A stretch of DNA of 64,000 nucleotides from a bacterium (GTDB lineage Bacteria; Vulcanimicrobiota; Vulcanimicrobiia; Vulcanimicrobiales; Vulcanimicrobiaceae): contig JAKBKY010000009.1 of assembly GCA_021832345.1 (NCBI GenBank), positions 12,671-76,670 on the forward strand. The letters run 5' to 3'. Within the stretch, counting starts at the first letter, position 1. Every line of letters starts with the position of its first letter. The position numbers and the translations under genes are program-made. Positions 1-64,000 of this stretch are shown piece after piece. Under the pieces are notes generated by a model that was given only the letters and a program-made list of their open reading frames with translations, searched no databases and was not told where the DNA came from.

Positions 1-394
1 GGTGCCCGCCGCGAAGGGCGAACCCGCCACCGCCGTGAGCGCGCCGGTCGTCGCGTTGATGGTGTAGGCGGAAACGTTGTACGAGCCATTATTGGCAACG
101 TACGCGAACTTGCCGGTGGGATCGACCGCCACTCCGATGGGAGAGCTGCCCGCCGCGAAGGGTGAACCCGCCACCGCCGAGAGCGCGCCGGTCGTCGCGT
201 CGATGGTGTAGGCGGAGACGTTGCCGGAGTGATTATTGGTAACGTACGCGAACTTGCCGGTGGGATCGACCGCCACTCTATCGGGATCGGCGCCCGCCGC
301 GAAGGGCGAACCCGCCATCGCCGTGAGCGCCCCGGTCGTCGCGTTGATGGTGTAGGCGGAAACGGTGCCATCGCTTAAATTGGTAACGTACGCG
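1..394. repeat. 144-bp tandem coding repeats (propeller blades)
   Basis: The sequence gcccgccgcgaagg recurs at 4, 148 and 292, giving an exact 144-base period (48 codons) with only scattered substitutions between copies. The third copy fades near 394. The repeats encode propeller blades of the lipoprotein on the minus strand and probably continue past the left edge. Their nucleotide similarity points to recent expansion or gene conversion. Confidence 0.85.
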
Positions 395-1308
395 AACAGC
401 AGATACTTCATGTCGACGGTGACGGTCAGCGCGGTGCAGTTTGCTCCGGTCTGCGTGCAACCATCGGTTGCCTGACCCGCGAAGGTCGGCGTCACGGTGA
501 ACGACGCGGTGGTGCTCCCGAACGTCGTCGGCGGCGTTACCGTGAACGAGTTCGGCGCCGATGCGCTCGTCGTCGAGCCGCCCGACGGCGAGGTGGTGAC
601 GGGCGAAAGCGAGCCGGAAACGGCACCGATGCTGAATAGCGGCGCGCCGATGCCGACGATGATGTTGCCGTCGGCGTCGAGCGACTCGGCGATGAACTTG
701 TGCGCTCCTTGGCCGATGATGTCGTAGCCGCTACTACCGTTCGCGGAGCTGTTCGAGCCCGCCGGTACGACGACCGTGCTTACCGGAACGCCCGAGAGGG
801 AGATGTTGATGGTGTTGCTCTGCCCGGCGGTAATGGTGAACGCAATCGCCTGCGCCGCGGAGAGGACGTTGCCGGTTGCCGTGTTGGTTCCGGAGGTATA
901 GCCGTCGTAGGTCGTCAGGGTCGCGGTATAGCTGCCGGCCTGAAGCCCCGGAACCGTCAGCGTGCAGATCGTCGAGGCGAGCGAGCTGGTGCAGCCGCTG
1001 CTGTTCACGGTGAGGCCGGCCGTCTCGTTGACGGTCGTCGGACCGGAGATCGCGATGACGATCGACTGCGTCGCGGTCGAGAGGTACTGCGGCCGCACCC
1101 CCTTCGTCCGCACGCTCGTGGCCGAGCGGGATGCCGCCGACGCGTTCCGCTGCGGAGTATTGATGACGAAGACCGCCGTGCCGGTGCCCCTCCCGTTCGT
1201 CGTTGGGCTCGTCGGCAGCATCGAGGAGCCGTGTGATCCTCCGGCGCAGCCTGCGAGTAACGCCGCGGCGGCCAGTACGCCGAGAAACCGAAGCCCGTGC
1301 GAAGTCAT
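1..1308 (-). CDS. Lipoprotein with YVTN/lactonase-like beta-propeller repeats (partial, C-terminus beyond window)
   Basis: I translated this by hand from the ATG at 1308; it stays open to the left edge (436 codons). The N-terminus is a lipoprotein signal peptide with lipobox LLAGC. A Ser/Thr-rich beta-sandwich-like region follows (about residues 40-290). From about residue 300 there are near-identical 48-residue units built on FAYVTNN, NVSAYTI, TTGALTAVAGSPFAAG and VAVDPTGK, the pattern of YVTN/6-phosphogluconolactonase-like propeller blades. It is the third gene of a minus-strand lipoprotein operon, 16 bases after its neighbour. Its early region (VRPQYLSTATQSIVIAI) resembles that of the protein encoded at 1984-3216. 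Exported, lipid-anchored, probably a binding or surface protein; ligand unknown. Confidence 0.85.
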   Translation of the reverse strand, partial: MTSHGLRFLGVLAAAALLAGCAGGSHGSSMLPTSPTTNGRGTGTAVFVINTPQRNASAASRSATSVRTKGVRPQYLSTATQSIVIAISGPTTVNETAGLTVNSSGCTSSLASTICTLTVPGLQAGSYTATLTTYDGYTSGTNTATGNVLSAAQAIAFTITAGQSNTINISLSGVPVSTVVVPAGSNSSANGSSGYDIIGQGAHKFIAESLDADGNIIVGIGAPLFSIGAVSGSLSPVTTSPSGGSTTSASAPNSFTVTPPTTFGSTTASFTVTPTFAGQATDGCTQTGANCTALTVTVDMKYLLFAYVTNLSDGTVSAYTINATTGALTAMAGSPFAAGADPDRVAVDPTGKFAYVTNNHSGNVSAYTIDATTGALSAVAGSPFAAGSSPIGVAVDPTGKFAYVANNGSYNVSAYTINATTGALTAVAGSPFAAGT

Positions 1309-1324
1309 ATCCTCTGCTCCTTTG

Positions 1325-1981
1325 TTACTGAATGCCGCCGACGCTCGTGCTCGTGACCGTCACGCCCACGGTCGCGGTTTTGCCGCTTCCGCCGGTGATG
1401 GTGATCTGACAGGTGCCGACGGCGGCCGGCGTGACCTCGTAGACCGCGGCGCCGCCGGAGTTGCTCGTCACGCTGACCGTAACGACTCCCGTGCAACTGT
1501 CGCTCTCGCTGTACGCTCCGGTAAAGTTCGACTGCGAGACGTTGAGGTTTTGGGCGTAGCTCGCACCGATTGCGAGGAAGCTCAATGACGACGGGTTGGC
1601 GGTGACGCCGCCGCCGGCGTTCGGCGCCGAGGTGATCGTCAGGACCGCCGACTCGTTTGCGGTGCCGGTGAAGGTTGCGGTGCAGCCGCCCGCACCGATC
1701 GGCGTGACCGAGTATGTGGCGGTACCCAGAGCGACGCGGCTCGTCTGCGCGATGGTCGCAACGCCCTTGCAGGTGTCGCTCTCCGCGTAGGCGGTCGTGA
1801 GCGCCGACTGCCAGACGGTCACGGGCTGCGCGGCGCTCGCGCCGAGCGCCGTGAAGTTCATGGTGCTTGTCGAGAGCCTAACGGGTTGCGGTGGGGGCGC
1901 TAGTATGGCACCGCCCCCACCGCAACCGAAGAGCAGCGCCGCGAGCGCCGAGGCGATCGCGGCCGCAAGAAACCGACGCAT
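1325..1981 (-). CDS. Small lipoprotein with two tandem Ig-like repeats
   Basis: A 218-residue protein with a signal peptide and lipobox LLFGC followed by a Gly run, so an exported lipoprotein. Two repeats of about 80 residues follow (roughly 37-118 and 128-213). Each has an FxAxGAS..Q opening, an AYxESDxCxGV centre and a YxVTPxxxGxCxxTxTG end. The paired Cys in each repeat could form a disulfide. The pattern resembles bacterial Ig-like (Big/choice-of-anchor) folds, but I do not recognise a named family. It lies between two other lipoprotein genes, 2 bases after one and 16 bases before the next. Confidence 0.75.
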   Translation of the reverse strand: MRRFLAAAIASALAALLFGCGGGGAILAPPPQPVRLSTSTMNFTALGASAAQPVTVWQSALTTAYAESDTCKGVATIAQTSRVALGTATYSVTPIGAGGCTATFTGTANESAVLTITSAPNAGGGVTANPSSLSFLAIGASYAQNLNVSQSNFTGAYSESDSCTGVVTVSVTSNSGGAAVYEVTPAAVGTCQITITGGSGKTATVGVTVTSTSVGGIQ

Positions 1982-1983
1982 TA

Positions 1984-3216
1984 TTATTGTACGATGACGC
2001 TGGTATAGGTGTATGACGCATTCGCGGTTACGGTCTGCGCCAAACTTGCGCTATCCTCGAACGAGACGCTGCACGTTCCCGGGTTGTTGCCGGTGTTTGC
2101 CGTCAGCGTCCAGATCGGCGAGCTGCTCGAGAGCGTCGAGCCGGCGGTCCCGCCGGTGCAGGTGTTCGCAGATTGGGTGAAGGCCTGGCTGTAGGGGGCG
2201 TCCGTCCAACCCGGCTCTGAGGGCACGAGCGTCGCGGTGTCGCCGCCGGTAACCAACGAGACCGACGCCGGCGTGCTGGTCGTTCCGTTTGAGCACAGGT
2301 CCGAGGAGTTCGCGCAGGTTGCGGTGAGTACGGGAGCACCGAGAACCGCCGGCTCCGAGACGGAGGTGCTGTTCGTCGCCTGGATCGAGGCGCTGTCGTT
2401 CACGTAGAAGGTCGTCGCCGGAACGGAGAGCCCGCCGTACGCGACGGTAATGACGTTCGAGGGCGCCGAGCTTGTGGGTGCGGTCCCGCTGCCTCCGGTG
2501 AAGGAGAGCGCATACGACTGGCTCGTCGTCGTAAACGGCGCGCTGTTCGGTAGATTGTCGGAGAGACTGAAGGTGACCGGCGAGCCTGTGGAGGTTTCGT
2601 AGCTTCCCAGCGCGATGATGGTCGCAGCGCTGGGGTCCTTGACCGTCAAAGCGATCGTGCCGCTGCTGCTGCTGTTGGCCGTGAAACTCGGCGCGGCACT
2701 CCACGCTACCGAGTACGAACCGACAACGGGGTTCAGCGTGTACGGTCCGAGATTGTTCGCTACGCCGGCCGCGATCGTGATGCCGGTCTCTGTGTCGAGG
2801 GAGAGCGGCGTTCCCGTTTCGTTCGTCGTGGAGTACAGTGTGAACGCCCACGTCTCGCCGGTGCCCACAGGCGCGGCCACGGTGATCGTGCACTGCGTCG
2901 CGGAGCCGGTGCCGGTGCATCCGGGCGACGTATTCGTTAGGGTGAAATCCTGCGGCGTGCCGCCATCGATCACGATCGACATCGACTGCGTGTTCGTCGA
3001 GATATAGTCCGGGCGAACGCTCGCGGTGCCGCGGCTGTTCGACGAACTGGTGCCGGTGCCGCTACGACGCGGGATCGTAATCGAGAGCGTCGCGTTCGCC
3101 TTCCCGTGGTCGGTGATGCCGGTCGGGGGCATCGTGCCGCCGGGGTTAGCGCCTCCCGAACACGCGGCGAGTGCGAGCATGAAAGTGCCCGTGATGACCG
3201 AAAACTTCCTTTGCAT
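1984..3216 (-). CDS. Ser/Thr-rich exported lipoprotein, first gene of lipoprotein operon
   Basis: A 410-residue protein with signal peptide and lipobox LALAAC, then a long Ser/Thr/Asn-rich beta-type sequence without enzymatic motifs. The segment around residues 55-110 (RPDYISTNTQSMSIVIDGG, later SPGCTGTG..CTITVAAPVG) closely resembles the N-terminal part of the propeller lipoprotein at the left edge, so the two share a domain. An AGGGAG ribosome binding site lies just upstream of the ATG. Surface or periplasmic location is inferred from the signal peptide; function unknown. Confidence 0.75.
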   Translation of the reverse strand: MQRKFSVITGTFMLALAACSGGANPGGTMPPTGITDHGKANATLSITIPRRSGTGTSSSNSRGTASVRPDYISTNTQSMSIVIDGGTPQDFTLTNTSPGCTGTGSATQCTITVAAPVGTGETWAFTLYSTTNETGTPLSLDTETGITIAAGVANNLGPYTLNPVVGSYSVAWSAAPSFTANSSSSGTIALTVKDPSAATIIALGSYETSTGSPVTFSLSDNLPNSAPFTTTSQSYALSFTGGSGTAPTSSAPSNVITVAYGGLSVPATTFYVNDSASIQATNSTSVSEPAVLGAPVLTATCANSSDLCSNGTTSTPASVSLVTGGDTATLVPSEPGWTDAPYSQAFTQSANTCTGGTAGSTLSSSSPIWTLTANTGNNPGTCSVSFEDSASLAQTVTANASYTYTSVIVQ

Positions 3217-3269
3217 AGTAGGCTCCCTTAGGGAAATGCGGCGTCGACCGTTCTCTGCCGGCCGCTACC

Positions 3270-3970
3270 TCATCCTCGACTATACGGCTGCGCGTGAAGC
3301 CGCGCATGAGTGAGACTACTCATGCGCCGCAAGAACCTCATCACCGCAGGCAATGTTTCCCGCGTCCCAGCGGCGTGAAGCATCGCAAACCGTAAGCCAA
3401 GCGCAGCGCGCGTTCGCGCGACCATTCCATCGTATTCCGCGCGGAGACCTACATTCATCGGGCTTGCGGTCCGTAGCCGCACCGCATCCGTGTACCCAAG
3501 CAACTGCGCGGCGCTTTGCCAGTCGCCGAGGTGCGTGAGCGTGTTCGCAATATCCTCGATGCAATCGGCAACCGGCAGTGCATCGTCCAAGTCCGCGTAA
3601 AAGTGGGACGCGGCAAGCTGCGTGCGAAGCACCCCGAAAACGTGTCGCATGTGTCGAGCACGACCAGCAGCGTTTCCCGCGCGAGATATTCTAGCACGGG
3701 CCGCGTACAGTCGTATGCGGCAGGAACCTTCAGCGCATCGGCGATCCGTTCCCAAACGCCGGCTTCGTCCGTGACGTGGTCGAGTTCGACGAACGCGACC
3801 CCATCGGGATAAACCTGGAACATGTCCGCGCACGCGCGCTTTGCGAGTCGTGTTTTTCCGATGCCACCCATTGCTCCGATACAAACGCCATTCCGGGAGG
3901 GGTCTCCGTGTACTTCCGGGGCACCGGCCCGAGTCGGGGGTGGGTCCGCCTTAACCCGGCGGAGGTGGGT
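3270..3970 (-). pseudogene. Decayed NB-ARC/TPR ATPase regulator (COG3903-like)
   Basis: On the minus strand one frame encodes NGVCIGAMGGIGKTRLAKRA, a P-loop, then FVELDHVTD and ETLLVVLDTCDTF (Walker B-like), the start of an NB-ARC ATPase of the LuxR/AfsR-associated family. Near 3650-3680 the reading shifts to another frame. That frame encodes a C-terminal TPR-like segment (ADCIEDIANTLTHLGDWQSA and AQLLGYTDAVR, then EYDGMVARTRAALG) typical of the end of the same family. Several hundred residues normally between these parts are absent, and no single frame spans both. I read it as an internally deleted, frameshifted relic. The upstream frame opens after a stop at about 3971-3973. Confidence 0.7.
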
Positions 3971-4011
3971 TCACCTTATCGCGGCGCCGACACCATGAAC
4001 GCTAGACTCTT

Positions 4012-4042
4012 CGAGAAAAAGTGACCCACGGAGTGCGGGTCA
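4012..4042 (-). terminator. Intrinsic terminator after the LuxR-type HTH gene
   Basis: Read on the minus strand, TGACCC, a 9-base loop and GGGTCA (4022-4027 pairing with 4037-4042) are followed by CTTTTTCTC. It starts directly after the stop codon of the small HTH gene, so that gene ends here and is not part of the ATPase relic downstream. Confidence 0.75.
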
Positions 4043-4043
4043 T

Positions 4044-4265
4044 TTACGGATTTACAATGCGCTCCAGGCCGGTCCGGTCGAAGTGAAAGACGAGCGCCAG
4101 CTCGGTCCGGTTGCTCACGTCCATTTTGGAGAAGATCGAATACAGGTGATTCTCGACCGTCCGGCGGCTTAGGCAAAGGTGCACAGCGGCAGCTTGGTTG
4201 CTCTTGCCTGATGCAACGATCCGGGCTATCTCATACTCTCGCGGCGTCAGCGGATTCTGCTGCAT
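4044..4265 (-). CDS. GerE-like LuxR-family HTH-only DNA-binding protein
   Basis: 73 residues that are almost entirely one LuxR C-terminal HTH domain: LTPREYEIARIVASGKSN, then AAVHLCLSRRTVENHLYSIF as the recognition helix region and SKMDVSNRTELAL. There is no receiver or ligand-binding domain, so the layout matches stand-alone regulators of the GerE type (about 74 residues). It follows a secreted-protein gene by 9 bases and has its own terminator. The neighbouring ATPase relic may once have belonged to the same regulatory locus, but the two are separate now. Target genes unknown. Confidence 0.75.
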   Translation of the reverse strand: MQQNPLTPREYEIARIVASGKSNQAAAVHLCLSRRTVENHLYSIFSKMDVSNRTELALVFHFDRTGLERIVNP

Positions 4266-4274
4266 GGCGCCGTC

Positions 4275-4646
4275 CTAGAGCTTCCTGTGGATTCTGCCGC
4301 ACACGGCCGTATTCGTCGCGTTACCGTTGTGGAAGGCGATGAGGATTGCACTCTTGCTGCCGTCTTGGCGGAGCCAGCTGCGCAGTCCGCGCAGCTTTCC
4401 GGTGACGTAGACGATCCGCTTTCCGGCAGGGACGTACCGATAGATACCGGTGAACGCTGCTCCGGCCGTCGTGTAGCGCGATCCTGGCTCGATTACGACC
4501 GTGACACCGTTGTAAAATGCCTGCATGTTGAAACCGTAGTTGTAGCAGGCGTAGCGCCCGAGCGGCGGTCCGCCTGCGAGCGCACTCGCAGGAAAGAGCA
4601 GCGTACCTGACGCGAAAAATGTGAGAGCTAAAATCAACTTGCGCAT
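4275..4646 (-). CDS. Small secreted protein of unknown function
   Basis: 123 residues with a clear Sec signal peptide (MRKLILALTFFASGTLLFPA then SALA-GG). The mature part of about 98 residues has two Cys (CYNYGF and AVCGRI) that could pair, and a beta-rich pattern (VTVVIEPGSRYTTAG, GIYRYVPAGKRIVYVTGKL). I recognise no family. It is first in a two-gene unit with the small LuxR-type regulator. Confidence 0.6.
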   Translation of the reverse strand: MRKLILALTFFASGTLLFPASALAGGPPLGRYACYNYGFNMQAFYNGVTVVIEPGSRYTTAGAAFTGIYRYVPAGKRIVYVTGKLRGLRSWLRQDGSKSAILIAFHNGNATNTAVCGRIHRKL

Positions 4647-4680
4647 CCCTATCTCCGATCTTTAAACCGCAGGGTGGGGT

Positions 4681-4736
4681 GCGGTGCCCCGCAGCAGAGG
4701 TTGCAGGGCACCGCGAGTGTTCGCCGCGGCGAACAC
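4681..4736. other. Two adjacent inverted repeats between minus-strand genes
   Basis: GCGGTGCCC (4681-4689) pairs with GGGCACCGC (4706-4714), and directly after it lies the perfect 20-base palindrome GTGTTCGCCGCGGCGAACAC (4717-4736). They sit after the large propeller lipoprotein gene and before the small secreted protein gene, both on the minus strand. They could form a terminator for the former (no U-tract is visible) or operators for the latter. Confidence 0.5.
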
Positions 4737-4828
4737 GAGTTATGGGCTGAGTAACGAGCTTTGCAGGCCGAGATTACCGACGCAGGCGCCCCAGCGACGC
4801 GAACCCTGGTGACGTAGCGCCGACGCCG

Positions 4829-6715
4829 CTATGGCCCGAACCAGAGTTCCACAGGTTCTACCAAACCGCTGGTAATGGAGTATGCCGTCGTACTCGAGGC
4901 GCTCAGCGGCTGCGCGTACGCGTCGACCGAGCCCGTGCCGGTGCCGCCGTGCTGGTCGCCCACGTACAGCGTACCCGTCTCGTCCACGGCGAGTGCATGT
5001 GGGTCGGTGTTGGCGATTGTGTACGCGGGAGTGCTGCTCGCATTCATCGGCAAGTTATAGACATCGATCACGCCGTTCATTGCATCCGCATCGAACAGAT
5101 AGGTCGCGTACGATGCGAGCCCATAGGTTCCCGGAGCGGTTACGCTGGTCGGCGCACTCGTATACGGTGATGCGAATATGTCGATCTGGTTCATGCCCAG
5201 GTTGCCTACGTAGAGATTGCCGAGGTAATCCGTCGCAAGCGAGAATGAACTGCTGTCGCCGTTGATCGTCTTCGACGGCGTGCTTGCGTTGCTGAACGGC
5301 GGCGAGTACTCAAACACCATGTTGCCTTGCGTACCGGTGTAGAGGTTGCCGTTCGAATCGAAGAGCAGTTGGGCGCCGCCAACACCGCCTTGGAACTGCT
5401 GGAACTGGGCGACCGGCGAAGACCCGGAAGTGAGCGGCGCGTTGAAGATATAGATGTACCCGGTACTGTCCTCCACGGCGACGTACTTGCTGTCCGACGC
5501 GACGCCCCAGACGTTGCCGCCGATCGTCACGCTGACGCTCGGCGCGCTGGACGAGCTGAACGGCGCGGTGTACTCCAGCACGTTGCCGGCACTGCCGTTC
5601 GCCACGTACAAGTGCGTCGTCGGCGTCGGCGTCGGCGTCGGTGTCGGTGACGGTGCAGGCGATGGAGATGGAGACGCCGTGGTCGCAACCCCGAACGGGA
5701 AGGCTACGTCGTACGGCATGGCCCCCTTTTGCAATTTCCACGTCGCAACGAGTTTATACGCTGCACTAATTGATGCTCCACCAGAGACGACGGTGATGGA
5801 ATCATCTCCGGCGTTCGGGACATAGGTGTATCCACTGACGTCTTGTGCGGCGTATTCCGGGGCCGATCCTACGTTGAACCGCGTGATGCTCTTTGCCATG
5901 GTACCTGCGCTGCCATAATTCTGGATTCCCTGGATAGCGTTCGCCGTTTGGCTTGAAACCATCCAGGCCATTGTCCCTAGCTGCGTTCCAGTGTTGGAGA
6001 GCGGCCCGGCACCATCAGGCATCGAGACGGTACCAAAGAGCGTCCAGTCTAGTAGGGGGAAAGGACCACCCGGCGGTTCGTACAAGTGCAGGATTCCGTC
6101 GCTGGTAAGGATCCCCGCTTGGGTAAAGTCGAGCACGACGCCGGCCACAGGCGCCGGCATCGTCATCTTTCCCACGATCGCATTGTCGGCCGGATCCAAG
6201 AATTCGACGGTGTCGTTCGTCTCCGCAATCGGGAGGACTCTTGTGTCGCACGCCAATGAGAACGGCGCGCCACCCGTTGCAACCGTAGCCACGACGGTGT
6301 CCGTCGCCGGATCGATGACGGAAACGCTGCTGCTGCCCTGGTTCGCGACGTACACTTTGGACGTGGCACAGACTGAAACCGGTGTCGATCCGACCTTGAT
6401 CGTCGCCACGACACTGTTTGTGGCCGCATCAATCTTCGAAACGGTGCCGGAACCGCTGTTCACGACCCAGATGTGGTTTGAGCGGTCGGAGCTCATTTTT
6501 TCGGGACCCTTACCGACTGGAATCGTCGTTCGGATCACGCCGGTCGCAGAGTCGAGCACGGCGACCTGATTCAGCCCCGACTCTGCAACATACATCGGCT
6601 GTAACGGAGTGGGCGTCGACGTTGGGGGCAGCACAGAACCGCCTCTCCCTCCGCAGCCGACCAAAAGCAAGGTCCAAAGACCGATGACGGTGAGTCTCGT
6701 GTAATTCCTCTGCAT
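4829..6715 (-). CDS. Lipoprotein with two beta-propeller halves joined by a Pro-Thr linker
   Basis: 628 residues with lipobox LLVGC and a Gly-rich start. Residues about 40-345 carry YVTN-type propeller blades (MYVAESGLNQVAVLDSATG, VSKIDAATNSVVATIKVG, VSVIDPATDTVVATVATGG). A low-complexity linker of Ser-Pro and Thr-Pro repeats follows (about 353-370). The C-terminal half (LYVANGSAGNVLEYTAPF, LYVGNLGMNQIDIF, LYVGDQHGG) is a second propeller with NHL/SMP-like blades. Exported and lipid-anchored; such propellers bind ligands or act as lactonases, but no catalytic residues are evident. It stands alone, with intergenic spaces on both sides. Confidence 0.8.
   Translation of the reverse strand: MQRNYTRLTVIGLWTLLLVGCGGRGGSVLPPTSTPTPLQPMYVAESGLNQVAVLDSATGVIRTTIPVGKGPEKMSSDRSNHIWVVNSGSGTVSKIDAATNSVVATIKVGSTPVSVCATSKVYVANQGSSSVSVIDPATDTVVATVATGGAPFSLACDTRVLPIAETNDTVEFLDPADNAIVGKMTMPAPVAGVVLDFTQAGILTSDGILHLYEPPGGPFPLLDWTLFGTVSMPDGAGPLSNTGTQLGTMAWMVSSQTANAIQGIQNYGSAGTMAKSITRFNVGSAPEYAAQDVSGYTYVPNAGDDSITVVSGGASISAAYKLVATWKLQKGAMPYDVAFPFGVATTASPSPSPAPSPTPTPTPTPTTHLYVANGSAGNVLEYTAPFSSSSAPSVSVTIGGNVWGVASDSKYVAVEDSTGYIYIFNAPLTSGSSPVAQFQQFQGGVGGAQLLFDSNGNLYTGTQGNMVFEYSPPFSNASTPSKTINGDSSSFSLATDYLGNLYVGNLGMNQIDIFASPYTSAPTSVTAPGTYGLASYATYLFDADAMNGVIDVYNLPMNASSTPAYTIANTDPHALAVDETGTLYVGDQHGGTGTGSVDAYAQPLSASSTTAYSITSGLVEPVELWFGP
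5619..5648. repeat. GTCGGC/GTCGGT hexamer repeat (Pro-Thr linker)
   Basis: Five tandem hexamers encode, on the minus strand, the Thr-Pro part of the inter-propeller linker. Such repeats can change copy number by slippage in whole codon pairs without breaking the frame. Confidence 0.7.
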
Positions 6716-6832
6716 GCCGCTGCTCCTCTAGCGTAGATGGGCGCCGGCCCGATCCTCTGCGGGCCGGCGCTTCACCCTTGATGTTAGGGGATCGTGCAGT
6801 GCGGAAGATGCGTAAAACTACCTACGGGAGGC

Positions 6833-7666
6833 TTATCCAGGCGCCGTTGCGGCCGCCCCTAGCCGGAATGCTGCGACGAAGGCCTTAAAGACGACGGCAT
6901 AATCGTCGTGAATGAAGCGGACCGTACGCCTGCCGATGCGCGCGAACCCCGGGATGAGTGCAATGAAATCAGCTTGTTCGACGGCGGCGACGTCGATCTG
7001 TAGTTCGATCGGCACGGTGAACACGAACGGTTTGGCGTGGGCGGCCAGACGGACTGCCTGGGAGGCGGCCTCCTGAATCACTGCCTGAGCTGCGCGTGGA
7101 TGGAGCGAGTTGACGCAGGACTGGCCGATCGACTCCTTGACGACGGCACCCACCACCCAGGGAAGCGTTTGTTGCACCCCCTCGACGGTCGTGCGATCAC
7201 CGGTGATCAGGAGCACGGGGACGCCCCACTGACCGAGCAGCGCGGCATTGAGCGTCGCTTCGCTGCAGACGATGCCGTTGACGCGTGCTTCGTAGATGAC
7301 CGACGGCGTATAGGTATGACAGAGGGCGGCGTTCGGCTCCCCGACGGCGCCGTGGTATCCAACGAAGAAAGCCCCGGATGATCGCTCCGCGTCTTGAACC
7401 ATCGAGAACGGCTTGCGATTGCCGAAGATGACGCGAACCCCGTCGGGGAGATCGTCGAGAATCACGTTGCGCATCGGGCCGTGCGAGTCGTTGAGCAGGA
7501 TATCGCCCGCGCCGCCGGCGCGGGCGCCTGCGATTGCCGCGAGGATCTCTTCAGTGAAGAATCGGCGATAGAGCGCATAGTCGGAGTTTGGGGTGCGTGC
7601 GTTGATCTGGTGCCAACTGCAGACGCCGGCGACGCCTTCCATATCTGCCGAAATATACAGGTTCAT
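6833..7666 (-). CDS. M55 family D-aminopeptidase (DppA-like), copy 2
   Basis: 277 residues with the zinc-binding pattern of DppA-type D-aminopeptidases: DMEGVAGVC at the N-terminus (Asp and Glu ligands), LNDSHGPMRN (His), FFVGYHGAVG (His) and CSEATLNA (Glu). The family releases D-amino acids from peptides and is linked to recycling of peptidoglycan fragments or D-Ala peptides in the cytoplasm. It is a paralogue of the gene upstream, which it overlaps by 4 bases, and has the same length. There is no signal peptide. Confidence 0.9.
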   Translation of the reverse strand: MNLYISADMEGVAGVCSWHQINARTPNSDYALYRRFFTEEILAAIAGARAGGAGDILLNDSHGPMRNVILDDLPDGVRVIFGNRKPFSMVQDAERSSGAFFVGYHGAVGEPNAALCHTYTPSVIYEARVNGIVCSEATLNAALLGQWGVPVLLITGDRTTVEGVQQTLPWVVGAVVKESIGQSCVNSLHPRAAQAVIQEAASQAVRLAAHAKPFVFTVPIELQIDVAAVEQADFIALIPGFARIGRRTVRFIHDDYAVVFKAFVAAFRLGAAATAPG

Positions 7667-8496
7667 GCCGGAGCGTTGGCCGTGGCGCCGAGGCGTAGCG
7701 CGACGATGAAGGCGTGGAAGGCGCTGCGGTAATCGTCGGTGACCACGCGTATCGTACGCCCGTCGATGCGGTCAAAGCCCGGCATCAGCGCGATCGTATC
7801 GGCGTGTTCCACGCCCGCCGTGACCAGCTCCAAGACGATCGGCGGTTCGAAGAGGAACGGCCGCGCGGCGCGACGTTGCGTCATGGCCTCCCGGGCCCCG
7901 TCGTAGATGGCGGTCCGTGCTTGGCTTGGCGTCATCGAGTTTACGGAAGAGAATCCGATGGGTTCCTTTACGGCGACGCCGACGACCCAGGGCATATGGA
8001 GTCGCGTCTCTTCGACGATGCTGCGATCGCCGCTAATCAAGAGGACGGGGACGCCGTACGTTCCGGCAAATGCCGCATTGAGGAGCGCTTCGCTGCAGGG
8101 AGTGCCGTTGACGCGGACATCGTAGAAGACCTCTTCACTGTAGGTGTGCGCGAGGACGGCATTCTCGTCCCCGATCTTGCCGTGGTATCCGATGAAGAAG
8201 GCCCCTTCGATGCCCTCATCGATGCCCTGCATCATCGAGAGCGGTTTGCGGGAACCGGAGATGACGCGAGCGTCCTGCGGCAGCTCCTCCAGCATGAGAT
8301 TGCGCATGTTCCAGTGCGCGTCGTTGACCAGAAACTGCTCTGCTCCGCCGGCACGTGCGCCTTCGATGGCGCAGCGAACTTCATGGGTCATGGTGTGACG
8401 GTAGAGCGGGTACTCGTCCGTATTGGAGGGATCGACCTGCGACCAACTGCAGACCCCTGCGGTTCCCTCCATGTCGCAGGAGAGATAGAGCTTCAT
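7663..8496 (-). CDS. M55 family D-aminopeptidase (DppA-like), copy 1
   Basis: 277 residues with SCDMEGTAGVCSW, VNDAHWNMRN, FFIGYHGKIG and CSEALLNA, all the metal-ligand motifs of peptidase family M55. It aligns along its whole length with the following gene, so the pair arose by tandem duplication. The ATG overlaps the stop of the upstream TPR gene and its stop overlaps the start of copy 2, which suggests translational coupling. D-aminopeptidase activity is inferred from the family; whether the two copies differ in substrate cannot be told. Confidence 0.9.
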   Translation of the reverse strand: MKLYLSCDMEGTAGVCSWSQVDPSNTDEYPLYRHTMTHEVRCAIEGARAGGAEQFLVNDAHWNMRNLMLEELPQDARVISGSRKPLSMMQGIDEGIEGAFFIGYHGKIGDENAVLAHTYSEEVFYDVRVNGTPCSEALLNAAFAGTYGVPVLLISGDRSIVEETRLHMPWVVGVAVKEPIGFSSVNSMTPSQARTAIYDGAREAMTQRRAARPFLFEPPIVLELVTAGVEHADTIALMPGFDRIDGRTIRVVTDDYRSAFHAFIVALRLGATANAPA

Positions 8497-8930
8497 TGCG
8501 CCGCGCGCTCTTGCGCTAGTCCTTGGCGTGCTTCCGAGAGCCCGGATTTCGCCGCAATGTTCCCAGGGTTAGCCCGAAGCGCGCGCACGTAGAAGGGGAT
8601 CGCTTGCGTGTACTTTCCTACGGCAAGGTACAGATCACCCAGTTGCGTCAGGGCCACATCATCGTTTGGATGTGCGGCGATCTCTCGGCGGAGGTTGTTG
8701 AGTTGCAAAGCCACTGCGGGCGGCGGCCCCCCGCCCTCGACGTTGGTCGCCTGCGAGCGGCCCCCGGCTTGGCCGGCCGTGCCTCGCGCGGCCTGCCCGA
8801 AGACCGAGCCTGTCACGCCGAACCCCAGGGCGAGCAGATAGCCCATGACGGCGATGAAGATGACGCCGACAACGACCAAGATCGGAACGTAGATGCGGGG
8901 CGGTAAGCCGCGAGCGGGTGAAGGCTGCAC
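8493..8930 (-). CDS. TPR-containing single-pass membrane protein
   Basis: 145 residues: a short N-terminus, one hydrophobic segment (IYVPILVVVGVIFIAVMGYL, about 13-32), a Gly/Gln/Ala linker, then about two TPR units (DDVALTQLGDLYLAVGKYTQ and AIPFYVRALRANPGNIAAKS). The TPR part resembles the tails of CcmI/NrfG-like scaffold proteins. It leads the operon with the two D-aminopeptidases (4-base overlap). Partner unknown. The start lies 37 bases from the divergent SprT-like gene. Confidence 0.7.
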   Translation of the reverse strand: MQPSPARGLPPRIYVPILVVVGVIFIAVMGYLLALGFGVTGSVFGQAARGTAGQAGGRSQATNVEGGGPPPAVALQLNNLRREIAAHPNDDVALTQLGDLYLAVGKYTQAIPFYVRALRANPGNIAAKSGLSEARQGLAQERAAQ

Positions 8931-8967
8931 ACCGGAGCCTTTGGACGTACGGCGAACGGATTCATCC

Positions 8968-9561
8968 GTGCTGCCGACCGAAGCCGACCTTCAACTGCTC
9001 TTCGCTCGCTTGAACTACGAGCGATTCAACGGGGAGGCCCCGGACTGCCGCCTCGCCTACAACACTCGCTTTTCAAACTCGGCGGGGCGGATCACCTACT
9101 CGGTGCGTCCCTTGCTCATCGAACTCTCGCCCAAACACTTCGAGCGCCATCCCGAGGCCTTGGAGGAGACGCTCCTCCACGAGATGATCCACGCCTGGTG
9201 CTACGACCGGTTCCGCGATGGGGGGCACGGCCCGCGCTTCAGAAAGAAGCTGGCGGAGTGCGGGCTCACCTCGATCTACCATGACCTCGGAAACGTGCGC
9301 CCCGTCAGCGAATCGACCAAGCGCTACATTCTGCGCTGCGAGCATTGCAGCTACGAGCTCCTACGCCGCCGCCTGCCGGCTAAGGCTGCCAGTTGCTCCC
9401 GCTGCAACAAGCGGCGCTTCGACGCCCGCTTCCCCTTGACGATCTACCAGATTCTCCAGACGGTTGCCCTGGGCAACTCCTTGGAGCCGGTTGCTGCCCG
9501 CCGTTCCCTCGCTCCCTGCGACCTTAATCCAGGCCGAAAGCCGCCGGGTCGGGCAAGATAA
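8968..9561 (+). CDS. SprT-like zinc metalloprotein
   Basis: The SprT/Spartan-like fold is recognised from [13 protein letters not shown] (HExxH with a following Trp), the downstream [14 protein letters not shown] segment that supplies the third ligand in this family, and a C-terminal zinc ribbon CEHC...CSRC. A GTG at 8968 ([12 protein letters not shown]) is the preferred start because the longer frame back to 8893 would overlap the divergent TPR gene. It gives 197 residues. SprT homologues process DNA-protein crosslinks or stay functionally undefined in bacteria, so the exact role is open. It precedes fumC by 14 bases. Confidence 0.8.
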
Positions 9562-9575
9562 GGAGCATGACGACC

Positions 9576-10988
9576 ATGCAGCACGACCCCAAGACCACCC
9601 GAATCGAGACCGACTCGATGGGCAAGATCGATGTCCCCTCCGATAAATACTACGGAGCGCAATCGGCCCGTTCGCTCATCCATTTTGACATCGGCGACGG
9701 CCGGACGCCGCGGGACGTCATGCCCCGGCAAGTGATTCGAGCCATGGCGACCTTAAAGAAGGCGGCGGCCCTCGTCAATCACGACCTGGGCAAGCTCGAT
9801 GCGGAGAAGATGAAGCTCATCGTGGCTGCTGCCGATGAAGTCGTGGCGGGCAAGCTCGATGCGCACTTCCCGTTGCGCGTGTGGCAGACGGGCTCCGGCA
9901 CACAGACCAACATGAACGTCAACGAGGTCATCTCAAATCGGGCCATCGAGATCGCGGGTGGCGAGATGGGTTCCAAGAAACCCGTGCATCCCAACGATCA
10001 CGTCAATATGTCGCAATCCTCCAACGACACGTTTCCGACTGCGATGCACATGGCCGCCGCGCAAGCGATGGTGGAGATGCTGCCGGCCGTGCAGCGTCTG
10101 CGGGATGCTTTAGACGTCAAGGCCAAGCAGTGGGCGCAGATCGTCAAAGTCGGGCGGACGCATCTGCAGGATGCGACCCCGCTGACGTTGGGGCAAGAGT
10201 TCTCGGGATACGTGACGCAGTTGGATCGCGCCATGGTTGCATGCCGGGAGTCCTTGGAGCATCTCTACGACCTAGCTATCGGCGGTACGGCGGTCGGCAC
10301 GGGATTAAACGCTCATCCTGAGTTCGCCGGGCGTGCGGCGAAGACGATCGCGGACCTGACGAAGTTGCCGTTCCGCTCGCACCCGAATAAGTTCACGGCT
10401 CTGGCGTCCCACGATGACTTTGTGTTCGCCTCCGGGGCGCTCAAGCAGCTCGGGGTCGCGCTGATGAAGATCGCAAACGACATTCGCTGGCTTGGTTCCG
10501 GCCCTCGCGCCGGCATCGGCGAGCTCGCTCTCCCGGAGAACGAGCCGGGCAGCTCCATCATGCCCGGGAAGATCAACCCGACGCAATGCGAGGCCGTTAC
10601 GATGGTCGTCGTTCAGGTCTTCGGCAATGACGCGGCCATTGCGTTCGGTGCTTCGCAGGGGAACTTTGAGCTCAACGTCTTCAATCCCGTGATGATCTAC
10701 AACTTCTTGCACTCATGTACGTTGCTGCGCGATGCTTGCACGATGTTCCGGGAGCATTGCATTGAAGGGCTGGTCGCAAACGAAGAGGTCATCGCCAAGT
10801 ATCTGCGAGAGTCCCTGATGACGGTCACGGCGCTCTCCCCGAAGATCGGCTACGACAAGGCTGCCGAAATCGCAAAAAAGGCGCACCACGAACAGCGCAC
10901 ACTCAAAGAAGCCGCTCTGGCCCTCGGGTATGTGACCGAGGCGGAGTTCGACGCCATGGTCGTTCCGGTCGACATGACCCATCCCTAG
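9576..10988 (+). CDS. fumC: Class II fumarate hydratase
   Basis: The gene encodes about 470 residues, normal for class II fumarases. Visible motifs are [49 protein letters not shown] and the superfamily signature [16 protein letters not shown], with the catalytic Ser in GSSIMPG. It interconverts fumarate and malate in the TCA cycle. AAGGAG at 9560-9565 is 10 bases before the ATG at 9576 but only 1 base before an in-frame ATG at 9567, so I prefer 9576. The stop codon lies inside a perfect inverted repeat shared with the convergent cyclase gene. Confidence 0.96.
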
Positions 10989-11040
10989 GAGGCTGTCGGA
11001 GTTAAGCACGCTAAACAACTCAACTCCGACAGCCTCCTAG
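10985..11040. terminator. Perfect 19-bp inverted repeat between convergent genes, holding both stop codons
   Basis: CTAGGAGGCTGTCGGAGTT (10985-11003) and its exact reverse complement (11022-11040) flank an 18-base spacer. The fumC stop (10986-10988) and the cyclase stop (11037-11039, minus strand) both lie in the arms. It probably works as a bidirectional terminator, although neither side has a U-tract. Confidence 0.7.
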
Positions 11041-12932
11041 CAGGTTGCGAACGGTTCCTTGAGATCGACGATCTCATAGATGCGTAACGGAGCGGTTTTG
11101 CCTTTGACGTGGACCGGCTCGAGTTCGTTCACGGTCACAACATCGCGCACTTCTTCGTAGGTGGACTCGCTGATGATAATCTGACCGCCTTTGGCGACGT
11201 TGTAAAGCCGCGCTGCAACGTTCACGTTATCGCCGATGACGGTATAGTTCATCCGGGAGCGAGCGCCGAGATTGCCCATGACGACTTCGCCGGTATTGAT
11301 GCCCATGCCGACGGTAAACGGGGGACGCCCTTCGGCTTGCCACTTGGTTGCCAGCTCAGAAATTCGTCGCTGTTGTTCCACGGCGGAGATCACGGCGTTG
11401 CGCGCGTCGTTTTCCGTTTGATAGGGAGCGGAAAAGACGGCCATAACGCAGTCCCCGATAAACTTATCGACGTATCCGTTGTGACGAAAGATGATCCCGC
11501 ACATCTCATCGAAATACTCGTTGAGTTGAGCGTAGATCTGTTCCGGGGTCATCGTTTCGCTCATGGCGGTGAATCCGCGGATATCGCTATAGAAGATGGT
11601 CGTCTTGACGCGTTTGCCGTGCAGGCCGAGGGAGGTACGCGGATCATCGGTGGAGAGAATCTCTCGAACGATTGCCGGGCTGACGTGCATGCCGAAGAGC
11701 TGGGTAACCAGTCGCCGCTGCGAAACTTCGACCGAAGCGCGATAGCCGCCGACGAGCATCATCGCCAGGAGCGTCGCCAAGCCCACATGGATGAGATCGA
11801 TCCAGTAGAGATGCTCGACGAAGAACCAGAGGTTGACCTCGGTGAAGACCGCGAGCATGGCGACCGAGGCGATGATGCCGATGACCGGCCGCAGAAATGT
11901 GAGAGCCAGCGTTACGAGCAACGGCAGCATCAGAATGAGCGCAAGATCGAGTATCGGCGAGGCGGGCGTGATAGAGATCCCGCGCATCAGTTGGTCGATG
12001 AATCGTGCGTTGACGTACATGCCTGGGGTGATCCCGCGTGCCGTCGTGACAAAGTCGCCGAGAGCCTGTGCCGTGGCGCCGACCAAGATGAGACGCCCGG
12101 CCGCGAATGTGCGCAGTTGGGAGATCGGCATCGTCATGGCCGTTGCGAAGGAGAGCTGGCCGGCTCCGGCAATCCCGCTGCCGAATCTCTCGGCACCGGC
12201 GCGATGGCCGATGGCAAGGCCACTGTGTGCCGCCATCGGCAGCAGCATGAGTCGTCCGTTGAGGGTCGGCACTCCGGCAATGTCGATGGATTTGCCGGTA
12301 TAGGTTTCAACCGCTGTCAGGGCCAGGGAGCGGAGAACCTCACCCCCATAGGTGCCGTGGCGTCGCGTCCGGATCTCGGGCGGCTGCCCGATCACGTATC
12401 CCCCGGGTTGATCGACCGATGTGTAGCCGACGGCAGCGCTTGCGCGGGCTAAGGCCGGGGTAACCGGCTCGACACCGATGCGCCCGGTCGCCGTGGTGGC
12501 GACGATATCGCCGAGCACCGTCGGGACGCGTCGCATCCCAGCCGCAAAGGCCGCATCTTGCCGTGGATCGACACTGGGTTCGAGAAAGGAGATGTCAAAG
12601 GCGACCGTCTTCGCACCGGCGGCGGCAAGACGATCGAGAAGCCGCCCGTAGAGCGAACGGGGGAAGGGCCAAGGACCCGTGGCCGGACTGCCGATCGAGT
12701 TCTCGTCAATCGCGATCAAGCCCAGATGGCTGTTGGGTCGTTCTATGCGCGGCGGCTGGTGCAACCCAAAATAGCGCGCGTACGAGAGCGCGCGAATGTG
12801 GACCGCGTAGTCGATAACCTCGTGAGCGAGCGGTGCGCTCGGATTTGGATCGAGGTAGAGCAGGATGCCGACGGCGCTTGAGGCCAGCCAGAGTCCCAGA
12901 GCGATGGCGATGCCGCGGAGTCGGGTCGGCAT
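11037..12932 (-). CDS. CHASE2-domain class III nucleotide cyclase
   Basis: 631 residues: an N-terminal membrane helix (about 7-25), an extracytoplasmic CHASE2 sensor domain (to about 325, with HLGLIAIDENSIG and FDISFLEPS), three membrane helices (about 325-405), then a class III cyclase domain (about 430-615). The catalytic region shows TTIFYSDIRGFTAMSE and FIGDCVMAVFSAP (metal Asp residues) and NYTVIGDNVNVAARLY (transition-state Asn and Arg). Asn stands where the adenine-specifying Asp is often found, so adenylate cyclase is likely but not certain. It makes cAMP in response to an unknown outside signal and sits 6 bases after efp. Confidence 0.9.
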   Translation of the reverse strand: MPTRLRGIAIALGLWLASSAVGILLYLDPNPSAPLAHEVIDYAVHIRALSYARYFGLHQPPRIERPNSHLGLIAIDENSIGSPATGPWPFPRSLYGRLLDRLAAAGAKTVAFDISFLEPSVDPRQDAAFAAGMRRVPTVLGDIVATTATGRIGVEPVTPALARASAAVGYTSVDQPGGYVIGQPPEIRTRRHGTYGGEVLRSLALTAVETYTGKSIDIAGVPTLNGRLMLLPMAAHSGLAIGHRAGAERFGSGIAGAGQLSFATAMTMPISQLRTFAAGRLILVGATAQALGDFVTTARGITPGMYVNARFIDQLMRGISITPASPILDLALILMLPLLVTLALTFLRPVIGIIASVAMLAVFTEVNLWFFVEHLYWIDLIHVGLATLLAMMLVGGYRASVEVSQRRLVTQLFGMHVSPAIVREILSTDDPRTSLGLHGKRVKTTIFYSDIRGFTAMSETMTPEQIYAQLNEYFDEMCGIIFRHNGYVDKFIGDCVMAVFSAPYQTENDARNAVISAVEQQRRISELATKWQAEGRPPFTVGMGINTGEVVMGNLGARSRMNYTVIGDNVNVAARLYNVAKGGQIIISESTYEEVRDVVTVNELEPVHVKGKTAPLRIYEIVDLKEPFATC

Positions 12933-12938
12933 CGTCCT

Positions 12939-13502
12939 CTAGCTATTGACTCGGCCGATGTAGCGGCGATCGCGCGTGTCGATGCGGATGGTATCGCCCG
13001 ACTCGACGAAGAGCGGGACTTGAACCACGGCACCGGTCTCCAGCTTTGCCGGTTTCGTGGCATTGGTTGCCGTGTCGCCCTTGAACCCAGGATCCGTTTC
13101 GACGATGCGAATCTCCACATGAGCGGGCAGATCGACCCCGATGGGGGTTTCGTCGTGAAACTGCACGTCGACGACCATGGCGTCTTTGAGGAAATCTGCC
13201 GGGCCGCCGATGAGGTCGCGTTGGAGGGTGACGTTTTCGAACGTCTCCTGATCCATGAAGTGGAAGCCGTCGGCGTCATTGTAGAGCATCTGCATCTGAC
13301 GATTCTCGACGGTCGCTCGCTCAAGTTTCTCGCCGGCGCGGAAGGTCTTCTCTACCGTGGAGCCCGTCTTGACGTTCTTGAGGCGGGTCCGCACGAAAGC
13401 CGAACCCTTGCCCGGCTTGACGTGAAGAAACTCGATGACGGTCCACAGTTGGCCGTTCTCGAGGATGGTGACGCCGTTGCGGAGATCGTTCGATGAGATC
13501 AT
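12939..13502 (-). CDS. efp: Translation elongation factor P
   Basis: 187 residues from MISSNDLRNGVTI, the usual EF-P length; an upstream in-frame start at 13514 would add only four residues. The tip of domain I reads HVKPGKGSAF, with Lys32 the residue modified in many bacteria, followed by the OB domains (ETFENVTLQRDLIGG, VEIRIVETDPGFKGDT). EF-P rescues ribosomes stalled at polyproline. No epmA, earP or ymfI modifier is in the window. It lies 58 bases after plsY and just before the cyclase gene. Confidence 0.95.
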   Translation of the reverse strand: MISSNDLRNGVTILENGQLWTVIEFLHVKPGKGSAFVRTRLKNVKTGSTVEKTFRAGEKLERATVENRQMQMLYNDADGFHFMDQETFENVTLQRDLIGGPADFLKDAMVVDVQFHDETPIGVDLPAHVEIRIVETDPGFKGDTATNATKPAKLETGAVVQVPLFVESGDTIRIDTRDRRYIGRVNS

Positions 13503-13560
13503 GACGGCCCCCAATACGGGCCCAGCCTCGGCGAGCCCTGGTGGGTTTTACCGCAATCGT

Positions 13561-14208
13561 CTAGCGGTTCTTGCGGTTTTGCCCCAGCGGAATCCGATTC
13601 TCCCGGCCGGTCGCGAGCCTGACGATGTTCTCGCGATGCGTGTAAGCGATCAAGACGGCGGCGAAGGCGCCGTAGAGCGTGTTCGGCAGATTGACCGTCA
13701 GGATCCAGAGGGCGAAAGGCGCCAGGAGGTTCCCGAGCATCGAGCCGACCGAAGAGTAGCCGGTCAGCGAGGCGCCCAGCACCCACCCGCCGGTGGCGAT
13801 CAGGCCCGCCTTCCATGAGAGGCCAAAGATCGCGCCGAAGGAGGTTGCCACACCCTTGCCGCCCTTGAAGCCGAGCCACGGCGAGAAGCAGTGCCCGAGC
13901 ACGGCTGCCGCGGCCACCGCCGCCGGTAAAGCGGAGATAGCACCGGCCTCGACGGGGAACAGACGGGCGGCGAGCAGGACCGGCAGCAGACCCTTGGCGC
14001 CGTCCAGGATCAGGACCGTGGCGGCACCCACTCTGCCAAACGTCCGTAGCGCGTTCATGGCTCCGATGTTTCCGCTACCCTGCGCGCGGATGTCGGTGGC
14101 GTAGAAGATACGGCCAATGAGATATCCGAAGGGTATCGATCCCAGGAGGAAGCCGATCGCGACCGCAACGATCAGCACCGCCGGCGTGACTATCGGATGG
14201 CCGTTCAT
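13561..14208 (-). CDS. plsY: Acyl-phosphate:glycerol-3-phosphate acyltransferase PlsY
   Basis: 215 residues of an integral membrane protein with about five helices and the PlsY loops: GSIPFGYLIGR, GSGNIGAMNALRTFG and HCFSPWLGFKGGKGVATSFG. It transfers the acyl group from acyl-phosphate to glycerol-3-phosphate, the first step of phospholipid synthesis. The motif usually reads GATN; here it is GAMN, a mild change. The start overlaps the stop of der by 4 bases. Confidence 0.93.
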   Translation of the reverse strand: MNGHPIVTPAVLIVAVAIGFLLGSIPFGYLIGRIFYATDIRAQGSGNIGAMNALRTFGRVGAATVLILDGAKGLLPVLLAARLFPVEAGAISALPAAVAAAAVLGHCFSPWLGFKGGKGVATSFGAIFGLSWKAGLIATGGWVLGASLTGYSSVGSMLGNLLAPFALWILTVNLPNTLYGAFAAVLIAYTHRENIVRLATGRENRIPLGQNRKNR

Positions 14209-15572
14209 GCTCCGTGCTTCTCGTCATCGGATCGACGCGATCGAAACTCCAGCGTCAGCGGCACTCCCTCAAAGTCTGCGTGTTCGCGGATGGTATTCTC
14301 CAAAAAGCGTTTGTACGACGTCGCAATGAGATCCGGATCGTTGCAGTGGAAGATAAAGAGTGGCGGGTGGGTGGCCGCCTGCGAGCAGTAGAGCACCTTA
14401 AAGACTCTCCCGTTCTTCGTGGGAGCGGGGTGAGCCAGGATCGCATCGCGGACCAGCGCATTGAGCTGAGCCGTCGGGATGCGCCGGTCGAGATTCTCGC
14501 AAACGTGCGCAACGATCGGCATGAGGCTTCCCAGACGGCGATGCGTCTTGGCTGAGAGAAACGTCACCGGAGCAAACTTCGCAAAGGGCATCTGATCGTG
14601 GATGACCTCGATCAGTTCGGCCTGTTGAAACTCACCCTGTTCGCGTGCGACGTCCCACTTGTTGCCGACGATGAGCAGACCCTTGCGCTCTTCGAGAGCG
14701 ATGCCCGCTAGGCGTCGATCTTGTGTGGTTGGTCCGACCATCGCGTCAAAGACCAGGAGCGCAATATCGCAACGTGCGATCGCATTGAGCGAGCGTAGCG
14801 CAGAGTAGTACTCGATCGCACCTCCGGCTTGCGGCTTCTTGCGAACGCCGGCCGTATCGATCAGGCGAATCGGACGATCGTGCCACATGAATAGCGTATC
14901 AACGGCATCCCGCGTTGTGCCCGGTGTCTCCGCAACGACGACGCGCTCCTCGCCGAGCAGGGCGTTCAAGAGTGAGCTCTTTCCCACGTTGGGGCGACCC
15001 ACGATAGCAAGCGCCAGCTCGCCGGGGGCTTCTGCGTCGGGCAGTTCGGCGGGGAGTGCCTCAACGATACGATCGAGCAGATCGCCGGTGCCTTCGCCGT
15101 GGATCGCTGAGACGGCTGAGGGCGACCCGAAGCCTAAGCGCGTAAACTCTCCGTCGATCGTGGCCGCTGCGCTCTGAGATTCGGCCTTGTTGGCCACCAG
15201 CACGACGGGGCGGCGCGTACGCCGCAGGATATCTGCAACCTCGTCGTCGAGCGGGTGTCGCCCCGTTTGAGCGTCCACGACAAAGACCACGAGGGCCGCT
15301 TCATGTGCCGCAGCCTCGGCTTGACGTCGCGTTGCGACCGCGATCTGGTCGGTTGCCCCGTCTTCACGGCGATCGGCATGCGCGTCAATCCCCGCCGTGT
15401 CGACCACGCTAAACGTGCGCCCGCGCCACTCCGCGAGTGCGTAGAGACGATCGCGTGTAACGCCGGGCGTCTCTTCGACGATCGCCAAGCGGCGTCCGAT
15501 AAGGCGATTAAAGAGTGCGCTTTTGCCGACATTAGGACGGCCGACGAGCGCAACCGTCGCTGGGGTGGACAT
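14205..15572 (-). CDS. der: Ribosome biogenesis GTPase Der (EngA)
   Basis: 455 residues starting MSTPATVALVGRPNVGKSAL. Two GTPase domains in tandem are visible, each with its P-loop (GRPNVGKSALF near residue 12, GRPNVGKSSLL near 195), DTAG, and NKAE or NKWD, followed by the C-terminal KH-like domain (NGRVFKVLYCSQAATHPP). Der is needed for 50S subunit maturation. The open frame runs well upstream of 15572, but only from this ATG does the protein match the family. It is divergent from miaB with an 84-base gap that should hold both promoters. Confidence 0.96.
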   Translation of the reverse strand: MSTPATVALVGRPNVGKSALFNRLIGRRLAIVEETPGVTRDRLYALAEWRGRTFSVVDTAGIDAHADRREDGATDQIAVATRRQAEAAAHEAALVVFVVDAQTGRHPLDDEVADILRRTRRPVVLVANKAESQSAAATIDGEFTRLGFGSPSAVSAIHGEGTGDLLDRIVEALPAELPDAEAPGELALAIVGRPNVGKSSLLNALLGEERVVVAETPGTTRDAVDTLFMWHDRPIRLIDTAGVRKKPQAGGAIEYYSALRSLNAIARCDIALLVFDAMVGPTTQDRRLAGIALEERKGLLIVGNKWDVAREQGEFQQAELIEVIHDQMPFAKFAPVTFLSAKTHRRLGSLMPIVAHVCENLDRRIPTAQLNALVRDAILAHPAPTKNGRVFKVLYCSQAATHPPLFIFHCNDPDLIATSYKRFLENTIREHADFEGVPLTLEFRSRRSDDEKHGA

Positions 15573-15656
15573 GACGCCCGTCGGTTCGCTGCCCATCCCC
15601 ATCGGCCTGTCGGCGGGCGCTTGAGGTGGCCGCGGCGAATCAGGTCGCCTGCACCC

Positions 15657-17066
15657 ATGGCCAGGATCTACATCGAAACATTCGGTTGTCAGATGAACGA
15701 AGCCGATTCCCAGGAAGTGGCCTTTTCCGCCGCCGCCGCAGGTTACGACATTGCCGCCGATCCTGCCTTGGCGGACGTCCTGGTCCTCAATACGTGTACG
15801 GTTCGTGATAACGCAGAGCGCCGGGCCTACGGTAGGATGAACCATTTTAAGCTCATCAAGGATGCCGACCCGGGTGTGCGGCTGGTGGTGATGGGTTGTC
15901 TCGCAGAACAGGACCGCGAGCGGATGCAGCGGCTCGCTCCGCACGTTGATGCGGTGTTCGGCACCAAGCAAATCTCCGAGCTTGGCGAGACGCTGAGCGC
16001 CTGGCGTGCAGACTTTAGCGAGGGCGAGCAGCCTTACTCGAACGAACGAGCGTTGTTGGCACCCTTTGGGGGGCAGCCGGACGGCGTGACCGACGCCTTT
16101 TCGCACCTGCGTGCGTTCGTCAGCGTGCAACGGGGGTGCTCGTACTACTGCACGTTCTGCATCGTCCCCTACGTGCGCGGGCGTTTCGATCATCGCCCGA
16201 TACAGGCTATCCTTGCCGACGTGCGCGAGAAAATTCAAGCCGGCGCTCGTGAGGTCATGTTGGTCGGGCAGACCGTCAACGCATGGCGAGATCCCGCAAG
16301 CGGGTTGGATTTTGGAGATCTTTGCCGGGCCGTCGGCGCACTCGACGGGCTCGAACGCCTGTCGTTCATATCGCCCCACCCGAAAGATTTCACCGAGAGC
16401 ATGTTTGCCGAGATGGCGGAGATCGCGCAGCTCAATCCACGTATTCACCTGCCGCTCCAATCGGGCAGCGACGCGATGCTGCGACGGATGAATCGTAAGT
16501 ACACGCGCGCTCAGTTTTCCGAAAAAGTCGAGATGATCCGCCGCTACCTTCCAGGCTGGGCGATAACGACGGACCTTATCGTCGGCTTCCCGGCGGAGAG
16601 CGACGACGATTTTCGGCAAACGCTCGAATATGTGAGTACCGGTGTGTTTGCCAACGCCTTCGCGTTCATCTACTCTCCTCGTCGCGGTACCCCGGCGGCC
16701 AACTGGGAGCAGGTGCCGCGCTCGGTCGCAAGCCGGCGGTTTACCCAGCTCTGGGATGCGCAGAACGCGGTAACGCGGGCCTACCACGATCGCAAAATCG
16801 GCACGGTCGAGCGTTGCCTCGTCAGCGGTCCGTCGAAGAAAGACTCATCCAAGCTCGCTGCTAAGACGCTCGATAACGTCACGGTCATCGTGCCGATCCC
16901 GAGCGGGTTAACGAACGAAGCGCTGGCGCAGATGCCGTGGGTCGACGTGCGGATTGAGTCGGCCGGCGTGTGGGGTTGTACGGGGACGATGCTTCGTCGT
17001 GCCGGTGCCTATGCCGAGATCGGCGAGGCGGTCGCGCGGCCCGTTCTCGATCTGACGATCGCTTAG
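15657..17066 (+). CDS. miaB: tRNA-2-methylthio-N6-dimethylallyladenosine synthase MiaB
   Basis: 469 residues from MARIYIETFGCQMNEADS. The N-terminal MTTase domain has its three cluster Cys (GCQMN, NTCTVRDNA, GCLAEQ), the radical SAM core has the Cx3Cx2C motif in GCSYYCTFCIVPY, and a TRAM domain ends the protein. It adds the methylthio group to i6A37 of tRNA, using the product of MiaA, encoded about 4 kb downstream in the same gene run. The preceding open frame overlaps der on the other strand and is not coding. Confidence 0.95.
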   Translation: MARIYIETFGCQMNEADSQEVAFSAAAAGYDIAADPALADVLVLNTCTVRDNAERRAYGRMNHFKLIKDADPGVRLVVMGCLAEQDRERMQRLAPHVDAVFGTKQISELGETLSAWRADFSEGEQPYSNERALLAPFGGQPDGVTDAFSHLRAFVSVQRGCSYYCTFCIVPYVRGRFDHRPIQAILADVREKIQAGAREVMLVGQTVNAWRDPASGLDFGDLCRAVGALDGLERLSFISPHPKDFTESMFAEMAEIAQLNPRIHLPLQSGSDAMLRRMNRKYTRAQFSEKVEMIRRYLPGWAITTDLIVGFPAESDDDFRQTLEYVSTGVFANAFAFIYSPRRGTPAANWEQVPRSVASRRFTQLWDAQNAVTRAYHDRKIGTVERCLVSGPSKKDSSKLAAKTLDNVTVIVPIPSGLTNEALAQMPWVDVRIESAGVWGCTGTMLRRAGAYAEIGEAVARPVLDLTIA

Positions 17067-17086
17067 GGATCACGCGTCAACGCCGT

Positions 17087-19588
17087 ATGACTGCCAAGTT
17101 CTCACCGATGCTCGAGCAATACTTCGGGATGAAAGCCAAGCATCCCGAGGCGATACTGCTCTCGCGGGTAGGGGATTTTTACGAAGCGTACGGCGACGAT
17201 GCCGAGACGATTGCGCGCGTCTTGCAGATCGCCCTGACGAGCAAAGAGGCCGGCGCCGGGCGCCGCGTTGCAATGGCCGGAGTTCCCCATCACGCGCTCC
17301 CTCAATATCTCGCCAAGCTTGTGAGCAACCGTCACGTCGTGGCTTTGGCCGAACAACTCGAAGTGCCCGTCCCCAATAAGCTGGTGCATCGTGACGTCAT
17401 GCGTGTCGTCACTCCCGGAACGCTCATCGAGGATCAGCTCCTCGACGGCAAAGAGAATAACTACCTTGCGGCGGTCGCCATGCTCGGCGAGACCTTCGCG
17501 TTAGCACACGGCGATGTGTCTACCGGGTACTGTGCCGCGACGGCGTTTGCAGGCGACGGTGCCTACGACGATCTGGTGGCCGAGCTCGGGCGGGTGGCTC
17601 CCGTCGAAATCGTAGCGGACCTGCCCTCCAACGTGCGTGCGGTTCTCGCAGGCGCGCTCGATGCGTTGGGGGCTCGCATGACGGCGCCCACCCTCTCGCT
17701 TGTCCCGACACGCACTCGCGAGCAGATGGATGGATTCTCGCTCGATGAGTCGCTGGCCATCCACCGTGCGCTCGACGCCCTCGGCGCGTTTGTGAGGAAG
17801 ACGGGGTTGACCGATGCGCGCGTCTCCGCGCATCCGGTCGATGCCTTTCAAGAGGCATACTGCTACCGTCATCGACACTTCTTGGCGTTGGACCCAAACA
17901 CGCGCAAACATCTGGAGCTGGTCAAGGCACAGGGGCAGAACCTCCAGGCGACGCTCCTAGGCACGCTCGACCTATGCTCTACGTCGATGGGATCTCGTCT
18001 GCTGGCACGGTGGATTGCGATGCCGCTCGTCGACGTGGGGAGCATCGAGGCTCGTCAGGATTCTCTGGCGGCGCTCCTTGCCGAGCACCCTCGCCGTGAG
18101 GCGCTACGCGCGATACTGCGCGGCTGCTTCGACCTCGAACGCATCGCACAGAAGGCTCGTTTGCGCCGTGTCTCGCCCCGTGATCTCCTCTCGCTACGCC
18201 GGACCCTCGAGGCTATGCAGTCGTTGCCGGAGGCCGTCCCGCCGCCCCTGGAGCCGCTGATGGAACGGACGCGCGGCTTCGACGATCTCTTGGAGGACCT
18301 GCGACGAACGCTTGTCGACGATCCGCCGTCCGGACTTGGCGACGGCGGCGTCATTCGTTGCGAGGTCGATCGGGAACTGGCCGAATGCGTTCTCCTTCGC
18401 ACGGATGCGCGTGGACGTCTCTCCGAGCTTGAAGAGCGCGAGCGGCTTCGTACGGGCATAAAGACGTTGAAGGTGAAGTACGCGCGAGCTTTTGGCTATG
18501 CCATCGAAGTCGGCAAGAACTCTATCGATGCGGTGCCTGCCGATTATGTGCGCAAGCAGACCTTGACGACCGGCGAGCGCTTCGTCACGTCGGAGCTCAA
18601 AGAGCTTGAGCTTGCCATTGCAACCGCGCAGACGCGCCAGCAGATGATCGAAGGACGCCTCTATGGCGAGTTGGTCGAGCGTATCGCTCTGCGCACCGAT
18701 GCACTGCTGGGCGCCGCGCAAGCATTAGCCCAAATCGACGTCCTGGTCGCACTGGCTCAAGCGGCGGCAGAACGCGGATACGTCCGCCCAACCTTCGTTC
18801 CGGAGAGCACGATTGAAGTTATCGACGGTCGCCACCCGGTGATGGAAGCCGTCCTGCATGCGCACTTCGTGCCCAACGACGCCCGGCTTCTAGCGAAAGA
18901 ACACCGCTTCATTCTCTTGACGGGGCCGAACATGGGCGGTAAGTCCACCTACCTGCGCCAGATCGGGCTGCTGGTCATCATGGCTCAGATGGGGTCGTTT
19001 GTTCCGGCTCGCGACATGAGGCTTGGGATCGTCGATCGGATATTCACGCGTATCGGTGCGGGTGACGACCTGGCGTCGGGGCAGTCGACGTTTTATATGG
19101 AGATGGCGGAAGCCGCACACATCTTGCGCCGTTCGACGCGCCGGTCGTTGCTCTTGATCGACGAAGTGGGGCGCGGAACCGGGACGTTGGATGGCCTTGC
19201 GATCGCCCAGGCGATGTGTGAATTTTTGCTCGGCTTGGGCGAGCAATCGCCGATGGCCCTCTTTGCGACCCACTTTCACGAACTCTGTGCGCTGGGCGAT
19301 CACTGGGCGGGCGTTTCAAACTACCACATTACGGCGGTGGAAAACAGGGCGCGGGATGGGGCACCGGTCTTCTCTCATCGAGTTCAGCCAGGCAGCTCTT
19401 CGAGGTCGTTCGGCATCGAAGTGGCGCGCATGGCCGGTATGCCTGAGGCGGTCATCGAACGAGCCCAAGAGATTGCCGATGCCTTGGCTCCCCGCTCGGA
19501 TGTCGAAGCGCAGGTCCCATTGCGCAAGGCGATGATGCGAGCGACGACGAGCGCACAACAACTCTCCTTTCTTGCCGGAGACTCATGA
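17087..19588 (+). CDS. mutS: DNA mismatch repair protein MutS
   Basis: 833 residues. The mismatch-recognition motif Phe-x-Glu is present in VGDFYEAYGDDA (about residues 25-36), followed by connector, lever and clamp regions. The ATPase domain has GPNMGGKSTYLRQ (Walker A) and LLIDEVGRGTGTLDGLA (Walker B; Gly-Thr where Ser-Thr is commonest). It binds mismatches and recruits MutL, whose gene overlaps the mutS stop by 4 bases. The ATG at 17087 is 20 bases after miaB. Confidence 0.96.
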   Translation: MTAKFSPMLEQYFGMKAKHPEAILLSRVGDFYEAYGDDAETIARVLQIALTSKEAGAGRRVAMAGVPHHALPQYLAKLVSNRHVVALAEQLEVPVPNKLVHRDVMRVVTPGTLIEDQLLDGKENNYLAAVAMLGETFALAHGDVSTGYCAATAFAGDGAYDDLVAELGRVAPVEIVADLPSNVRAVLAGALDALGARMTAPTLSLVPTRTREQMDGFSLDESLAIHRALDALGAFVRKTGLTDARVSAHPVDAFQEAYCYRHRHFLALDPNTRKHLELVKAQGQNLQATLLGTLDLCSTSMGSRLLARWIAMPLVDVGSIEARQDSLAALLAEHPRREALRAILRGCFDLERIAQKARLRRVSPRDLLSLRRTLEAMQSLPEAVPPPLEPLMERTRGFDDLLEDLRRTLVDDPPSGLGDGGVIRCEVDRELAECVLLRTDARGRLSELEERERLRTGIKTLKVKYARAFGYAIEVGKNSIDAVPADYVRKQTLTTGERFVTSELKELELAIATAQTRQQMIEGRLYGELVERIALRTDALLGAAQALAQIDVLVALAQAAAERGYVRPTFVPESTIEVIDGRHPVMEAVLHAHFVPNDARLLAKEHRFILLTGPNMGGKSTYLRQIGLLVIMAQMGSFVPARDMRLGIVDRIFTRIGAGDDLASGQSTFYMEMAEAAHILRRSTRRSLLLIDEVGRGTGTLDGLAIAQAMCEFLLGLGEQSPMALFATHFHELCALGDHWAGVSNYHITAVENRARDGAPVFSHRVQPGSSSRSFGIEVARMAGMPEAVIERAQEIADALAPRSDVEAQVPLRKAMMRATTSAQQLSFLAGDS

Positions 19589-21258
19589 TACGCCTTCTCG
19601 ACCCGCAAACGGTCGGGCAGATTGCCGCTGGAGAGATCATCGAGCGGCCGGCATCGGTCGTCAAGGAACTCGTTGAGAACGCCGTCGATGCCGGTGCGCA
19701 TCGTATCGTGGTTGCAATCGACGCCGGCGGACTCGATGCGATCGAGGTGATCGACGACGGCGCCGGTATTCTACCTGAGGATCTTGAACTGGCGCTCCTG
19801 CGGCACGCGACGAGCAAGCTTTCGGCGGCCTGCGACTTGGAATCGGTTGCTACGCTTGGATTTCGCGGTGAGGGCTTGGCGAGTATCGCGGCGGTCGCGC
19901 GCGTGGAGATCATCTCGCGCGTTGCTCACGCCCAGATTGGTACGCGCGTTGCAGGCCATGCGGAGTCGATCGAGCCTCTAGGGCCGGTGGCGGCGCCTAT
20001 CGGAACGCGCGTGCGGGTGGAGGCGCTCTTTGAAAACGTTCCTGTGCGTCGCGAGTATATGAGGGGCTCGGCGGCTGAGTTTAATCGAATCTCGGGATGG
20101 CTCTCGACCTTCGCTCTGGCGTATCCCCAGATAACCTTCGTGCTTCGGCACGACGGGCGCGACGTCTGGACGTTGCCCTCCAGCGGGGACGTGCAGCAGC
20201 GCTTGACGATGGTGTTCGGCAAAGCCGCGACCGACGGCCTGATCCCGATCGGCGCCGACGCCGTTGCAACCCTGCCGGGACGCTTGAGCGGCTACGTGAG
20301 CGCACCCGGTAGCGATCGACCTGATCGGCGGATGCAAGTCCTCTTCGTGAACGGACGCCTGTTGCGCAGCGGCGTTCTCGCAGGTGCGTGGAGTGCCGGC
20401 TACTCGACCTTTGCGATGCTCGGCCGTCATCCCTACGGCGTGCTCTTCCTGGAGTTGCCTGCGGAGCATGTCGATCCGAACGTGCATCCGACGAAAACTG
20501 ACGTTCGACTGCGCTATGCAAACCAGGTATTCGAGGCGGTGCGCAATGCCATCAGCACTACGTTGCATGGACATGCGGTTCGTCGCTTTGGCGATCGAGT
20601 GGGCGGCGATACGCCTGGGCGTACGCAAGCTCCGGTGACGGTCTCCGCGCTCTTCCCTGAGATGTCGGTACCGCCGTCTGCCGTCGATCGAACGCGTGAC
20701 GGTCGCCTGCGCGTGTTAGAGCAGATCGCAGCGACGTATATTCTGGCTACCGATGGCCAAGCGCTGGTACTCGTCGATCAACATGCGGCACACGAGCGAG
20801 TGGCCTACGAGCAGATCGTGGCTCGTGCGAAGACCAAGACGGCGAACGAACCGCTGCTCGTGCCGCTCGTCCTGGAGCTGTCTCCACAACAGAGCAGGGT
20901 GCTTGACGGCATGCTCGAGTTCTTGCGCGAGGGCGGGCTCCAGATCGAGCCATTCGGGGAGCGAAGCTATCGACTGGTCGCGACGCCGGCCGGTTACGGA
21001 GCGCGGCCCTTTGACATGGCTGGATTGCTCGCGGATCTCGCCGGTGAGGCGCCCCAACGCAGTGTGCGCGAACGGGTATGGGCGTCGCTTGCGTGCCACT
21101 CGGTCACGGTGGCGGGAGAGCGGCTGGAGTTCGAGGAGATGAGCACGCTCCTCGAACGCTTGCAACGCTGCGAGAATCCCATGCACTGCCCGCACGGGCG
21201 GCCGACGCTCGTTCGCTTTGGCGCCGACGAGCTGGCGCGCTTCTTCAAACGTATATGA
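19585..21258 (+). CDS. mutL: DNA mismatch repair protein MutL (endonuclease type)
   Basis: 557 residues. The N-terminal GHKL ATPase has GEIIERPASVVKELVENAVD, DDGAGI and GFRGEGLASIA. The C-terminal half has DQHAAHERVAYE, which fits the DQHA(X)2E(X)4E metal-binding endonuclease motif, plus ACHSVTVAGE and CPHGRPT. It is therefore the nicking type of MutL found in bacteria without MutH. It overlaps mutS and miaA by 4 bases each. Confidence 0.96.
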   Translation: MIRLLDPQTVGQIAAGEIIERPASVVKELVENAVDAGAHRIVVAIDAGGLDAIEVIDDGAGILPEDLELALLRHATSKLSAACDLESVATLGFRGEGLASIAAVARVEIISRVAHAQIGTRVAGHAESIEPLGPVAAPIGTRVRVEALFENVPVRREYMRGSAAEFNRISGWLSTFALAYPQITFVLRHDGRDVWTLPSSGDVQQRLTMVFGKAATDGLIPIGADAVATLPGRLSGYVSAPGSDRPDRRMQVLFVNGRLLRSGVLAGAWSAGYSTFAMLGRHPYGVLFLELPAEHVDPNVHPTKTDVRLRYANQVFEAVRNAISTTLHGHAVRRFGDRVGGDTPGRTQAPVTVSALFPEMSVPPSAVDRTRDGRLRVLEQIAATYILATDGQALVLVDQHAAHERVAYEQIVARAKTKTANEPLLVPLVLELSPQQSRVLDGMLEFLREGGLQIEPFGERSYRLVATPAGYGARPFDMAGLLADLAGEAPQRSVRERVWASLACHSVTVAGERLEFEEMSTLLERLQRCENPMHCPHGRPTLVRFGADELARFFKRI

Positions 21259-22166
21259 ACGCAGCCTGCGGGCCGCGGCAGCGGGTGCTTGTCCTCCTTG
21301 GGCCAACGGCCAGCGGCAAGAGCGCACTTGCCGTGGATCTCGCTTCATGCTTTGATGCCGAGATCGTTGGCGCCGACTCGCGGCAAATCTATCGCGACAT
21401 GCCGATCGGTACGGCGGCGCCGACGGCGCAACAGCGCGGCGCGGTCGTCCATCACCTGGTCGCGTTTCTCGATCCTCGGGAGCGCTATTCGGCAGCTCGG
21501 TACGCTCAAGACGCAACCGCCGCAGTAGCGGCACTGAGCGCCAGGGGCAAGCGTGCCATCGTGGTTGGTGGCACCGGGTTCTACGTGCGGGCCTTCCTCG
21601 GAAGAGTCGCTCTGGCCGGCAGTTACGATCGCGCAGTGCGAGAGCGTTTAGCGCGCGAAGCGACGCTACACGATGCGGCCTTCCTGCATGCATGGCTCTG
21701 CGCGCACGATCGGGCGCGAGCCGCGGCGCTCGATCCTCACGATACCTATCGGGTGCTCCGGGCGCTCGAGGTGGCGCTTGCCGGCCCCAACTCAGGGCGC
21801 GTGGCCGCACTGCCGACGCTCGCAACGTTGGGGATGGACGCCGTGCAGATCGCACTCGATCTCCCGATCTCGGAGATCGATGCTCGGATCGAACGCCGAG
21901 TCGACGCGATGCTTGCGGCCGGCTTCCTTGACGAAGCCGATGCGCTCGCCGGTGACGCCGTCGCCGCGGATGCCGTGGGGTATCCTCAGGCGATCGCCTA
22001 CCTGCGCGGGTGGTCCAGTGAAGCCGAGCTTCGGCTCGGACTTGTGCGCGCAACGCGCCGCTATGCACGCCGTCAGCTCACGTGGCTGCGCGGGGAAGAG
22101 GGCGTTCTGTGGCTGGCACCCGATGCGGTCCACGCCGCCGCAAAGGATATCCTCGGGTGGGCGTAA
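21255..22166 (+). CDS. miaA: tRNA dimethylallyltransferase MiaA
   Basis: 303 residues from MNAACGPRQRVLVLLGPTAS. The P-loop GPTASGKSALA, GADSRQIYRDMPIGTA (substrate Asp and catalytic Thr/Arg region) and VVGGTGFYVRAFL are family signatures. It transfers the dimethylallyl group to A37 of tRNA reading U-starting codons, supplying the substrate of MiaB. The start overlaps the mutL stop. Confidence 0.95.
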   Translation: MNAACGPRQRVLVLLGPTASGKSALAVDLASCFDAEIVGADSRQIYRDMPIGTAAPTAQQRGAVVHHLVAFLDPRERYSAARYAQDATAAVAALSARGKRAIVVGGTGFYVRAFLGRVALAGSYDRAVRERLAREATLHDAAFLHAWLCAHDRARAAALDPHDTYRVLRALEVALAGPNSGRVAALPTLATLGMDAVQIALDLPISEIDARIERRVDAMLAAGFLDEADALAGDAVAADAVGYPQAIAYLRGWSSEAELRLGLVRATRRYARRQLTWLRGEEGVLWLAPDAVHAAAKDILGWA

Positions 22167-22176
22167 AGGCTCCTCG

Positions 22177-22971
22177 GTGGCTGTAACGATTCCTTTTGCG
22201 AAGATGCACGGTGCCGGGAACGACTTTGTCGTCGTCGACGCGCGCCGCTCGCCGGTGCCGGCCATGACTGCCTTTGCGCGCTGGGTCTGCGATCGGCATA
22301 TGGGCGTCGGCGCTGACGGACTCTTGCTGGTCGAACCCTCAGAGCTCGCCGATGTGCGCATGCGGATCCTGAACGCGGACGGAAGTCAAGCCGAAACGTG
22401 CGGCAACGGGCTGCGATGTGTCGCACGTTTTCTCGCGGATTCCGATGGTGCGCAGATGCTTCGAATTGAAACGCTCGCCGGCGTTGTCCAGACGCAAGTG
22501 CTGCAAGGGGGAACGGAGTTTCGCGTTCGCGTGTCCATGGGAGAACCGCAGATTAGGCAGAGCCGGGCGGTGCCCGGTGCCGTGGACGTGGACATGGGCA
22601 ACCCGCACGTTGTCGTCTTCGTGCGCGACCTCCAAGAGCGCGACATCGCAAGGCTTGCAACCGACATAGCCGCGTCCTCGGTGTACCCGGACGGGGCCAA
22701 CGTCCACCTGGCCGTCGTTGAAACCAGGGCTTGTATTCGGGCGCTACACCATGAGCGCGGCGTTGGACTTACGCAGGCCTGCGGTAGCGGTGCGGTGGCG
22801 ATAGGCGTTGCTGCGATCCAGCGTGGCGCAGTCGACTCACCGGTTGATCTCTGTGTGCCCGGCGGCATCCTCACCGTCGAGTGGGAGGGGAGCGGCGTCG
22901 CCTACCTGACCGGGCCCGCATGTCGCGTCTTCGATGCATCCCTCGTCTGGGATTCGGATTCAACCTCGTGA
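22177..22971 (+). CDS. dapF: Diaminopimelate epimerase
   Basis: 264 residues from a GTG at 22177 (VAVTIPFAKMHGAGNDFVVV). Both catalytic Cys are present: ETCGNGLRC and QACGSGAVA. It converts LL- to meso-diaminopimelate for lysine and peptidoglycan. It lies 10 bases after miaA and overlaps the next gene by 4 bases. Confidence 0.95.
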   Translation: MAVTIPFAKMHGAGNDFVVVDARRSPVPAMTAFARWVCDRHMGVGADGLLLVEPSELADVRMRILNADGSQAETCGNGLRCVARFLADSDGAQMLRIETLAGVVQTQVLQGGTEFRVRVSMGEPQIRQSRAVPGAVDVDMGNPHVVVFVRDLQERDIARLATDIAASSVYPDGANVHLAVVETRACIRALHHERGVGLTQACGSGAVAIGVAAIQRGAVDSPVDLCVPGGILTVEWEGSGVAYLTGPACRVFDASLVWDSDSTS

Positions 22972-24179
22972 TCTATGGACTTGCCTATTGCGACCGCGAC
23001 GGGCGGATCTACTTCGATGAGTCACGCCGGCCACTGGCCGATGGTGGCATCGTGCGAATGCCGCAAGCCGATGAGCTGATCGCTGCTCCATCCGGGAGTC
23101 TTGCGATGGTCTTACCCGGGTGTCGGCCGCGTACCGGTTCGGGAACGCAGCGTCGGCGCCACACGCTGGCCGTGGCGTTGCCCGCCGGGTATACGCGACT
23201 TTTATTGCCGGCCTTCGAGCCGGATGCGGATGCGCCGACGCTGCCGCTCTTTGGATACACGTTTGCGTGTGTCGTCGACGATGCGCTCCATGTGGCGGCC
23301 ATGCAGACGGACGAGAGTGATGCGTGGAAGCCGCGCACGTTTGCGCCAGGGGAGCTTGAAAAACTCCTTGACCGTCGCATCGCACTTGACCCCGGCAACC
23401 GGGTCTTGCGCCAGGTTGCCCTGTGTTCTCGTGAGCACGGATGCTTTACGGCGCAGAATGTGTTTTTGGAGAACGGCGAAGCGGCCTTGCCGGTCTCCCC
23501 GAGATGCAATGCGCGCTGCGTTGGGTGCATATCTGAACAAGAGCCGGAAGCCGGGTTCCCCGCGCCGCAAACGCGCGTCGCATTCGAAACGACCGCGGAA
23601 GAACTCGCTCGGGTCGCCGTGTATCACCTGGAACGCGTGCCGAACGGCATCGTCTCCTTTGGGCAGGGCTGCGAAGGCGAGCCGCTCTTACGTTCGGTCA
23701 CGATGGCGCGCGCAATTACCCTGACACGAGCCGTCTGTTCGAACGGCACCATCAATCTCAATACTAATGCAAGCGTTCCAAAGGCATTGCAACGCTGTAT
23801 AGACGCAGGGTTACAAGCTGTGCGAGTGAGTTTAAACTCGTTTCGGCCCAGTGTGTATGCTGCGTACTATCGGCCCCTGGGCTACACCTTGGACGACGTG
23901 TTCGAATCAGTGCGTTTGGCGGCGGCTCACGGACTGCGCGTTTCGCTCAACTTGCTAACGCATCCCGGCGTTACCGACGATGAGCCGGAGCTTTTGGCAA
24001 TGCATGAGTTCTTACGCGCGACCCGTATAGACATGATTCAAACACGGACCCTTAATATCGATCCGCGTTGGTACTTCGGCGTTGTGGGGCGCCCGTCAAA
24101 GCCTAGGGGCATGCGCGCGGCCATCGATGCAATCCAGCGACTCGGTGTGGGCGTGGGCAATTTTACGCATACCCATTGA
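22968..24179 (+). CDS. Radical SAM enzyme with an N-terminal extension, unknown reaction
   Basis: 403 residues from the GTG at 22968, which overlaps the dapF stop. Residues 1-175 form an unrecognised beta-rich domain. The radical SAM core starts at PRCNARCVGCIS (Cys180, 184, 187 as Cx3Cx2C), followed by VSFGQGCEGEPLLR (the Gly-Glu motif for SAM), TINLNTNAS and AVRVSLNSFRP, typical of the barrel. There is no C-terminal SPASM Cys cluster. The dapF overlap hints at shared translation but does not identify the substrate. Confidence 0.8.
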   Translation: MIYGLAYCDRDGRIYFDESRRPLADGGIVRMPQADELIAAPSGSLAMVLPGCRPRTGSGTQRRRHTLAVALPAGYTRLLLPAFEPDADAPTLPLFGYTFACVVDDALHVAAMQTDESDAWKPRTFAPGELEKLLDRRIALDPGNRVLRQVALCSREHGCFTAQNVFLENGEAALPVSPRCNARCVGCISEQEPEAGFPAPQTRVAFETTAEELARVAVYHLERVPNGIVSFGQGCEGEPLLRSVTMARAITLTRAVCSNGTINLNTNASVPKALQRCIDAGLQAVRVSLNSFRPSVYAAYYRPLGYTLDDVFESVRLAAAHGLRVSLNLLTHPGVTDDEPELLAMHEFLRATRIDMIQTRTLNIDPRWYFGVVGRPSKPRGMRAAIDAIQRLGVGVGNFTHTH

Positions 24180-24189
24180 TCGGAGAAGC

Positions 24190-25281
24190 ATGAAGCTCTG
24201 GTGGCCGGCGGCGTTGATAATTGCCGGAGTGGTCATGGGCGTTCTTACGCACGCGCAGCTCTCGCATCTCTTTTCAGAGACTATGTTCGGCATCTTTCTC
24301 CCAGCGTTGATCTTCGAGGCGGCTTGGGGATTGAACATCGCGGCCGTCTTAAAGTCCTGGAAGGCCATTGGGTTGCTGATCTTGCCTGGGGTTCCCCTCA
24401 CTGCGCTGCTCGTCGGTTTGGTCGTGCACGAGCTTGGTGGATTAGCTCTGGTGTCGTCATTCTTATTGGGTGCGATCTTAAGCGCTACCGATCCCATCGC
24501 CGTTGTCGCTATCTTTCGGCGGTTGGACGTGCCGGGCAGACTTGTAGCAATTGTTGAGGGCGAAGCGCTCTTCAATGATGCGGTGGCAGTCCTCGTCTAC
24601 CAGGCGGTACTCGCGGCCATCGTGAGCGGCGCCACACTCCACGCTTTGCCGGTGGTTCTACGAGACGCGCTGCTCGGGGTGGTCGCGGCCTTGCTGATTG
24701 GCTTCGTGGTGGGCGCGATTGGAGCCGTCTGCTTGCGTATGCGTGTTCCGTTGTGGGTGGCGAAAGTCGCGACACTCATCGCCGCATACGGCAGCTACAT
24801 GCTGGCTGATCGGCTGGGAGGTTCTGGGATATTTGCGGTCATCGCTTGTGGTGTCGCGATGCGCGCGCTGGAGCGTAAAGAGATCGGTGCGCATGCTGCC
24901 GGTGAGATTGAGCGGTTTTGGCACGTGCTCTCGAACGTTGCAAACGCGTTTCTGTTCTTCTTGATCGGCACCGCCGTTGACGCCGGCACACTCCCTCTCC
25001 TCTGGCGCGTCGGTCTGGCGGCGCTGGTCGGCGTGGGGGCTGCGCGCCTGGTTTTGGCCTACGGCGTCCTAGGGCTGCTCCCAAGGATGCAACGATCGTG
25101 GAAGACCGTGGTGCGCTTAGCGGGCATACGCGGGCCGTTGTCGCTTGCGCTCGCGCTAGCGCTGCCGGTTGGCCTACCGTTTCGCGATGCGCTGGTGAGC
25201 GCGACGTTCGTCGTTGTGGTGGCGGGGTTGGTAGCAGGCTTTCTCACGCTGGAGGGACGCGTGGACCGAGCGTTATCATGA
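24190..25281 (+). CDS. CPA1-family cation:proton antiporter
   Basis: 363 residues, nearly all hydrophobic, about ten membrane helices. The signature ATDPIAVVAIFRRLDVPGRL followed by IVEGEALFNDAVAVLVY is the ion-binding region of CPA1 Na+/H+ exchangers (Thr-Asp pair and Asn-Asp). It probably exports Na+ or K+ for H+. A GGAGAAGC ribosome site precedes the ATG. Compared with many CPA1 proteins it lacks a long cytoplasmic tail. The neighbouring TrkA-type genes converge on it. Confidence 0.88.
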   Translation: MKLWWPAALIIAGVVMGVLTHAQLSHLFSETMFGIFLPALIFEAAWGLNIAAVLKSWKAIGLLILPGVPLTALLVGLVVHELGGLALVSSFLLGAILSATDPIAVVAIFRRLDVPGRLVAIVEGEALFNDAVAVLVYQAVLAAIVSGATLHALPVVLRDALLGVVAALLIGFVVGAIGAVCLRMRVPLWVAKVATLIAAYGSYMLADRLGGSGIFAVIACGVAMRALERKEIGAHAAGEIERFWHVLSNVANAFLFFLIGTAVDAGTLPLLWRVGLAALVGVGAARLVLAYGVLGLLPRMQRSWKTVVRLAGIRGPLSLALALALPVGLPFRDALVSATFVVVVAGLVAGFLTLEGRVDRALS

Positions 25282-25300
25282 GTGTCGTATGCGTAGCGAC

Positions 25301-25984
25301 CTATGTTCCCAGAAGGAGTTTATGGATAGCGTCGGCTGCCCCATTCTTGACGATCGCGATGATGTTGTCACCGTCTTGCAGTTGCGTTGAGCCGTCTGGG
25401 ATGAGCAACTCTTGGTCGTTTCTATCGATGGCCACCATGACGCTGCCCGACGGAAAACCGATTTCGCTAAGCGGCTTGCCGACGACAGGCGAATGAGCCG
25501 GAATCGAAATGCGAACGAGTTGAAGCTGGCCTTTCCCAAAGAGATGCATCGTCTCTAAGGCTGCACGGTAACTGGCGGCGTTCACCTGCTCGTTGAGGAC
25601 GTCGAGGATAATCTCGGTTGAAGAGATCACCGTGACCGGGTCCTGGACGTCAAGGGATTCAAAAATCAGTTTGTTGCGCGGGTTATTGACGCGAGCGATG
25701 CAGCGCGCTTTCGTTCGCTTCTTTGCGATGAGGACAACGACCAAATTATCTTCGTCATCACCGGTGTCCGCTACCACGACATCGGCTCGCTCAATGCCGG
25801 CCTGTTCGAGAACGAGTGGATCGCAGCCGTCACCGACGACGGAGACCTGGCGGTCGAGAAGCCGCTCCAGCATCTTCGCTTTGCGGGCATCCTTTTCCAC
25901 GACGACGACTTCGTGATCCTGCCCCAGGAGCGCACGGGTAAGGTAGGAGCCGACCTTTCCTCCGCCGACGATGAGAATAAACAT
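25301..25984 (-). CDS. TrkA-type RCK protein, second copy
   Basis: 227 residues: an N-terminal Rossmann NAD-binding domain (MFILIVGGGKVGSYLTRALL, VVVEKDARKA, VGDGCDPLVLEQAGIERADV, VVADTGDDEDN) and a C-terminal TrkA-C domain (LVRISIPAHSPVVGKPLSEI). Such proteins gate K+ uptake systems (Trk/Ktr) or antiporters. It starts one base after the stop of the first copy. No TrkH/KtrB pore gene is in the window. Confidence 0.88.
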   Translation of the reverse strand: MFILIVGGGKVGSYLTRALLGQDHEVVVVEKDARKAKMLERLLDRQVSVVGDGCDPLVLEQAGIERADVVVADTGDDEDNLVVVLIAKKRTKARCIARVNNPRNKLIFESLDVQDPVTVISSTEIILDVLNEQVNAASYRAALETMHLFGKGQLQLVRISIPAHSPVVGKPLSEIGFPSGSVMVAIDRNDQELLIPDGSTQLQDGDNIIAIVKNGAADAIHKLLLGT

Positions 25985-25985
25985 G

Positions 25986-26666
25986 CTAGGCGGTATTTCG
26001 CACGCCGTCGGCAGTTGGCGTTGAAAACATCTGGGCGAACTCACTGACGGCTTCGGGGGCGACGATGGCGTTGACCTCGTCGCCGGCCTCCAGGATGAGG
26101 TCATTGAAGGCAACCATGACCCCGACCGTATCGCGCCGGATCGCGGCGATGCGGATGCGGCCGGGGCGCTCGATATCGCCGATGCGCTTGCCGGCGTCGG
26201 CCGGCGTGACGATCGCGGCGACTGAAGTCACCTTGCCGAAATCAAACGACTGCAGCGGGTCCCACGGTGCCTCCATGAGGACGTCGCGTATAAGCTTGGC
26301 ACCGACCGTGGTTGGAACGACGGTCTGGATGCCCAGCTCCCGGTACATCTGCCCTCGCGGCGGATCGTAGATGCGAGCCACGATGCGCTTGATCTTGAAC
26401 ATCCGTTGGGCAATCAGCGCGGCCATGATATTGCGATTATCGCCGTCGGTACAAGCGACGAAGCCATCGGCCGTCACAGCGCCCGAACGTTTGAGGACAT
26501 CGTAATCGATGCCCGTGCCGACCACGACATGGCCTTTAAACTTCTGACCAAGGCGCTTAAAGGCGGCGGGGTTCTCGTCTACGACGATCACTTCGTGGCC
26601 GTCGGCGTCGAGCAACTTCGCGAGTGCGGAGCCTACGCGGCCGCACCCGACGATCAAGTATCTCAT
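25986..26666 (-). CDS. TrkA-type RCK protein, first copy
   Basis: 226 residues with the RCK-N Rossmann motif (MRYLIVGCGRVGSALAKLL, VIVVDENPAAF, GTGIDYDVLKRSGAVTADGF) and an RCK-C domain (VTPADAGKRIGDIERPGRIR). It is a paralogue of the gene that follows; the two probably form hetero-rings, as TrkA-like pairs do. It is the first gene of the two-gene unit, divergent from the tRNA-Pro region. Confidence 0.88.
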   Translation of the reverse strand: MRYLIVGCGRVGSALAKLLDADGHEVIVVDENPAAFKRLGQKFKGHVVVGTGIDYDVLKRSGAVTADGFVACTDGDNRNIMAALIAQRMFKIKRIVARIYDPPRGQMYRELGIQTVVPTTVGAKLIRDVLMEAPWDPLQSFDFGKVTSVAAIVTPADAGKRIGDIERPGRIRIAAIRRDTVGVMVAFNDLILEAGDEVNAIVAPEAVSEFAQMFSTPTADGVRNTA

Positions 26667-26754
26667 GAACGGTAGGGGTGCTTCGCATACGCTCCTGAGT
26701 TTTCCCTCGGTGCAGGAGGGGCGTCCGGGCAGCCGAACTCCAAGGCCGATTCAT

Positions 26755-26831
26755 CGGGGCGTGGCTCAGCTTGGTAGAGCGCTTCGTTCGGGACGAAGAG
26801 GTCGCTGGTTCGAATCCAGTCGCCCCGACCA
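26755..26831 (+). tRNA. tRNA-Pro (anticodon CGG)
   Basis: The acceptor stem CGGGGCG (26755-26761) pairs with CGCCCCG (26821-26827). The anticodon stem-loop cttcg-ttCGGga-cgaag gives CGG, reading CCG proline codons. The T-arm ggttcgaatcc is standard. The 3' CCA is encoded (26829-26831). Confidence 0.96.
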
Positions 26832-26860
26832 TCTCCCCCCTTTTCTCGAAGTCGATTGCG

Positions 26861-27265
26861 GTGTTCTCGCGTTTTAGTGCCGCCTCGCGTCGCGTGCTTC
26901 GGACAGCGGAGCAAGAGTGCCGCAACCATAATCATTACTATCTCGGAGCGGAACACCTGTTGGAGGGTCTCTTGCAGGAACGCGATCCGGCAGTTCTTGA
27001 CGCCTTGCGCGCCTCGCAGATCGACATCGGTGAGGCTCATGCTGAGGTCCGCCGCTCGCTTGGTACCGGCGACGAACGCTCCTGGGAGGGGATCCTCGTG
27101 ACTCCACGCCTGCGCAAGATCGTGACGCTCGCCGAAGAGCGAGCCGGTGATCTGCCGGTCGAGCCCTTGCACCTCTATGAGGCCCTGCGTGCGGAGGGAG
27201 GCGGGCTTGCCGCCGACATCCTGCGCCGTGCGGGACGTCAGCCCAACGCCGGCGGGCAGCTCTAA
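26861..27265 (+). CDS. Stand-alone Clp N-terminal domain protein
   Basis: About 134 residues from a GTG at 26861. FSRFSAASRRVLRTAEQECR, then YLGAEHLLEGLLQER and later VTPRLRKIVTLAEERAGD, PVEPLHLYEALRAEGGG are the two repeats of the Clp-N substrate/adaptor-binding domain, as at the start of ClpC/ClpA. No AAA+ domain follows, so this is a free Clp-N protein. It could act as an adaptor or competitor for a Clp unfoldase. The longer open frame overlaps the tRNA and is not used. It lies 2 bases before the DedA gene. Confidence 0.75.
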   Translation: MFSRFSAASRRVLRTAEQECRNHNHYYLGAEHLLEGLLQERDPAVLDALRASQIDIGEAHAEVRRSLGTGDERSWEGILVTPRLRKIVTLAEERAGDLPVEPLHLYEALRAEGGGLAADILRRAGRQPNAGGQL

Positions 27266-27267
27266 CG

Positions 27268-27888
27268 GTGGAACATCTTGGCGCCGTAGCGCTGGGGCTC
27301 GTCGACCACCTGGGATATGTCGGGCTCTTGGTCACCATGGCCTTGGCCAATATCGGTGCGCCCATCGGCAGCGAGGTCGTCCTTCCGGCGGCCGGTGCGC
27401 TGGTGGCGACCGGACACCTCTCGAACCTCTGGATCACCATTGCCGTCGCCGTCGCGGGTGAGCTCCTGGGCGGCACGGTCGGCTATGCGATCGGCCTCTT
27501 CGGCGGTCGCCCCTTCGTCTGGAAGTACGGCGGTTACGTGCGCTTCCATCACGAACAGCTCGCGCGCGCCGATGCCTTCTTCGCGCGGTGGGGAACCTTT
27601 GCGATCTTCATCTGTCGCTTCGTCCCGGTGGTGCGGGGGATCGTCGCGATTCCGGCTGGGATCTCTCGAATGAACCTTGCGGCCTTCTATCTCTGGACCT
27701 TCCTCGGCTCGACGATCTTCTGCGGTGCGCTGATTCTGGCGGGCAACGCCTTCGGACACCATCTCAATCGCATCCTTCCCTTGCTCCACAAGGGAGCCAC
27801 GGCGGTGGTGGCCATCGCCCTGATCGCGGTGGTGGCCGCAATCGCCTACGCGATTCTGCGCGCCCGCGCCCTGCCGAAGACGACGTAG
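27268..27888 (+). CDS. DedA family membrane protein
   Basis: 206 residues from a GTG. The VTT/DedA domain is recognised by APIGSEVVLPAAGALVATG, the GELLGGTVGYAIGLFGGRP segment and FICRFVPVVRGIVAIPAGIS (the conserved Arg in RFVPVVRG). Several membrane helices. DedA proteins are lipid (undecaprenyl-phosphate or phospholipid) flippases. It precedes uvrC. Confidence 0.9.
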   Translation: MEHLGAVALGLVDHLGYVGLLVTMALANIGAPIGSEVVLPAAGALVATGHLSNLWITIAVAVAGELLGGTVGYAIGLFGGRPFVWKYGGYVRFHHEQLARADAFFARWGTFAIFICRFVPVVRGIVAIPAGISRMNLAAFYLWTFLGSTIFCGALILAGNAFGHHLNRILPLLHKGATAVVAIALIAVVAAIAYAILRARALPKTT

Positions 27889-27926
27889 GCCAGATCCCTA
27901 CGCCTGCGCGAACCACGCAGGCACGT

Positions 27927-29813
27927 ATGCAGTCTCCGCCGAGCACGCTTGCCGACCTCCGTCAAACGTTGAGCCGGATCCCGGCCTTGCCGGGCGTCTA
28001 CCTCATGATGGGCCGCGAGAACGAGATTCTCTACATCGGCAAAGCCATTTCGCTACGCCATCGCGTTCGCTCGTACTTCCAGGAGCATGCCGTCCTCCAT
28101 CCTCGCACCGCGGCGATGGTGGAACGCGTCGTCGGCGTGCGAACCATCGTGGTCAGCAACGAGGTCGAAGCGCTGATTCTCGAAGCCGATCTCGTCAAGC
28201 GGCATCAACCGCCGTACAACGTGCGCTTGCGCGACGACAAGCGGTTCCCGTATTTAAAGGTGACGAACGAGCCGTTCCCGCGGGTCGTCTTTACGAGAAT
28301 GCCGCAAGACGACGGTGCGCGCTACTTTGGACCCTACACGAACGCCCACGACCTGCGCGAACTCATCGATCTCGTGCGCCGGGTGTTTCCACTTCGAACC
28401 TGTCGCGAGCCGATCGACGGTCGCCGTCCGCGACCCTGCCTGCAGTATCACATCAAACGTTGCTTGGCGCCCTGCGTCGGGTACCAAACGCAGGGCGATT
28501 ACGATGCCACCGTCTCCGAGGTCGTGCTCTTCCTCAATGGAAAGCAAGAGATGCTGATGCGTCGGCTGCAAGCCGAGATGGCGCAGGCGGCGCAGGAACT
28601 CAACTTCGAAGGGGCGGCTCGCCTGCGCGATCGGATCGTGGCAGTGCATCGGCTGAGCGAGCGCCAGAAGGTCGTATGGCGTTCGCGCTTGGACATGGAT
28701 CTGATCGCGGCCGCTCGCGCGCAGGGGCAGGCCTGCGTCGAGGTCTTTCTGGTGCGAGGCGGCAAGCTCATCGGCCAGGAGCACTTCATGCTCGACGGTG
28801 TGCAGGAGGAGAGCGACGACGTGCTCTTTGCAGCCTTCGCGCAACAGTTCTATGCGGCGCGCAGCAGCGGCATGCAGCAGGAGGGCGTTCCGAAAGAGAT
28901 CCTGATCGCCGCTCATCCTGCGCAGGAGCCGCTCATCGAAACGTGGCTGAGCCGGCGCAAAGGCACTCGAGTTCGGATCCTGGTCCCGCAGCGCGGACCG
29001 CGGGCGGAGTACCTGCGCCTCGTGCAACGCAATGCCCAGGCTCATCTGGCGGCGTTTCTTGCACATCAAGAGGTGCAGGATAGCGCGCAGGCGCGTGCGC
29101 TGACGGAACTTGCGGATGCCCTGGAGCTGCCCGGGATCCCACGGCGCATCGAGTGCTACGATATCTCCAACATTCAAGGTACCAATGCGGTCGCCTCGAT
29201 GGTCGTCTTCGTCGAAGGGCGCGCGCGCAAGAGCGAGTATCGCAAATTCAAGATTCAGTACGATCGCGGCCCCAATGATTTCGCGATGATGCAGGAGGCT
29301 CTGCGCCGGCGGCTGCGGTACCTGCGGCGCGGGCCGGGCGAGCCTGCCGCCGGTCAGATCGCCAAACGTGAGAAGTTCGAACGGCGTCCGGATCTCTTGC
29401 TGATCGATGGCGGGAAGGGACAGCTTCAGGCGGTGGTCGAGATCCTCAACGAGCTCGACCTTGCCGGTATCCCGGTCGCCGGTCTTGCCAAGGAACACGA
29501 ATGGCTCTTTGTGCCCGGGCAGGCCGAGCCGATCGTACTCGCTCCCAACTCCGCTGCGCTCCACCTGGTGATGCGATTGCGCGACGAAGCCCATCGCTTC
29601 GCGGTGACCTTTCATCGTCAGCGGCGCGGGCGCGCGATGGTACGCTCGGCCTTGGACGAACTCGCAGGGGTCGGGCCGATTCGCAAGAAGCGACTCTTGG
29701 CGGAGTTTGGATCGGCGTCCGGTCTGCAACGGGCCAGCGTCGAGGCGATCGCCGCTTTGCCAGGTTTCACCCCGTCGCTCGCGGCGCGTATCAAAGCTGC
29801 GTTAGGAGAGTAA
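27927..29813 (+). CDS. uvrC: Excinuclease ABC subunit C
   Basis: 628 residues from MQSPPSTLADL. GIY-YIG nuclease at the N-terminus (PGVYLMMGRENEILYIGKA), a Cys-rich linker (CLQYHIKRCLAPCVG), UVR motif (LNFEGAARLRDRI), RNase H-like second nuclease (ECYDISNIQGTNAVASMVVF; LLIDGGKGQL) and a C-terminal HhH pair. It makes both incisions around DNA lesions held by UvrB. uvrA and uvrB are not in the window. The open frame extends far upstream over dedA in another frame and is not coding there. Confidence 0.96.
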   Translation: MQSPPSTLADLRQTLSRIPALPGVYLMMGRENEILYIGKAISLRHRVRSYFQEHAVLHPRTAAMVERVVGVRTIVVSNEVEALILEADLVKRHQPPYNVRLRDDKRFPYLKVTNEPFPRVVFTRMPQDDGARYFGPYTNAHDLRELIDLVRRVFPLRTCREPIDGRRPRPCLQYHIKRCLAPCVGYQTQGDYDATVSEVVLFLNGKQEMLMRRLQAEMAQAAQELNFEGAARLRDRIVAVHRLSERQKVVWRSRLDMDLIAAARAQGQACVEVFLVRGGKLIGQEHFMLDGVQEESDDVLFAAFAQQFYAARSSGMQQEGVPKEILIAAHPAQEPLIETWLSRRKGTRVRILVPQRGPRAEYLRLVQRNAQAHLAAFLAHQEVQDSAQARALTELADALELPGIPRRIECYDISNIQGTNAVASMVVFVEGRARKSEYRKFKIQYDRGPNDFAMMQEALRRRLRYLRRGPGEPAAGQIAKREKFERRPDLLLIDGGKGQLQAVVEILNELDLAGIPVAGLAKEHEWLFVPGQAEPIVLAPNSAALHLVMRLRDEAHRFAVTFHRQRRGRAMVRSALDELAGVGPIRKKRLLAEFGSASGLQRASVEAIAALPGFTPSLAARIKAALGE

Positions 29814-29814
29814 C

Positions 29815-30183
29815 TTGAACCTCTTGTTACGTTTCATCATCAATGCCATCGCGCTCTATCTCATCGCGAAGTTCGTTCCTGGCTTCAATCACCAGATCGG
29901 CGTCTGGTCCGCACTCATCGCCGCCTTGGTCTTCGGCATCGTGAACATGCTGCTGGGCCCAATTCTGCGGCTCCTCTCGGCTCCCATCACGTGGTTGACG
30001 CACGGCCTCTTCTCGGTCGTCATCAACTTCGTGCTCTTCTGGGTCATGACGTTGTTCGTGCCGGCCTTGCGTGCGACCGGCGAAACGATCGCCCCGTGGG
30101 TGGCCTACCTGATCGGTGCGATCATCATGATGATCGTCTCGACGCTCGTGCAGCAGTCCGCGCGAACGGAATCGGGAGCCTAG
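29815..30183 (+). CDS. Phage holin family 4 / DUF360-like small membrane protein
   Basis: 122 residues, four hydrophobic helices with the pattern RFIINAIALYLIAKFVPGF, VNMLLGPILRLLSAPITWLT, VINFVLFWVMTLFVPALR and YLIGAIIMMIVSTLV. This matches the widespread YvlD/holin-4 type family of unknown role. The start is a TTG at 29815 preceded by TAGGAGAG, one base after the uvrC stop. Confidence 0.8.
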   Translation: MNLLLRFIINAIALYLIAKFVPGFNHQIGVWSALIAALVFGIVNMLLGPILRLLSAPITWLTHGLFSVVINFVLFWVMTLFVPALRATGETIAPWVAYLIGAIIMMIVSTLVQQSARTESGA

Positions 30184-30341
30184 ACCGGCGTCCTGAGGCT
30201 TATCCGGCGTCTGGGCGTAGGCCGAAGGAACGGCGCGGACGCCGGATAATCCAGCCGCAATGATCGTCGCACCGGTTCGTTGCCGGCCGGCGCGTGGGAT
30301 GCCTACGCCCGAAGGGTAGTGCAACCGTTCTTGGTACGCCG

Positions 30342-30350
30342 TGGTATACT
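30342..30350 (+). promoter_or_regulatory. Extended -10 promoter of tmRNA
   Basis: TGGTATACT is an extended -10 element (TGn plus TATACT), 11 bases before the mature 5' end of tmRNA. No strong -35 is visible, as is usual for extended -10 promoters. RNase P would trim the short leader. Confidence 0.6.
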
Positions 30351-30361
30351 GAGATGTCCGC

Positions 30362-30717
30362 GGGGCTGAGTTAGGTTCGACGAGGAGATCCGCGGTCGGT
30401 GTCAGCAAGCGGAGTTGCGAGCCCTCCTAAAACGATCGCAACGGCAATATCTGCCAATAACCAATACGCACTGGCTGCCTAATCTAGGTTAGCCACGGGT
30501 AGTGGGGGAGTCGGCCCGAACCGCCTCGCTTACCCGCCATAAACTCGGGCTGGTACTTCGGTGTGATCCGGCCGTGGTACGAGATCAAGGATCTGCTGCG
30601 AACGGTAATCCTCGTCTTAAGGAGTCCGTTCGAGTAAGACAAATTTAAGACTGAGCTTGGAGAACGCACCGGCTAGGCTGCTCGGACTCGGGGGGCGGTT
30701 CCCCGACAGCTCCACCA
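30362..30717 (+). ncRNA. ssrA: tmRNA (SsrA)
   Basis: GGGGCTG at the 5' end pairs with CAGCTCC at 30707-30713, followed by A-CCA (encoded). The 5' TTAGGTTCGACG and the 3' T-arm-like end close the tRNA-like domain. The tag frame runs from 30438 to 30482 (GCA resume codon to TAA) and encodes ATAISANNQYALAA; the ALAA end is the classic protease signal. With SmpB it frees stalled ribosomes and tags the unfinished protein. One-piece form, 356 bases, in the normal range. Confidence 0.96.
30438..30482 (+). other. tmRNA proteolysis-tag reading frame
   Basis: Fourteen codons plus TAA inside ssrA: ATAISANNQYALAA. The resume codon GCA is inferred from the frame and the usual Ala start of tags. Confidence 0.85.
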
Positions 30718-30723
30718 CGTGGG

Positions 30724-30754
30724 AAGCCAATCCATCAAGGATTGGCTTCTTTTT
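30724..30754 (+). terminator. Intrinsic terminator of tmRNA
   Basis: AAGCCAATCC (30724-30733), loop ATCAA and GGATTGGCTT (30739-30748), followed by CTTTTT. A strong 10-bp stem with a U-tract, 7 bases after the tmRNA CCA. Confidence 0.93.
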
Positions 30755-31077
30755 ACATGTGTCTGGTCGCGCCATGTGCGGCCGGCGCCGTGTGGGGTTC
30801 GCAACGGAGTCTCACACCAATCCTAGGTGACGCCTACCTGGGAATGTTCATGAAACAGACGCCCATTGGTGTTAAGGGCGCCTGATACATCCAGGCACTC
30901 GTCTTGAACCCTCGGAGGACGCGCCTGCTTCGTCGTGTGCTTAGTCACAGATCACGTTGTATATGCTCCCTCGTACTCTCCTCGCATCTGCATTCTCCGA
31001 GCGCCCAATCCTAGTACCTAGATGTATCGAGGCGTCCTTAAGAGGATGCACTTGCCGACGGTCGTATTCGCGAGCAG
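30755..31077. other. Intergenic region without a recognised gene
   Basis: This stretch between the tmRNA terminator and the HAD gene shows no supported coding frame. A minus-strand open frame over 30941-31414 is a shadow of the HAD gene and has no recognisable domain. A promoter for the HAD gene is expected here but I see no convincing pair of hexamers. Confidence 0.5.
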
Positions 31078-31746
31078 ATGGGCCGACTTCGAGCGCTCCA
31101 AGCAGTGCTCTTGGATCTCGATGGGACGTTGACCGATCCGTATGACGGCATCTCGCGATCGATTCGCTACGCGATGGAAACCGTGGGCAAGCCGCTGCCG
31201 AGTCCCTTGGATCTGCGCTGGTGCATCGGGCCGCCGATGCGGGCCTCGTTCTTGGAGTTGTGCGATGGCGAGCGTGAACTCGTCGAGCCTGCCGTGGAGG
31301 CCTATCGCCGGCGTTTCGCGGCGATTGGAATCTACGAGAATCGTGTTTATCCAGGCGTGACGGCGATGCTCGGCCGGCTTGCCGCAACGCTGCTGCTCGT
31401 CGTATGCACATCAAAGCCGACGATCTACGCGCAGCGAATTCTAGAACACTTTGCCTTGCGGGAGTTCTTCGCGGCGGTTTACGGCAGCGAGCTTGACGGT
31501 ACCCGGGCGGATAAATGCGAACTCATCAGGTTCGTGCTCGAGCGAGAGCCTTTTGCGGCGACGCGGCTCGCAATGCTGGGGGATCGCGAGCATGACATGA
31601 TAGGTGCGCTGGGCAACGGCGTGGCTGCCTTTGGGGCGCTGTGGGGATATGGCTCTCCAGATGAATTGACCCGAGCCCAGGCCGTGAGGCTCTTCCGCGA
31701 TCCGGTGGAGGTCACGGTCCAGGCGCTCACCCTATCGTCGCGTTAA
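31078..31746 (+). CDS. HAD-superfamily hydrolase, phosphoglycolate phosphatase-like
   Basis: 222 residues. HAD motif I VLLDLDGTLTD (nucleophile Asp), motif II VVCTSKP, motif III Lys in ADKCELI and motif IV MLGDREHDMIGA are all present, with a helical cap after motif I. This is the Gph/PpaX-like subgroup acting on small phosphate esters; substrate unknown. Its 3' end overlaps the convergent gene by 4 bases. Confidence 0.88.
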   Translation: MGRLRALQAVLLDLDGTLTDPYDGISRSIRYAMETVGKPLPSPLDLRWCIGPPMRASFLELCDGERELVEPAVEAYRRRFAAIGIYENRVYPGVTAMLGRLAATLLLVVCTSKPTIYAQRILEHFALREFFAAVYGSELDGTRADKCELIRFVLEREPFAATRLAMLGDREHDMIGALGNGVAAFGALWGYGSPDELTRAQAVRLFRDPVEVTVQALTLSSR

Positions 31747-32195
31747 AATTGGTCCCACGGTCCCCAGGGATAGTATGGCGAGATCCAGCCGGGTGATCCC
31801 ATAAGCCCGAAGTCGCCGAAGCCGCCGTAGCCGAAACCGAAGTACGGCATGACGCCGACGGGTTGCATATACCCATAGCGCCGGTACGGGGTATCGATCT
31901 CGTTCGCGTGGAGGACGCCGTGCCTTTCGACGCCGAGGATCGTGACCTTCATGCCCGGTCGCAACGTGAGGCCGGTCGGGTTGATGATCGTCCCTTGGTG
32001 GAGTTTCACGGCATCGACGTTGCCGTTCTTCTTGATGACGTGCATCGTATACCGGCCGTTGAAATAGGTGACCGTGCCCTTGAGCGTAACTTGACCGGGA
32101 ACCGCCGCCGTAGCGGGCGCCGCCGCAATCCCTGCGGCAAGGCACGCCCCCAGCGCGAGCCCGGGCACTAACCGCAACATTCTGTTCATCGTCAT
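31743..32195 (-). CDS. Secreted protein with OB-like N-terminal part and Gly/Tyr/Pro-rich tail
   Basis: About 150 residues from MTMNRMLRLVP (GAGGGA ribosome site just upstream; the open frame begins 12 codons earlier). Signal peptide with AxA site (APATAA). The mature part VTLKGTVTYFNGRYTMHVIK, VKLHQGTIINPTGLTLRPGM and KVTILGVERHGVLHANEID looks like a small OB/DUF5666-type beta-barrel. The last 50 residues are rich in Gly, Tyr, Pro and Trp. No known function. Confidence 0.65.
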   Translation of the reverse strand: MTMNRMLRLVPGLALGACLAAGIAAAPATAAVPGQVTLKGTVTYFNGRYTMHVIKKNGNVDAVKLHQGTIINPTGLTLRPGMKVTILGVERHGVLHANEIDTPYRRYGYMQPVGVMPYFGFGYGGFGDFGLMGSPGWISPYYPWGPWDQF

Positions 32196-32240
32196 TCCCT
32201 CTGTCGTGAATATACCCAGGAATGGCGACAAAAGTGGTGG

Positions 32241-32528
32241 TTATCCAAGCGTAACGTGGAGGAATGCCTCCACCAGCGCCCATGCCTGCTTGGATGCTCC
32301 GGCGTGAAACGAGGCGCGTGCGTCGCAGTTGAAACCGTGATCGGCCTGCGAGAAGGCGTCTGCCACCGCGCGGTAGGCCTCGGGCGGGATGTGCGCGTCT
32401 TTGCCGCCCCAGAACATCAGAATCGGAGCGTGCTGATGCGCCGTCAGCGGGAGGAGATCGGGCGCGATGCCGCCGGCGTAGTAGAACACGAGCGTTCCCT
32501 GCAGCAGATCTGCCGCGCAGCTCTTCAT
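32241..32528 (-). pseudogene. Dienelactone hydrolase C-terminal remnant
   Basis: 95 codons match only the C-terminal third of dienelactone hydrolases: PILMFWGGKDAHIPPEAY holds the catalytic Asp, DHGFNCDARASFHAGASKQA the catalytic His. The nucleophile Cys region and the first half are missing, and the stretch normally between VADAFSQ and DHGFNCD is deleted too. Upstream in-frame sequence is Pro/Ala-rich and unlike the family. I therefore call it a truncated relic; an expressed short protein cannot be excluded. Confidence 0.65.
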
Positions 32529-32629
32529 GGGCTTCGGGCGATGCGCGGCCCCGACTTCGTCGGTTTCGGCGGCCTTCGGCAGGGTCGGTGTGCGTGCGGT
32601 CCCAATGGGAGCGGGGAGGAGCCTGTTGC

Positions 32630-32980
32630 ATGAATCTTCTCGTAACGGTCGACACGATCCACTGGGCGTTTGCGTTCCTGCTCTTGCTCTGTGCGCTCCT
32701 CTTCGGTTGGGTACAGATGGGACGGCGCGTGATGGTGGCGCTCATCGGTATTCAAGTGTTGATCGGCGTCGTCTTTGCCGGGCTCATCGGCCGGCCGCCG
32801 ATGCTCATCATTTGGCACATCCTCTTCGCATTGCTGGCGATGGGCGCGTATATCGCCGGTCGTCGTTTGGGGGCGGGCTCGAAGTCTCGCGTGATCCCCA
32901 TGCTCTTCTCGTTGCTCGGCTTGCTGTTGCTCGTGCTGACGGCCTACGTCGGTTTGAAGATGCACGGGCGGATCGCATAG
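32630..32980 (+). CDS. Small four-helix membrane protein
   Basis: 116 residues from ATG 32630, preceded by GGGGAGGAG. Four hydrophobic segments: WAFAFLLLLCALLFGWVQM, MVALIGIQVLIGVVFAGLIG, MLIIWHILFALLAMGAYIAG and VIPMLFSLLGLLLLVLTAYVG. His12 and the WH pair in IIWHI could be functional in a redox or heme protein, but that is speculation. No family recognised. Confidence 0.65.
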   Translation: MNLLVTVDTIHWAFAFLLLLCALLFGWVQMGRRVMVALIGIQVLIGVVFAGLIGRPPMLIIWHILFALLAMGAYIAGRRLGAGSKSRVIPMLFSLLGLLLLVLTAYVGLKMHGRIA

Positions 32981-33049
32981 CCACGCAGGCACGCGTGTGC
33001 ATCGCGGCGGCATGAATCCTCGGCGTACGCGTGGAACCTCGGGGGCAAC

Positions 33050-33574
33050 GTGAAAGCCTCTCGTGCGCTCCTCTTGATTATCCTGCTGGCGATCGTCGCG
33101 ATCGCCGCGTGGTGGCTGTTCTCACGTCACGCGCGCAGCCCGGTCGCCTCGCAGATCTCGATCTATTACACGAAGATGGATGGGAACACCGAGGGCACTT
33201 GGAACGTTTCGATGCGCCCGCAGCAGCCCGGCGAGAGCGCACGTGAGCACCTCCACAACGCCGTCCTCTATGCGGCCGTGCAAGCCGTCGTCGGCCCACC
33301 AAGCGAGATCGACGCCATTCACTTCCCTCCCGGCACACACGTTCGCTCCGTTCACGTTGCTGGTTCAACGGCGCTTGTCGACCTCTCCAAACAGGTCGAT
33401 AACGGCCCCGGTGGGACATTCGCCGAGAACGGCGAGTTTAAAGCTCTGGTGTATACGTTGACGGCCTTGCCGGGCATCTCCGCCGTTCAGGTGACCGTCG
33501 ACGGCCAACGTCTCGAAACGCTCCCGGGAGGACACCTTGCGCTGAATGAGCCGTTACGTCGCTCGGATTGGTAG
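33050..33574 (+). CDS. GerMN domain membrane-anchored protein
   Basis: 174 residues from a GTG. One N-terminal membrane helix (LLLIILLAIVAIAAWWLF), then a GerMN domain: ISIYYTKMDGNTEGTW, LHNAVLYAAVQAVVGPPS, IHFPPGTHVRSVHVAGSTAL and VDLSKQ. GerMN proteins occur with cell-wall hydrolases; here the gene overlaps the amidase gene by 29 bases, which supports a shared envelope role. Confidence 0.82.
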   Translation: MKASRALLLIILLAIVAIAAWWLFSRHARSPVASQISIYYTKMDGNTEGTWNVSMRPQQPGESAREHLHNAVLYAAVQAVVGPPSEIDAIHFPPGTHVRSVHVAGSTALVDLSKQVDNGPGGTFAENGEFKALVYTLTALPGISAVQVTVDGQRLETLPGGHLALNEPLRRSDW

Positions 33575-35489
33575 CGCGCTTGCGCTAGCACTAGCCATCC
33601 TGCCGATGCTGGGCGGGAGCGCTGCGGCCACGCCGTCGCGTACCTACGTCTTCGGCGGGCGTTCCTATACGTTCACACAACTCAACGACTCCCGCGGTCA
33701 CATCGCCGTGGCAGCGCGAGACCCCGGCTTGCAGGCATTGCTCGGCGCCATCGGTGCGGTGATGACTTGGCAGCCCGGCCAACGCTATGTGCTCATTACC
33801 ACCGCGCAGCCGACCATCGTCAGCTTCTCGGTCGGCTCGACGAGCTACGATGTCGGCCCAGCTTCGGCGCAGGCGAGCTTTGCGCCGTTCCGGATGGGTG
33901 GGCGCGTCTATCTCCCGCTCCGCGAACTGCTGCACTCGCTCTACCTTGCTCCGGTACGCGATGGCCCCGATCTCTTGCTGCAGCCGCAGCTCGGACAGAT
34001 CAACGTCGTGGCTGACGGCAATCGCACGAAGATCGAGGCGCACGCCGCGATCCCGCTGCACGCTCACCTCCAAGAGCGTACGCCGACTCGGCTCGACTAT
34101 CGTTTCAATGGGGTCGGCTCAACCCTGGCGCCGCTCCGAACCATCGCCGCAGGCGGCGTGAAGTCGATTCGCGTGATCCCCGGCGGCACTCCCCGTGCGC
34201 CTTGGACGCGCGTGGTGGTCACCTTGCAGCCGGGCGCTCGCTATGGCCCGGCGCGCAGCCATGACGGTGCGCTCGTATTGTCGATCGTCGCTCCGGCGGG
34301 AGCGCAGCTCGCGCAGGCGGGAGCGTCCTCGTATCCGCAAGCGCAACCGGCGGCGCCGGAACCGGCGGCGCCCCTCTACGCCACGGCCGCACCTTATGTT
34401 CCTATCGGCGCAACTCCCGCTCCCGTTCTGCCGGCGCGTGCGCAGGTCACCTCGTTGAACGCATCGCCCGCGCCCGACGGCAGCTTTACGCTGCGCGTCG
34501 CCGTCACCGGCGCCGCAACGTATGCCTGGCATCGGCTCCGGCCGCCCGATAATCGCTTCTGGATCGATCTGCACAATACGCAGCTTGCAACGCCGCCCTT
34601 CGACGCACCGATGCAGAGCGTGGTCACCGACGTGCGCGTGAGTCAAATCGATCCCACGACCGTTCGGATCGCACTCTCGGTTGCCGGCCCCAAGAGCATC
34701 GAGGTCGTCTCAACGCCGGCCGGGGTGCGCATCGCAGTTGCGTCCATCGACGAGATGCCGGGCTTGGCGATGGATGGAGTCGGCAGTATCGGTGGCGCAC
34801 CGATCGTCGCCCAAGTTCCTCCGGCCGGCGCGCAGACTCCCGGCTGGCAGTTTGGCGGTGCCTCCACCTATGTCGCGACCAATCCCCGGCTGATCGTCAT
34901 CGATCCGGGCCACGGCGGCAGCGATCGCGGCGCCGTTCATGACGGCGTCGCCGAAGCTACGCTCACGCTGAAGATGGCCAAGCGCCTGCGCGCGGTTCTG
35001 CTGGCGCGCGGCTGGGAAGTGAAGATGACCCGAACCAAAGACGTCGACGTGTATAAGCCCTACGATACCGCCGAACAAGAACTGCAGGCGCGCGACGATA
35101 TCGCCAATCAAGCCGGCGCTCTGCTCATGGTCAGCATCCACTGCAACAGCTACTACAATCCGGGCCCCAATGGAACGACGACCTACTACGCCAAACCGAT
35201 CGACAAACCGTTGGCTGAAGATATTCAGAACGTGCTCGGACGGACCTTAGGCACGAAGAACGACGGCATCGTTAAGAGCCACCTCTATATTCCGCTGCAC
35301 GCACACATGCCGGCGGTCCTCGTGGAGACCGCCTTTCTCTCCAATCCGCACGATTTCGCATTGTTGACCGATCCTGCGTGGCGCGAGAAGTTGGCCTTGG
35401 GCATCGCCGACGGCATCGCCGACTATGCCGGTTCTCCACCACCGCCCGCATCGCAGAATCAGTCGTCCCAGTCCTCCGATCACCCGTGA
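33546..35489 (+). CDS. N-acetylmuramoyl-L-alanine amidase with copper-amine-oxidase-N and AMIN-like domains
   Basis: 647 residues with a signal peptide (AxA site near 27). Residues about 30-150 form a Cu_amine_oxidN1-like domain, 155-250 and 300-400 are AMIN-like beta regions with a Pro/Ala linker between. Residues about 448-625 are Amidase_3: VIDPGHGGSDRGAV (zinc His456), the Glu in VAEATLTLKMAKRL (Glu470), SIHCNSYYN (His) and VETAFLSN (catalytic Glu). It cleaves the amide between muramic acid and the peptide, mainly at septa. It is followed by murI with a 4-base overlap. Confidence 0.92.
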   Translation: MSRYVARIGSALALALAILPMLGGSAAATPSRTYVFGGRSYTFTQLNDSRGHIAVAARDPGLQALLGAIGAVMTWQPGQRYVLITTAQPTIVSFSVGSTSYDVGPASAQASFAPFRMGGRVYLPLRELLHSLYLAPVRDGPDLLLQPQLGQINVVADGNRTKIEAHAAIPLHAHLQERTPTRLDYRFNGVGSTLAPLRTIAAGGVKSIRVIPGGTPRAPWTRVVVTLQPGARYGPARSHDGALVLSIVAPAGAQLAQAGASSYPQAQPAAPEPAAPLYATAAPYVPIGATPAPVLPARAQVTSLNASPAPDGSFTLRVAVTGAATYAWHRLRPPDNRFWIDLHNTQLATPPFDAPMQSVVTDVRVSQIDPTTVRIALSVAGPKSIEVVSTPAGVRIAVASIDEMPGLAMDGVGSIGGAPIVAQVPPAGAQTPGWQFGGASTYVATNPRLIVIDPGHGGSDRGAVHDGVAEATLTLKMAKRLRAVLLARGWEVKMTRTKDVDVYKPYDTAEQELQARDDIANQAGALLMVSIHCNSYYNPGPNGTTTYYAKPIDKPLAEDIQNVLGRTLGTKNDGIVKSHLYIPLHAHMPAVLVETAFLSNPHDFALLTDPAWREKLALGIADGIADYAGSPPPPASQNQSSQSSDHP

Positions 35490-36265
35490 TCGGCCTCTTC
35501 GACTCGGGACTCGGCGGTCTCACCGTCGTGCGGCGTGTGCGCGCGTTGTTGCCGGCGCACGACCTGCTCTTCTTTGCCGATCAGGCACACGTGCCGTACG
35601 GTGAGCGCGACGAAGATGACCTGCGCCGGCTCTTGCAGGTGAACCTGAGTTGGCTCGATGCGCAGGGGGTCGATGCGATTGCGATGGCCTGCAATACCAC
35701 CTGTGCGGTGGCGGCCCTGGGCGGTTGGCCGCCGTGCGAAGCCGTGGTTTTGGACCTGATCGAATCGGCCGCGATCGCCCTGAGCGATGCGGAGTTTCTG
35801 CGCATCGGCGTGCTTGCGACATCGGCGACCGTGCGCAGCGGCGCGTACGGCGAGACTATTCGTCGCCGAGTGGCCGGCGCGCAAGTCTTCGAGGTCGCCG
35901 CACCTGCGCTGGTTCCGATCGTGGAGGCCGGGCAAGCCGATGGCGAGCGTGCGCGTGCGGCGGTCGCCGAGGCTTGCGCGCAGCTACCCGAGCGTCTCGA
36001 TGCGGTGGTGCTTGCGTGTACGCACTATCCGCTCTTGGACGCACATTTTGCCGCCGTACTCGGACCCGAGGTCGCGCGCGTCGACCCGGCCTTCGAGCAA
36101 GCCGGGCGGACGGCTGCGCTCGTCGCAGCGCGAAGTTTCCCGGCGGGGAGCGGGCGAACGCGTTGCGTGACCAACGGGCCTGATGTGGCCGCTTTTCGTC
36201 GCGTGGTAACGGAGGTGCTTGGAGAGGCGTCCGTGGAGGTCATCGGCGTCTCGGCGGTTACCTAA
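35486..36265 (+). CDS. murI: Glutamate racemase
   Basis: 259 residues from GTG 35486 (VIGLFDSGLGGLTVV). Both catalytic Cys are visible: MACNTTCAV and LACTHYPLL, with the Asp of FDSGLGG. It supplies D-glutamate for peptidoglycan and fits the cell-wall context of the amidase gene it overlaps. Confidence 0.95.
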   Translation: MIGLFDSGLGGLTVVRRVRALLPAHDLLFFADQAHVPYGERDEDDLRRLLQVNLSWLDAQGVDAIAMACNTTCAVAALGGWPPCEAVVLDLIESAAIALSDAEFLRIGVLATSATVRSGAYGETIRRRVAGAQVFEVAAPALVPIVEAGQADGERARAAVAEACAQLPERLDAVVLACTHYPLLDAHFAAVLGPEVARVDPAFEQAGRTAALVAARSFPAGSGRTRCVTNGPDVAAFRRVVTEVLGEASVEVIGVSAVT

Positions 36266-36268
36266 AGC

Positions 36269-36910
36269 CTAAAGGCTGCCGACATGAAAGAGTTTGAAGA
36301 AGAAGACGACGGCGAACGTGCCGAGGACCGCGCCTGCAACGACCTGCGCGACGGTATGCGCTTTGAGATAGACGCGCGCCCAGCAGACCAACGGAATGAG
36401 GACCAGGAAGGGTAACGGTTCGCGGCCGTAGAGGATGGTGAGCGCTACTAAGGGTGCGGTGATGCCGAGGGCATGCGTGCTGATCTTCCAGTAGCGCGTG
36501 ATGTACTGTACCACCACCGTCGAGAGCGTGTAGCTGGCCATCGCCGCAACCAGGAGCGTCGGCGCGTGCAGGATCCAGAGCACGGCGGTGCCCAGAAGAT
36601 AGAAGATGACGAAGGCACCGAAGACGGACTCGCGCTCAAGCCGAACCGACATATCGAGGTCGGAGATTTGGTCGCTGCCGTAGAGCCAGAAAACGTAGAG
36701 CATCGGTCCGAGCGACGTAAAGAAGGTCGAGAGGAAGATCAACCACCAGAAATCCAGCGTATCGGTTGTTTGGGTGTGGGCTAAGATGACGAAGAGCGCC
36801 AGGGCCGTCAGGAACGGGTTAAAGATCGTCGAAACGATCCGCGCCAGGTCCTTCCAGATCCGGCGGGTCTTGACGGGGATGATGGTCGGCAGCGCGTCCG
36901 GCACGCGCAT
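36269..36910 (-). CDS. PAP2-like integral membrane phosphatase family protein
   Basis: 213 residues with about six membrane helices. ISTHALGITAPLVAL resembles PAP2 motif 2 (Ser-x-His), and WARVYLKAHTVAQVVAGAVLG resembles motif 3 (Arg...His...). The first motif is present only as a degenerate MSVRLERES. Lipid phosphate phosphatase activity is plausible but the weak first motif leaves doubt. It converges on murI with a 3-base gap. Confidence 0.7.
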   Translation of the reverse strand: MRVPDALPTIIPVKTRRIWKDLARIVSTIFNPFLTALALFVILAHTQTTDTLDFWWLIFLSTFFTSLGPMLYVFWLYGSDQISDLDMSVRLERESVFGAFVIFYLLGTAVLWILHAPTLLVAAMASYTLSTVVVQYITRYWKISTHALGITAPLVALTILYGREPLPFLVLIPLVCWARVYLKAHTVAQVVAGAVLGTFAVVFFFKLFHVGSL

Positions 36911-36997
36911 CTAGGTACCGACGCAAGCCCTGGGTTCCTGCCGGGCGTCCGCTCGGATGCGGGGCGTCATCCCGTGTTATGCCGAATCGCCTTCCCG

Positions 36998-38890
36998 ATG
37001 CTGCTGGACCGAATCGATTCCCCCGCCGACGTACGGGCGCTGGCGCGCACCGACCTGGATCGTTTGGCCCGCGAGGTGCGCGAGGTTTTGATTGAGACCT
37101 GCTCGCGCAACGGAGGCCATCTGGCGCCCAATCTCGGTGTGGTCGAACTGACGATTGCCTTGCATCGTGTCCTGGACTTGCCCAGCGACAAGATCATCTG
37201 GGATGTCAGCCATCAAACCTACGTGCATAAGCTCTTCACGGGGCGGCGAGAGCGCTTCTCCACCTTGCGCCGCGGCGGCGGCCTCTCGGGGTTTGCGATG
37301 CGTAGCGAATCACCGTACGACGCGTTTGGAGCGGGGCATGCCAGCACCAGCGTCTCGGCTGCGCTCGGCATGGCGGTCGCCCGGGATCTGGCCGGATCGG
37401 CGCAGACGATCGTCGCCGTCCTGGGCGACGGTGCGCTCACCGGCGGACTCGCGTACGAAGCGCTCAATAACGCCGGGCAACTGGCAACCAACTTTATCGT
37501 CGTGCTCAACGATAACGAGATGTCGATCGCACCTAACGTGGGTTCGATCGCCGCGTATCTTTCGATCCTACGCAGTAAACCGTTCTCGAACTTCGCGCGC
37601 GAGAAGGCCAAAGATGTCCTCGACCACCTGCCCTTTGGTGGAACGGCCCGCCGAGCCTTGGCCAGTGCCGAGACTGCGGCGATTCGTTTTGTGGCGCCCG
37701 CCGAAAAAACCGCGCTCATCTTTGAGGAGCTGGGCTTTCGCTATATGGGGCCCTTCGACGGGCATAACGTCGATACGCTCGTCGATGCCCTGCAGACGGC
37801 ACGTGCCATCGCCGGGCCGGTCCTGTTGCACGTACGCACGACGAAGGGCAAAGGCTACGAGCCCGCCGAGCAGGACGCGCGGACCTTCCACGGCTGTGGG
37901 AGCTTCGACGTCGAGAACGGAAAGTTTGAAACGAAACCCGACGCGAAGCCGACGTTCTCAGATGCGTTCGGTGAAGCGATGAAGGTGGTCGCAGAGCGCG
38001 ATCGCCGGGTCATCGGGATTACCGCCGCCATGTCTGACGGAACGAGGCTCTCGAAGTTTGCGCAGCGTTTCCCAACGCGCTACTTCGATGTCGGCATCGC
38101 CGAAGGTCATGCGGTCTGCTTTGCAGCGGGTGCCGCAGCCGCGGGCCTACGCCCGGTCTGTGCGATCTATTCGACGTTCTTGCAGCGGGCGTACGACCAG
38201 ATCGTGCATGATGTCTGCGTACAGAACCTGCCGGTGATCTTCTGCCTCGACCGGGCGGGCTTCGTCGGCGACGATGGGCCGACCCACATGGGGCTCTACG
38301 ACATCGCGTACCTGCGGGCGTTGCCGAACATGACGATCCTCGCGCCGCGCTGCGAAGCGGAACTCTTGCCCATGCTCGAGCATGCGCTGGCGTTGGACGG
38401 CCCGGTTGCCATCCGCTATCCACGCGGCTCCAGCAGCCGTCCGCTCGAGGCGCCCCCGGCGGCCATCGAGCAGGGTCGCTCCGAGCTGCTGCGCCGGGGC
38501 TCCGGCGTCGCGATCTTGGCGCTGGGCAACACGGTCGACGTCGCGCTGGACGCCTACGATCGCTTGTCGGTCACCGATCCGGGCCGGCTGCCGACCGTCC
38601 GCAACGCCCGGTTTGTCCGCCCCCTGGACGAGGCAGCCATCGAGGCCCTCCTGCCCGATCATCGGGTAATCCTGACCCTCGAAGAGCACAGTCTCGCAGG
38701 CGGCTTCGGGTCGGCGGTCGTAGAATGGGTCTCGGACCGGAAGCTTGGCCTTATCGTCGAACGGATCGGCGTTCCAAGCGTCTTGGTCGCGCATGACTCT
38801 GTGGGGCGCCAACGGGAAGCCGTCGGTCTCTCTGCCGATCAGGTCGCCGAACGGGTGCGGAGCATCCTTGTGGAGGCCGTCGGCGCATGA
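36998..38890 (+). CDS. dxs: 1-deoxy-D-xylulose-5-phosphate synthase
   Basis: 630 residues from MLLDRIDSPADVRALAR (an earlier in-frame start at 36974 lacks support). The TPP site reads GDGALTGGLAYEALNNAG, with HASTSVSAALG, VRTTKGKGYEPAE, FCLDRAGFVGDDGPTHMG and EEHSLAGGFG typical of DXS. It starts the non-mevalonate isoprenoid pathway from pyruvate and glyceraldehyde-3-phosphate. It leads a plus-strand run into secG. Confidence 0.95.
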   Translation: MLLDRIDSPADVRALARTDLDRLAREVREVLIETCSRNGGHLAPNLGVVELTIALHRVLDLPSDKIIWDVSHQTYVHKLFTGRRERFSTLRRGGGLSGFAMRSESPYDAFGAGHASTSVSAALGMAVARDLAGSAQTIVAVLGDGALTGGLAYEALNNAGQLATNFIVVLNDNEMSIAPNVGSIAAYLSILRSKPFSNFAREKAKDVLDHLPFGGTARRALASAETAAIRFVAPAEKTALIFEELGFRYMGPFDGHNVDTLVDALQTARAIAGPVLLHVRTTKGKGYEPAEQDARTFHGCGSFDVENGKFETKPDAKPTFSDAFGEAMKVVAERDRRVIGITAAMSDGTRLSKFAQRFPTRYFDVGIAEGHAVCFAAGAAAAGLRPVCAIYSTFLQRAYDQIVHDVCVQNLPVIFCLDRAGFVGDDGPTHMGLYDIAYLRALPNMTILAPRCEAELLPMLEHALALDGPVAIRYPRGSSSRPLEAPPAAIEQGRSELLRRGSGVAILALGNTVDVALDAYDRLSVTDPGRLPTVRNARFVRPLDEAAIEALLPDHRVILTLEEHSLAGGFGSAVVEWVSDRKLGLIVERIGVPSVLVAHDSVGRQREAVGLSADQVAERVRSILVEAVGA

Positions 38891-38896
38891 TACAAT
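38868..38896 (+). promoter_or_regulatory. Candidate promoter for secG-oppDF
   Basis: TTGTGG (38868-38873), a 17-base spacer and TACAAT (38891-38896), overlapping the end of dxs. The -10 is strong and the -35 weak. It lies 46 bases before the secG start. Confidence 0.5.
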
Positions 38897-38942
38897 CCCC
38901 CGCGGTATTTTCGACCGCTCTTCTTCAGGAGATAGGCACGAG

Positions 38943-39308
38943 TTGAAGCCCGTAGTGCTCGCCGCGGCGGCCAAGGCGCCGACGGTCCCGGCGTCCCCAC
39001 ATCCGCTGGCAACCCCCATCCAGCTTCAGGCAGCGCCCGTGATCGCGCCGCACACATGGTTTCAGCAGCACGCAGCCTGGCTCACCCACGGCATCGCTGG
39101 GATCTTCGTCATCTGCGCGCTTGCGCTGGTCGTCTTGTTGGCGGTGCAAACGACGAAACAAGAAGGGTTGACCGGTGCGATCGGCGGACGCGTGGAATCG
39201 ACGTATAAGGGGCGCCTCGGCGCCGATGAGCAGCTCCAGCGCATCACCGGCATCGTTGCCGTCGTCTTTGTCATTGCCGCGACGATTCTCTCGCTGACCG
39301 GGATCTAG
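38943..39308 (+). CDS. secG: Preprotein translocase subunit SecG
   Basis: About 121 residues from a TTG at 38943, 10 bases after AGGAGA; a GTG at 38955 is an alternative. An Ala/Pro-rich N-terminal extension precedes the SecG core: helix [20 protein letters not shown], the loop [11 protein letters not shown] and a second helix [20 protein letters not shown]. It is part of the SecYEG channel. The extension of about 40 residues before the first helix is unusual for SecG. Confidence 0.85.
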
Positions 39309-39313
39309 CACCG

Positions 39314-40306
39314 GTGGCCTTGCTTGAGGTCAAGAACCTCCGCACCACCTTCAGGACGGAGGACGGCCTCGCTACGGCAGTCAACGGCCTTTCGTTCTGC
39401 CTTGAAGCCGGCTCGACGCTAGGCATCGTCGGTGAGTCGGGCTCGGGGAAATCCGTCGCGTCGCTCTCGATCATGCGCCTGATCAACCCCCCGGGGAAGA
39501 TTGAGAATGGCGAGATCTTCTTCAACGGTGCCGATCTGCTCAAGAAGAGCGACGGCGAGATGCGCAAGATTCGGGGCAAGGAGATCGCGATGATCTTCCA
39601 GGACCCGATGACCTCGCTCAACCCGGTCCTCACCGTCGGCGAGCAGGTTGCCGAAGCGGTGCGTCTGCATCTTGGCTACAATCACAAACAAGCTCGGCGC
39701 AAGACCATCGAGATGTTCGAACACGTGCGCATTCCCGCACCCGAGAAGCGCATCGATGACTACCCGCACCAGTTCTCCGGCGGCATGCGCCAACGCGTGA
39801 TGATTGCCATGGCGCTTTCGTGCAGCCCGCGCCTGATCATCGCCGACGAACCGACGACGGCGCTCGACGTGACGATCCAAGCTCAGATCCTCGATCTCAT
39901 GAACGAGATGCAACGCGAGACTGGAACGGCGATCATCCTCATTACTCACGATCTCGGGGTGGTTGCGGAGACCTGTAAGGACGTGCTCGTGATGTACGGC
40001 GGGAATATGGTCGAATACGGCTCCGCCGACCAAATCTTCGATAACCCAAAGATGCCCTATACGCAGGGGCTACTTGCGTCCTTGCCGCGCCTCGACCAGC
40101 GTGCGCACCGGCGCTTGCAGCCGATCGAGGGGCAACCCCCGAACCTGCTTCGCTTGCCGCCCGGATGTGCTTTTGCGCCACGGTGCAGTCAGCGAATGTC
40201 GATCTGCGATCAACCGGTGCCGGTGTACACGTTTGAAGAAGAGCATGTTGCACGCTGCCACCTCTACGACGCATCGGTCGTTGCTGCTGCCGCGGGAGAG
40301 AAGTAA
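39314..40306 (+). CDS. oppD: Oligopeptide ABC transporter ATPase OppD/DppD
   Basis: 330 residues from a GTG. Walker [10 protein letters not shown], signature FSGGMRQRV, Walker [14 protein letters not shown], and the C-terminal OppD extension with four Cys ([14 protein letters not shown]...ARC) that bind an FeS cluster in this family. It powers peptide (or nickel) import with OppF. No binding protein or permease gene is adjacent in the window, so its partners are encoded elsewhere. Confidence 0.92.
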
Positions 40307-40309
40307 CGC

Positions 40310-41356
40310 ATGGATGCACCAGTGGAACGTCACCCGGAACTCGTCGATGTACGCGGGCTGAAAAAATATTTTCCGGTTCATGCCGGCTTCTTGCAGAAGA
40401 AGGTCGGGGATGTGAAGGCCGTCGACGGCGTCACCTTTAGGATCGCGCAGGGCGAAACGCTCGGGTTGGTTGGAGAGTCAGGTTCGGGCAAGACGACGAT
40501 CGGCCGGATGCTGCTGCGGCTCTTGCCGGCGACCGAAGGCGAAGTCTTCTTCGATGGACGCGACGTGCTGACGATGCCCAAGGCCGAGGTCCGCCGGCTT
40601 CGCAAACAGGTTCAGATCATCTTTCAAGACCCCTATGCCTCGCTCAATCCCCGAATGACGGTGGGCGAGATCGTCAGCGAGCCGCTGACGATTCACCACC
40701 TCGCCCGTGGTGCAGCCGCCCGTGATCGCGTCAACGAGTTGTTGCGTCTCGTCGGTCTCCAGTCGTACCATGCGAATCGGTATCCGCATGAGTTCTCCGG
40801 CGGTCAGCGACAGCGCGTCGGCATCGCGCGAGCGCTGGCCGTCGATCCGAAGTTCATCGTTTGCGACGAACCGGTGTCGGCCCTCGACGTCTCGATCCAA
40901 GCTCAGGTCATCAATCTGCTTGAGGATCTTCAAGCGCAGCTTGGCCTGACCTACCTCTTCATCGCGCATGACCTCTCGGTGGTGCGCCACATCTCCACGC
41001 GCGTCGCCGTCATGTACCTGGGAAAGATCGTGGAGATCGCCGAGCGCGATCACCTCTATGAATCGCCGCTGCACCCCTATACCCAAGCATTACTTTCGGC
41101 GATCCCCATTCCAGATCCTAAGCTCGAACGAGAGCGTCGGCGCGTCGTCTTGACCGGCGACATCCCCTCGCCGGTGAACCCTCCGAGCGGCTGCCGCTTT
41201 CACACCCGCTGCCCGGTTGCATTCGAGCGCTGCAAGCTCGAGGAACCGCTCCTGCGTGAGTACACCCCCAGACACGTGGCGGCGTGTCACCACGTCGAAG
41301 AACATGGCGGCGTGGCCCCGGCGCTCGTGAGCGACCCGGCGATCGTTCCTGCCTAA
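40310..41356 (+). CDS. oppF: Oligopeptide ABC transporter ATPase OppF/DppF
   Basis: 348 residues. Walker [12 protein letters not shown], signature [15 protein letters not shown], Walker [14 protein letters not shown], and the Opp C-terminal Cys-bearing tail ([15 protein letters not shown]...AAC). It follows oppD by 3 bases and forms a heterodimer with it. It converges on the chemoreceptor-fusion gene. Confidence 0.92.
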
Positions 41357-41368
41357 CTGCGCAACCTG

Positions 41369-44011
41369 TTAGGAGAAGAGGATGCCGCGTTGACGCTCCA
41401 GTTCGACGGTGACCCCTAGGGCAGCCGTGCTCACCTTGGCATACTCTCGCACGAGCGCGGCCATCTGCGAATAGTCGCCGTACATGGCGTGGGAGCGTGA
41501 GGACTCGTCCCGGGCCGCTTCCTGAGCTTGCTCGAGGGTCGTTTGTGCCGCATCGGCAAAGGCGTGGATGCGCACAAACGCTTCCTGTGCCGCGCGCGCT
41601 TGCCGGGAGCTCTGCTCGGAGCGAGCGACACCGGACTCGATGGCAACTGCGGCCTCCTTTCCACGTGTGTCGAGGTCTGCGAGGACTCGTCGAATCTCTT
41701 GCGTTGACGCTTTCGTCTTGTCGGCCAGGTTACGCACCTCGCCGGCAACGACGTTGAATCCCTTGCCGTGCTCTCCGGCTCGTGCTGCTTCGATTGCGGC
41801 GTTGAGCGCGAGCAGATTGGTCTTATCGGAGACGGAGCGGACCAGCGCGATGATCTCAACGATCTGGCGCATCGACTTTGCGAACTGGTCGAGGGCTTGC
41901 CGGCTGTGAATCGCCATCGACGAGAGGACGTCCACGGTTGCATTTAAGCGTGCCACGGTCTGCCGCATGGCGTCGACTTGCGGAGCGACGCTCGCCAAGC
42001 GCTCTTTCAGCCGGCCGAACTCGGAGGCGAGGCGATCGTTCGAAGTGCTCAGTTCCAGCGAACGATTCGAGAGCGTTGCGAGGCTGGTGCTCTGTGAGTG
42101 AGCTTGCGAGCCGATTCGATCTCCGGTCGACCGAACCGCCCGCACCGACGCGTCGATGGCCTCCACGATGCTGGACATGGAGAACGCGTGCGTGTCTTCG
42201 GCCGAGCGCTCCGTCGTTTGGGGGCGCCACGTTTCGAGCCCGCGGCGCACGAGCAGCCGGTAGACATCCGTTGGGAAGAGTGGCTCCATGCGTTCCCAGA
42301 CAAAGCGTGACGCGTTGACGAAGGCCTCGCGTTCATCGGCAAGGAGCTCTCGCACCTGGAGGTGTTTTCGCAGGGTTGCGAGCGCTTCGAGTTCGTCCTC
42401 GGCGGCGATCCGCCTATGGATGGCGGTCGCCTCGGCGAAGGCGCGTTCGAGGACGTCGCGGTCCTCCTCGGAGAGCCGGTGTAGACGCGCTTGATTTGCC
42501 AAAACGATCTGCGTGTTGTAGGTGTGTGCGGTCAGCGTCAGATACTGTTGCACTTCATAGAGGCGCGCACCGAGAATATTCGACAAAGGGTTCTCTTGCG
42601 CATCGACTTCATGGCTATCGAGCGCGCGATAGAGGGCATCGAACGGCAGCACTTTTGGGGAGGCGCCAAGAGCATGCATGAGCGCGAGGTAGACGATCGA
42701 ATCCTGAATACGAATGCGCAGTCGCCGACAATCCTCCGGCATCGCGATGGGGCGGACGGAGTTGGTGAAGTGTCGCATACCGTTCTCGAAGTACGCCATG
42801 CCGACCACCCCAAACGGCGCAAATGATGTGAGGATCCGTCTCCCAAGCTCCCCATCCAAGACTCGATGAGCGCTGCGCGAATCATCGAACACGAAGGGGA
42901 GATCGAAGAGTTGTGCCAGCGGCAGGAGGGCCCCGGAGACGAAGGTCGTGACGCTCGCGAAGTCGAGTTCTCCCGAGCGTACCCGAAGTAATGCCTCAAA
43001 CTCACTGCCGCCCGAGAATGGAATCTCCAACTCCAGGACGATGCGTCCATCGGTCTGCTCCGCCACGCGTTGCGCGACGTGTTCCCAGGCGCGTGAGGGC
43101 GGATAGCCGCGAGGCAACAGCGTGGCTGCACGCAGCGAAGTGCGTTCGCGCGGTGCCGCACGATCGCGCGATCGTGCGATGTAGGCTACCTCTGCGCCGT
43201 AATACGCCAATCGTTGCGTAGCAAATGCCGATTCGAGCGCTTCACGCCCTTGCTGTGCCGCAAGGGCCGCCAGCGATTCGGTCTCGCGGCCCATGCGATC
43301 CGCGGCTTGGCTATGTTCGCGTCCAGCGACCACCGCTTGATCGAGCACAACGGAGAGGTCCGCCGCTAACTCGGCGATCTCCCCGAGCGAGAGCCGCGCG
43401 GTATCGGCAAGGGGGGTCGACTCAGCCGAGCGCTCGGCATTGGCGCGCACTGCGCTGATGGTGGCTTGCGCCTCGCGTTGAACGTCGGCGACGAGGCGTT
43501 TGATGGTGGCCGTCGATTCGTTGGTGGTCTTAGCTAATCGACCGACTTCGCCCGCGACGACACCGAACCCCAGTCCGTGGGCTCCGGCGCGCGCGGCCTC
43601 GATTGCGGCGTTGAGAGCCAGGAGTTGGGTTTCGTCGGAGACCTCTTCGACAAACTCGGTCATCTGGCCGACCTGGTGCATGAGTCGTCCAAAGTCGTCC
43701 ATCGCGTCGGCCGTGGCTGCCGAGAGTTCGGCGAGTTGCACAACGGAGGTTAACAGCGATTCGACGATCTCAAATGAATCGCCGAGATCAGTAGCGGCGA
43801 GGCGTGCGGCCGTCTGCGCTCCAGTAAGTCGCTGTGCCGTTTCGCGCGAGACTCTTGCTAGGAGACCGGCTGACTCCGAGAGTGCCACCATGAGGGTCGT
43901 CTGTTCTTGGGCGCCGGCTGCGACCGTTTCGGAGGCATGGCGCACGGATTCGGCGGCGGCCGAAAGGCTCGCATTAAACCGTTCGAAGCGGATGTCGGTG
44001 TGCTCGACCAC
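41369..44011 (-). CDS. Soluble chemoreceptor fusion: MCP signalling domain - TRAP DctP binding domain - MCP signalling domain
   Basis: 880 residues from a GTG; an in-frame stop three codons upstream fixes the N-terminus, so no signal peptide is hidden. Residues about 30-260 form a long helical MCP domain with hairpin tip [20 protein letters not shown] (about 129-148). Residues about 293-585 match TRAP-transporter DctP solute-binding proteins along their length: [53 protein letters not shown] (the ligand-carboxylate Arg) and [12 protein letters not shown]. Residues about 605-870 form a second MCP domain with tip [20 protein letters not shown] (732-751). I see no membrane helix or HAMP domain. 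It is probably a cytoplasmic receptor sensing an organic acid; no che genes are nearby. Confidence 0.9.
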
Positions 44012-44056
44012 ATCGCCTACTAGGGCTCACTAGAAGCCGTTTCCTGCGCGCGCTTC

Positions 44057-44090
44057 AAAGAGAAAGGGCAGCCGCACGATGCGGCTGCCC
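44057..44090 (-). terminator. Intrinsic terminator of the H1-like gene
   Basis: On the minus strand GGGCAGCCGC, a 5-base loop and GCGGCTGCCC (44066-44075 with 44081-44090) are followed by TTTCTCTTT. It is 25 bases after the H1-like stop codon and separates that gene from the chemoreceptor fusion. Confidence 0.88.
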
Positions 44091-44114
44091 ACGAGGACCT
44101 TGGTGCGAAGACCG

Positions 44115-44573
44115 TTAGGCCTTCTTGCGACGAGTCGCTTTCTTGCGACCGGCGGTCTTCTTGCGACCGGCGGTCTTCTTGCGACCGGCGGTCTTCTTAC
44201 GACCGGCGGTCTTCTTGCGACCGGCGGTCTTCTTGCGACCGGCGGTCTTCTTGCGGCCGGCGGTCTTCTTGCGGCCGGCGGTCTTCTTGCGACCGGCAGT
44301 CTTCTTGCGACCGGCGGTCTTCTTGCGACCGGCGGTCTTCTTGCGGCCGGCGGTCTTCTTGCGACCGGCGGTCTTCTTGCGGCCGGCGGTCTTCTTGCGA
44401 CCGGCAGTCTTCTTGCGACCCGCAGCAGCCTTACGCGTGGTCTTCTTACGTCCGCCTGCGGCGGCTTTTCGGGTGGTCTTCTTGCGTCCGCCTGCGGCGG
44501 CTTTACGGCGGGCTTTGCGACGTGGCTTTTTCTCTTCCATCATCGTGTCGCCGTTCATCATGTCGTGATCCAT
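44115..44573 (-). CDS. Histone H1-like Lys/Arg/Ala repeat protein
   Basis: 152 residues: an acidic Met-rich start (MDHDMMNGDTMMEEKK), two longer AAAGGRKKTTRK units, then 15 perfect AGRKKT hexapeptides and a basic end (ATRRKKA). The composition matches bacterial H1/Hc1-like nucleoid proteins that bind DNA by charge. GGAGGA precedes the ATG at 44573; an overlapping ATG at 44577 is out of frame. It has its own promoter and terminator. A DNA-compacting role is inferred from composition only. Confidence 0.85.
   Translation of the reverse strand: MDHDMMNGDTMMEEKKPRRKARRKAAAGGRKKTTRKAAAGGRKKTTRKAAAGRKKTAGRKKTAGRKKTAGRKKTAGRKKTAGRKKTAGRKKTAGRKKTAGRKKTAGRKKTAGRKKTAGRKKTAGRKKTAGRKKTAGRKKTAGRKKATRRKKA
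44154..44423. repeat. 18-bp tandem repeat, 15 copies, in the H1-like gene
   Basis: Unit gcgaccggcggtcttctt (plus strand), with silent changes at a few positions between copies. The period of 18 keeps the frame, so copy number can change by slippage without breaking the protein. Confidence 0.93.
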
Positions 44574-44639
44574 TCATTCCTCCTCGTCCCCCGGGGGACG
44601 ATTATCGAAGTGGATAGCGCAACGTGGCGCTTTGGGCGA

Positions 44640-44668
44640 ATCATACGGGATTTTTGACAATCATGCAA
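44640..44668 (-). promoter_or_regulatory. Candidate promoter of the H1-like gene
   Basis: On the minus strand TTGCAT, a 17-base spacer and TATGAT (44640-44645) lie 67 bases before the ATG. The -10 has five of six consensus bases. Confidence 0.5.
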
Positions 44669-44697
44669 ACTTTCTGCCGTACGGCCGTCGCGCCGGT

Positions 44698-44727
44698 TTG
44701 CTATGCGCTTGACCCCAGGGGTATACT
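44698..44727 (+). promoter_or_regulatory. Candidate promoter of topA
   Basis: TTGCTA (44698-44703), an 18-base spacer and TATACT (44722-44727). The GTG start of topA is only 7 bases beyond the -10, so transcription would begin at or next to the start codon. Confidence 0.5.
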
Positions 44728-44734
44728 GAGGCCC

Positions 44735-46867
44735 GTGAAAAAGCCCCTGATCATCGTCGAATCGCCGACCAAGGCTCGAACCATCAAGAAGTTCCTGCCG
44801 TCGCGCTACGCCGTGAAGGCGTCGGTCGGACACGTTCGCGATCTGCCCAAGAGTACGCTTGGCGTTGATGTCGAGCACGATTTCGCGCCCCGATATCTGA
44901 CGATCAAAGGGAAGGGCGACATCATCAAGGAGCTTCGCGCGGCGGTCAAGGGCGCCACTGACGTCTACCTCGCGACCGACCCCGATCGCGAAGGTGAAGC
45001 GATCGCATGGCACTTGGCGGAGCTCCTCAAGCTGCCCGATCCCAAGCGCATCGAACTCCATGAGATCACCAAGGAAGCTGCGCTTGAGGCCTTAGCACAC
45101 GCGCACCCCATCGATATGGATCGGGTCAATGCCCAGCAGGCGCGCCGAATACTCGATCGTCTGGTCGGCTATAAGATCTCCCCACTATTGTGGGCAAAGG
45201 TACGCGGCGGGCTCTCGGCGGGCCGCGTACAGTCGGTGGCCGTCAGGTTGATCGTGGATCGCGAGCGTGAGATCCTCGCGTTCAACCCCAAGGAGTATTG
45301 GACGATCACCGCGCGCCTGACGACCTCCCGCGAACCGGCCTTGCCGTTCTCCGCTGAGTTGGTCGCGCATCGCGGCCGGAAGCTCGAGGTCGTCGACGAG
45401 CGGTCGGCTACGAACATCTTGAGCGACCTCGAAGGCGCCGATTGGAGCGTTCGTGAGGTCAAGCGCCGGGAGATGCGACGTCATGCCGCAGCGCCGTTTA
45501 CGACCTCAACGTTGCAACAGGAGGCTTCACGCAAACTGCGGATGCGCGTACGGCGCACCATGCAACTCGCGCAGGCCCTGTACGAAGGCATCGATGTCGG
45601 CGCGGAGGGCACCGTCGGTCTGATCACCTACATGCGCAGCGACTCCACGCGCGTGAGCGATCAGGCCAAAGAGTCCGCGCGCGAGTATATCGAGCAGACC
45701 TATGGCGTGTCCTTTCATGGCGGCAAGGCGCACAAAGTGCGAGAAGGGGCACAGGATGCGCATGAGGCGATCCGCCCGACCTCGGTGTGGCGCACTCCCA
45801 AGCAGCTCGCCGGAATCCTCAAGCGCGACGATCTCCGGCTCTACACGCTGATCTGGGAGCGCTTCGTCGCTTCGCAGATGGCGCCGGCCGTACTGGATCA
45901 AACGACGGTCGATATCGCAGCGGCGGCGTACTCTTTTCGAGCGACGGGCAGCATCGTCAAGTTTCAGGGGTTCACCAAGCTCTATGAGGAAGGCCGTGAC
46001 GATGCGGCGATCACCGACGCGGGCAAGGGCGATGACAAGGACCGGCGTCTTCCGCAACTTGAGGAGCGCGATCCCCTGGCTTGTCACGGCGTTGAGCCCA
46101 AGCAGCATTTCACCGAGCCGCCGCCGCGTTTTACTGAAGCGACGCTCGTGCGCGCGTTGGAGGAGAAGGGCATCGGGCGTCCCTCGACCTATGCGGCGAT
46201 CGTCGAGACGATCCAGGCGCGAGGCTATGTGACCCAAGCCGATCGCCGTTTCTCCCCGAGCGAGATCGGCATCGCGGTGAACGACCTTCTGGCCGAGCAC
46301 TTCCCCGACATCGTCGATTTAGATTTCACAGCCTCGATGGAGGGGCAGTTGGATCGCGTTGCCGATGGTGGGCAAGACTGGGTTGCGGTCTTGCGCCGTT
46401 TCTATGGTCCGTTCGAGCACGAACTCGAAGAGGCGGAGAAGAAGCTGCCGCGCGTGGAGATCAAGGATGAGCCCACCGACGAGATCTGCCCGAACTGCGC
46501 TCGGCCGATGGTCATCAAGGCCGGTCGCTTCGGCCGATTCATCTCTTGTAGCGGATATCCGGAATGTAAAACCACCAAGCCCTTGCTGAAGCTGACCGGC
46601 GCGCTCTGCCCGAAGGATGGGGGCGCCGTCGTCGAACGCCGCTCGAAGCGCGGGCGAACTTTCTACGGCTGTGCCAACTATCCGGCCTGCGATTTTGTCA
46701 GTTGGGATCGCGTTATCGTCGAACGTTGTCCCACCTGCGGCTCGCACGTGGTCGCTAAAAACCGGCGCGGCGGTCAAACGCAACTCGAATGTGCCGCCGA
46801 TAAGACGCACGATGTGGCAGCGCTTGCGCCCAACCCGACCGACGATCGTGAACTTGCCGAGGCGTAA
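44735..46867 (+). CDS. topA: DNA topoisomerase I
   Basis: 710 residues from GTG 44735 (VKKPLIIVESPTKARTIKKF). The Toprim domain has ESPTKA and ATDPDREGEAIAWHL (acidic metal site), the active-site Tyr is in GLITYMRSDSTRVS, and three C-terminal zinc ribbons follow (CPNC...CSGYPEC, CPKD...CANYPAC, CPTC...). It relaxes negative supercoils behind RNA polymerase. It starts the topA-trmFO-hslV-hslU run. Confidence 0.96.
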   Translation: MKKPLIIVESPTKARTIKKFLPSRYAVKASVGHVRDLPKSTLGVDVEHDFAPRYLTIKGKGDIIKELRAAVKGATDVYLATDPDREGEAIAWHLAELLKLPDPKRIELHEITKEAALEALAHAHPIDMDRVNAQQARRILDRLVGYKISPLLWAKVRGGLSAGRVQSVAVRLIVDREREILAFNPKEYWTITARLTTSREPALPFSAELVAHRGRKLEVVDERSATNILSDLEGADWSVREVKRREMRRHAAAPFTTSTLQQEASRKLRMRVRRTMQLAQALYEGIDVGAEGTVGLITYMRSDSTRVSDQAKESAREYIEQTYGVSFHGGKAHKVREGAQDAHEAIRPTSVWRTPKQLAGILKRDDLRLYTLIWERFVASQMAPAVLDQTTVDIAAAAYSFRATGSIVKFQGFTKLYEEGRDDAAITDAGKGDDKDRRLPQLEERDPLACHGVEPKQHFTEPPPRFTEATLVRALEEKGIGRPSTYAAIVETIQARGYVTQADRRFSPSEIGIAVNDLLAEHFPDIVDLDFTASMEGQLDRVADGGQDWVAVLRRFYGPFEHELEEAEKKLPRVEIKDEPTDEICPNCARPMVIKAGRFGRFISCSGYPECKTTKPLLKLTGALCPKDGGAVVERRSKRGRTFYGCANYPACDFVSWDRVIVERCPTCGSHVVAKNRRGGQTQLECAADKTHDVAALAPNPTDDRELAEA

Positions 46868-46891
46868 CGCGGGGCGTACGCAGGAGTGCCT

Positions 46892-48301
46892 GTGTCCAGG
46901 CTGATGGTGATCGGCGCAGGCCTTGCGGGCTGCGAGGCGGCGTGGCAGGCGGCGCGCTTGGGCGTCGGCGTCGACCTCTACGAGATGCGTCCTCATTGCC
47001 GCGGTCCCGCACACGTCGGCGATCGTCTCGCCGAACTGGTGTGCTCCAACTCCTTGCGAGGTGTGGCGCTGGAAAACGCCGTCGGTCTGCTGAAAGAGGA
47101 GCTGGCGCGGCTCGATTCGCTGATCGTGACATGCGCGCGCGAATCGGCGGTGCCGGCCGGCGGAGCGCTCGCCGTTGACCGGGAGCAGTTCGCGGCCACG
47201 GTGGAAGAACGGATCGCAGCCCATCCGCGGATCACCTTGCATCGAGAGGAGGTGCAGCAGATTCCGTTGGACCGCGCCACGATCGTAGCCTGTGGCCCGT
47301 TGCCCAGCGACACCCTGCTTGCGGCCATCGACGCCGTGCTGGCCCAGAGCCACATCGTACAGAGCGTCGGACCTGCGCCTGCGCGGCTGCACTACTACGA
47401 TGCGGCCTCACCCATCGTCGACGCTGAGTCGATCGACGAATCGCCCATGTATCGCAAATCCCGCTACGATAAGGGTGACGGTGATGATTACCTCAATATT
47501 CCGCTCTCGCGCGAACAGTACGGGGTGTTGCTGCACGATCTGCGGACGCTGCCGCGCCATCGCCCCAAGGCATTTGAGGCGCAGCCGGCAGACCGGCGCA
47601 TCGCCTACTTTGAAGGGTGTCTGCCGATCGAAGAGATGGCCGATCGGGGAGATGAGGTCCTGCGGTACGGGCCGCTCAAGCCCGTCGGTCTGCGCGACCC
47701 GCGCACCGGCGCCACGCCCTACGCGGTCGTGCAACTGCGTAAGGAGAACGTCTCCGGAACGGCCTACAATCTCGTCGGTTTCCAGACTCGATTGACGTGG
47801 CCGGCTCAGAAGGAGGCGTTCGCAAAGCTGCCCGGCTTGGGCCGGGCGCAATGGTTGCGTCTGGGGGTGATGCATCGCAACACGTTCCTCGATGCACCGC
47901 GCTTGCTGGATGAGCGTTTGCAGCTGCGTGGGCAGGAGGCACTGTGGTTTGCCGGGCAGATCACGGGCGCAGAAGGGTACGTCGAGGCGGCCGCCTGTGG
48001 GTGGATGGCGGGGACGCATGCCGCGCGAGCGCTGCTGGGAATGCCCCCGGCGACCGTTCCCTCCGAGAGCGCGCTCGGCGCAGTGGTGGCCCATCTTCAG
48101 AATCGCCAAACGTCGGACTTTCAGCCTGCCAACGTCACTTGGGCCTTCTTCCCTCCACTCGCGGCGGGTGCTGGGCGCTTGGGCAAACGCGAGCGCCATC
48201 GAGCCATGGCCGAGCGAGCGCTTGCGTCGATCGAATGTTTTGTGCGGGGGCTTGCCTCGGACGAGTCGCCGGGTGCAACCTTCGCGCAAGCGCAACGGTA
48301 A
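46892..48301 (+). CDS. trmFO: Methylenetetrahydrofolate-tRNA-(uracil-5-)-methyltransferase TrmFO
   Basis: About 469 residues. The FAD-binding start [19 protein letters not shown], the folate/tRNA region CSNSLRG...[22 protein letters not shown] and [16 protein letters not shown] are TrmFO hallmarks. It makes m5U54 in tRNA using methylene-THF. I prefer the GTG at 46892 because AGGAG (46882-46886) overlaps the earlier in-frame GTG at 46886. Confidence 0.94.
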
Positions 48302-48312
48302 GCGCAGGAGAT

Positions 48313-48840
48313 ATGAGGATTCGATCGACCACGATTCTTGCGATTCGCCGTGAGGGCATCTTGGCGATGGCCGGTGACGGACAGGTCACCGTAGACAAGA
48401 CCGTGATGAAGCATGGTGCGCGTAAGGTTCGCCGGATCGCCGCAGGCAAGGTCTTGGCGGGGTTTGCCGGTTCGGCGGCGGACGGGATCGCGCTCTTAGA
48501 GAAGTTCGAGGCCAAGTTCGCGGAGTACAAGGATCTTACGCGCGCTGCGGTTGAGCTTGCGAAAGATTGGCGTCAGGATCGAGCCTTGCGCCGGCTTGAG
48601 GCGCTCTTAATCGTTGGAACCGCCGAGAGTCTCTTCGTGCTCTCCGGAACGGGCGACGTCATCGAGCCCGACGAGGGGATTGCCGCGATCGGTTCCGGGG
48701 GACCGTACGCTCAGGCGGCTGCGGCCGCGCTCTTGCGCAATACGGCGTTGTCGGCGGAGGAGATCGCGCGCCGGGCGCTCGGCATCGCTTCTGAGATCTG
48801 TATCTACACCAACGACGATATCATCGTGGAGACCTTATGA
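48313..48840 (+). CDS. hslV: ATP-dependent protease subunit HslV
   Basis: 175 residues. The sequence [15 protein letters not shown] shows the family TTI start after a five-residue leader, so the nucleophile is probably Thr6, exposed after removal of [26 protein letters not shown] and [12 protein letters not shown] are further signatures. It forms the peptidase core with HslU, whose start codon overlaps its stop. Confidence 0.95.
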
Positions 48841-50285
48841 CGGAAACGCTCGCGACCGATGCTGACGCGCTTACGCCGCGCCAGATCGTTGCCGAACTCG
48901 ATAAGTATATTGTCGGGCAAGCGAAGGCCAAGCGCGCCGTGGCGATTGCCTTGCGTAACCGCTATCGTCGTAGCCGGGTGCCGGAAGATCTGCGCGGCGA
49001 GATTACGCCGAAGAACATCTTGATGATCGGCCCGACCGGCGTCGGCAAGACGGAGATCGCGCGCCGGCTGGCGAGCCTGGTGGCCGCGCCGTTTGTGAAG
49101 GTTGAAGCGACCAAGTATACGGAGGTCGGTTACGTCGGGCGCGACGTTGAATCGATGGTTCGCGATCTCGTGGAACATGCGATTCGCATGGTCACGCAAG
49201 AGCGCCGCGGCGAAGTGCATGAACTGGCCGAGCGCCAAGCGGTCGAACGCGTCATCGACCTGTTGCATCCCGAGACGCGAGCGCCCTCAGGTGCCGGACC
49301 CGGCAATCCCTTTGCGGCAACGTTAGGTTCGATCTTCGGCAACACGTTTGCCGCGCAGCCTGCGCCGCAGTCGCCGCCGGATACGGCCGCCTCAGCCTCC
49401 AGCGAACAGACCAAGAGCGTGCGCGACCGCGTTCGCTCCGAAGTCGAACGCGGGTTCTACGACGTGCGTTTGGTGGAGATCGAAGTCGAAGAGACGCCGT
49501 CGTTGCCGATGGGCATGATGGGCGGTCCCATGGATCAGAGCGGGGCCGACCTCGGCGAGATGCTGGGCGGTATCCTCCCGAAGCGTCGTACGACCAAGCG
49601 CGTCACGGTGGCGCAAGCTCGCGGGATCTTTGTCGAGGAAGAGGCGAAGAAACTCATCGACGCCGAGGCCGTCAAGCGCGAGGCGCTGCGGCGTGCGAGC
49701 GAACATGGGATCATCTTCATCGATGAGATCGACAAGGTGGCCGGCCGGCAGGGGGCACAGGGGCCTGACGTCTCGCGCGAAGGCGTTCAGCGCGATATTC
49801 TGCCGATCGTCGAAGGCTGCACGGTGACGACCAAACACGGATCGATCGCCACCGACCACGTCCTCTTCATCGCCGCCGGGGCCTTCCATATCAGCAAACC
49901 CTCGGATTTGATTCCGGAGTTACAGGGGCGTTTCCCGATTCGTGTCGAGCTGGACTCCCTGACGGCCGAGGATTTCAAGACGATCTTGACCCAGCCGAAG
50001 GGGGCGCTTGTGGAGCAGTATCGGGCGCTGTTGGAGACGGAGAACGTGACCCTCGAGGTGACCGACGACGCAATCTCCGAGATAGCGCGCTTCGCCATGC
50101 AGGTCAACGAGCAGAGCGAGAATATCGGTGCGCGCCGGCTGCACACCGTCCTCGAGAAAGTTCTCGAAGAGATCAGCTACGAGGCCCCGGAGGCGCATGG
50201 GCCGGTCCGCATCGACGCCGCGTACGTGGCGCAGCGGCTCTCGGAGATCACCCGGAACGCCGACCTGTCCAGTTACATTTTATGA
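48837..50285 (+). CDS. hslU: HslU AAA+ unfoldase
   Basis: 482 residues. [21 protein letters not shown] at the start, Walker [15 protein letters not shown], intermediate I-domain (about 110-250, with an Ala/Pro/Gln-rich insert), Walker [15 protein letters not shown] and the C-terminal tail DLSSYIL, which docks into HslV to activate it. It unfolds substrates for HslV. A hairpin follows the stop, then an IS605-type element. Confidence 0.95.
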
Positions 50286-50420
50286 ACTACTCCATCTGAC
50301 GCTGCGCGTACAGGATGGAGTTTCGTGTTGCTCACGCGGATTGCGCGAGGCACCCGGCCGGTTCCCGGCCGGTGCGGGCTAGCGCCCATAAGAGATTGAC
50401 GCACGCGGCGTTTTGATCGC
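50286..50420 (-). ncRNA. Possible omega RNA region of TnpB
   Basis: In IS605 elements the guide RNA overlaps the 3' end of tnpB and the right end. Here that region holds a strong GC-rich hairpin (50350-50361 with 50365-50375). No transcript boundary is visible, so this is inference by position. Confidence 0.25.
50289..50324 (+). terminator. Hairpin after hslU (terminator or IS605 right-end hairpin)
   Basis: ACTCCATC (50289-50296) pairs with GATGGAGT (50314-50321), followed by TT. It starts four bases after the hslU stop. It may end the hslVU transcript, or be the subterminal hairpin of the inserted element; the U-tract is short. Confidence 0.5.
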
Positions 50421-51549
50421 GCGAAAGAACCAAGCCGCAAGGACAGGCATGCCGGCGTTCCGAGAGCGCCTTCTTGCGCTGCCTCCCGCAGGCGCTGCAC
50501 GTTTGGCTCGGCTTGACCTTGCGCGATGGAACCTCGACGAACTCGATACCAGCTTCTGCCGCTTTGTACCGGAGCATAGCGAGAAATGCGCGTGGAGCGG
50601 TGGCAAGAATCTCGCGATTCAAGCCCGCCTTCTGGGCGACGTTGCGCCCCGGTGATTCGACGGTTCCCTTGGCGGAACGGACCATATTCTTGATCGAGAG
50701 TGACTCGGTTGCGATCAGATCCACCGCCGCAACGAGCTTTGCCGAGCGTTGGTGTAAGAAGTCCAGCCGCTTGGCGGTGGTCTTGCGGTGGATCGCGCTG
50801 ACGCGTCTGCGCGCCTTGGCGCGGTTGTTCGACCGCTTGGCCTTGCGTGCGAGGTCTTGCTGCGCGCTTTCGAGCGTCGCCTTCATGCGGGCGAAGAAGC
50901 GCGGGTTCTCGATGGCCGAGAAAGCCTGGTCTTCATGCGCGAGCGTGGCGAACGTCTCGACGCCCCAATCCAGGCCAATCGCGTCGGTCCCGCCTTTCCG
51001 TTGGGGTTCGCACGCAAGCGTGAGGCTCGCATACCAGCGTCCGGCCTTGTGCGCAATCTCGCACGTCCTGACCTCGCCCGGCGTTCGCGCGCGTCCGCGC
51101 ACCGGGATTGTGCCGATGCCGGAGAGGCGCAACTGGCCGTGCCGGTTGCCGGCTCCAGGCATAAACCGGAAACCGTCGCCGTGCGTCTTGTATCCCCAGC
51201 CGGAGAAACGGTCGAACGCTTTGAAGCGCGGGAAGCCCGGCGTTTCGCCTTTCTTGCAGCGCCGGTAAAACGCCGCGAACGCCAGATGCAGCCGATTCAG
51301 CGTAACCTGCGCCGATTGCGCGTTGAGCCCGGCATAGCGTTCATCGCTGGCGCGCAGGCCGGTGAGATCGCGCATCTGATCGTAGGCCGACAGACTCTTG
51401 CGCCGGAGCCGCCAGGCCGCGATACGCTGTTCGAGCGCGGCGTTATAGAGGCGTTGGTGCAGGCCGAGCATGTCGAGCAACGCCGCTTCTTGCGAAGCGG
51501 ACGGATACAGGCGATACACAACCTTGCGCGAGACGGGTTCCATCCTCAT
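50332..51549 (-). CDS. tnpB: TnpB, IS605 OrfB-type RNA-guided nuclease
   Basis: About 405 residues from MRMEPVSRKVVYRLYP (an upstream in-frame start at 51576 would overlap tnpA). The RuvC triad appears intact: Asp in GLDWGVETFATL, Glu in IATESLSIKNM and Asp in SRDQNAACVNLL. The four-Cys zinc finger is CSACGRQRKK...CPCG. N-terminal helical REC/wedge parts are present. Complete in length, so potentially active, although its partner tnpA is broken. Confidence 0.93.
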   Translation of the reverse strand: MRMEPVSRKVVYRLYPSASQEAALLDMLGLHQRLYNAALEQRIAAWRLRRKSLSAYDQMRDLTGLRASDERYAGLNAQSAQVTLNRLHLAFAAFYRRCKKGETPGFPRFKAFDRFSGWGYKTHGDGFRFMPGAGNRHGQLRLSGIGTIPVRGRARTPGEVRTCEIAHKAGRWYASLTLACEPQRKGGTDAIGLDWGVETFATLAHEDQAFSAIENPRFFARMKATLESAQQDLARKAKRSNNRAKARRRVSAIHRKTTAKRLDFLHQRSAKLVAAVDLIATESLSIKNMVRSAKGTVESPGRNVAQKAGLNREILATAPRAFLAMLRYKAAEAGIEFVEVPSRKVKPSQTCSACGRQRKKALSERRHACPCGLVLSRDQNAACVNLLWALARTGREPAGCLAQSA

Positions 51550-51565
51550 ATAGTGTACCTTCGTT

Positions 51566-51911
51566 ATGACAGCCAAGCAAGAGATGAGAACGCTCTACCA
51601 TTGCGTTCTCAACCTCCATCGCCATGTAGTTCTCATCACGAAGTATCGGCGTAGTTGTATCGACGCAGCGATCCTCGCACGCCTCCACGCGATCTTCGGC
51701 AACCTGGCAGAGCGGTGGGACTGCGAGCTTCTGGAGTTTAACGGCGAGGTCGCGCCTTCGGTCCTCGTCAACAACTTCAACACCGTCTCGTCGCGTCTGA
51801 TCCGTCTTCTGGAGCCGCTCGTAGTGCATCGTTAGTTGCGGCGGCGCTCCGCTCTCGGTGCTCAAGCAGTACGTCCAGGGCCAAGCTGGGGTGAAGAGCG
51901 TTGAGCATTGA
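51566..51911 (+). pseudogene. tnpA: Broken Y1-type transposase TnpA (IS200/IS605)
   Basis: The first frame (51566-51835) reads CVLNLHRHVVLITKYRR, then WDCELLEFNGE directly followed by VAPSVLVNNFNTVSSRLIRL. The HUH motif that normally lies between these parts is deleted. The catalytic-Tyr part, SCGGAPLSVLKQYVQGQ, is in another frame up to 51911, after loss of the middle segment. Two lesions (missing HUH, frame break with deletion) make the enzyme inactive. Confidence 0.88.
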
Positions 51912-51942
51912 GCGCCCTGCCGGGCGCTGCGGCACTTCACCA

Positions 51943-51974
51943 CCAGCCCAATGCGGGAGACGCATTATGGCTGG
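51943..51974. repeat. Imperfect hairpin, candidate left-end structure of the IS605 element
   Basis: CCAGCCCAATGCG (51943-51955), loop GGAGA and CGCATTATGGCTGG (51961-51974) pair with a single irregularity. A mispaired base in a subterminal hairpin is typical of sites bound by Y1 transposases. A shorter hairpin (AGCGCCC/GGGCGCT, 51911-51928) precedes it. Confidence 0.5.
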
Positions 51975-52056
51975 AGCACTGCGCCGCTTCTCGGTAGGGC
52001 CGGACACTTCACGCGAACGCACGTTCGTTCATCAGCCGTGCAGCAGTCCGACCCTC

Positions 52057-52085
52057 TTGACTTATTAAAAATATCAATCCATACT
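52057..52085 (+). promoter_or_regulatory. Candidate promoter of padR
   Basis: TTGACT (52057-52062), a 17-base AT-rich spacer and CATACT (52080-52085). The padR ATG is 6 bases beyond, which predicts a leaderless mRNA; no ribosome binding site is visible. Confidence 0.5.
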
Positions 52086-52091
52086 TCTATC

Positions 52092-52496
52092 ATGCTGCCG
52101 CAGCGGCGATTACGGGCCGATGAACTTATTCGTGGGCCGATCAAGAGTAAGACGCTCTTCCCGGTGCTGATCCTGCATCTGCTGGATCGCCAGGCGGAGC
52201 ATGGATCCTCGCTGATGGCTCAAATCGAGGCGCTCTGTGACGGTCTGCTCGCGGTGAATACGAACACCATCTATCCGCTGTTGCGCCGCTTGGAGGAGCG
52301 CGGCTTCGTCCTCGGCGAGTGGGAGCACCCTACCAAGCGCTCGCGACGCATCTATCGCATCACGGCGCAAGGCCATGCGCGCCTGGCGCGCATCAAGGGC
52401 GATATGCTCCCGTACCTCCGGATGTTGGCTGCCTCGGTCGAGCGTCTGCGCCACGAACTCTACGAAACCGAGGCGCCGGAGCGCGTTGCTTCTTAA
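52092..52496 (+). CDS. PadR family transcriptional regulator
   Basis: 134 residues from MLPQRRLRADELIRG. The winged helix of PadR is clear: PVLILHLLDRQAEHGSSLMA, TNTIYPLLRRLEERGFVLGEWE, and RRIYRITAQGHARLARI as the wing, followed by a short dimerisation helix. PadR proteins are small-molecule-responsive repressors. It stands 46 bases before the beta-oxidation operon and may control it. Confidence 0.88.
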   Translation: MLPQRRLRADELIRGPIKSKTLFPVLILHLLDRQAEHGSSLMAQIEALCDGLLAVNTNTIYPLLRRLEERGFVLGEWEHPTKRSRRIYRITAQGHARLARIKGDMLPYLRMLAASVERLRHELYETEAPERVAS

Positions 52497-52542
52497 ATCT
52501 TCCCTGACACCCACCTGCCTTCCAGAACGGAGCGTTGACACG

Positions 52543-54357
52543 ATGAGCACCTACCGAGCCCCCCTGCGTGATATGCAGTTCGTCCTGCGCGAACTCGCCG
52601 GCATCGACGAGATCGGCAAGCTCCCCGGCTACGGCGAGACGGCCGACGTACTCGATTCGGTCCTCGAAGAGGCCGCGAAGTTCGCCACCGGCGTCCTCGA
52701 TCGGCTCAACACGGTCGGCGATCGCGAAGGCTGTCATTGGAAGGACGGGGCGGTCACGACGCCCACCGGCTTTAAGGAGGCCTATAAGCAGTTTGCCGAC
52801 GCGGGCTGGATCGGTCTGCCCGTGCCGGAGAAGTACGGCGGACAGGGACTGCCGCAGACGCTGCTTGGCCCGACCTTGGAGATGTGGAACGGTTCGAACA
52901 TCGGCTTTGCCAACGGCCCACTCCTCAATCAAGGTGCGATCGAGGCCATCGAACTCGTCGGTTCCGACGAGCAGAAGCAGCGCTATCTGCCGAACTTGGT
53001 CTCCGGCAAGTGGACCGGAACGATGTGCTTAACCGAGCCGCAGGCCGGTTCCGATCTCGCGCAGGTTCGCAGCAAGGCCGTTCCGGAAGGCGAGCAGTAC
53101 CGCATCACGGGGCAAAAGATTTTCATTACGTTCGGCGAGCACGACATGGCCGAAAATATCATCCACCTGGTGCTTGCCCGGTTGCCGGATGCGCCGGAAG
53201 GAACCAAGGGCATCTCGCTCTTTATCGTCCCGAAGTTCCTGGTTAACGCCGATGGTTCGCTCGGCGAACGCAACGACGTGTTGTGCACCGGCATCGAACA
53301 CAAGCTCGGGATCAACGGCAATCCCACATGCACGATGAACTACGGTGAAGCGGGCAAGGGCGCCGTGGGCTACCTCGTCGGTGAGCCGAATCGTGGCCTC
53401 GAGTACATGTTCATCATGATGAATGCGGCTCGCTTTTCGGTTGGTGTGCAGGGCCTGGCGGTCGCGGATCGCGCGTATCAGCATGCGCTGGAGTACGCCA
53501 AGGAGCGCATCCAAGGTCGCGACGTGAAACCGGGAGCCAAGGCGCCGCAAGCCATCATCGCGCACCCCGACGTGCGCCGCATGTTGATGTGGATGAAGGC
53601 CAACATCGAGGCGATGCGGGCCCTCGCCTACGTCTGCGCAGCATCCCTAGACTTCGAGCAACGGCATCCCGACGAGAAGGTTCGCAAAGAGCATAAAGCG
53701 TTCGTCGAACTGATGATCCCAGTCGTGAAGGGATGGTGCACGGAGACGGCAGTCGAGGTCTGTTCGACCGCCCTGCAAGTGTTCGGTGGGATGGGCTACA
53801 TCGAAGAGACGGGCATTGCGCAGCAATATCGTGACGTTCGCATCACGACCATCTACGAAGGCACCACGGGTATTCAAGCGATGGACCTGGTCGGCCGCAA
53901 ACTGATTCGTGACATGGGCTCTACGGCAACCGTCGTCATCACGAAGATGAAGAAGTTTGCAGCAGAGCTTGCCAAGAGCGACAACGAGGATGTCAAGGCG
54001 ACCGGCGCCGTCTTCGAGAGCGGGGTCGATGCGCTGACGCACGTCTCGCAGTGGATCGGCATGAACGCCATGACCGATCTGCACACCGCCTTTGCGTGTT
54101 CGGTGCCCTATCTCAAGCTCTGGGGGATCGTGGCGGGCGGCTGGCAGATGGCGCGAGCGGCGCAGATTGCGGCCACGAAGGTAGCCGCCGGCGATGCGCA
54201 AGCCGATTTCTATCGGGCGAAACTGGCGACGGCGCGGTTCTACGCCGACCACGTACTCTCGCAGTCGGCGTGGCTCGAACATGAGATCGTCCACGGAGCC
54301 AAGAGCGTGATGTCGGTCTCCGAAGATGACCTTGAGCTCGACCGCAGGGGTGCCTAG
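52543..54357 (+). CDS. Acyl-CoA dehydrogenase (DmdC/FadE5-like long form)
   Basis: 604 residues, longer than the classic 380-residue enzyme, with the extra C-terminal domain of the DmdC-like group. GTMCLTEPQAGSDLAQVRSKA and YRITGQKIFITFGEHD are the FAD/substrate motifs, RFSVGVQGLAVADRAYQHAL follows, and the catalytic Glu is in TTIYEGTTGIQAMDLVGRK. It oxidises acyl-CoA to enoyl-CoA, the first step of beta-oxidation, feeding the next two genes. AACGGAG lies upstream of the ATG. Confidence 0.9.
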   Translation: MSTYRAPLRDMQFVLRELAGIDEIGKLPGYGETADVLDSVLEEAAKFATGVLDRLNTVGDREGCHWKDGAVTTPTGFKEAYKQFADAGWIGLPVPEKYGGQGLPQTLLGPTLEMWNGSNIGFANGPLLNQGAIEAIELVGSDEQKQRYLPNLVSGKWTGTMCLTEPQAGSDLAQVRSKAVPEGEQYRITGQKIFITFGEHDMAENIIHLVLARLPDAPEGTKGISLFIVPKFLVNADGSLGERNDVLCTGIEHKLGINGNPTCTMNYGEAGKGAVGYLVGEPNRGLEYMFIMMNAARFSVGVQGLAVADRAYQHALEYAKERIQGRDVKPGAKAPQAIIAHPDVRRMLMWMKANIEAMRALAYVCAASLDFEQRHPDEKVRKEHKAFVELMIPVVKGWCTETAVEVCSTALQVFGGMGYIEETGIAQQYRDVRITTIYEGTTGIQAMDLVGRKLIRDMGSTATVVITKMKKFAAELAKSDNEDVKATGAVFESGVDALTHVSQWIGMNAMTDLHTAFACSVPYLKLWGIVAGGWQMARAAQIAATKVAAGDAQADFYRAKLATARFYADHVLSQSAWLEHEIVHGAKSVMSVSEDDLELDRRGA

Positions 54358-54358
54358 G

Positions 54359-56491
54359 ATGGCAATGATTCGTACGGCGGATCGCGACGGCGTCCGCATC
54401 GTCACCCTCGACAACGCCCCGGTCAACGCCCTCTCATATGCGCTGTCTACGGAACTGGTGCCGATCGTCGAGACTGCCGAAGCCGACGCCGGCATCAAAG
54501 CGGTGATCTTCACCGGCGCTAACGGTCTTTTCTCCGGCGGCGCCGACGTCAATGACTTTACGACCGAACCGACGCCGCAGACCAAGACCGTTCGCGACGT
54601 GATCGCCCGCGTCGAAGCCGGTTCGAAGACCTACATCGCCGCGATTGACGGCAATGCTCTGGGCGGTGGCCTGGAGCTCTCCCTGGCGTGCGATTATCGT
54701 CTCATCACGCCGCGCTCGCGCCTAGGCTTGCCGGAGATCAAGCTCGGCTTGATTCCCGGAGCGGGTGGAACGCAGCGCCTGCCGCGACTCATCGGTGCGC
54801 AAGACGCGCTGCAGATGATGCTCAAGGGCGAACTGGTGAAGGCGCAGGAAGCCAAGACGAAGGGCTTGGCTGACGAGATCGTCGACGGCGATGTCGTGGA
54901 AGCGGCGTTTGCGCTGCTGGCGCGAGTCTTGCCCGAGGCTCCTAAGCGGCGCGTCTCGTCGCGCTCTGTCGCCCTGGGCAAAGGGATGCAGTTGATGGCA
55001 CTGCCCTTCATCATCGCCTCAGCGCATAAGATGGTTCCGCCCGAAGAGAACGGTGGATTCGCCGCGCATAAACTCATCGACGCAGTCCAGGCGGCTTTCG
55101 AGCTCGATTTTCCGCGCGGGCTCGCTCGCGAGGCTCGTCTCTTCGATGAGCTCGTGCGTTCGGCGCCGTCCTTTGCGTTGCGGCACATTTTCTTCGCCGA
55201 ACGGCAGCTTGGCAAGGTGCCGGGACTCGGCTCTGCACCACCGCGAGAGATCGCACGTGCAGGCATCGTCGGCGCCGGCACGATGGGAACCGGCATCGCG
55301 ATTGCCTTTGCCGACGCAGGCATCCCTTGCGTTGTCGTTGAGCCTTCCGATGAGCAGATCGAGCGTGCCAAGCAGATGGTCTTCGGCATGTATATGCATC
55401 AAGTGCAGCGCGGGCGACTCACCCAAGAAGTGGCGTGGAGTCGCGGTCAGTCGATCGCCTTTACGAGTGACTACGCGGAGCTGGCGGATCGAGATCTCGT
55501 TATCGAGGCCGTGTTCGAGAGCATGGATGTCAAGAAGCAGGTCTTCGCAAAGCTCGATGCCATCGTGCAACCGGAGGGTATCCTCGCCTCCAATACGTCA
55601 ACCCTCGATATCGATGCGATGGCTGCGGTGACCAATCGACCGGATCGTGTGCTCGGCCTGCACTTCTTTGCCCCGGCAAATATCATGAAGCTCCTCGAGA
55701 TCGTACGCGGCAAGGATACCTCGCCGCAGACCCTGGCAACCGCGTTCAAGCTGGGGAAAACCCTGCGAAAAGTTGCCGTCCTCTCTAGGAATGCCTTTGG
55801 GTTCATCGGGAACCGTATGCTCTTCGATTACGCGCGCGAAGCGATCGGTCTCGCAGAAGAGGGAGTAGCGCCGCATCGTGTCGACGCAGCGATGACGAAC
55901 TTTGGTTTCGCCATGGGACCGTTTGCGATGTTCGATCTCTCCGGAGTCGACGTCTTCTGGCATATCTCTGCGGCTCGCCCCGACATGGGCGCCGGTCGCA
56001 CGAAGATCGTCGACCGGCTCTACGAAGCGAAGCGATTGGGGCAGAAGACCGGCGCCGGCTTCTATACGTATGATAAAGCCGTGGGCAAAGGCCGGCAGCC
56101 GATCCCCGATCCGGACGTTGAGAGACTCTTCGCGGAAGAAGCCGGCAAAGCCGGCATCGCTCCTCGCGAGAGCACCGATGCGCAGATCGTCGAGCGCCTA
56201 AGCTATGCGCTCGTGAATGCCGGTGCGAAGCTGCTCGAAGACGGCGTGGCGTTGCGCCCGGGGGATATCGATATCGTCTACATCTATGGTTACGGTTTCC
56301 CGCCGCACCATGGTGGGCCGATGTGGTATGCCGACGAAGTCGGCGTCAAGAAGGTCTACGAACGCATTCTGGAGTTTCGGCGTGAGCTTGGCCCGCAGTG
56401 GGAGGCCGCTCCATTGCTCGCAGAGATCGCCGCGAAGAACGGCACCTTTGCGGCCTATCGTCCAACAGAGAAGGAGTTGACCCATGCGTGA
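54359..56491 (+). CDS. fadB: FadB/FadJ-type enoyl-CoA hydratase/3-hydroxyacyl-CoA dehydrogenase
   Basis: 710 residues. The N-terminal hydratase has [28 protein letters not shown] and [19 protein letters not shown], with both catalytic Glu. The dehydrogenase has [20 protein letters not shown] (NAD site), [20 protein letters not shown] (catalytic His) and [11 protein letters not shown]. It does steps two and three of beta-oxidation. It starts 1 base after the dehydrogenase gene and overlaps the thiolase gene by 8 bases. Confidence 0.94.
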
Positions 56492-57665
56492 AGCCGTCAT
56501 TGTCTCGGCGGCGCGTACCCCGATCGGCAAAGCGTTTCGCGGAGCCTACAATCAAACGCACGGGGCAACCTTGGCCGGCCACGTCATCAAAGCTGCGGTG
56601 GAGCGGGCCAAGCTCGACCCCGCAGAGATCGACGACGTCATTCTGGGCGTCGGTCTGCCCGAAGGCGCAACCGGAAACAACCTTGGCCGCGTCGCTGCAT
56701 TGCGGGCCGGATTACCTGCAAGCGTACCTGGGACGACGATCAACCGGTACTGCTCCTCCGGCTTGCAGGCTATCTCGGTTGCGGCGCAACGGATCATCGT
56801 CGACGGTGCCGACGCGATCGTGGCCGGTGGTGCCGAATCGGTGAGCCTGGTGCAGAACGTCATGAACATTCACGATTTTACCGAGGAGTGGATGCTGCGG
56901 CACGAGCCGGACGTCTACATGCCGATGCTCCAGACGGCCGATACCGTGGCCAAGAAGTATAAGGTCTCGCGCGAAGCTCAGGATGTCTACGCGTTGCAGA
57001 GTCAACAGCGTACGGCCGCCGGGGCCGCTGCCGGCCGGTTCGATGCCGAGATCGTTCCGCTGCAAACCTGGAAGTACGTCGAGGATCGACAGACCAAGAC
57101 AGTCAGCGAAGAGCAGGTCACCCTGCGCCACGATGAAGGCAATCGTCCCGAGACGACGCTCGAAGGGTTGGCAGCCTTAAAAGGGGTGCTCGATCCGACC
57201 TCGACGGTCACCGCCGGGAACTCGTCGCAACTCTCCGACGGCGCGGCGGCCGTGGTGGTGATGGATGCGCAGCTCGCGCAGCGGCGTAACCTGGTGCCGC
57301 TTGGATACTATCGCGGCTTGGTGGTCGTAGGGAACGAGCCCGGAGAGATGGGGATCGCTCCGGTCTTCGCGGTGCCGAAGCTGCTTGCCAAGCATGGGCT
57401 CACCATCGACGACATCGGGCTTTGGGAACTCAACGAAGCCTTCGCCGTGCAGACTGTCTACTGCCGCGATACCCTCGGCATCGACAACGACCGATTCAAC
57501 GTCGATGGCGGAGCTATCTCGATCGGTCACCCTTACGGGATGTCGGGTGCGCGCATGGTGATGCACGCGCTCATTGAAGGCAAGCGCCGCGGCGTCAAGT
57601 ACGTGGTCACCACAATGTGCATCGGCGGCGGCATGGGTGCCGCCGGTCTCTTCGAAGTCGCCTAG
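56484..57665 (+). CDS. fadA: Acetyl-CoA acyltransferase (thiolase)
   Basis: 393 residues, standard thiolase length. Nucleophile Cys in [12 protein letters not shown], His in [12 protein letters not shown] and the second Cys in [12 protein letters not shown] are all present. It cleaves 3-ketoacyl-CoA to acetyl-CoA and shortened acyl-CoA, completing the cycle with the two upstream genes. Confidence 0.95.
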
Positions 57666-57687
57666 ATTTGCCGGGCTTTCCTGTTTT

Positions 57688-57720
57688 ACTCAAGAGTGGC
57701 GAAACTCGCCACTCTTGAGT
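57688..57720 (+). terminator. Perfect hairpin after the thiolase gene
   Basis: ACTCAAGAGTGGCGA (57688-57702), loop AAC and TCGCCACTCTTGAGT (57706-57720): a 15-bp perfect stem with a 3-base loop, 23 bases after the thiolase stop. No U-tract follows. Probable end of the beta-oxidation transcript. Confidence 0.65.
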
Positions 57721-57788
57721 TGACGGCGCTCATCAAACAGATGCAAGCTCAAGGCCAGATAGCCCAAGGCCAGATCGATACCTACGCG

Positions 57789-57920
57789 TAGACGCGCTTG
57801 CAGCAGTATCTTGGTGTATGTGGCTTACGTGGCTCCGCTTTCGTTACAAATCATTTGGTGTGACGCTGATGCCCACTTCACGTGGAATCTCATCTTGATC
57901 GTTTCAGCGCTCAGTCTCGC
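57789..57920 (+). pseudogene. Decayed partial copy of the following membrane protein gene
   Basis: TAG-TRLQQYLG at 57789-57815 matches QTRLQQLLRG of the next gene (the stop replaces a Gln codon by one base). LTWLRFRYKSFGV from 57824 matches YTWLRWRYKSLGM in another frame, and AHFTWNLILIVSAL, in a third, resembles YAFSWLLSFFALV. The nucleotide match around cgttacaaatc is also close. A tandem duplicate with deletion and frameshifts is the simplest reading. The rest of this gap (57721-58033) holds no supported gene. Confidence 0.6.
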
Positions 57921-58033
57921 GCAGGTCGTCGTGCGATGACTGAAATCTCACGCGCTAGTCAGGTGAGTATCATGTTTCGTGTGCGCATGTTATTCTAGAA
58001 CCTACGCCACTGCATTTTAAGGAGCAGGCCATC

Positions 58034-58750
58034 GTGCAACACAACAGTTCACCAACAAACACCAGCGAGCAGACGTTCCTTGACTTTATCTCCTCAACAC
58101 GACTGGGCTTCGTCCTTACGGTGTGTTTCGTTATTTCTGTCGTGTGGTTTACTTCTCTTGGGATTCGGGTGCGTGAAGAAGGAGGGGCGTTAATAGCATT
58201 CAACGTCAGTTTTGGAGTTCCGCTTCTGGCGTTCGCGCTGTGGAAACGGCCTCAGTTCACGCGTATGTTTTATGGAGAGTCCGACATGCGCAAGGTGCTG
58301 CTCATGGGGCTCATCCCTGCATTGGGGCTGTCCTTGTTTTGGGGAATCTTAGCCGTTAGTTTAAGCCATACGTTCCACGCGCCGCTCGCGGATTACGTTC
58401 CAGACTACTTTGTTTATGGTCCCGCGTTTCCGGTCTTGCTGCTGCTGCAACCCTTTATTAACACGATGATCTATCACCTTTGGCTACAGACGCGCCTGCA
58501 GCAACTTCTGCGGGGATTTTCGGGAGCGCTTCTTACTGCGATACTCCTTTGCGCTCTAATGTTCTTACAGAAACAGAATCACGTAGGTGCGCATCCGTCA
58601 TTCATTTTCTTCATCTATGCGAGTGGAATCGCACTGTATACCTGGCTGCGCTGGCGTTACAAATCGCTTGGGATGGTGCTTATCAGCCAGTATGCCTTTA
58701 GCTGGCTGCTGTCGTTCTTTGCGCTGGTATTCATTCCCCACGCCGGATGA
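58034..58750 (+). CDS. Multi-pass membrane protein, CPBP-like layout but without its motif
   Basis: 238 residues from a GTG with AAGGAG upstream. About seven hydrophobic helices. The layout recalls CPBP/Abi membrane proteases, but the EExxxR motif is absent (the region reads NTMIYHLWLQTRLQQLLRG), so protease activity is not supported. Its base composition is visibly less GC-rich than its neighbours, which suggests recent transfer. A decayed copy lies just upstream. Confidence 0.65.
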   Translation: MQHNSSPTNTSEQTFLDFISSTRLGFVLTVCFVISVVWFTSLGIRVREEGGALIAFNVSFGVPLLAFALWKRPQFTRMFYGESDMRKVLLMGLIPALGLSLFWGILAVSLSHTFHAPLADYVPDYFVYGPAFPVLLLLQPFINTMIYHLWLQTRLQQLLRGFSGALLTAILLCALMFLQKQNHVGAHPSFIFFIYASGIALYTWLRWRYKSLGMVLISQYAFSWLLSFFALVFIPHAG

Positions 58751-58782
58751 GGCGGAACTTTTGGTTCTACCGGAAGACCGGA

Positions 58783-59793
58783 TTAGTTGCGCAGCGGTTC
58801 GCCCGTGGCGAGCATATGCTCCATGCGTTCCCGCGTCTTGGGCTCGAAGATCAGCGTCTCGAAGTAGGCGGTCTCAAGATCCAGCAGCTCCTCGTGCGAG
58901 AGGGTGCGGGCGGGTCCTGGGCCGCCGGTCATGATGCGCGCGACGGCCCGCGCAATCTGGGCGTCGTAGGAGCTAGCCATGCGGGCGAAGACCGCCATGC
59001 CGATGGCGCGATCCAGGGCCGCATAACCGTCGTCCCCGAGGACGACGATCTCGCGGTGATGCGGCGGTGCGAGGTAGCCCGGGGCAAGCTCGCGCACTTG
59101 AGCCTTCGCGTCGTCGATGAGGTGCGCCAGGTCCGTCGTCACGCCGTCGCGTTCCGACAGGAAGCCGAGATCGCGGGCGCCGCCGATGCCGCGTCCCTCT
59201 TTCATGAAGACGATGGTTTCGAACGCACGCTGTAACCCTGTAGCTTCGCGGCCGGGGCCGGCCGCCACGATGCAGCGGCGATAGAGTTCGCTCGTGCCGC
59301 CGAGGTCCGGCAGGATACCTACGGCTACCTCGGGCAGGCGAGCAGACAGGTCGGTATGCGCGCAAATGCGGTCGGCATAGAGGCAGAGTTCGAGCGCGCC
59401 GCCGATGGTTCGGTTGAACGGTGCCGCGACGACCGGGAACGGGGCCGTCCGCACGCCGGTCGTTACGCGTTGGAAGCGCTTGGCGTGGGTGCGAAAGGTC
59501 GCGCGGTCGTCCCCGATGCGCTCGAGCAACGAGAGCAGCCATTGGAGATTTGCGCCGTACGAGAAGTGTTTGCCTTGGTTGCCGACGACCAGGCCCAGAT
59601 AACGTCCCGGGATCAGCGCGAAGGCGTGCTCGGCAACATCGATGGTATCGCCGTCGAGGGTGTTGCCCTTCGAGTGGAACTCTAGGCAGAGGACGCCGTC
59701 GTCGAGGTCGATCAGCGATGCCCCCGGGGTCGTAAAGAGCACCCGCGCCGGATCTTTGCGCAGTTCGTCCAGGACGAGCGGTGTAGCGATCAT
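58783..59793 (-). CDS. Enoyl-CoA hydratase/isomerase domain protein resembling the C-terminal half of FadN
   Basis: 336 residues. ASLIDLDDGVLCLEFHSKGN, LGLVVGNQGKHFSYGANLQW and TIGGALELCLYADRICAHT with LPEVAVGILPDLGGTSEL match the hydratase domain that in FadN follows the dehydrogenase domain. Here it stands alone, with a helical C-terminal part. Both oxyanion-hole and Glu regions are present. A role in fatty-acid oxidation is inferred; it converges on the membrane protein gene, separate from the fad operon. Confidence 0.82.
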   Translation of the reverse strand: MIATPLVLDELRKDPARVLFTTPGASLIDLDDGVLCLEFHSKGNTLDGDTIDVAEHAFALIPGRYLGLVVGNQGKHFSYGANLQWLLSLLERIGDDRATFRTHAKRFQRVTTGVRTAPFPVVAAPFNRTIGGALELCLYADRICAHTDLSARLPEVAVGILPDLGGTSELYRRCIVAAGPGREATGLQRAFETIVFMKEGRGIGGARDLGFLSERDGVTTDLAHLIDDAKAQVRELAPGYLAPPHHREIVVLGDDGYAALDRAIGMAVFARMASSYDAQIARAVARIMTGGPGPARTLSHEELLDLETAYFETLIFEPKTRERMEHMLATGEPLRN

Positions 59794-59879
59794 GCGCCTG
59801 CAGATTCCGCCTCACGGCCGTCGCCTCCCGTACCGCTTTCGTAAGGATGCGCCCTAGCCGACGGCGTACTACACCGGCT

Positions 59880-60407
59880 ATGGCCTATGTGCGGACGATT
59901 CTGACGGACGGGCATCCCACGCTGCGCCGGGTCGCAAAGAAAGTCGACCCAGCCCATCTGCGTGATCCGCTCTTTGGGCAGCTCATCGACGATATGTTCG
60001 AAACAATGTATGCCGCGCCGGGCATAGGCCTTGCCGCTCCGCAGATCGATGTGCCGAAGCGTCTCTTTACCGTCGATCTGCAAGACGGCGATGAGGGGCA
60101 CGGCCCATTTACGGTCGTTAACCCGAAGTTTACATTGACGGAAGGCGAGATAGAGGCGACCGAAGGATGCCTCTCGGTGCCGGGGTATGTCGGCGAGGTG
60201 ACGCGCTACGAGCGTGTCGTCGTCGTTGGGCTCGACCGGGAGGGGAAGAAGATTCGGCTGGAAGGCGAGGGCTTATTCGCTCGCTGTCTTCAGCACGAGA
60301 TCGACCATTTGAACGGCGTTCTCTATGTCGACAAGGTCAAGAACCTGCGCAAAGCCGAAACGCAGGCGGAGCTCGACGCCGTCGAGGAAGCAGCCTCGCT
60401 CTCGTAG
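59880..60407 (+). CDS. def: Peptide deformylase
   Basis: 175 residues from MAYVRTILTDGHPTLRR. The three motifs GIGLAAPQ, EGCLSVPG and QHEIDHLNG carry the metal-binding Cys and two His and the catalytic Glu. It removes formyl groups from new proteins and is followed by fmt, which formylates the initiator tRNA. Confidence 0.96.
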   Translation: MAYVRTILTDGHPTLRRVAKKVDPAHLRDPLFGQLIDDMFETMYAAPGIGLAAPQIDVPKRLFTVDLQDGDEGHGPFTVVNPKFTLTEGEIEATEGCLSVPGYVGEVTRYERVVVVGLDREGKKIRLEGEGLFARCLQHEIDHLNGVLYVDKVKNLRKAETQAELDAVEEAASLS

Positions 60408-60423
60408 CGAAGAAGGATCGATC

Positions 60424-61332
60424 GTGCGCACGCTGTTCTTTGGGACGAGCGATTTTGCGGTTCCGAGTCTACGCGTCGTTGCGCAGGCGTCGCAGCTCGT
60501 GGCCGTGGTGACGCAGCCCGATCGCCCGGCGGGGCGCGGCCATCGCATGCAGGCCACGCCGGTCAAGCGTTTCGCGCTAGAACGGGGTCTTGCCGTGCAT
60601 GAGCCGACCGATCTACGCGCCTTTGTGCGCGATCTGGCCGAGCAGGCGCGCTTCGATCTGTTCGTGCTTGCGTCGTACGGGCGGATGCTGCCACAGGCGC
60701 TGCTGGATCTGCCGCGGGTGGGGAGCCTGAACGTGCATCCGTCACTCCTGCCGGCCTATCGCGGCGCAACGCCGATTCAGAGTGCGCTGCGGAACGGCGA
60801 GCGGCGGACCGGCGTGAGCGTCATGCTGATGGATGCCGGCATGGATACCGGCGATATCGTCGCGCAAGTTCCCGTAGATATCGCCGATGACGAATGCTAC
60901 GGCGCCTTGCACGACCGCTTGGCGGAAGTCGGGGCGCGCCTGCTCGGCGAGGCGCTTGAGCACGCCGCTACGGGGGAACTGACGGCCCACCCGCAACGTG
61001 GCGAGTCGAGTATCACTGCGCCGCTGAGTCGAGCCGACCTCCAGGTCGATTGGGCCTGGCCCTGCGCGCGCATCGTCAATGCGATCCGAGCCTTCTCGCC
61101 GCAGCCGGCGGCTCGGGCTCGGCTCGCGGGCGAGCCCGTCAAACTCCTGCGCGCACACGTGGCGCCGGCGTCGCAGAGGCCGGGGAGTCCGGGTGATCTG
61201 CTGGGTGTCGAAGGCGATGCTCTGCTGGTCGCTGCAGGGCAGGGTGTCGTCGCGCTGGAGGAACTCATTCCGGCCAATCGCAGTGGGCTCTCGGGGCGCG
61301 CATTTGCGCAGCGGGCCGAGGTGGTGCGTTGA
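60424..61332 (+). CDS. fmt: Methionyl-tRNA formyltransferase
   Basis: 302 residues from GTG 60424 with GAAGGAT upstream. RTLFFGTSDFAVPSL, SYGRMLPQALL, SLNVHPSLLPAYRGATPIQ (catalytic Asn/His) and DTGDIV are diagnostic. It formylates Met-tRNAfMet using formyl-THF. Its stop overlaps the rsmB start by one base. Confidence 0.95.
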   Translation: MRTLFFGTSDFAVPSLRVVAQASQLVAVVTQPDRPAGRGHRMQATPVKRFALERGLAVHEPTDLRAFVRDLAEQARFDLFVLASYGRMLPQALLDLPRVGSLNVHPSLLPAYRGATPIQSALRNGERRTGVSVMLMDAGMDTGDIVAQVPVDIADDECYGALHDRLAEVGARLLGEALEHAATGELTAHPQRGESSITAPLSRADLQVDWAWPCARIVNAIRAFSPQPAARARLAGEPVKLLRAHVAPASQRPGSPGDLLGVEGDALLVAAGQGVVALEELIPANRSGLSGRAFAQRAEVVR

Positions 61333-62648
61333 TGAGCGCGCGCGAGCTTGCGCTGGCGGTCGTGCGCGACGTCTTCCCGGTTGCCGGCAATGGGGTCGAT
61401 CGCAGCGCGCAAGAAGCGTTCGATTACCGCGCTCGGAAGACTACGCTCGACCTTCGCGACCGTGCATTTGCGACGGAGCTGGCCTACGGCGCCATCAAGA
61501 TGCGGCGCGCTCTGGACTGGTATCTGCAACCCTTCGTGGGCGATCGCGACAAGCCGTTGCCGCCGGCCATCGCCGAGATCCTTCGCTTGGCGGTCTACGA
61601 GCTGGTCTACACCAGACCCGACGTGCATGCGACCGTCTTCGAATGGGTCAACCTCGCGAAGAAGTACGGTCATCCGGGCGTCGCCGGCCTGGTCAACGCC
61701 GTCTTACGCTCGTTTCTGCGGGATCGGCCGCCGGCGCCTTCGGGGGACCTCTTTGAAGGCCCCGACGACTACCTCGCCACGCGGTGGTCGCTGCCAACGT
61801 GGCTCGTGCGCCAATGGCGTGCCGTCTTCGTCGAGGATGAACTCGAAGCGATCTGCGCCGGCGTCGACGCGCCGGCACGCGGCGCGATCGTCGTCGACGA
61901 GCGTCGCGCGGATCCGGCCGCGCTGCCGCGCGGAGCCCCGAGTCCGTTTGTTCCGGAGTGCCTTCTCATCGACGATCCGTCGGCGTGGAGGAGCGTTCAG
62001 AGCGCCAATCACGACGAGGCTTGGTGGCTACAGTCCGAATCATCGGCGATGCCGGTGGCGATTCTCAACCCCATGCCCGGCGAAGCCGTGCTCGACGTCT
62101 GTAGCGGGCGCGGGAACAAAGCGTTGCAGATCTGGGCGCGACTCGGCGGCGAAGGAACGCTGACGTGTATCGAGCGCGATACGCGTAAAGCGCAGGTGTT
62201 GGAGCGTCGCCTGGCCGCGGCACAGTTGCCGGCGAGCATCGTCGTCGGCGATGCGACGCAGGCGCTGCTGCCGCTCGAGCGTCGCTTCGATCGGGTCTTG
62301 CTCGATGCGCCCTGTTCCGGCGTAGGCGTCGTCGGACGTCACCCTGAGGCGCGCTGGCGCAAGCATCCCGACGACGGTGCCCGTTTGGCGGTGAATCAAT
62401 CGGCTCTCCTCGAGAGCGCGGCAGCGCAGGTCGCTCCGGGCGGAGTGCTGGTCTATGCCGTTTGCTCCACCGATCCGCGGGAGACCACCGATGTCGTGGA
62501 AGCGTTTCTGCAGCGACAACCCTTCGAACGCGGGCTGATCCCCGCAACCTTCGAGGCGCTCACCGGCAGTAGTGGCGACGTGCTCGTGGCGCCGGGAATC
62601 GAGGGGCGAGACGGCTTCTACATCGTGCGCTTGGAGCGCCGAAGTTGA
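61332..62648 (+). CDS. rsmB: 16S rRNA m5C967 methyltransferase RsmB
   Basis: 438 residues from MSARELALAVVRDVF. An N-terminal NusB-like RNA-binding domain (to about 145, RAFATELAYGAIKMRRALDW) precedes the SAM domain: VLDVCSGRGNKALQIWA, DAPCSGVGVVGRHPEARW (Pro-Cys motif) and YAVCSTDPRET (second Cys). It methylates C967 of 16S rRNA. Confidence 0.94.
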   Translation: MSARELALAVVRDVFPVAGNGVDRSAQEAFDYRARKTTLDLRDRAFATELAYGAIKMRRALDWYLQPFVGDRDKPLPPAIAEILRLAVYELVYTRPDVHATVFEWVNLAKKYGHPGVAGLVNAVLRSFLRDRPPAPSGDLFEGPDDYLATRWSLPTWLVRQWRAVFVEDELEAICAGVDAPARGAIVVDERRADPAALPRGAPSPFVPECLLIDDPSAWRSVQSANHDEAWWLQSESSAMPVAILNPMPGEAVLDVCSGRGNKALQIWARLGGEGTLTCIERDTRKAQVLERRLAAAQLPASIVVGDATQALLPLERRFDRVLLDAPCSGVGVVGRHPEARWRKHPDDGARLAVNQSALLESAAAQVAPGGVLVYAVCSTDPRETTDVVEAFLQRQPFERGLIPATFEALTGSSGDVLVAPGIEGRDGFYIVRLERRS

Positions 62649-63346
62649 GTCTCTTTGCCCGCATCGAAGAGGCCTGCGCAGCGCTCATCGAGCGTACCTT
62701 TGCCTCGGTTTTTCCAAGCGACCTGGAACCGGCACAGATCGCGCGCAAACTCGTCGCGACGATGGAGGCGCAGACGCGAACGGGTTCGCGTGGCCTCGAG
62801 GCGCCCGGACAGTATGTGGTGCGTTGTCATCCGGACGATGCGGCACGACTCGAGCCGCATCGCGCGTACTTGGAGCGCGAATGGGCGCAGTTGCTGCGCG
62901 AGGTGGCTGCGCGCGTGAAGGTCACCTTGAGCGCTCTGGAGCCGAGCGTACACCTGCAGGCATACGACGGTTTGCCGGTGGGTTCGCTCGAGATCGTGAC
63001 GCTCCCGGTCGACTCCACGGTTGAGCTGGAACAGACGCCCGTGGCATCGCGGGGGAGACGGTTTCAGTTGCGCATGGTCAGCGGCGCTCCGGCCTACGGC
63101 GTCTATCCGATCGATGCGGAGATTGAGATCGGCCGTAACGAAGAGTGCGATGTCTTTCTCGTCGACCCGAGCGTCTCGCGCCGGCACGCCGTCATCGATT
63201 TGGATGCAGGGTGGCCCGTGGTGCATGACCTGGGCTCCACCAACGGGACATTCGTCAATGGCGAACGGATCGATAGCCGGCGGCTGGCGGTGGGGGACAG
63301 CGTGCGTTTTGGGCAGACCGAGTTGCAGGTGGAGATGGGGACGTGA
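62645..63346 (+). CDS. fhaA: FhaA-like protein: DUF3662 plus FHA domain
   Basis: 233 residues from a TTG overlapping the rsmB stop. Residues 1-115 are the DUF3662 domain (SLFARIEEACAALIERTFAS, LEPAQIARKLVATME). Residues about 140-230 are an FHA domain: IEIGRNEECDVFLVDPSVSR, RHAVIDLD and GSTNGTFVNG, with the phosphothreonine-binding Arg and Ser. In actinobacteria FhaA ties Ser/Thr kinase signals to cell-wall synthesis; the order fhaA-fhaB-rodA here agrees. Confidence 0.88.
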   Translation: MSLFARIEEACAALIERTFASVFPSDLEPAQIARKLVATMEAQTRTGSRGLEAPGQYVVRCHPDDAARLEPHRAYLEREWAQLLREVAARVKVTLSALEPSVHLQAYDGLPVGSLEIVTLPVDSTVELEQTPVASRGRRFQLRMVSGAPAYGVYPIDAEIEIGRNEECDVFLVDPSVSRRHAVIDLDAGWPVVHDLGSTNGTFVNGERIDSRRLAVGDSVRFGQTELQVEMGT

Positions 63347-63756
63347 ACGCGGCGTCGCTGCGCGTGGATTCGATCTGGTTGGTCGGTGCGATGCTGGTCT
63401 TTGCGCTCGTCGGTTTGCGTGCTCGCGTCCGCACTGCTCGCGACGTTGGCGGTTTTGTGGCCACGCGCCTCACCCTCGATGTGGTTGAAGGGAGTGGGCA
63501 CCGGCGTTTCCAAGGCCTCTGCCCGTTATTGGTCGGCCGGGCGCGCGATTGCGACCTCGTTCTCGGCGATCCTGAGGTGAGTCGCCGGCATGCTCGCTTC
63601 GACAGCGATGGCGAAGTGGTCTATGTGGGCGACGCGGGCAGCAGTAACGGAACTTTTCTGAACGGGCACCGTCTGGCGGCTGCCCTCGAGGTTCGCCCTG
63701 GAGACGAGATCGACGTCGGTTCGACGCGCCTCGTATACGTGGGCAGCGAGCAATGA
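63343..63756 (+). CDS. fhaB: FhaB-like protein: membrane anchor plus FHA domain
   Basis: 137 residues from a GTG. One N-terminal membrane helix (SIWLVGAMLVFALVGL), then an FHA domain (LLVGRARDCDLVLGDPEVSR, RHARFD, GSSNGTFLNG). It binds phosphothreonine partners at the membrane. It overlaps both neighbours by 4 bases. Confidence 0.88.
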   Translation: MNAASLRVDSIWLVGAMLVFALVGLRARVRTARDVGGFVATRLTLDVVEGSGHRRFQGLCPLLVGRARDCDLVLGDPEVSRRHARFDSDGEVVYVGDAGSSNGTFLNGHRLAAALEVRPGDEIDVGSTRLVYVGSEQ

Positions 63757-64000
63757 ACGCTGCTTTGGAGCCACTGATGCGCGTCGTGCGGCGAGCGCTC
63801 CCGATGTTGGCGGCGCTCCTCGTGGGCGGCTTTGCTATGATGCTCGCACCGTCGGGAAGCTTTACTCCGCTCTGGTTGCCGATTGCGCTTGCCGTCGGGG
63901 CGCTTGCATGGGTGTTGTTCCAACCTCTCGATGCGCAGCGAGACGACCTCTTGCCCGCGCTTGCCGCCTTGCTTACGTGCTTGGGGTTGACCGAGATTGC
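63753..64000 (+). CDS. rodA: FtsW/RodA-type cell-wall polymerase, N-terminal part (runs off right edge)
   Basis: 82 codons from the ATG at 63753 are visible: a basic N-terminus (MRVVRRALP), then helices MLAALLVGGFAMMLA and LWLPIALAVGALAWVLF, and DDLLPALAALLTCLGLTEI. The last piece matches the segment of FtsW/RodA proteins that follows an Asp-rich linker in actinobacterial-type members. Its position after fhaA and fhaB supports this. The catalytic region is beyond the window, so the call rests partly on context. Confidence 0.65.
   Translation, partial: MNAALEPLMRVVRRALPMLAALLVGGFAMMLAPSGSFTPLWLPIALAVGALAWVLFQPLDAQRDDLLPALAALLTCLGLTEI

Follow-up and report, generated by a model that had tools for sequence, protein, structure and literature searches.

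The window analysed here, a stretch of 64,000 nucleotides, carries on its reverse strand a single frame of 880 codons (41369–44011, −), with a GTG start at 44011 and a stop codon ending at 41369. On the basis of the ORF, Pfam matches and homologues, the 880 aa product was assigned as a chemoreceptor with the domain order MCP1–DctP–MCP2. Pfam gave two MCPsignal stretches (E 1.7e-53, 181 bits against a cut-off of 34.6) and, between them, a match to DctP, the TRAP solute-binding protein family, at residues 299–575 (42287–43117, −), covering positions 5–282 of the 286 in the profile with E 9.9e-65; NCBIfam dctP (TIGR00787) scored 217 bits against a cut-off of 175. The MCP1 signalling hairpin occupies residues 7–283 (43163–43993, −), with AlphaFold helices at 7–141 and 146–283, and the MCP2 hairpin, which aligns to MCP1 and equals it in length, occupies residues 612–879 (41375–42178, −), with helices at 612–745 and 750–879. 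DctP is joined to MCP2 by a linker of low model confidence (residues 589–611; 42179–42247, −). The hairpin tips lie at residues 126–157 in MCP1 (43541–43636, −) and 729–760 in MCP2 (41732–41827, −), the tip leucine of their 11-residue motif being residue 133 in the former and 736 in the latter. No HAMP or further sensor domain was detected above cut-off when Pfam was run on the whole 880-residue receptor. The original prediction for this locus had placed two MCP hairpin tips at these positions and a full DctP domain in the middle of the protein, and had noted the absence of HAMP, and on all three points the analysis agrees with it.

In the window's genome the receptor gene has moved and now has an ABC ATPase gene on one side and topA on the other; in four relatives (L034, L036, L039 and L050) it is located between murI and a homologue of window gene 36269–36910, which has no Pfam match. 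Any functional tie with the adjacent dipeptide-type ABC ATPase genes was ruled out, since relatives have the receptor gene at another place in the block, beside the homologues of 36269–36910 and of murI. Window positions 44115–44573 (−) encode a 152-residue Lys/Ala-rich protein with about 15 KKTAGR repeats and no Pfam match, which by eye is histone H1- or AlgP-like and in which more than one frame stays open because of the tandem repeats.

Homologues with the same domain order, a search for which had been proposed as a check of the original prediction, were found in 25 genomes (two fragmentary) representing 11 genera, at 56–72% aa identity and with no internal stops, when 99 genomes from a single Ca. 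Eremiobacterota family were searched in six frames; across the 149 genomes of the phylum, the three-domain protein was confined to that one family. Those relatives that carry a name are MAGs, with Candidatus Eremiobacterota appearing in many of the titles. Matches were also obtained to 935 plasmids, none of which covered 80% of the protein, the best being TRAP-binding proteins alone. The dN/dS values from seven pairs ranged between 0.03 and 0.12 in each of the three domains, MCP1 being the lowest, and thus the most constrained, in six of the seven, so that MCP1 as a decaying remnant was ruled out. A frameshift, a chimera or a chance fusion of three genes, the kind of error that the original prediction had itself warned of, is virtually inconceivable given 23 full-length copies from many assemblies with the same order and length and no internal stops, and dN/dS far below 1.

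The first in-frame stop upstream of the GTG is located six codons before it (five codons between), not three as had been reported, and there is no other start between the two; in homologues, too, a start lies only a few codons from the conserved region. Inspection of the upstream frame and of the homologue starts revealed no signal peptide, and hydropathy across the whole receptor revealed no membrane helix outside the DctP core. The sole 19-residue stretch with a hydropathy above 1.6 (1.62 at residue 357) falls inside that core, ruling out a hidden membrane helix. Since the DctP domain comes after an MCP domain, no N-terminal signal belonging to the domain itself takes it out of the cell. Membrane-spanning helices and an extracytoplasmic ligand domain, the features of classical MCPs, are absent from the receptor. 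Soluble MCPs exist, and these features mark only the classical subclass. The frame, the homologue starts and the hydropathy profile support placing this chemoreceptor, whose DctP ligand domain is intact, in the cytoplasm as a soluble protein, in keeping with the cytoplasmic receptor, devoid of signal peptide and membrane helix, that had been proposed.

Comparison of the DctP part with the PDB returned likenesses to TRAP binding proteins, the best being 4p47 and 7bbr, a sugar-acid binder. A model of the DctP domain by itself (pLDDT 65.7, pTM 0.67) aligned with TRAP SBPs at Z 21.1 and 3.1 Å over 229 residues, and all matches among the 50 listed were TRAP binding proteins. Three residues are invariant in 19/19 aligned homologues, namely R413 (42773–42775, −) in the NGMRHFTN motif, R434 (42710–42712, −) and N474 (42590–42592, −) in the AQENPL motif; R413 and N474 we take, from SiaP structures, to have pocket roles. 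R434 occupies the position, as matched by eye from the motif, of SiaP R147, which pairs with the ligand carboxylate, is an Arg in 96.8% of the family and is essential for high affinity (PMC4646407). Because R434 matches SiaP R147 and is invariant, the ligand is probably a carboxylate, which is the best guess as to its class; an internal organic acid, as suggested in the original prediction, is plausible, and the sugar-acid binding of a close solved relative may be taken as a hint only.

The genomic context suggests that this domain acts as a sensor. Among the genomes with the three-domain protein, the receptor holds the sole DctP domain in 22 of the 24 tested, and clear DctM permeases were found in just 2 of 25, both from genus g37. 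The window's genome has one borderline DctM-like protein scoring 22 bits (in a second search, 31 bits for DctM and, about as well, 28 bits for the citrate-transporter family CitMHS), compared with approximately 300–370 bits for most genuine full-length DctM proteins. Given the single DctP domain in 22/24 genomes and clear TRAP permeases in only two, the receptor's DctP is predicted to be a sensor and not part of a transporter. It shares the full-length DctP fold and the conserved carboxylate Arg with DctP-type TRAP SBPs such as 4p47, 7bbr (DctPAm) and SiaP, but it is not exported, goes without a TRAP permease and is embedded in a receptor; judged on export and permease, the receptor would not be counted among the TRAP binding proteins. 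The domain might also have ceased to sense a small molecule and now serve as a rigid spacer, a dimerisation platform or a reader of a protein partner. In favour of such a role, dN/dS is higher in DctP than in MCP1 in each of the seven pairs (0.05–0.11 versus 0.03–0.07), but the invariant R413, R434 and N474 would be needless in a spacer and the same domain is found joined to MarR DNA-binding domains, where a ligand domain is expected, making this alternative improbable.

Proteins in which a cytoplasmic DctP domain would serve in signalling were also found elsewhere in the Eremiobacterota. The MCP-DctP receptors (L067:4606-6408, L069:3663-5450, L086:4464-6431 and L068:3499-5454) have one canonical MCP, a C-terminal sensor and no signal peptide, and the MarR-DctP proteins from genera g30 and g37 (L032:82-1557, L070:4167-5789, L071:3599-5152 and L082:3577-5061) combine a MarR-type winged-helix domain with DctP, also with no signal peptide, and are apparent carboxylate-responsive regulators of Eremiobacterota. 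Unlike the present receptor, the proteins of these two groups have no second MCP, their output being one canonical MCP or a DNA-binding domain. In a DctP tree that included 27 periplasmic or anchored DctP rows, every cytoplasmic fusion was placed on one side of a branch, apart from the periplasmic proteins (support 90/92, not starred), which suggests that DctP entered the cytoplasm once and that domains were shuffled afterwards. Two DctP proteins from other families of the phylum (L079:4537-5754 and L080:4478-5665) have an N-terminal hydrophobic helix and are possibly membrane-anchored.

The two hairpins of the receptor could be aligned without gaps across 268 residues, always 603 positions apart, with 29% aa identity, and formed sister groups in a tree (97/86); a gapless match at a single offset is what an old tandem duplication would leave, and the pair appears to fit this. 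Positions 377, 380, 381, 384, 385 and 388 (Tsr numbering), presumably trimer contacts, are identical between MCP1 and MCP2. Elsewhere the MCP1 tip is conserved yet divergent. MCP2 has N376, K/R394, E402 and R404 in 24/24 homologues (N732, K750, E758 and R760 in the window), whereas MCP1 has Q/E, L, E and G at the same positions in 24/24 (with Q129, L147 and G157 in place of the N, R and R of MCPs). Other MCPs of the family keep the N (22/22), R394 (22/22) and R404 (21/22), and the MCP-DctP proteins retain them too (6/6). R394, E402 and R404 are the residues by which the outer subunit of the E. coli core complex touches CheW (PMC6954272). With the roles of the tip residues borrowed from E. coli, MCP1 would have lost two of the three CheW contacts (R394 to L and R404 to G) and MCP2 would be canonical, so that the suggestion in the original prediction of signalling through two hairpins is not upheld for MCP1. 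A near-consensus putative methyl-accepting site (5/6 positions) was found in MCP1, with Q35-E36 as the candidate pair (43904–43909, −), and none in MCP2; E36 and Q37 of MCP1 are invariant in the alignment.

As for potential partners, the window's genome encodes one CheA (L063:8670-10598) and one CheW beside CheY, CheC, flhA and flhB, together with CheR and CheB. CheW is represented by one single-domain protein (171 aa) and by CheA's own CheW domain, with no triple-domain CheW found in this genome. Only three MCP proteins are encoded, the other two carrying membrane helices; with three MCPs and one CheA/CheW, the receptor is predicted to supply one of the three signals that feed a single flagellar pathway. 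In three receptor-bearing draft genomes no CheA match was obtained, probably owing to incompleteness. In genera g5 and g32 (G005–G022 and G067–G073), which include several nearly complete genomes, neither CheA nor the receptor was matched, and the chemotaxis system is thus patchy within the family.

The best overall explanation, which we consider probable on balance, is a cytoplasmic DctP carboxylate sensor with output via MCP2 to CheA and with MCP1 as an inner, non-coupling partner. The central DctP domain, with the fold and key residues described above, would bind a carboxylate-bearing metabolite inside the cell and close on it. This closure would act mainly on MCP1, since about 7 residues separate DctP from the C-arm of MCP1 and about 22 separate it from MCP2. 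The canonical MCP2 tip would recruit CheW and the genome's single CheA, both of which have their genes present, and the signal would pass from MCP2/CheA to CheY and on to the flagellar motor. MCP1, in which most trimer-contact residues are kept and CheW contacts are lost, would be the inner non-coupling partner and would pair with MCP2 of the same chain to give a four-helix bundle like that of an ordinary receptor dimer; we put this same-chain pseudo-dimer geometry at slightly less than an even chance.

In an ordinary receptor dimer, one subunit occupies the trimer axis and its partner is turned towards CheA/CheW (PMC4692393). An engineered single-chain Tsr~Tsr signals nearly normally with a linker of at least 22 residues. 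For an equal-length pair with one non-coupling tip, MCP1 inside and MCP2 outside within one chain is the simplest reading. The full-length AlphaFold model (pLDDT 64.5, pTM 0.47) shows two equal-length hairpins and aligned with an E. coli receptor over model residues 2–872, with 282 aligned residues; comparison of this model with the PDB gave mostly unrelated helical bundles and was used for a packing hint only. The model gives a weak indication that both hairpins of one chain may pack into one bundle, weak because the model is poor and because a single-chain prediction tends to fill in for a missing dimer partner. In its fullest form, the proposal is of an obligately asymmetric single-chain ‘dimer’, in which MCP1 would take the DctP input, carry the adaptation site and sit at the trimer axis without CheW binding, MCP2 would face outward and couple to CheA/CheW, and the receptor would be part of a radiation, specific to the phylum, in which cytoplasmic DctP sensors became fused with MCPs and MarR regulators; we offer this as possible, though rather doubtful in all its parts.

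The same domain order could also build a two-ended rod like that of DosM (V. cholerae VC1403), a receptor of an F9-class cytoplasmic system, with hairpin-to-hairpin dimers, DctP in the middle and the tips at opposite ends of a cytoplasmic two-layer array. DosM is a natural double-MCP receptor that forms a two-ended rod and not a bundle, cryo-tomography showing the rod joining two baseplates; cytoplasmic arrays with two opposed layers, 30–35 nm apart, are also known, and both hairpins of the present receptor are conserved. Each arm has about 135 residues and hence, at 0.15 nm per residue, a length of about 20 nm; from two such arms and DctP, the baseplates of a rod are predicted to lie about 45 nm apart. 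However, one end would be without a normal baseplate, MCP1 having no R394 or R404 equivalent in any of the 24 homologues; the window's genome, with one CheA and no triple CheW, has no F9 system; and AlphaFold, if weakly, bundles the hairpins. This arrangement is accordingly regarded as unlikely, although a serious contender. DosM and the present protein are alike in being soluble receptors with two MCP signalling domains per chain, but 98% of DosM homologues are without a sensory domain and DosM goes with the triple CheW of the F9 class, whereas the present receptor has DctP between its hairpins, one tip that has lost CheW contacts and no triple CheW in its genome. With the triple CheW missing, the receptor would fall outside the DosM/F9 class.

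Compared with the asymmetric pair favoured here, two further systems share the feature of two signalling domains per chain, namely the natural soluble single-chain MCPs of Rhodospirillum centenum and a few others and the engineered Tsr~Tsr. For the natural proteins the source paper mentions no ligand domain between the halves, and the engineered protein has a plain linker and identical halves, in contrast to the DctP domain and the differing halves of the present receptor. SBP families are known as the sensing modules of some receptors, cytosolic ones and membrane ones alike (PMC9602780). The original view that the double-MCP sandwich was undescribed holds in part: receptors with double signalling domains are known (DosM and the natural single-chain MCPs), nearly all of them without a sensory domain, and the version with DctP was not found in the papers searched. 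Literature searches for DctP–MCP fusions gave no match, which is weak evidence of absence. A DctP domain between two MCPs and the fixed tip asymmetry were likewise not found in the literature searched, which lay outside most subscription journals. What appears to be new is the DctP sensor within a double-MCP receptor and the consistent tip difference, double-MCP receptors themselves being already known.

DctP proteins are known for periplasmic scavenging, and here the DctP fold would now be a cytosolic signalling domain in bacteria that are mostly without a TRAP transporter. Such a receptor could keep the flagellar motor directly informed of metabolite levels inside the cell. The roles of the inner and outer dimer subunits in the core signalling complex, so far approached with engineered single-chain receptors (PMC4692393), may find a natural test in the fixed difference between the two tips of this receptor.
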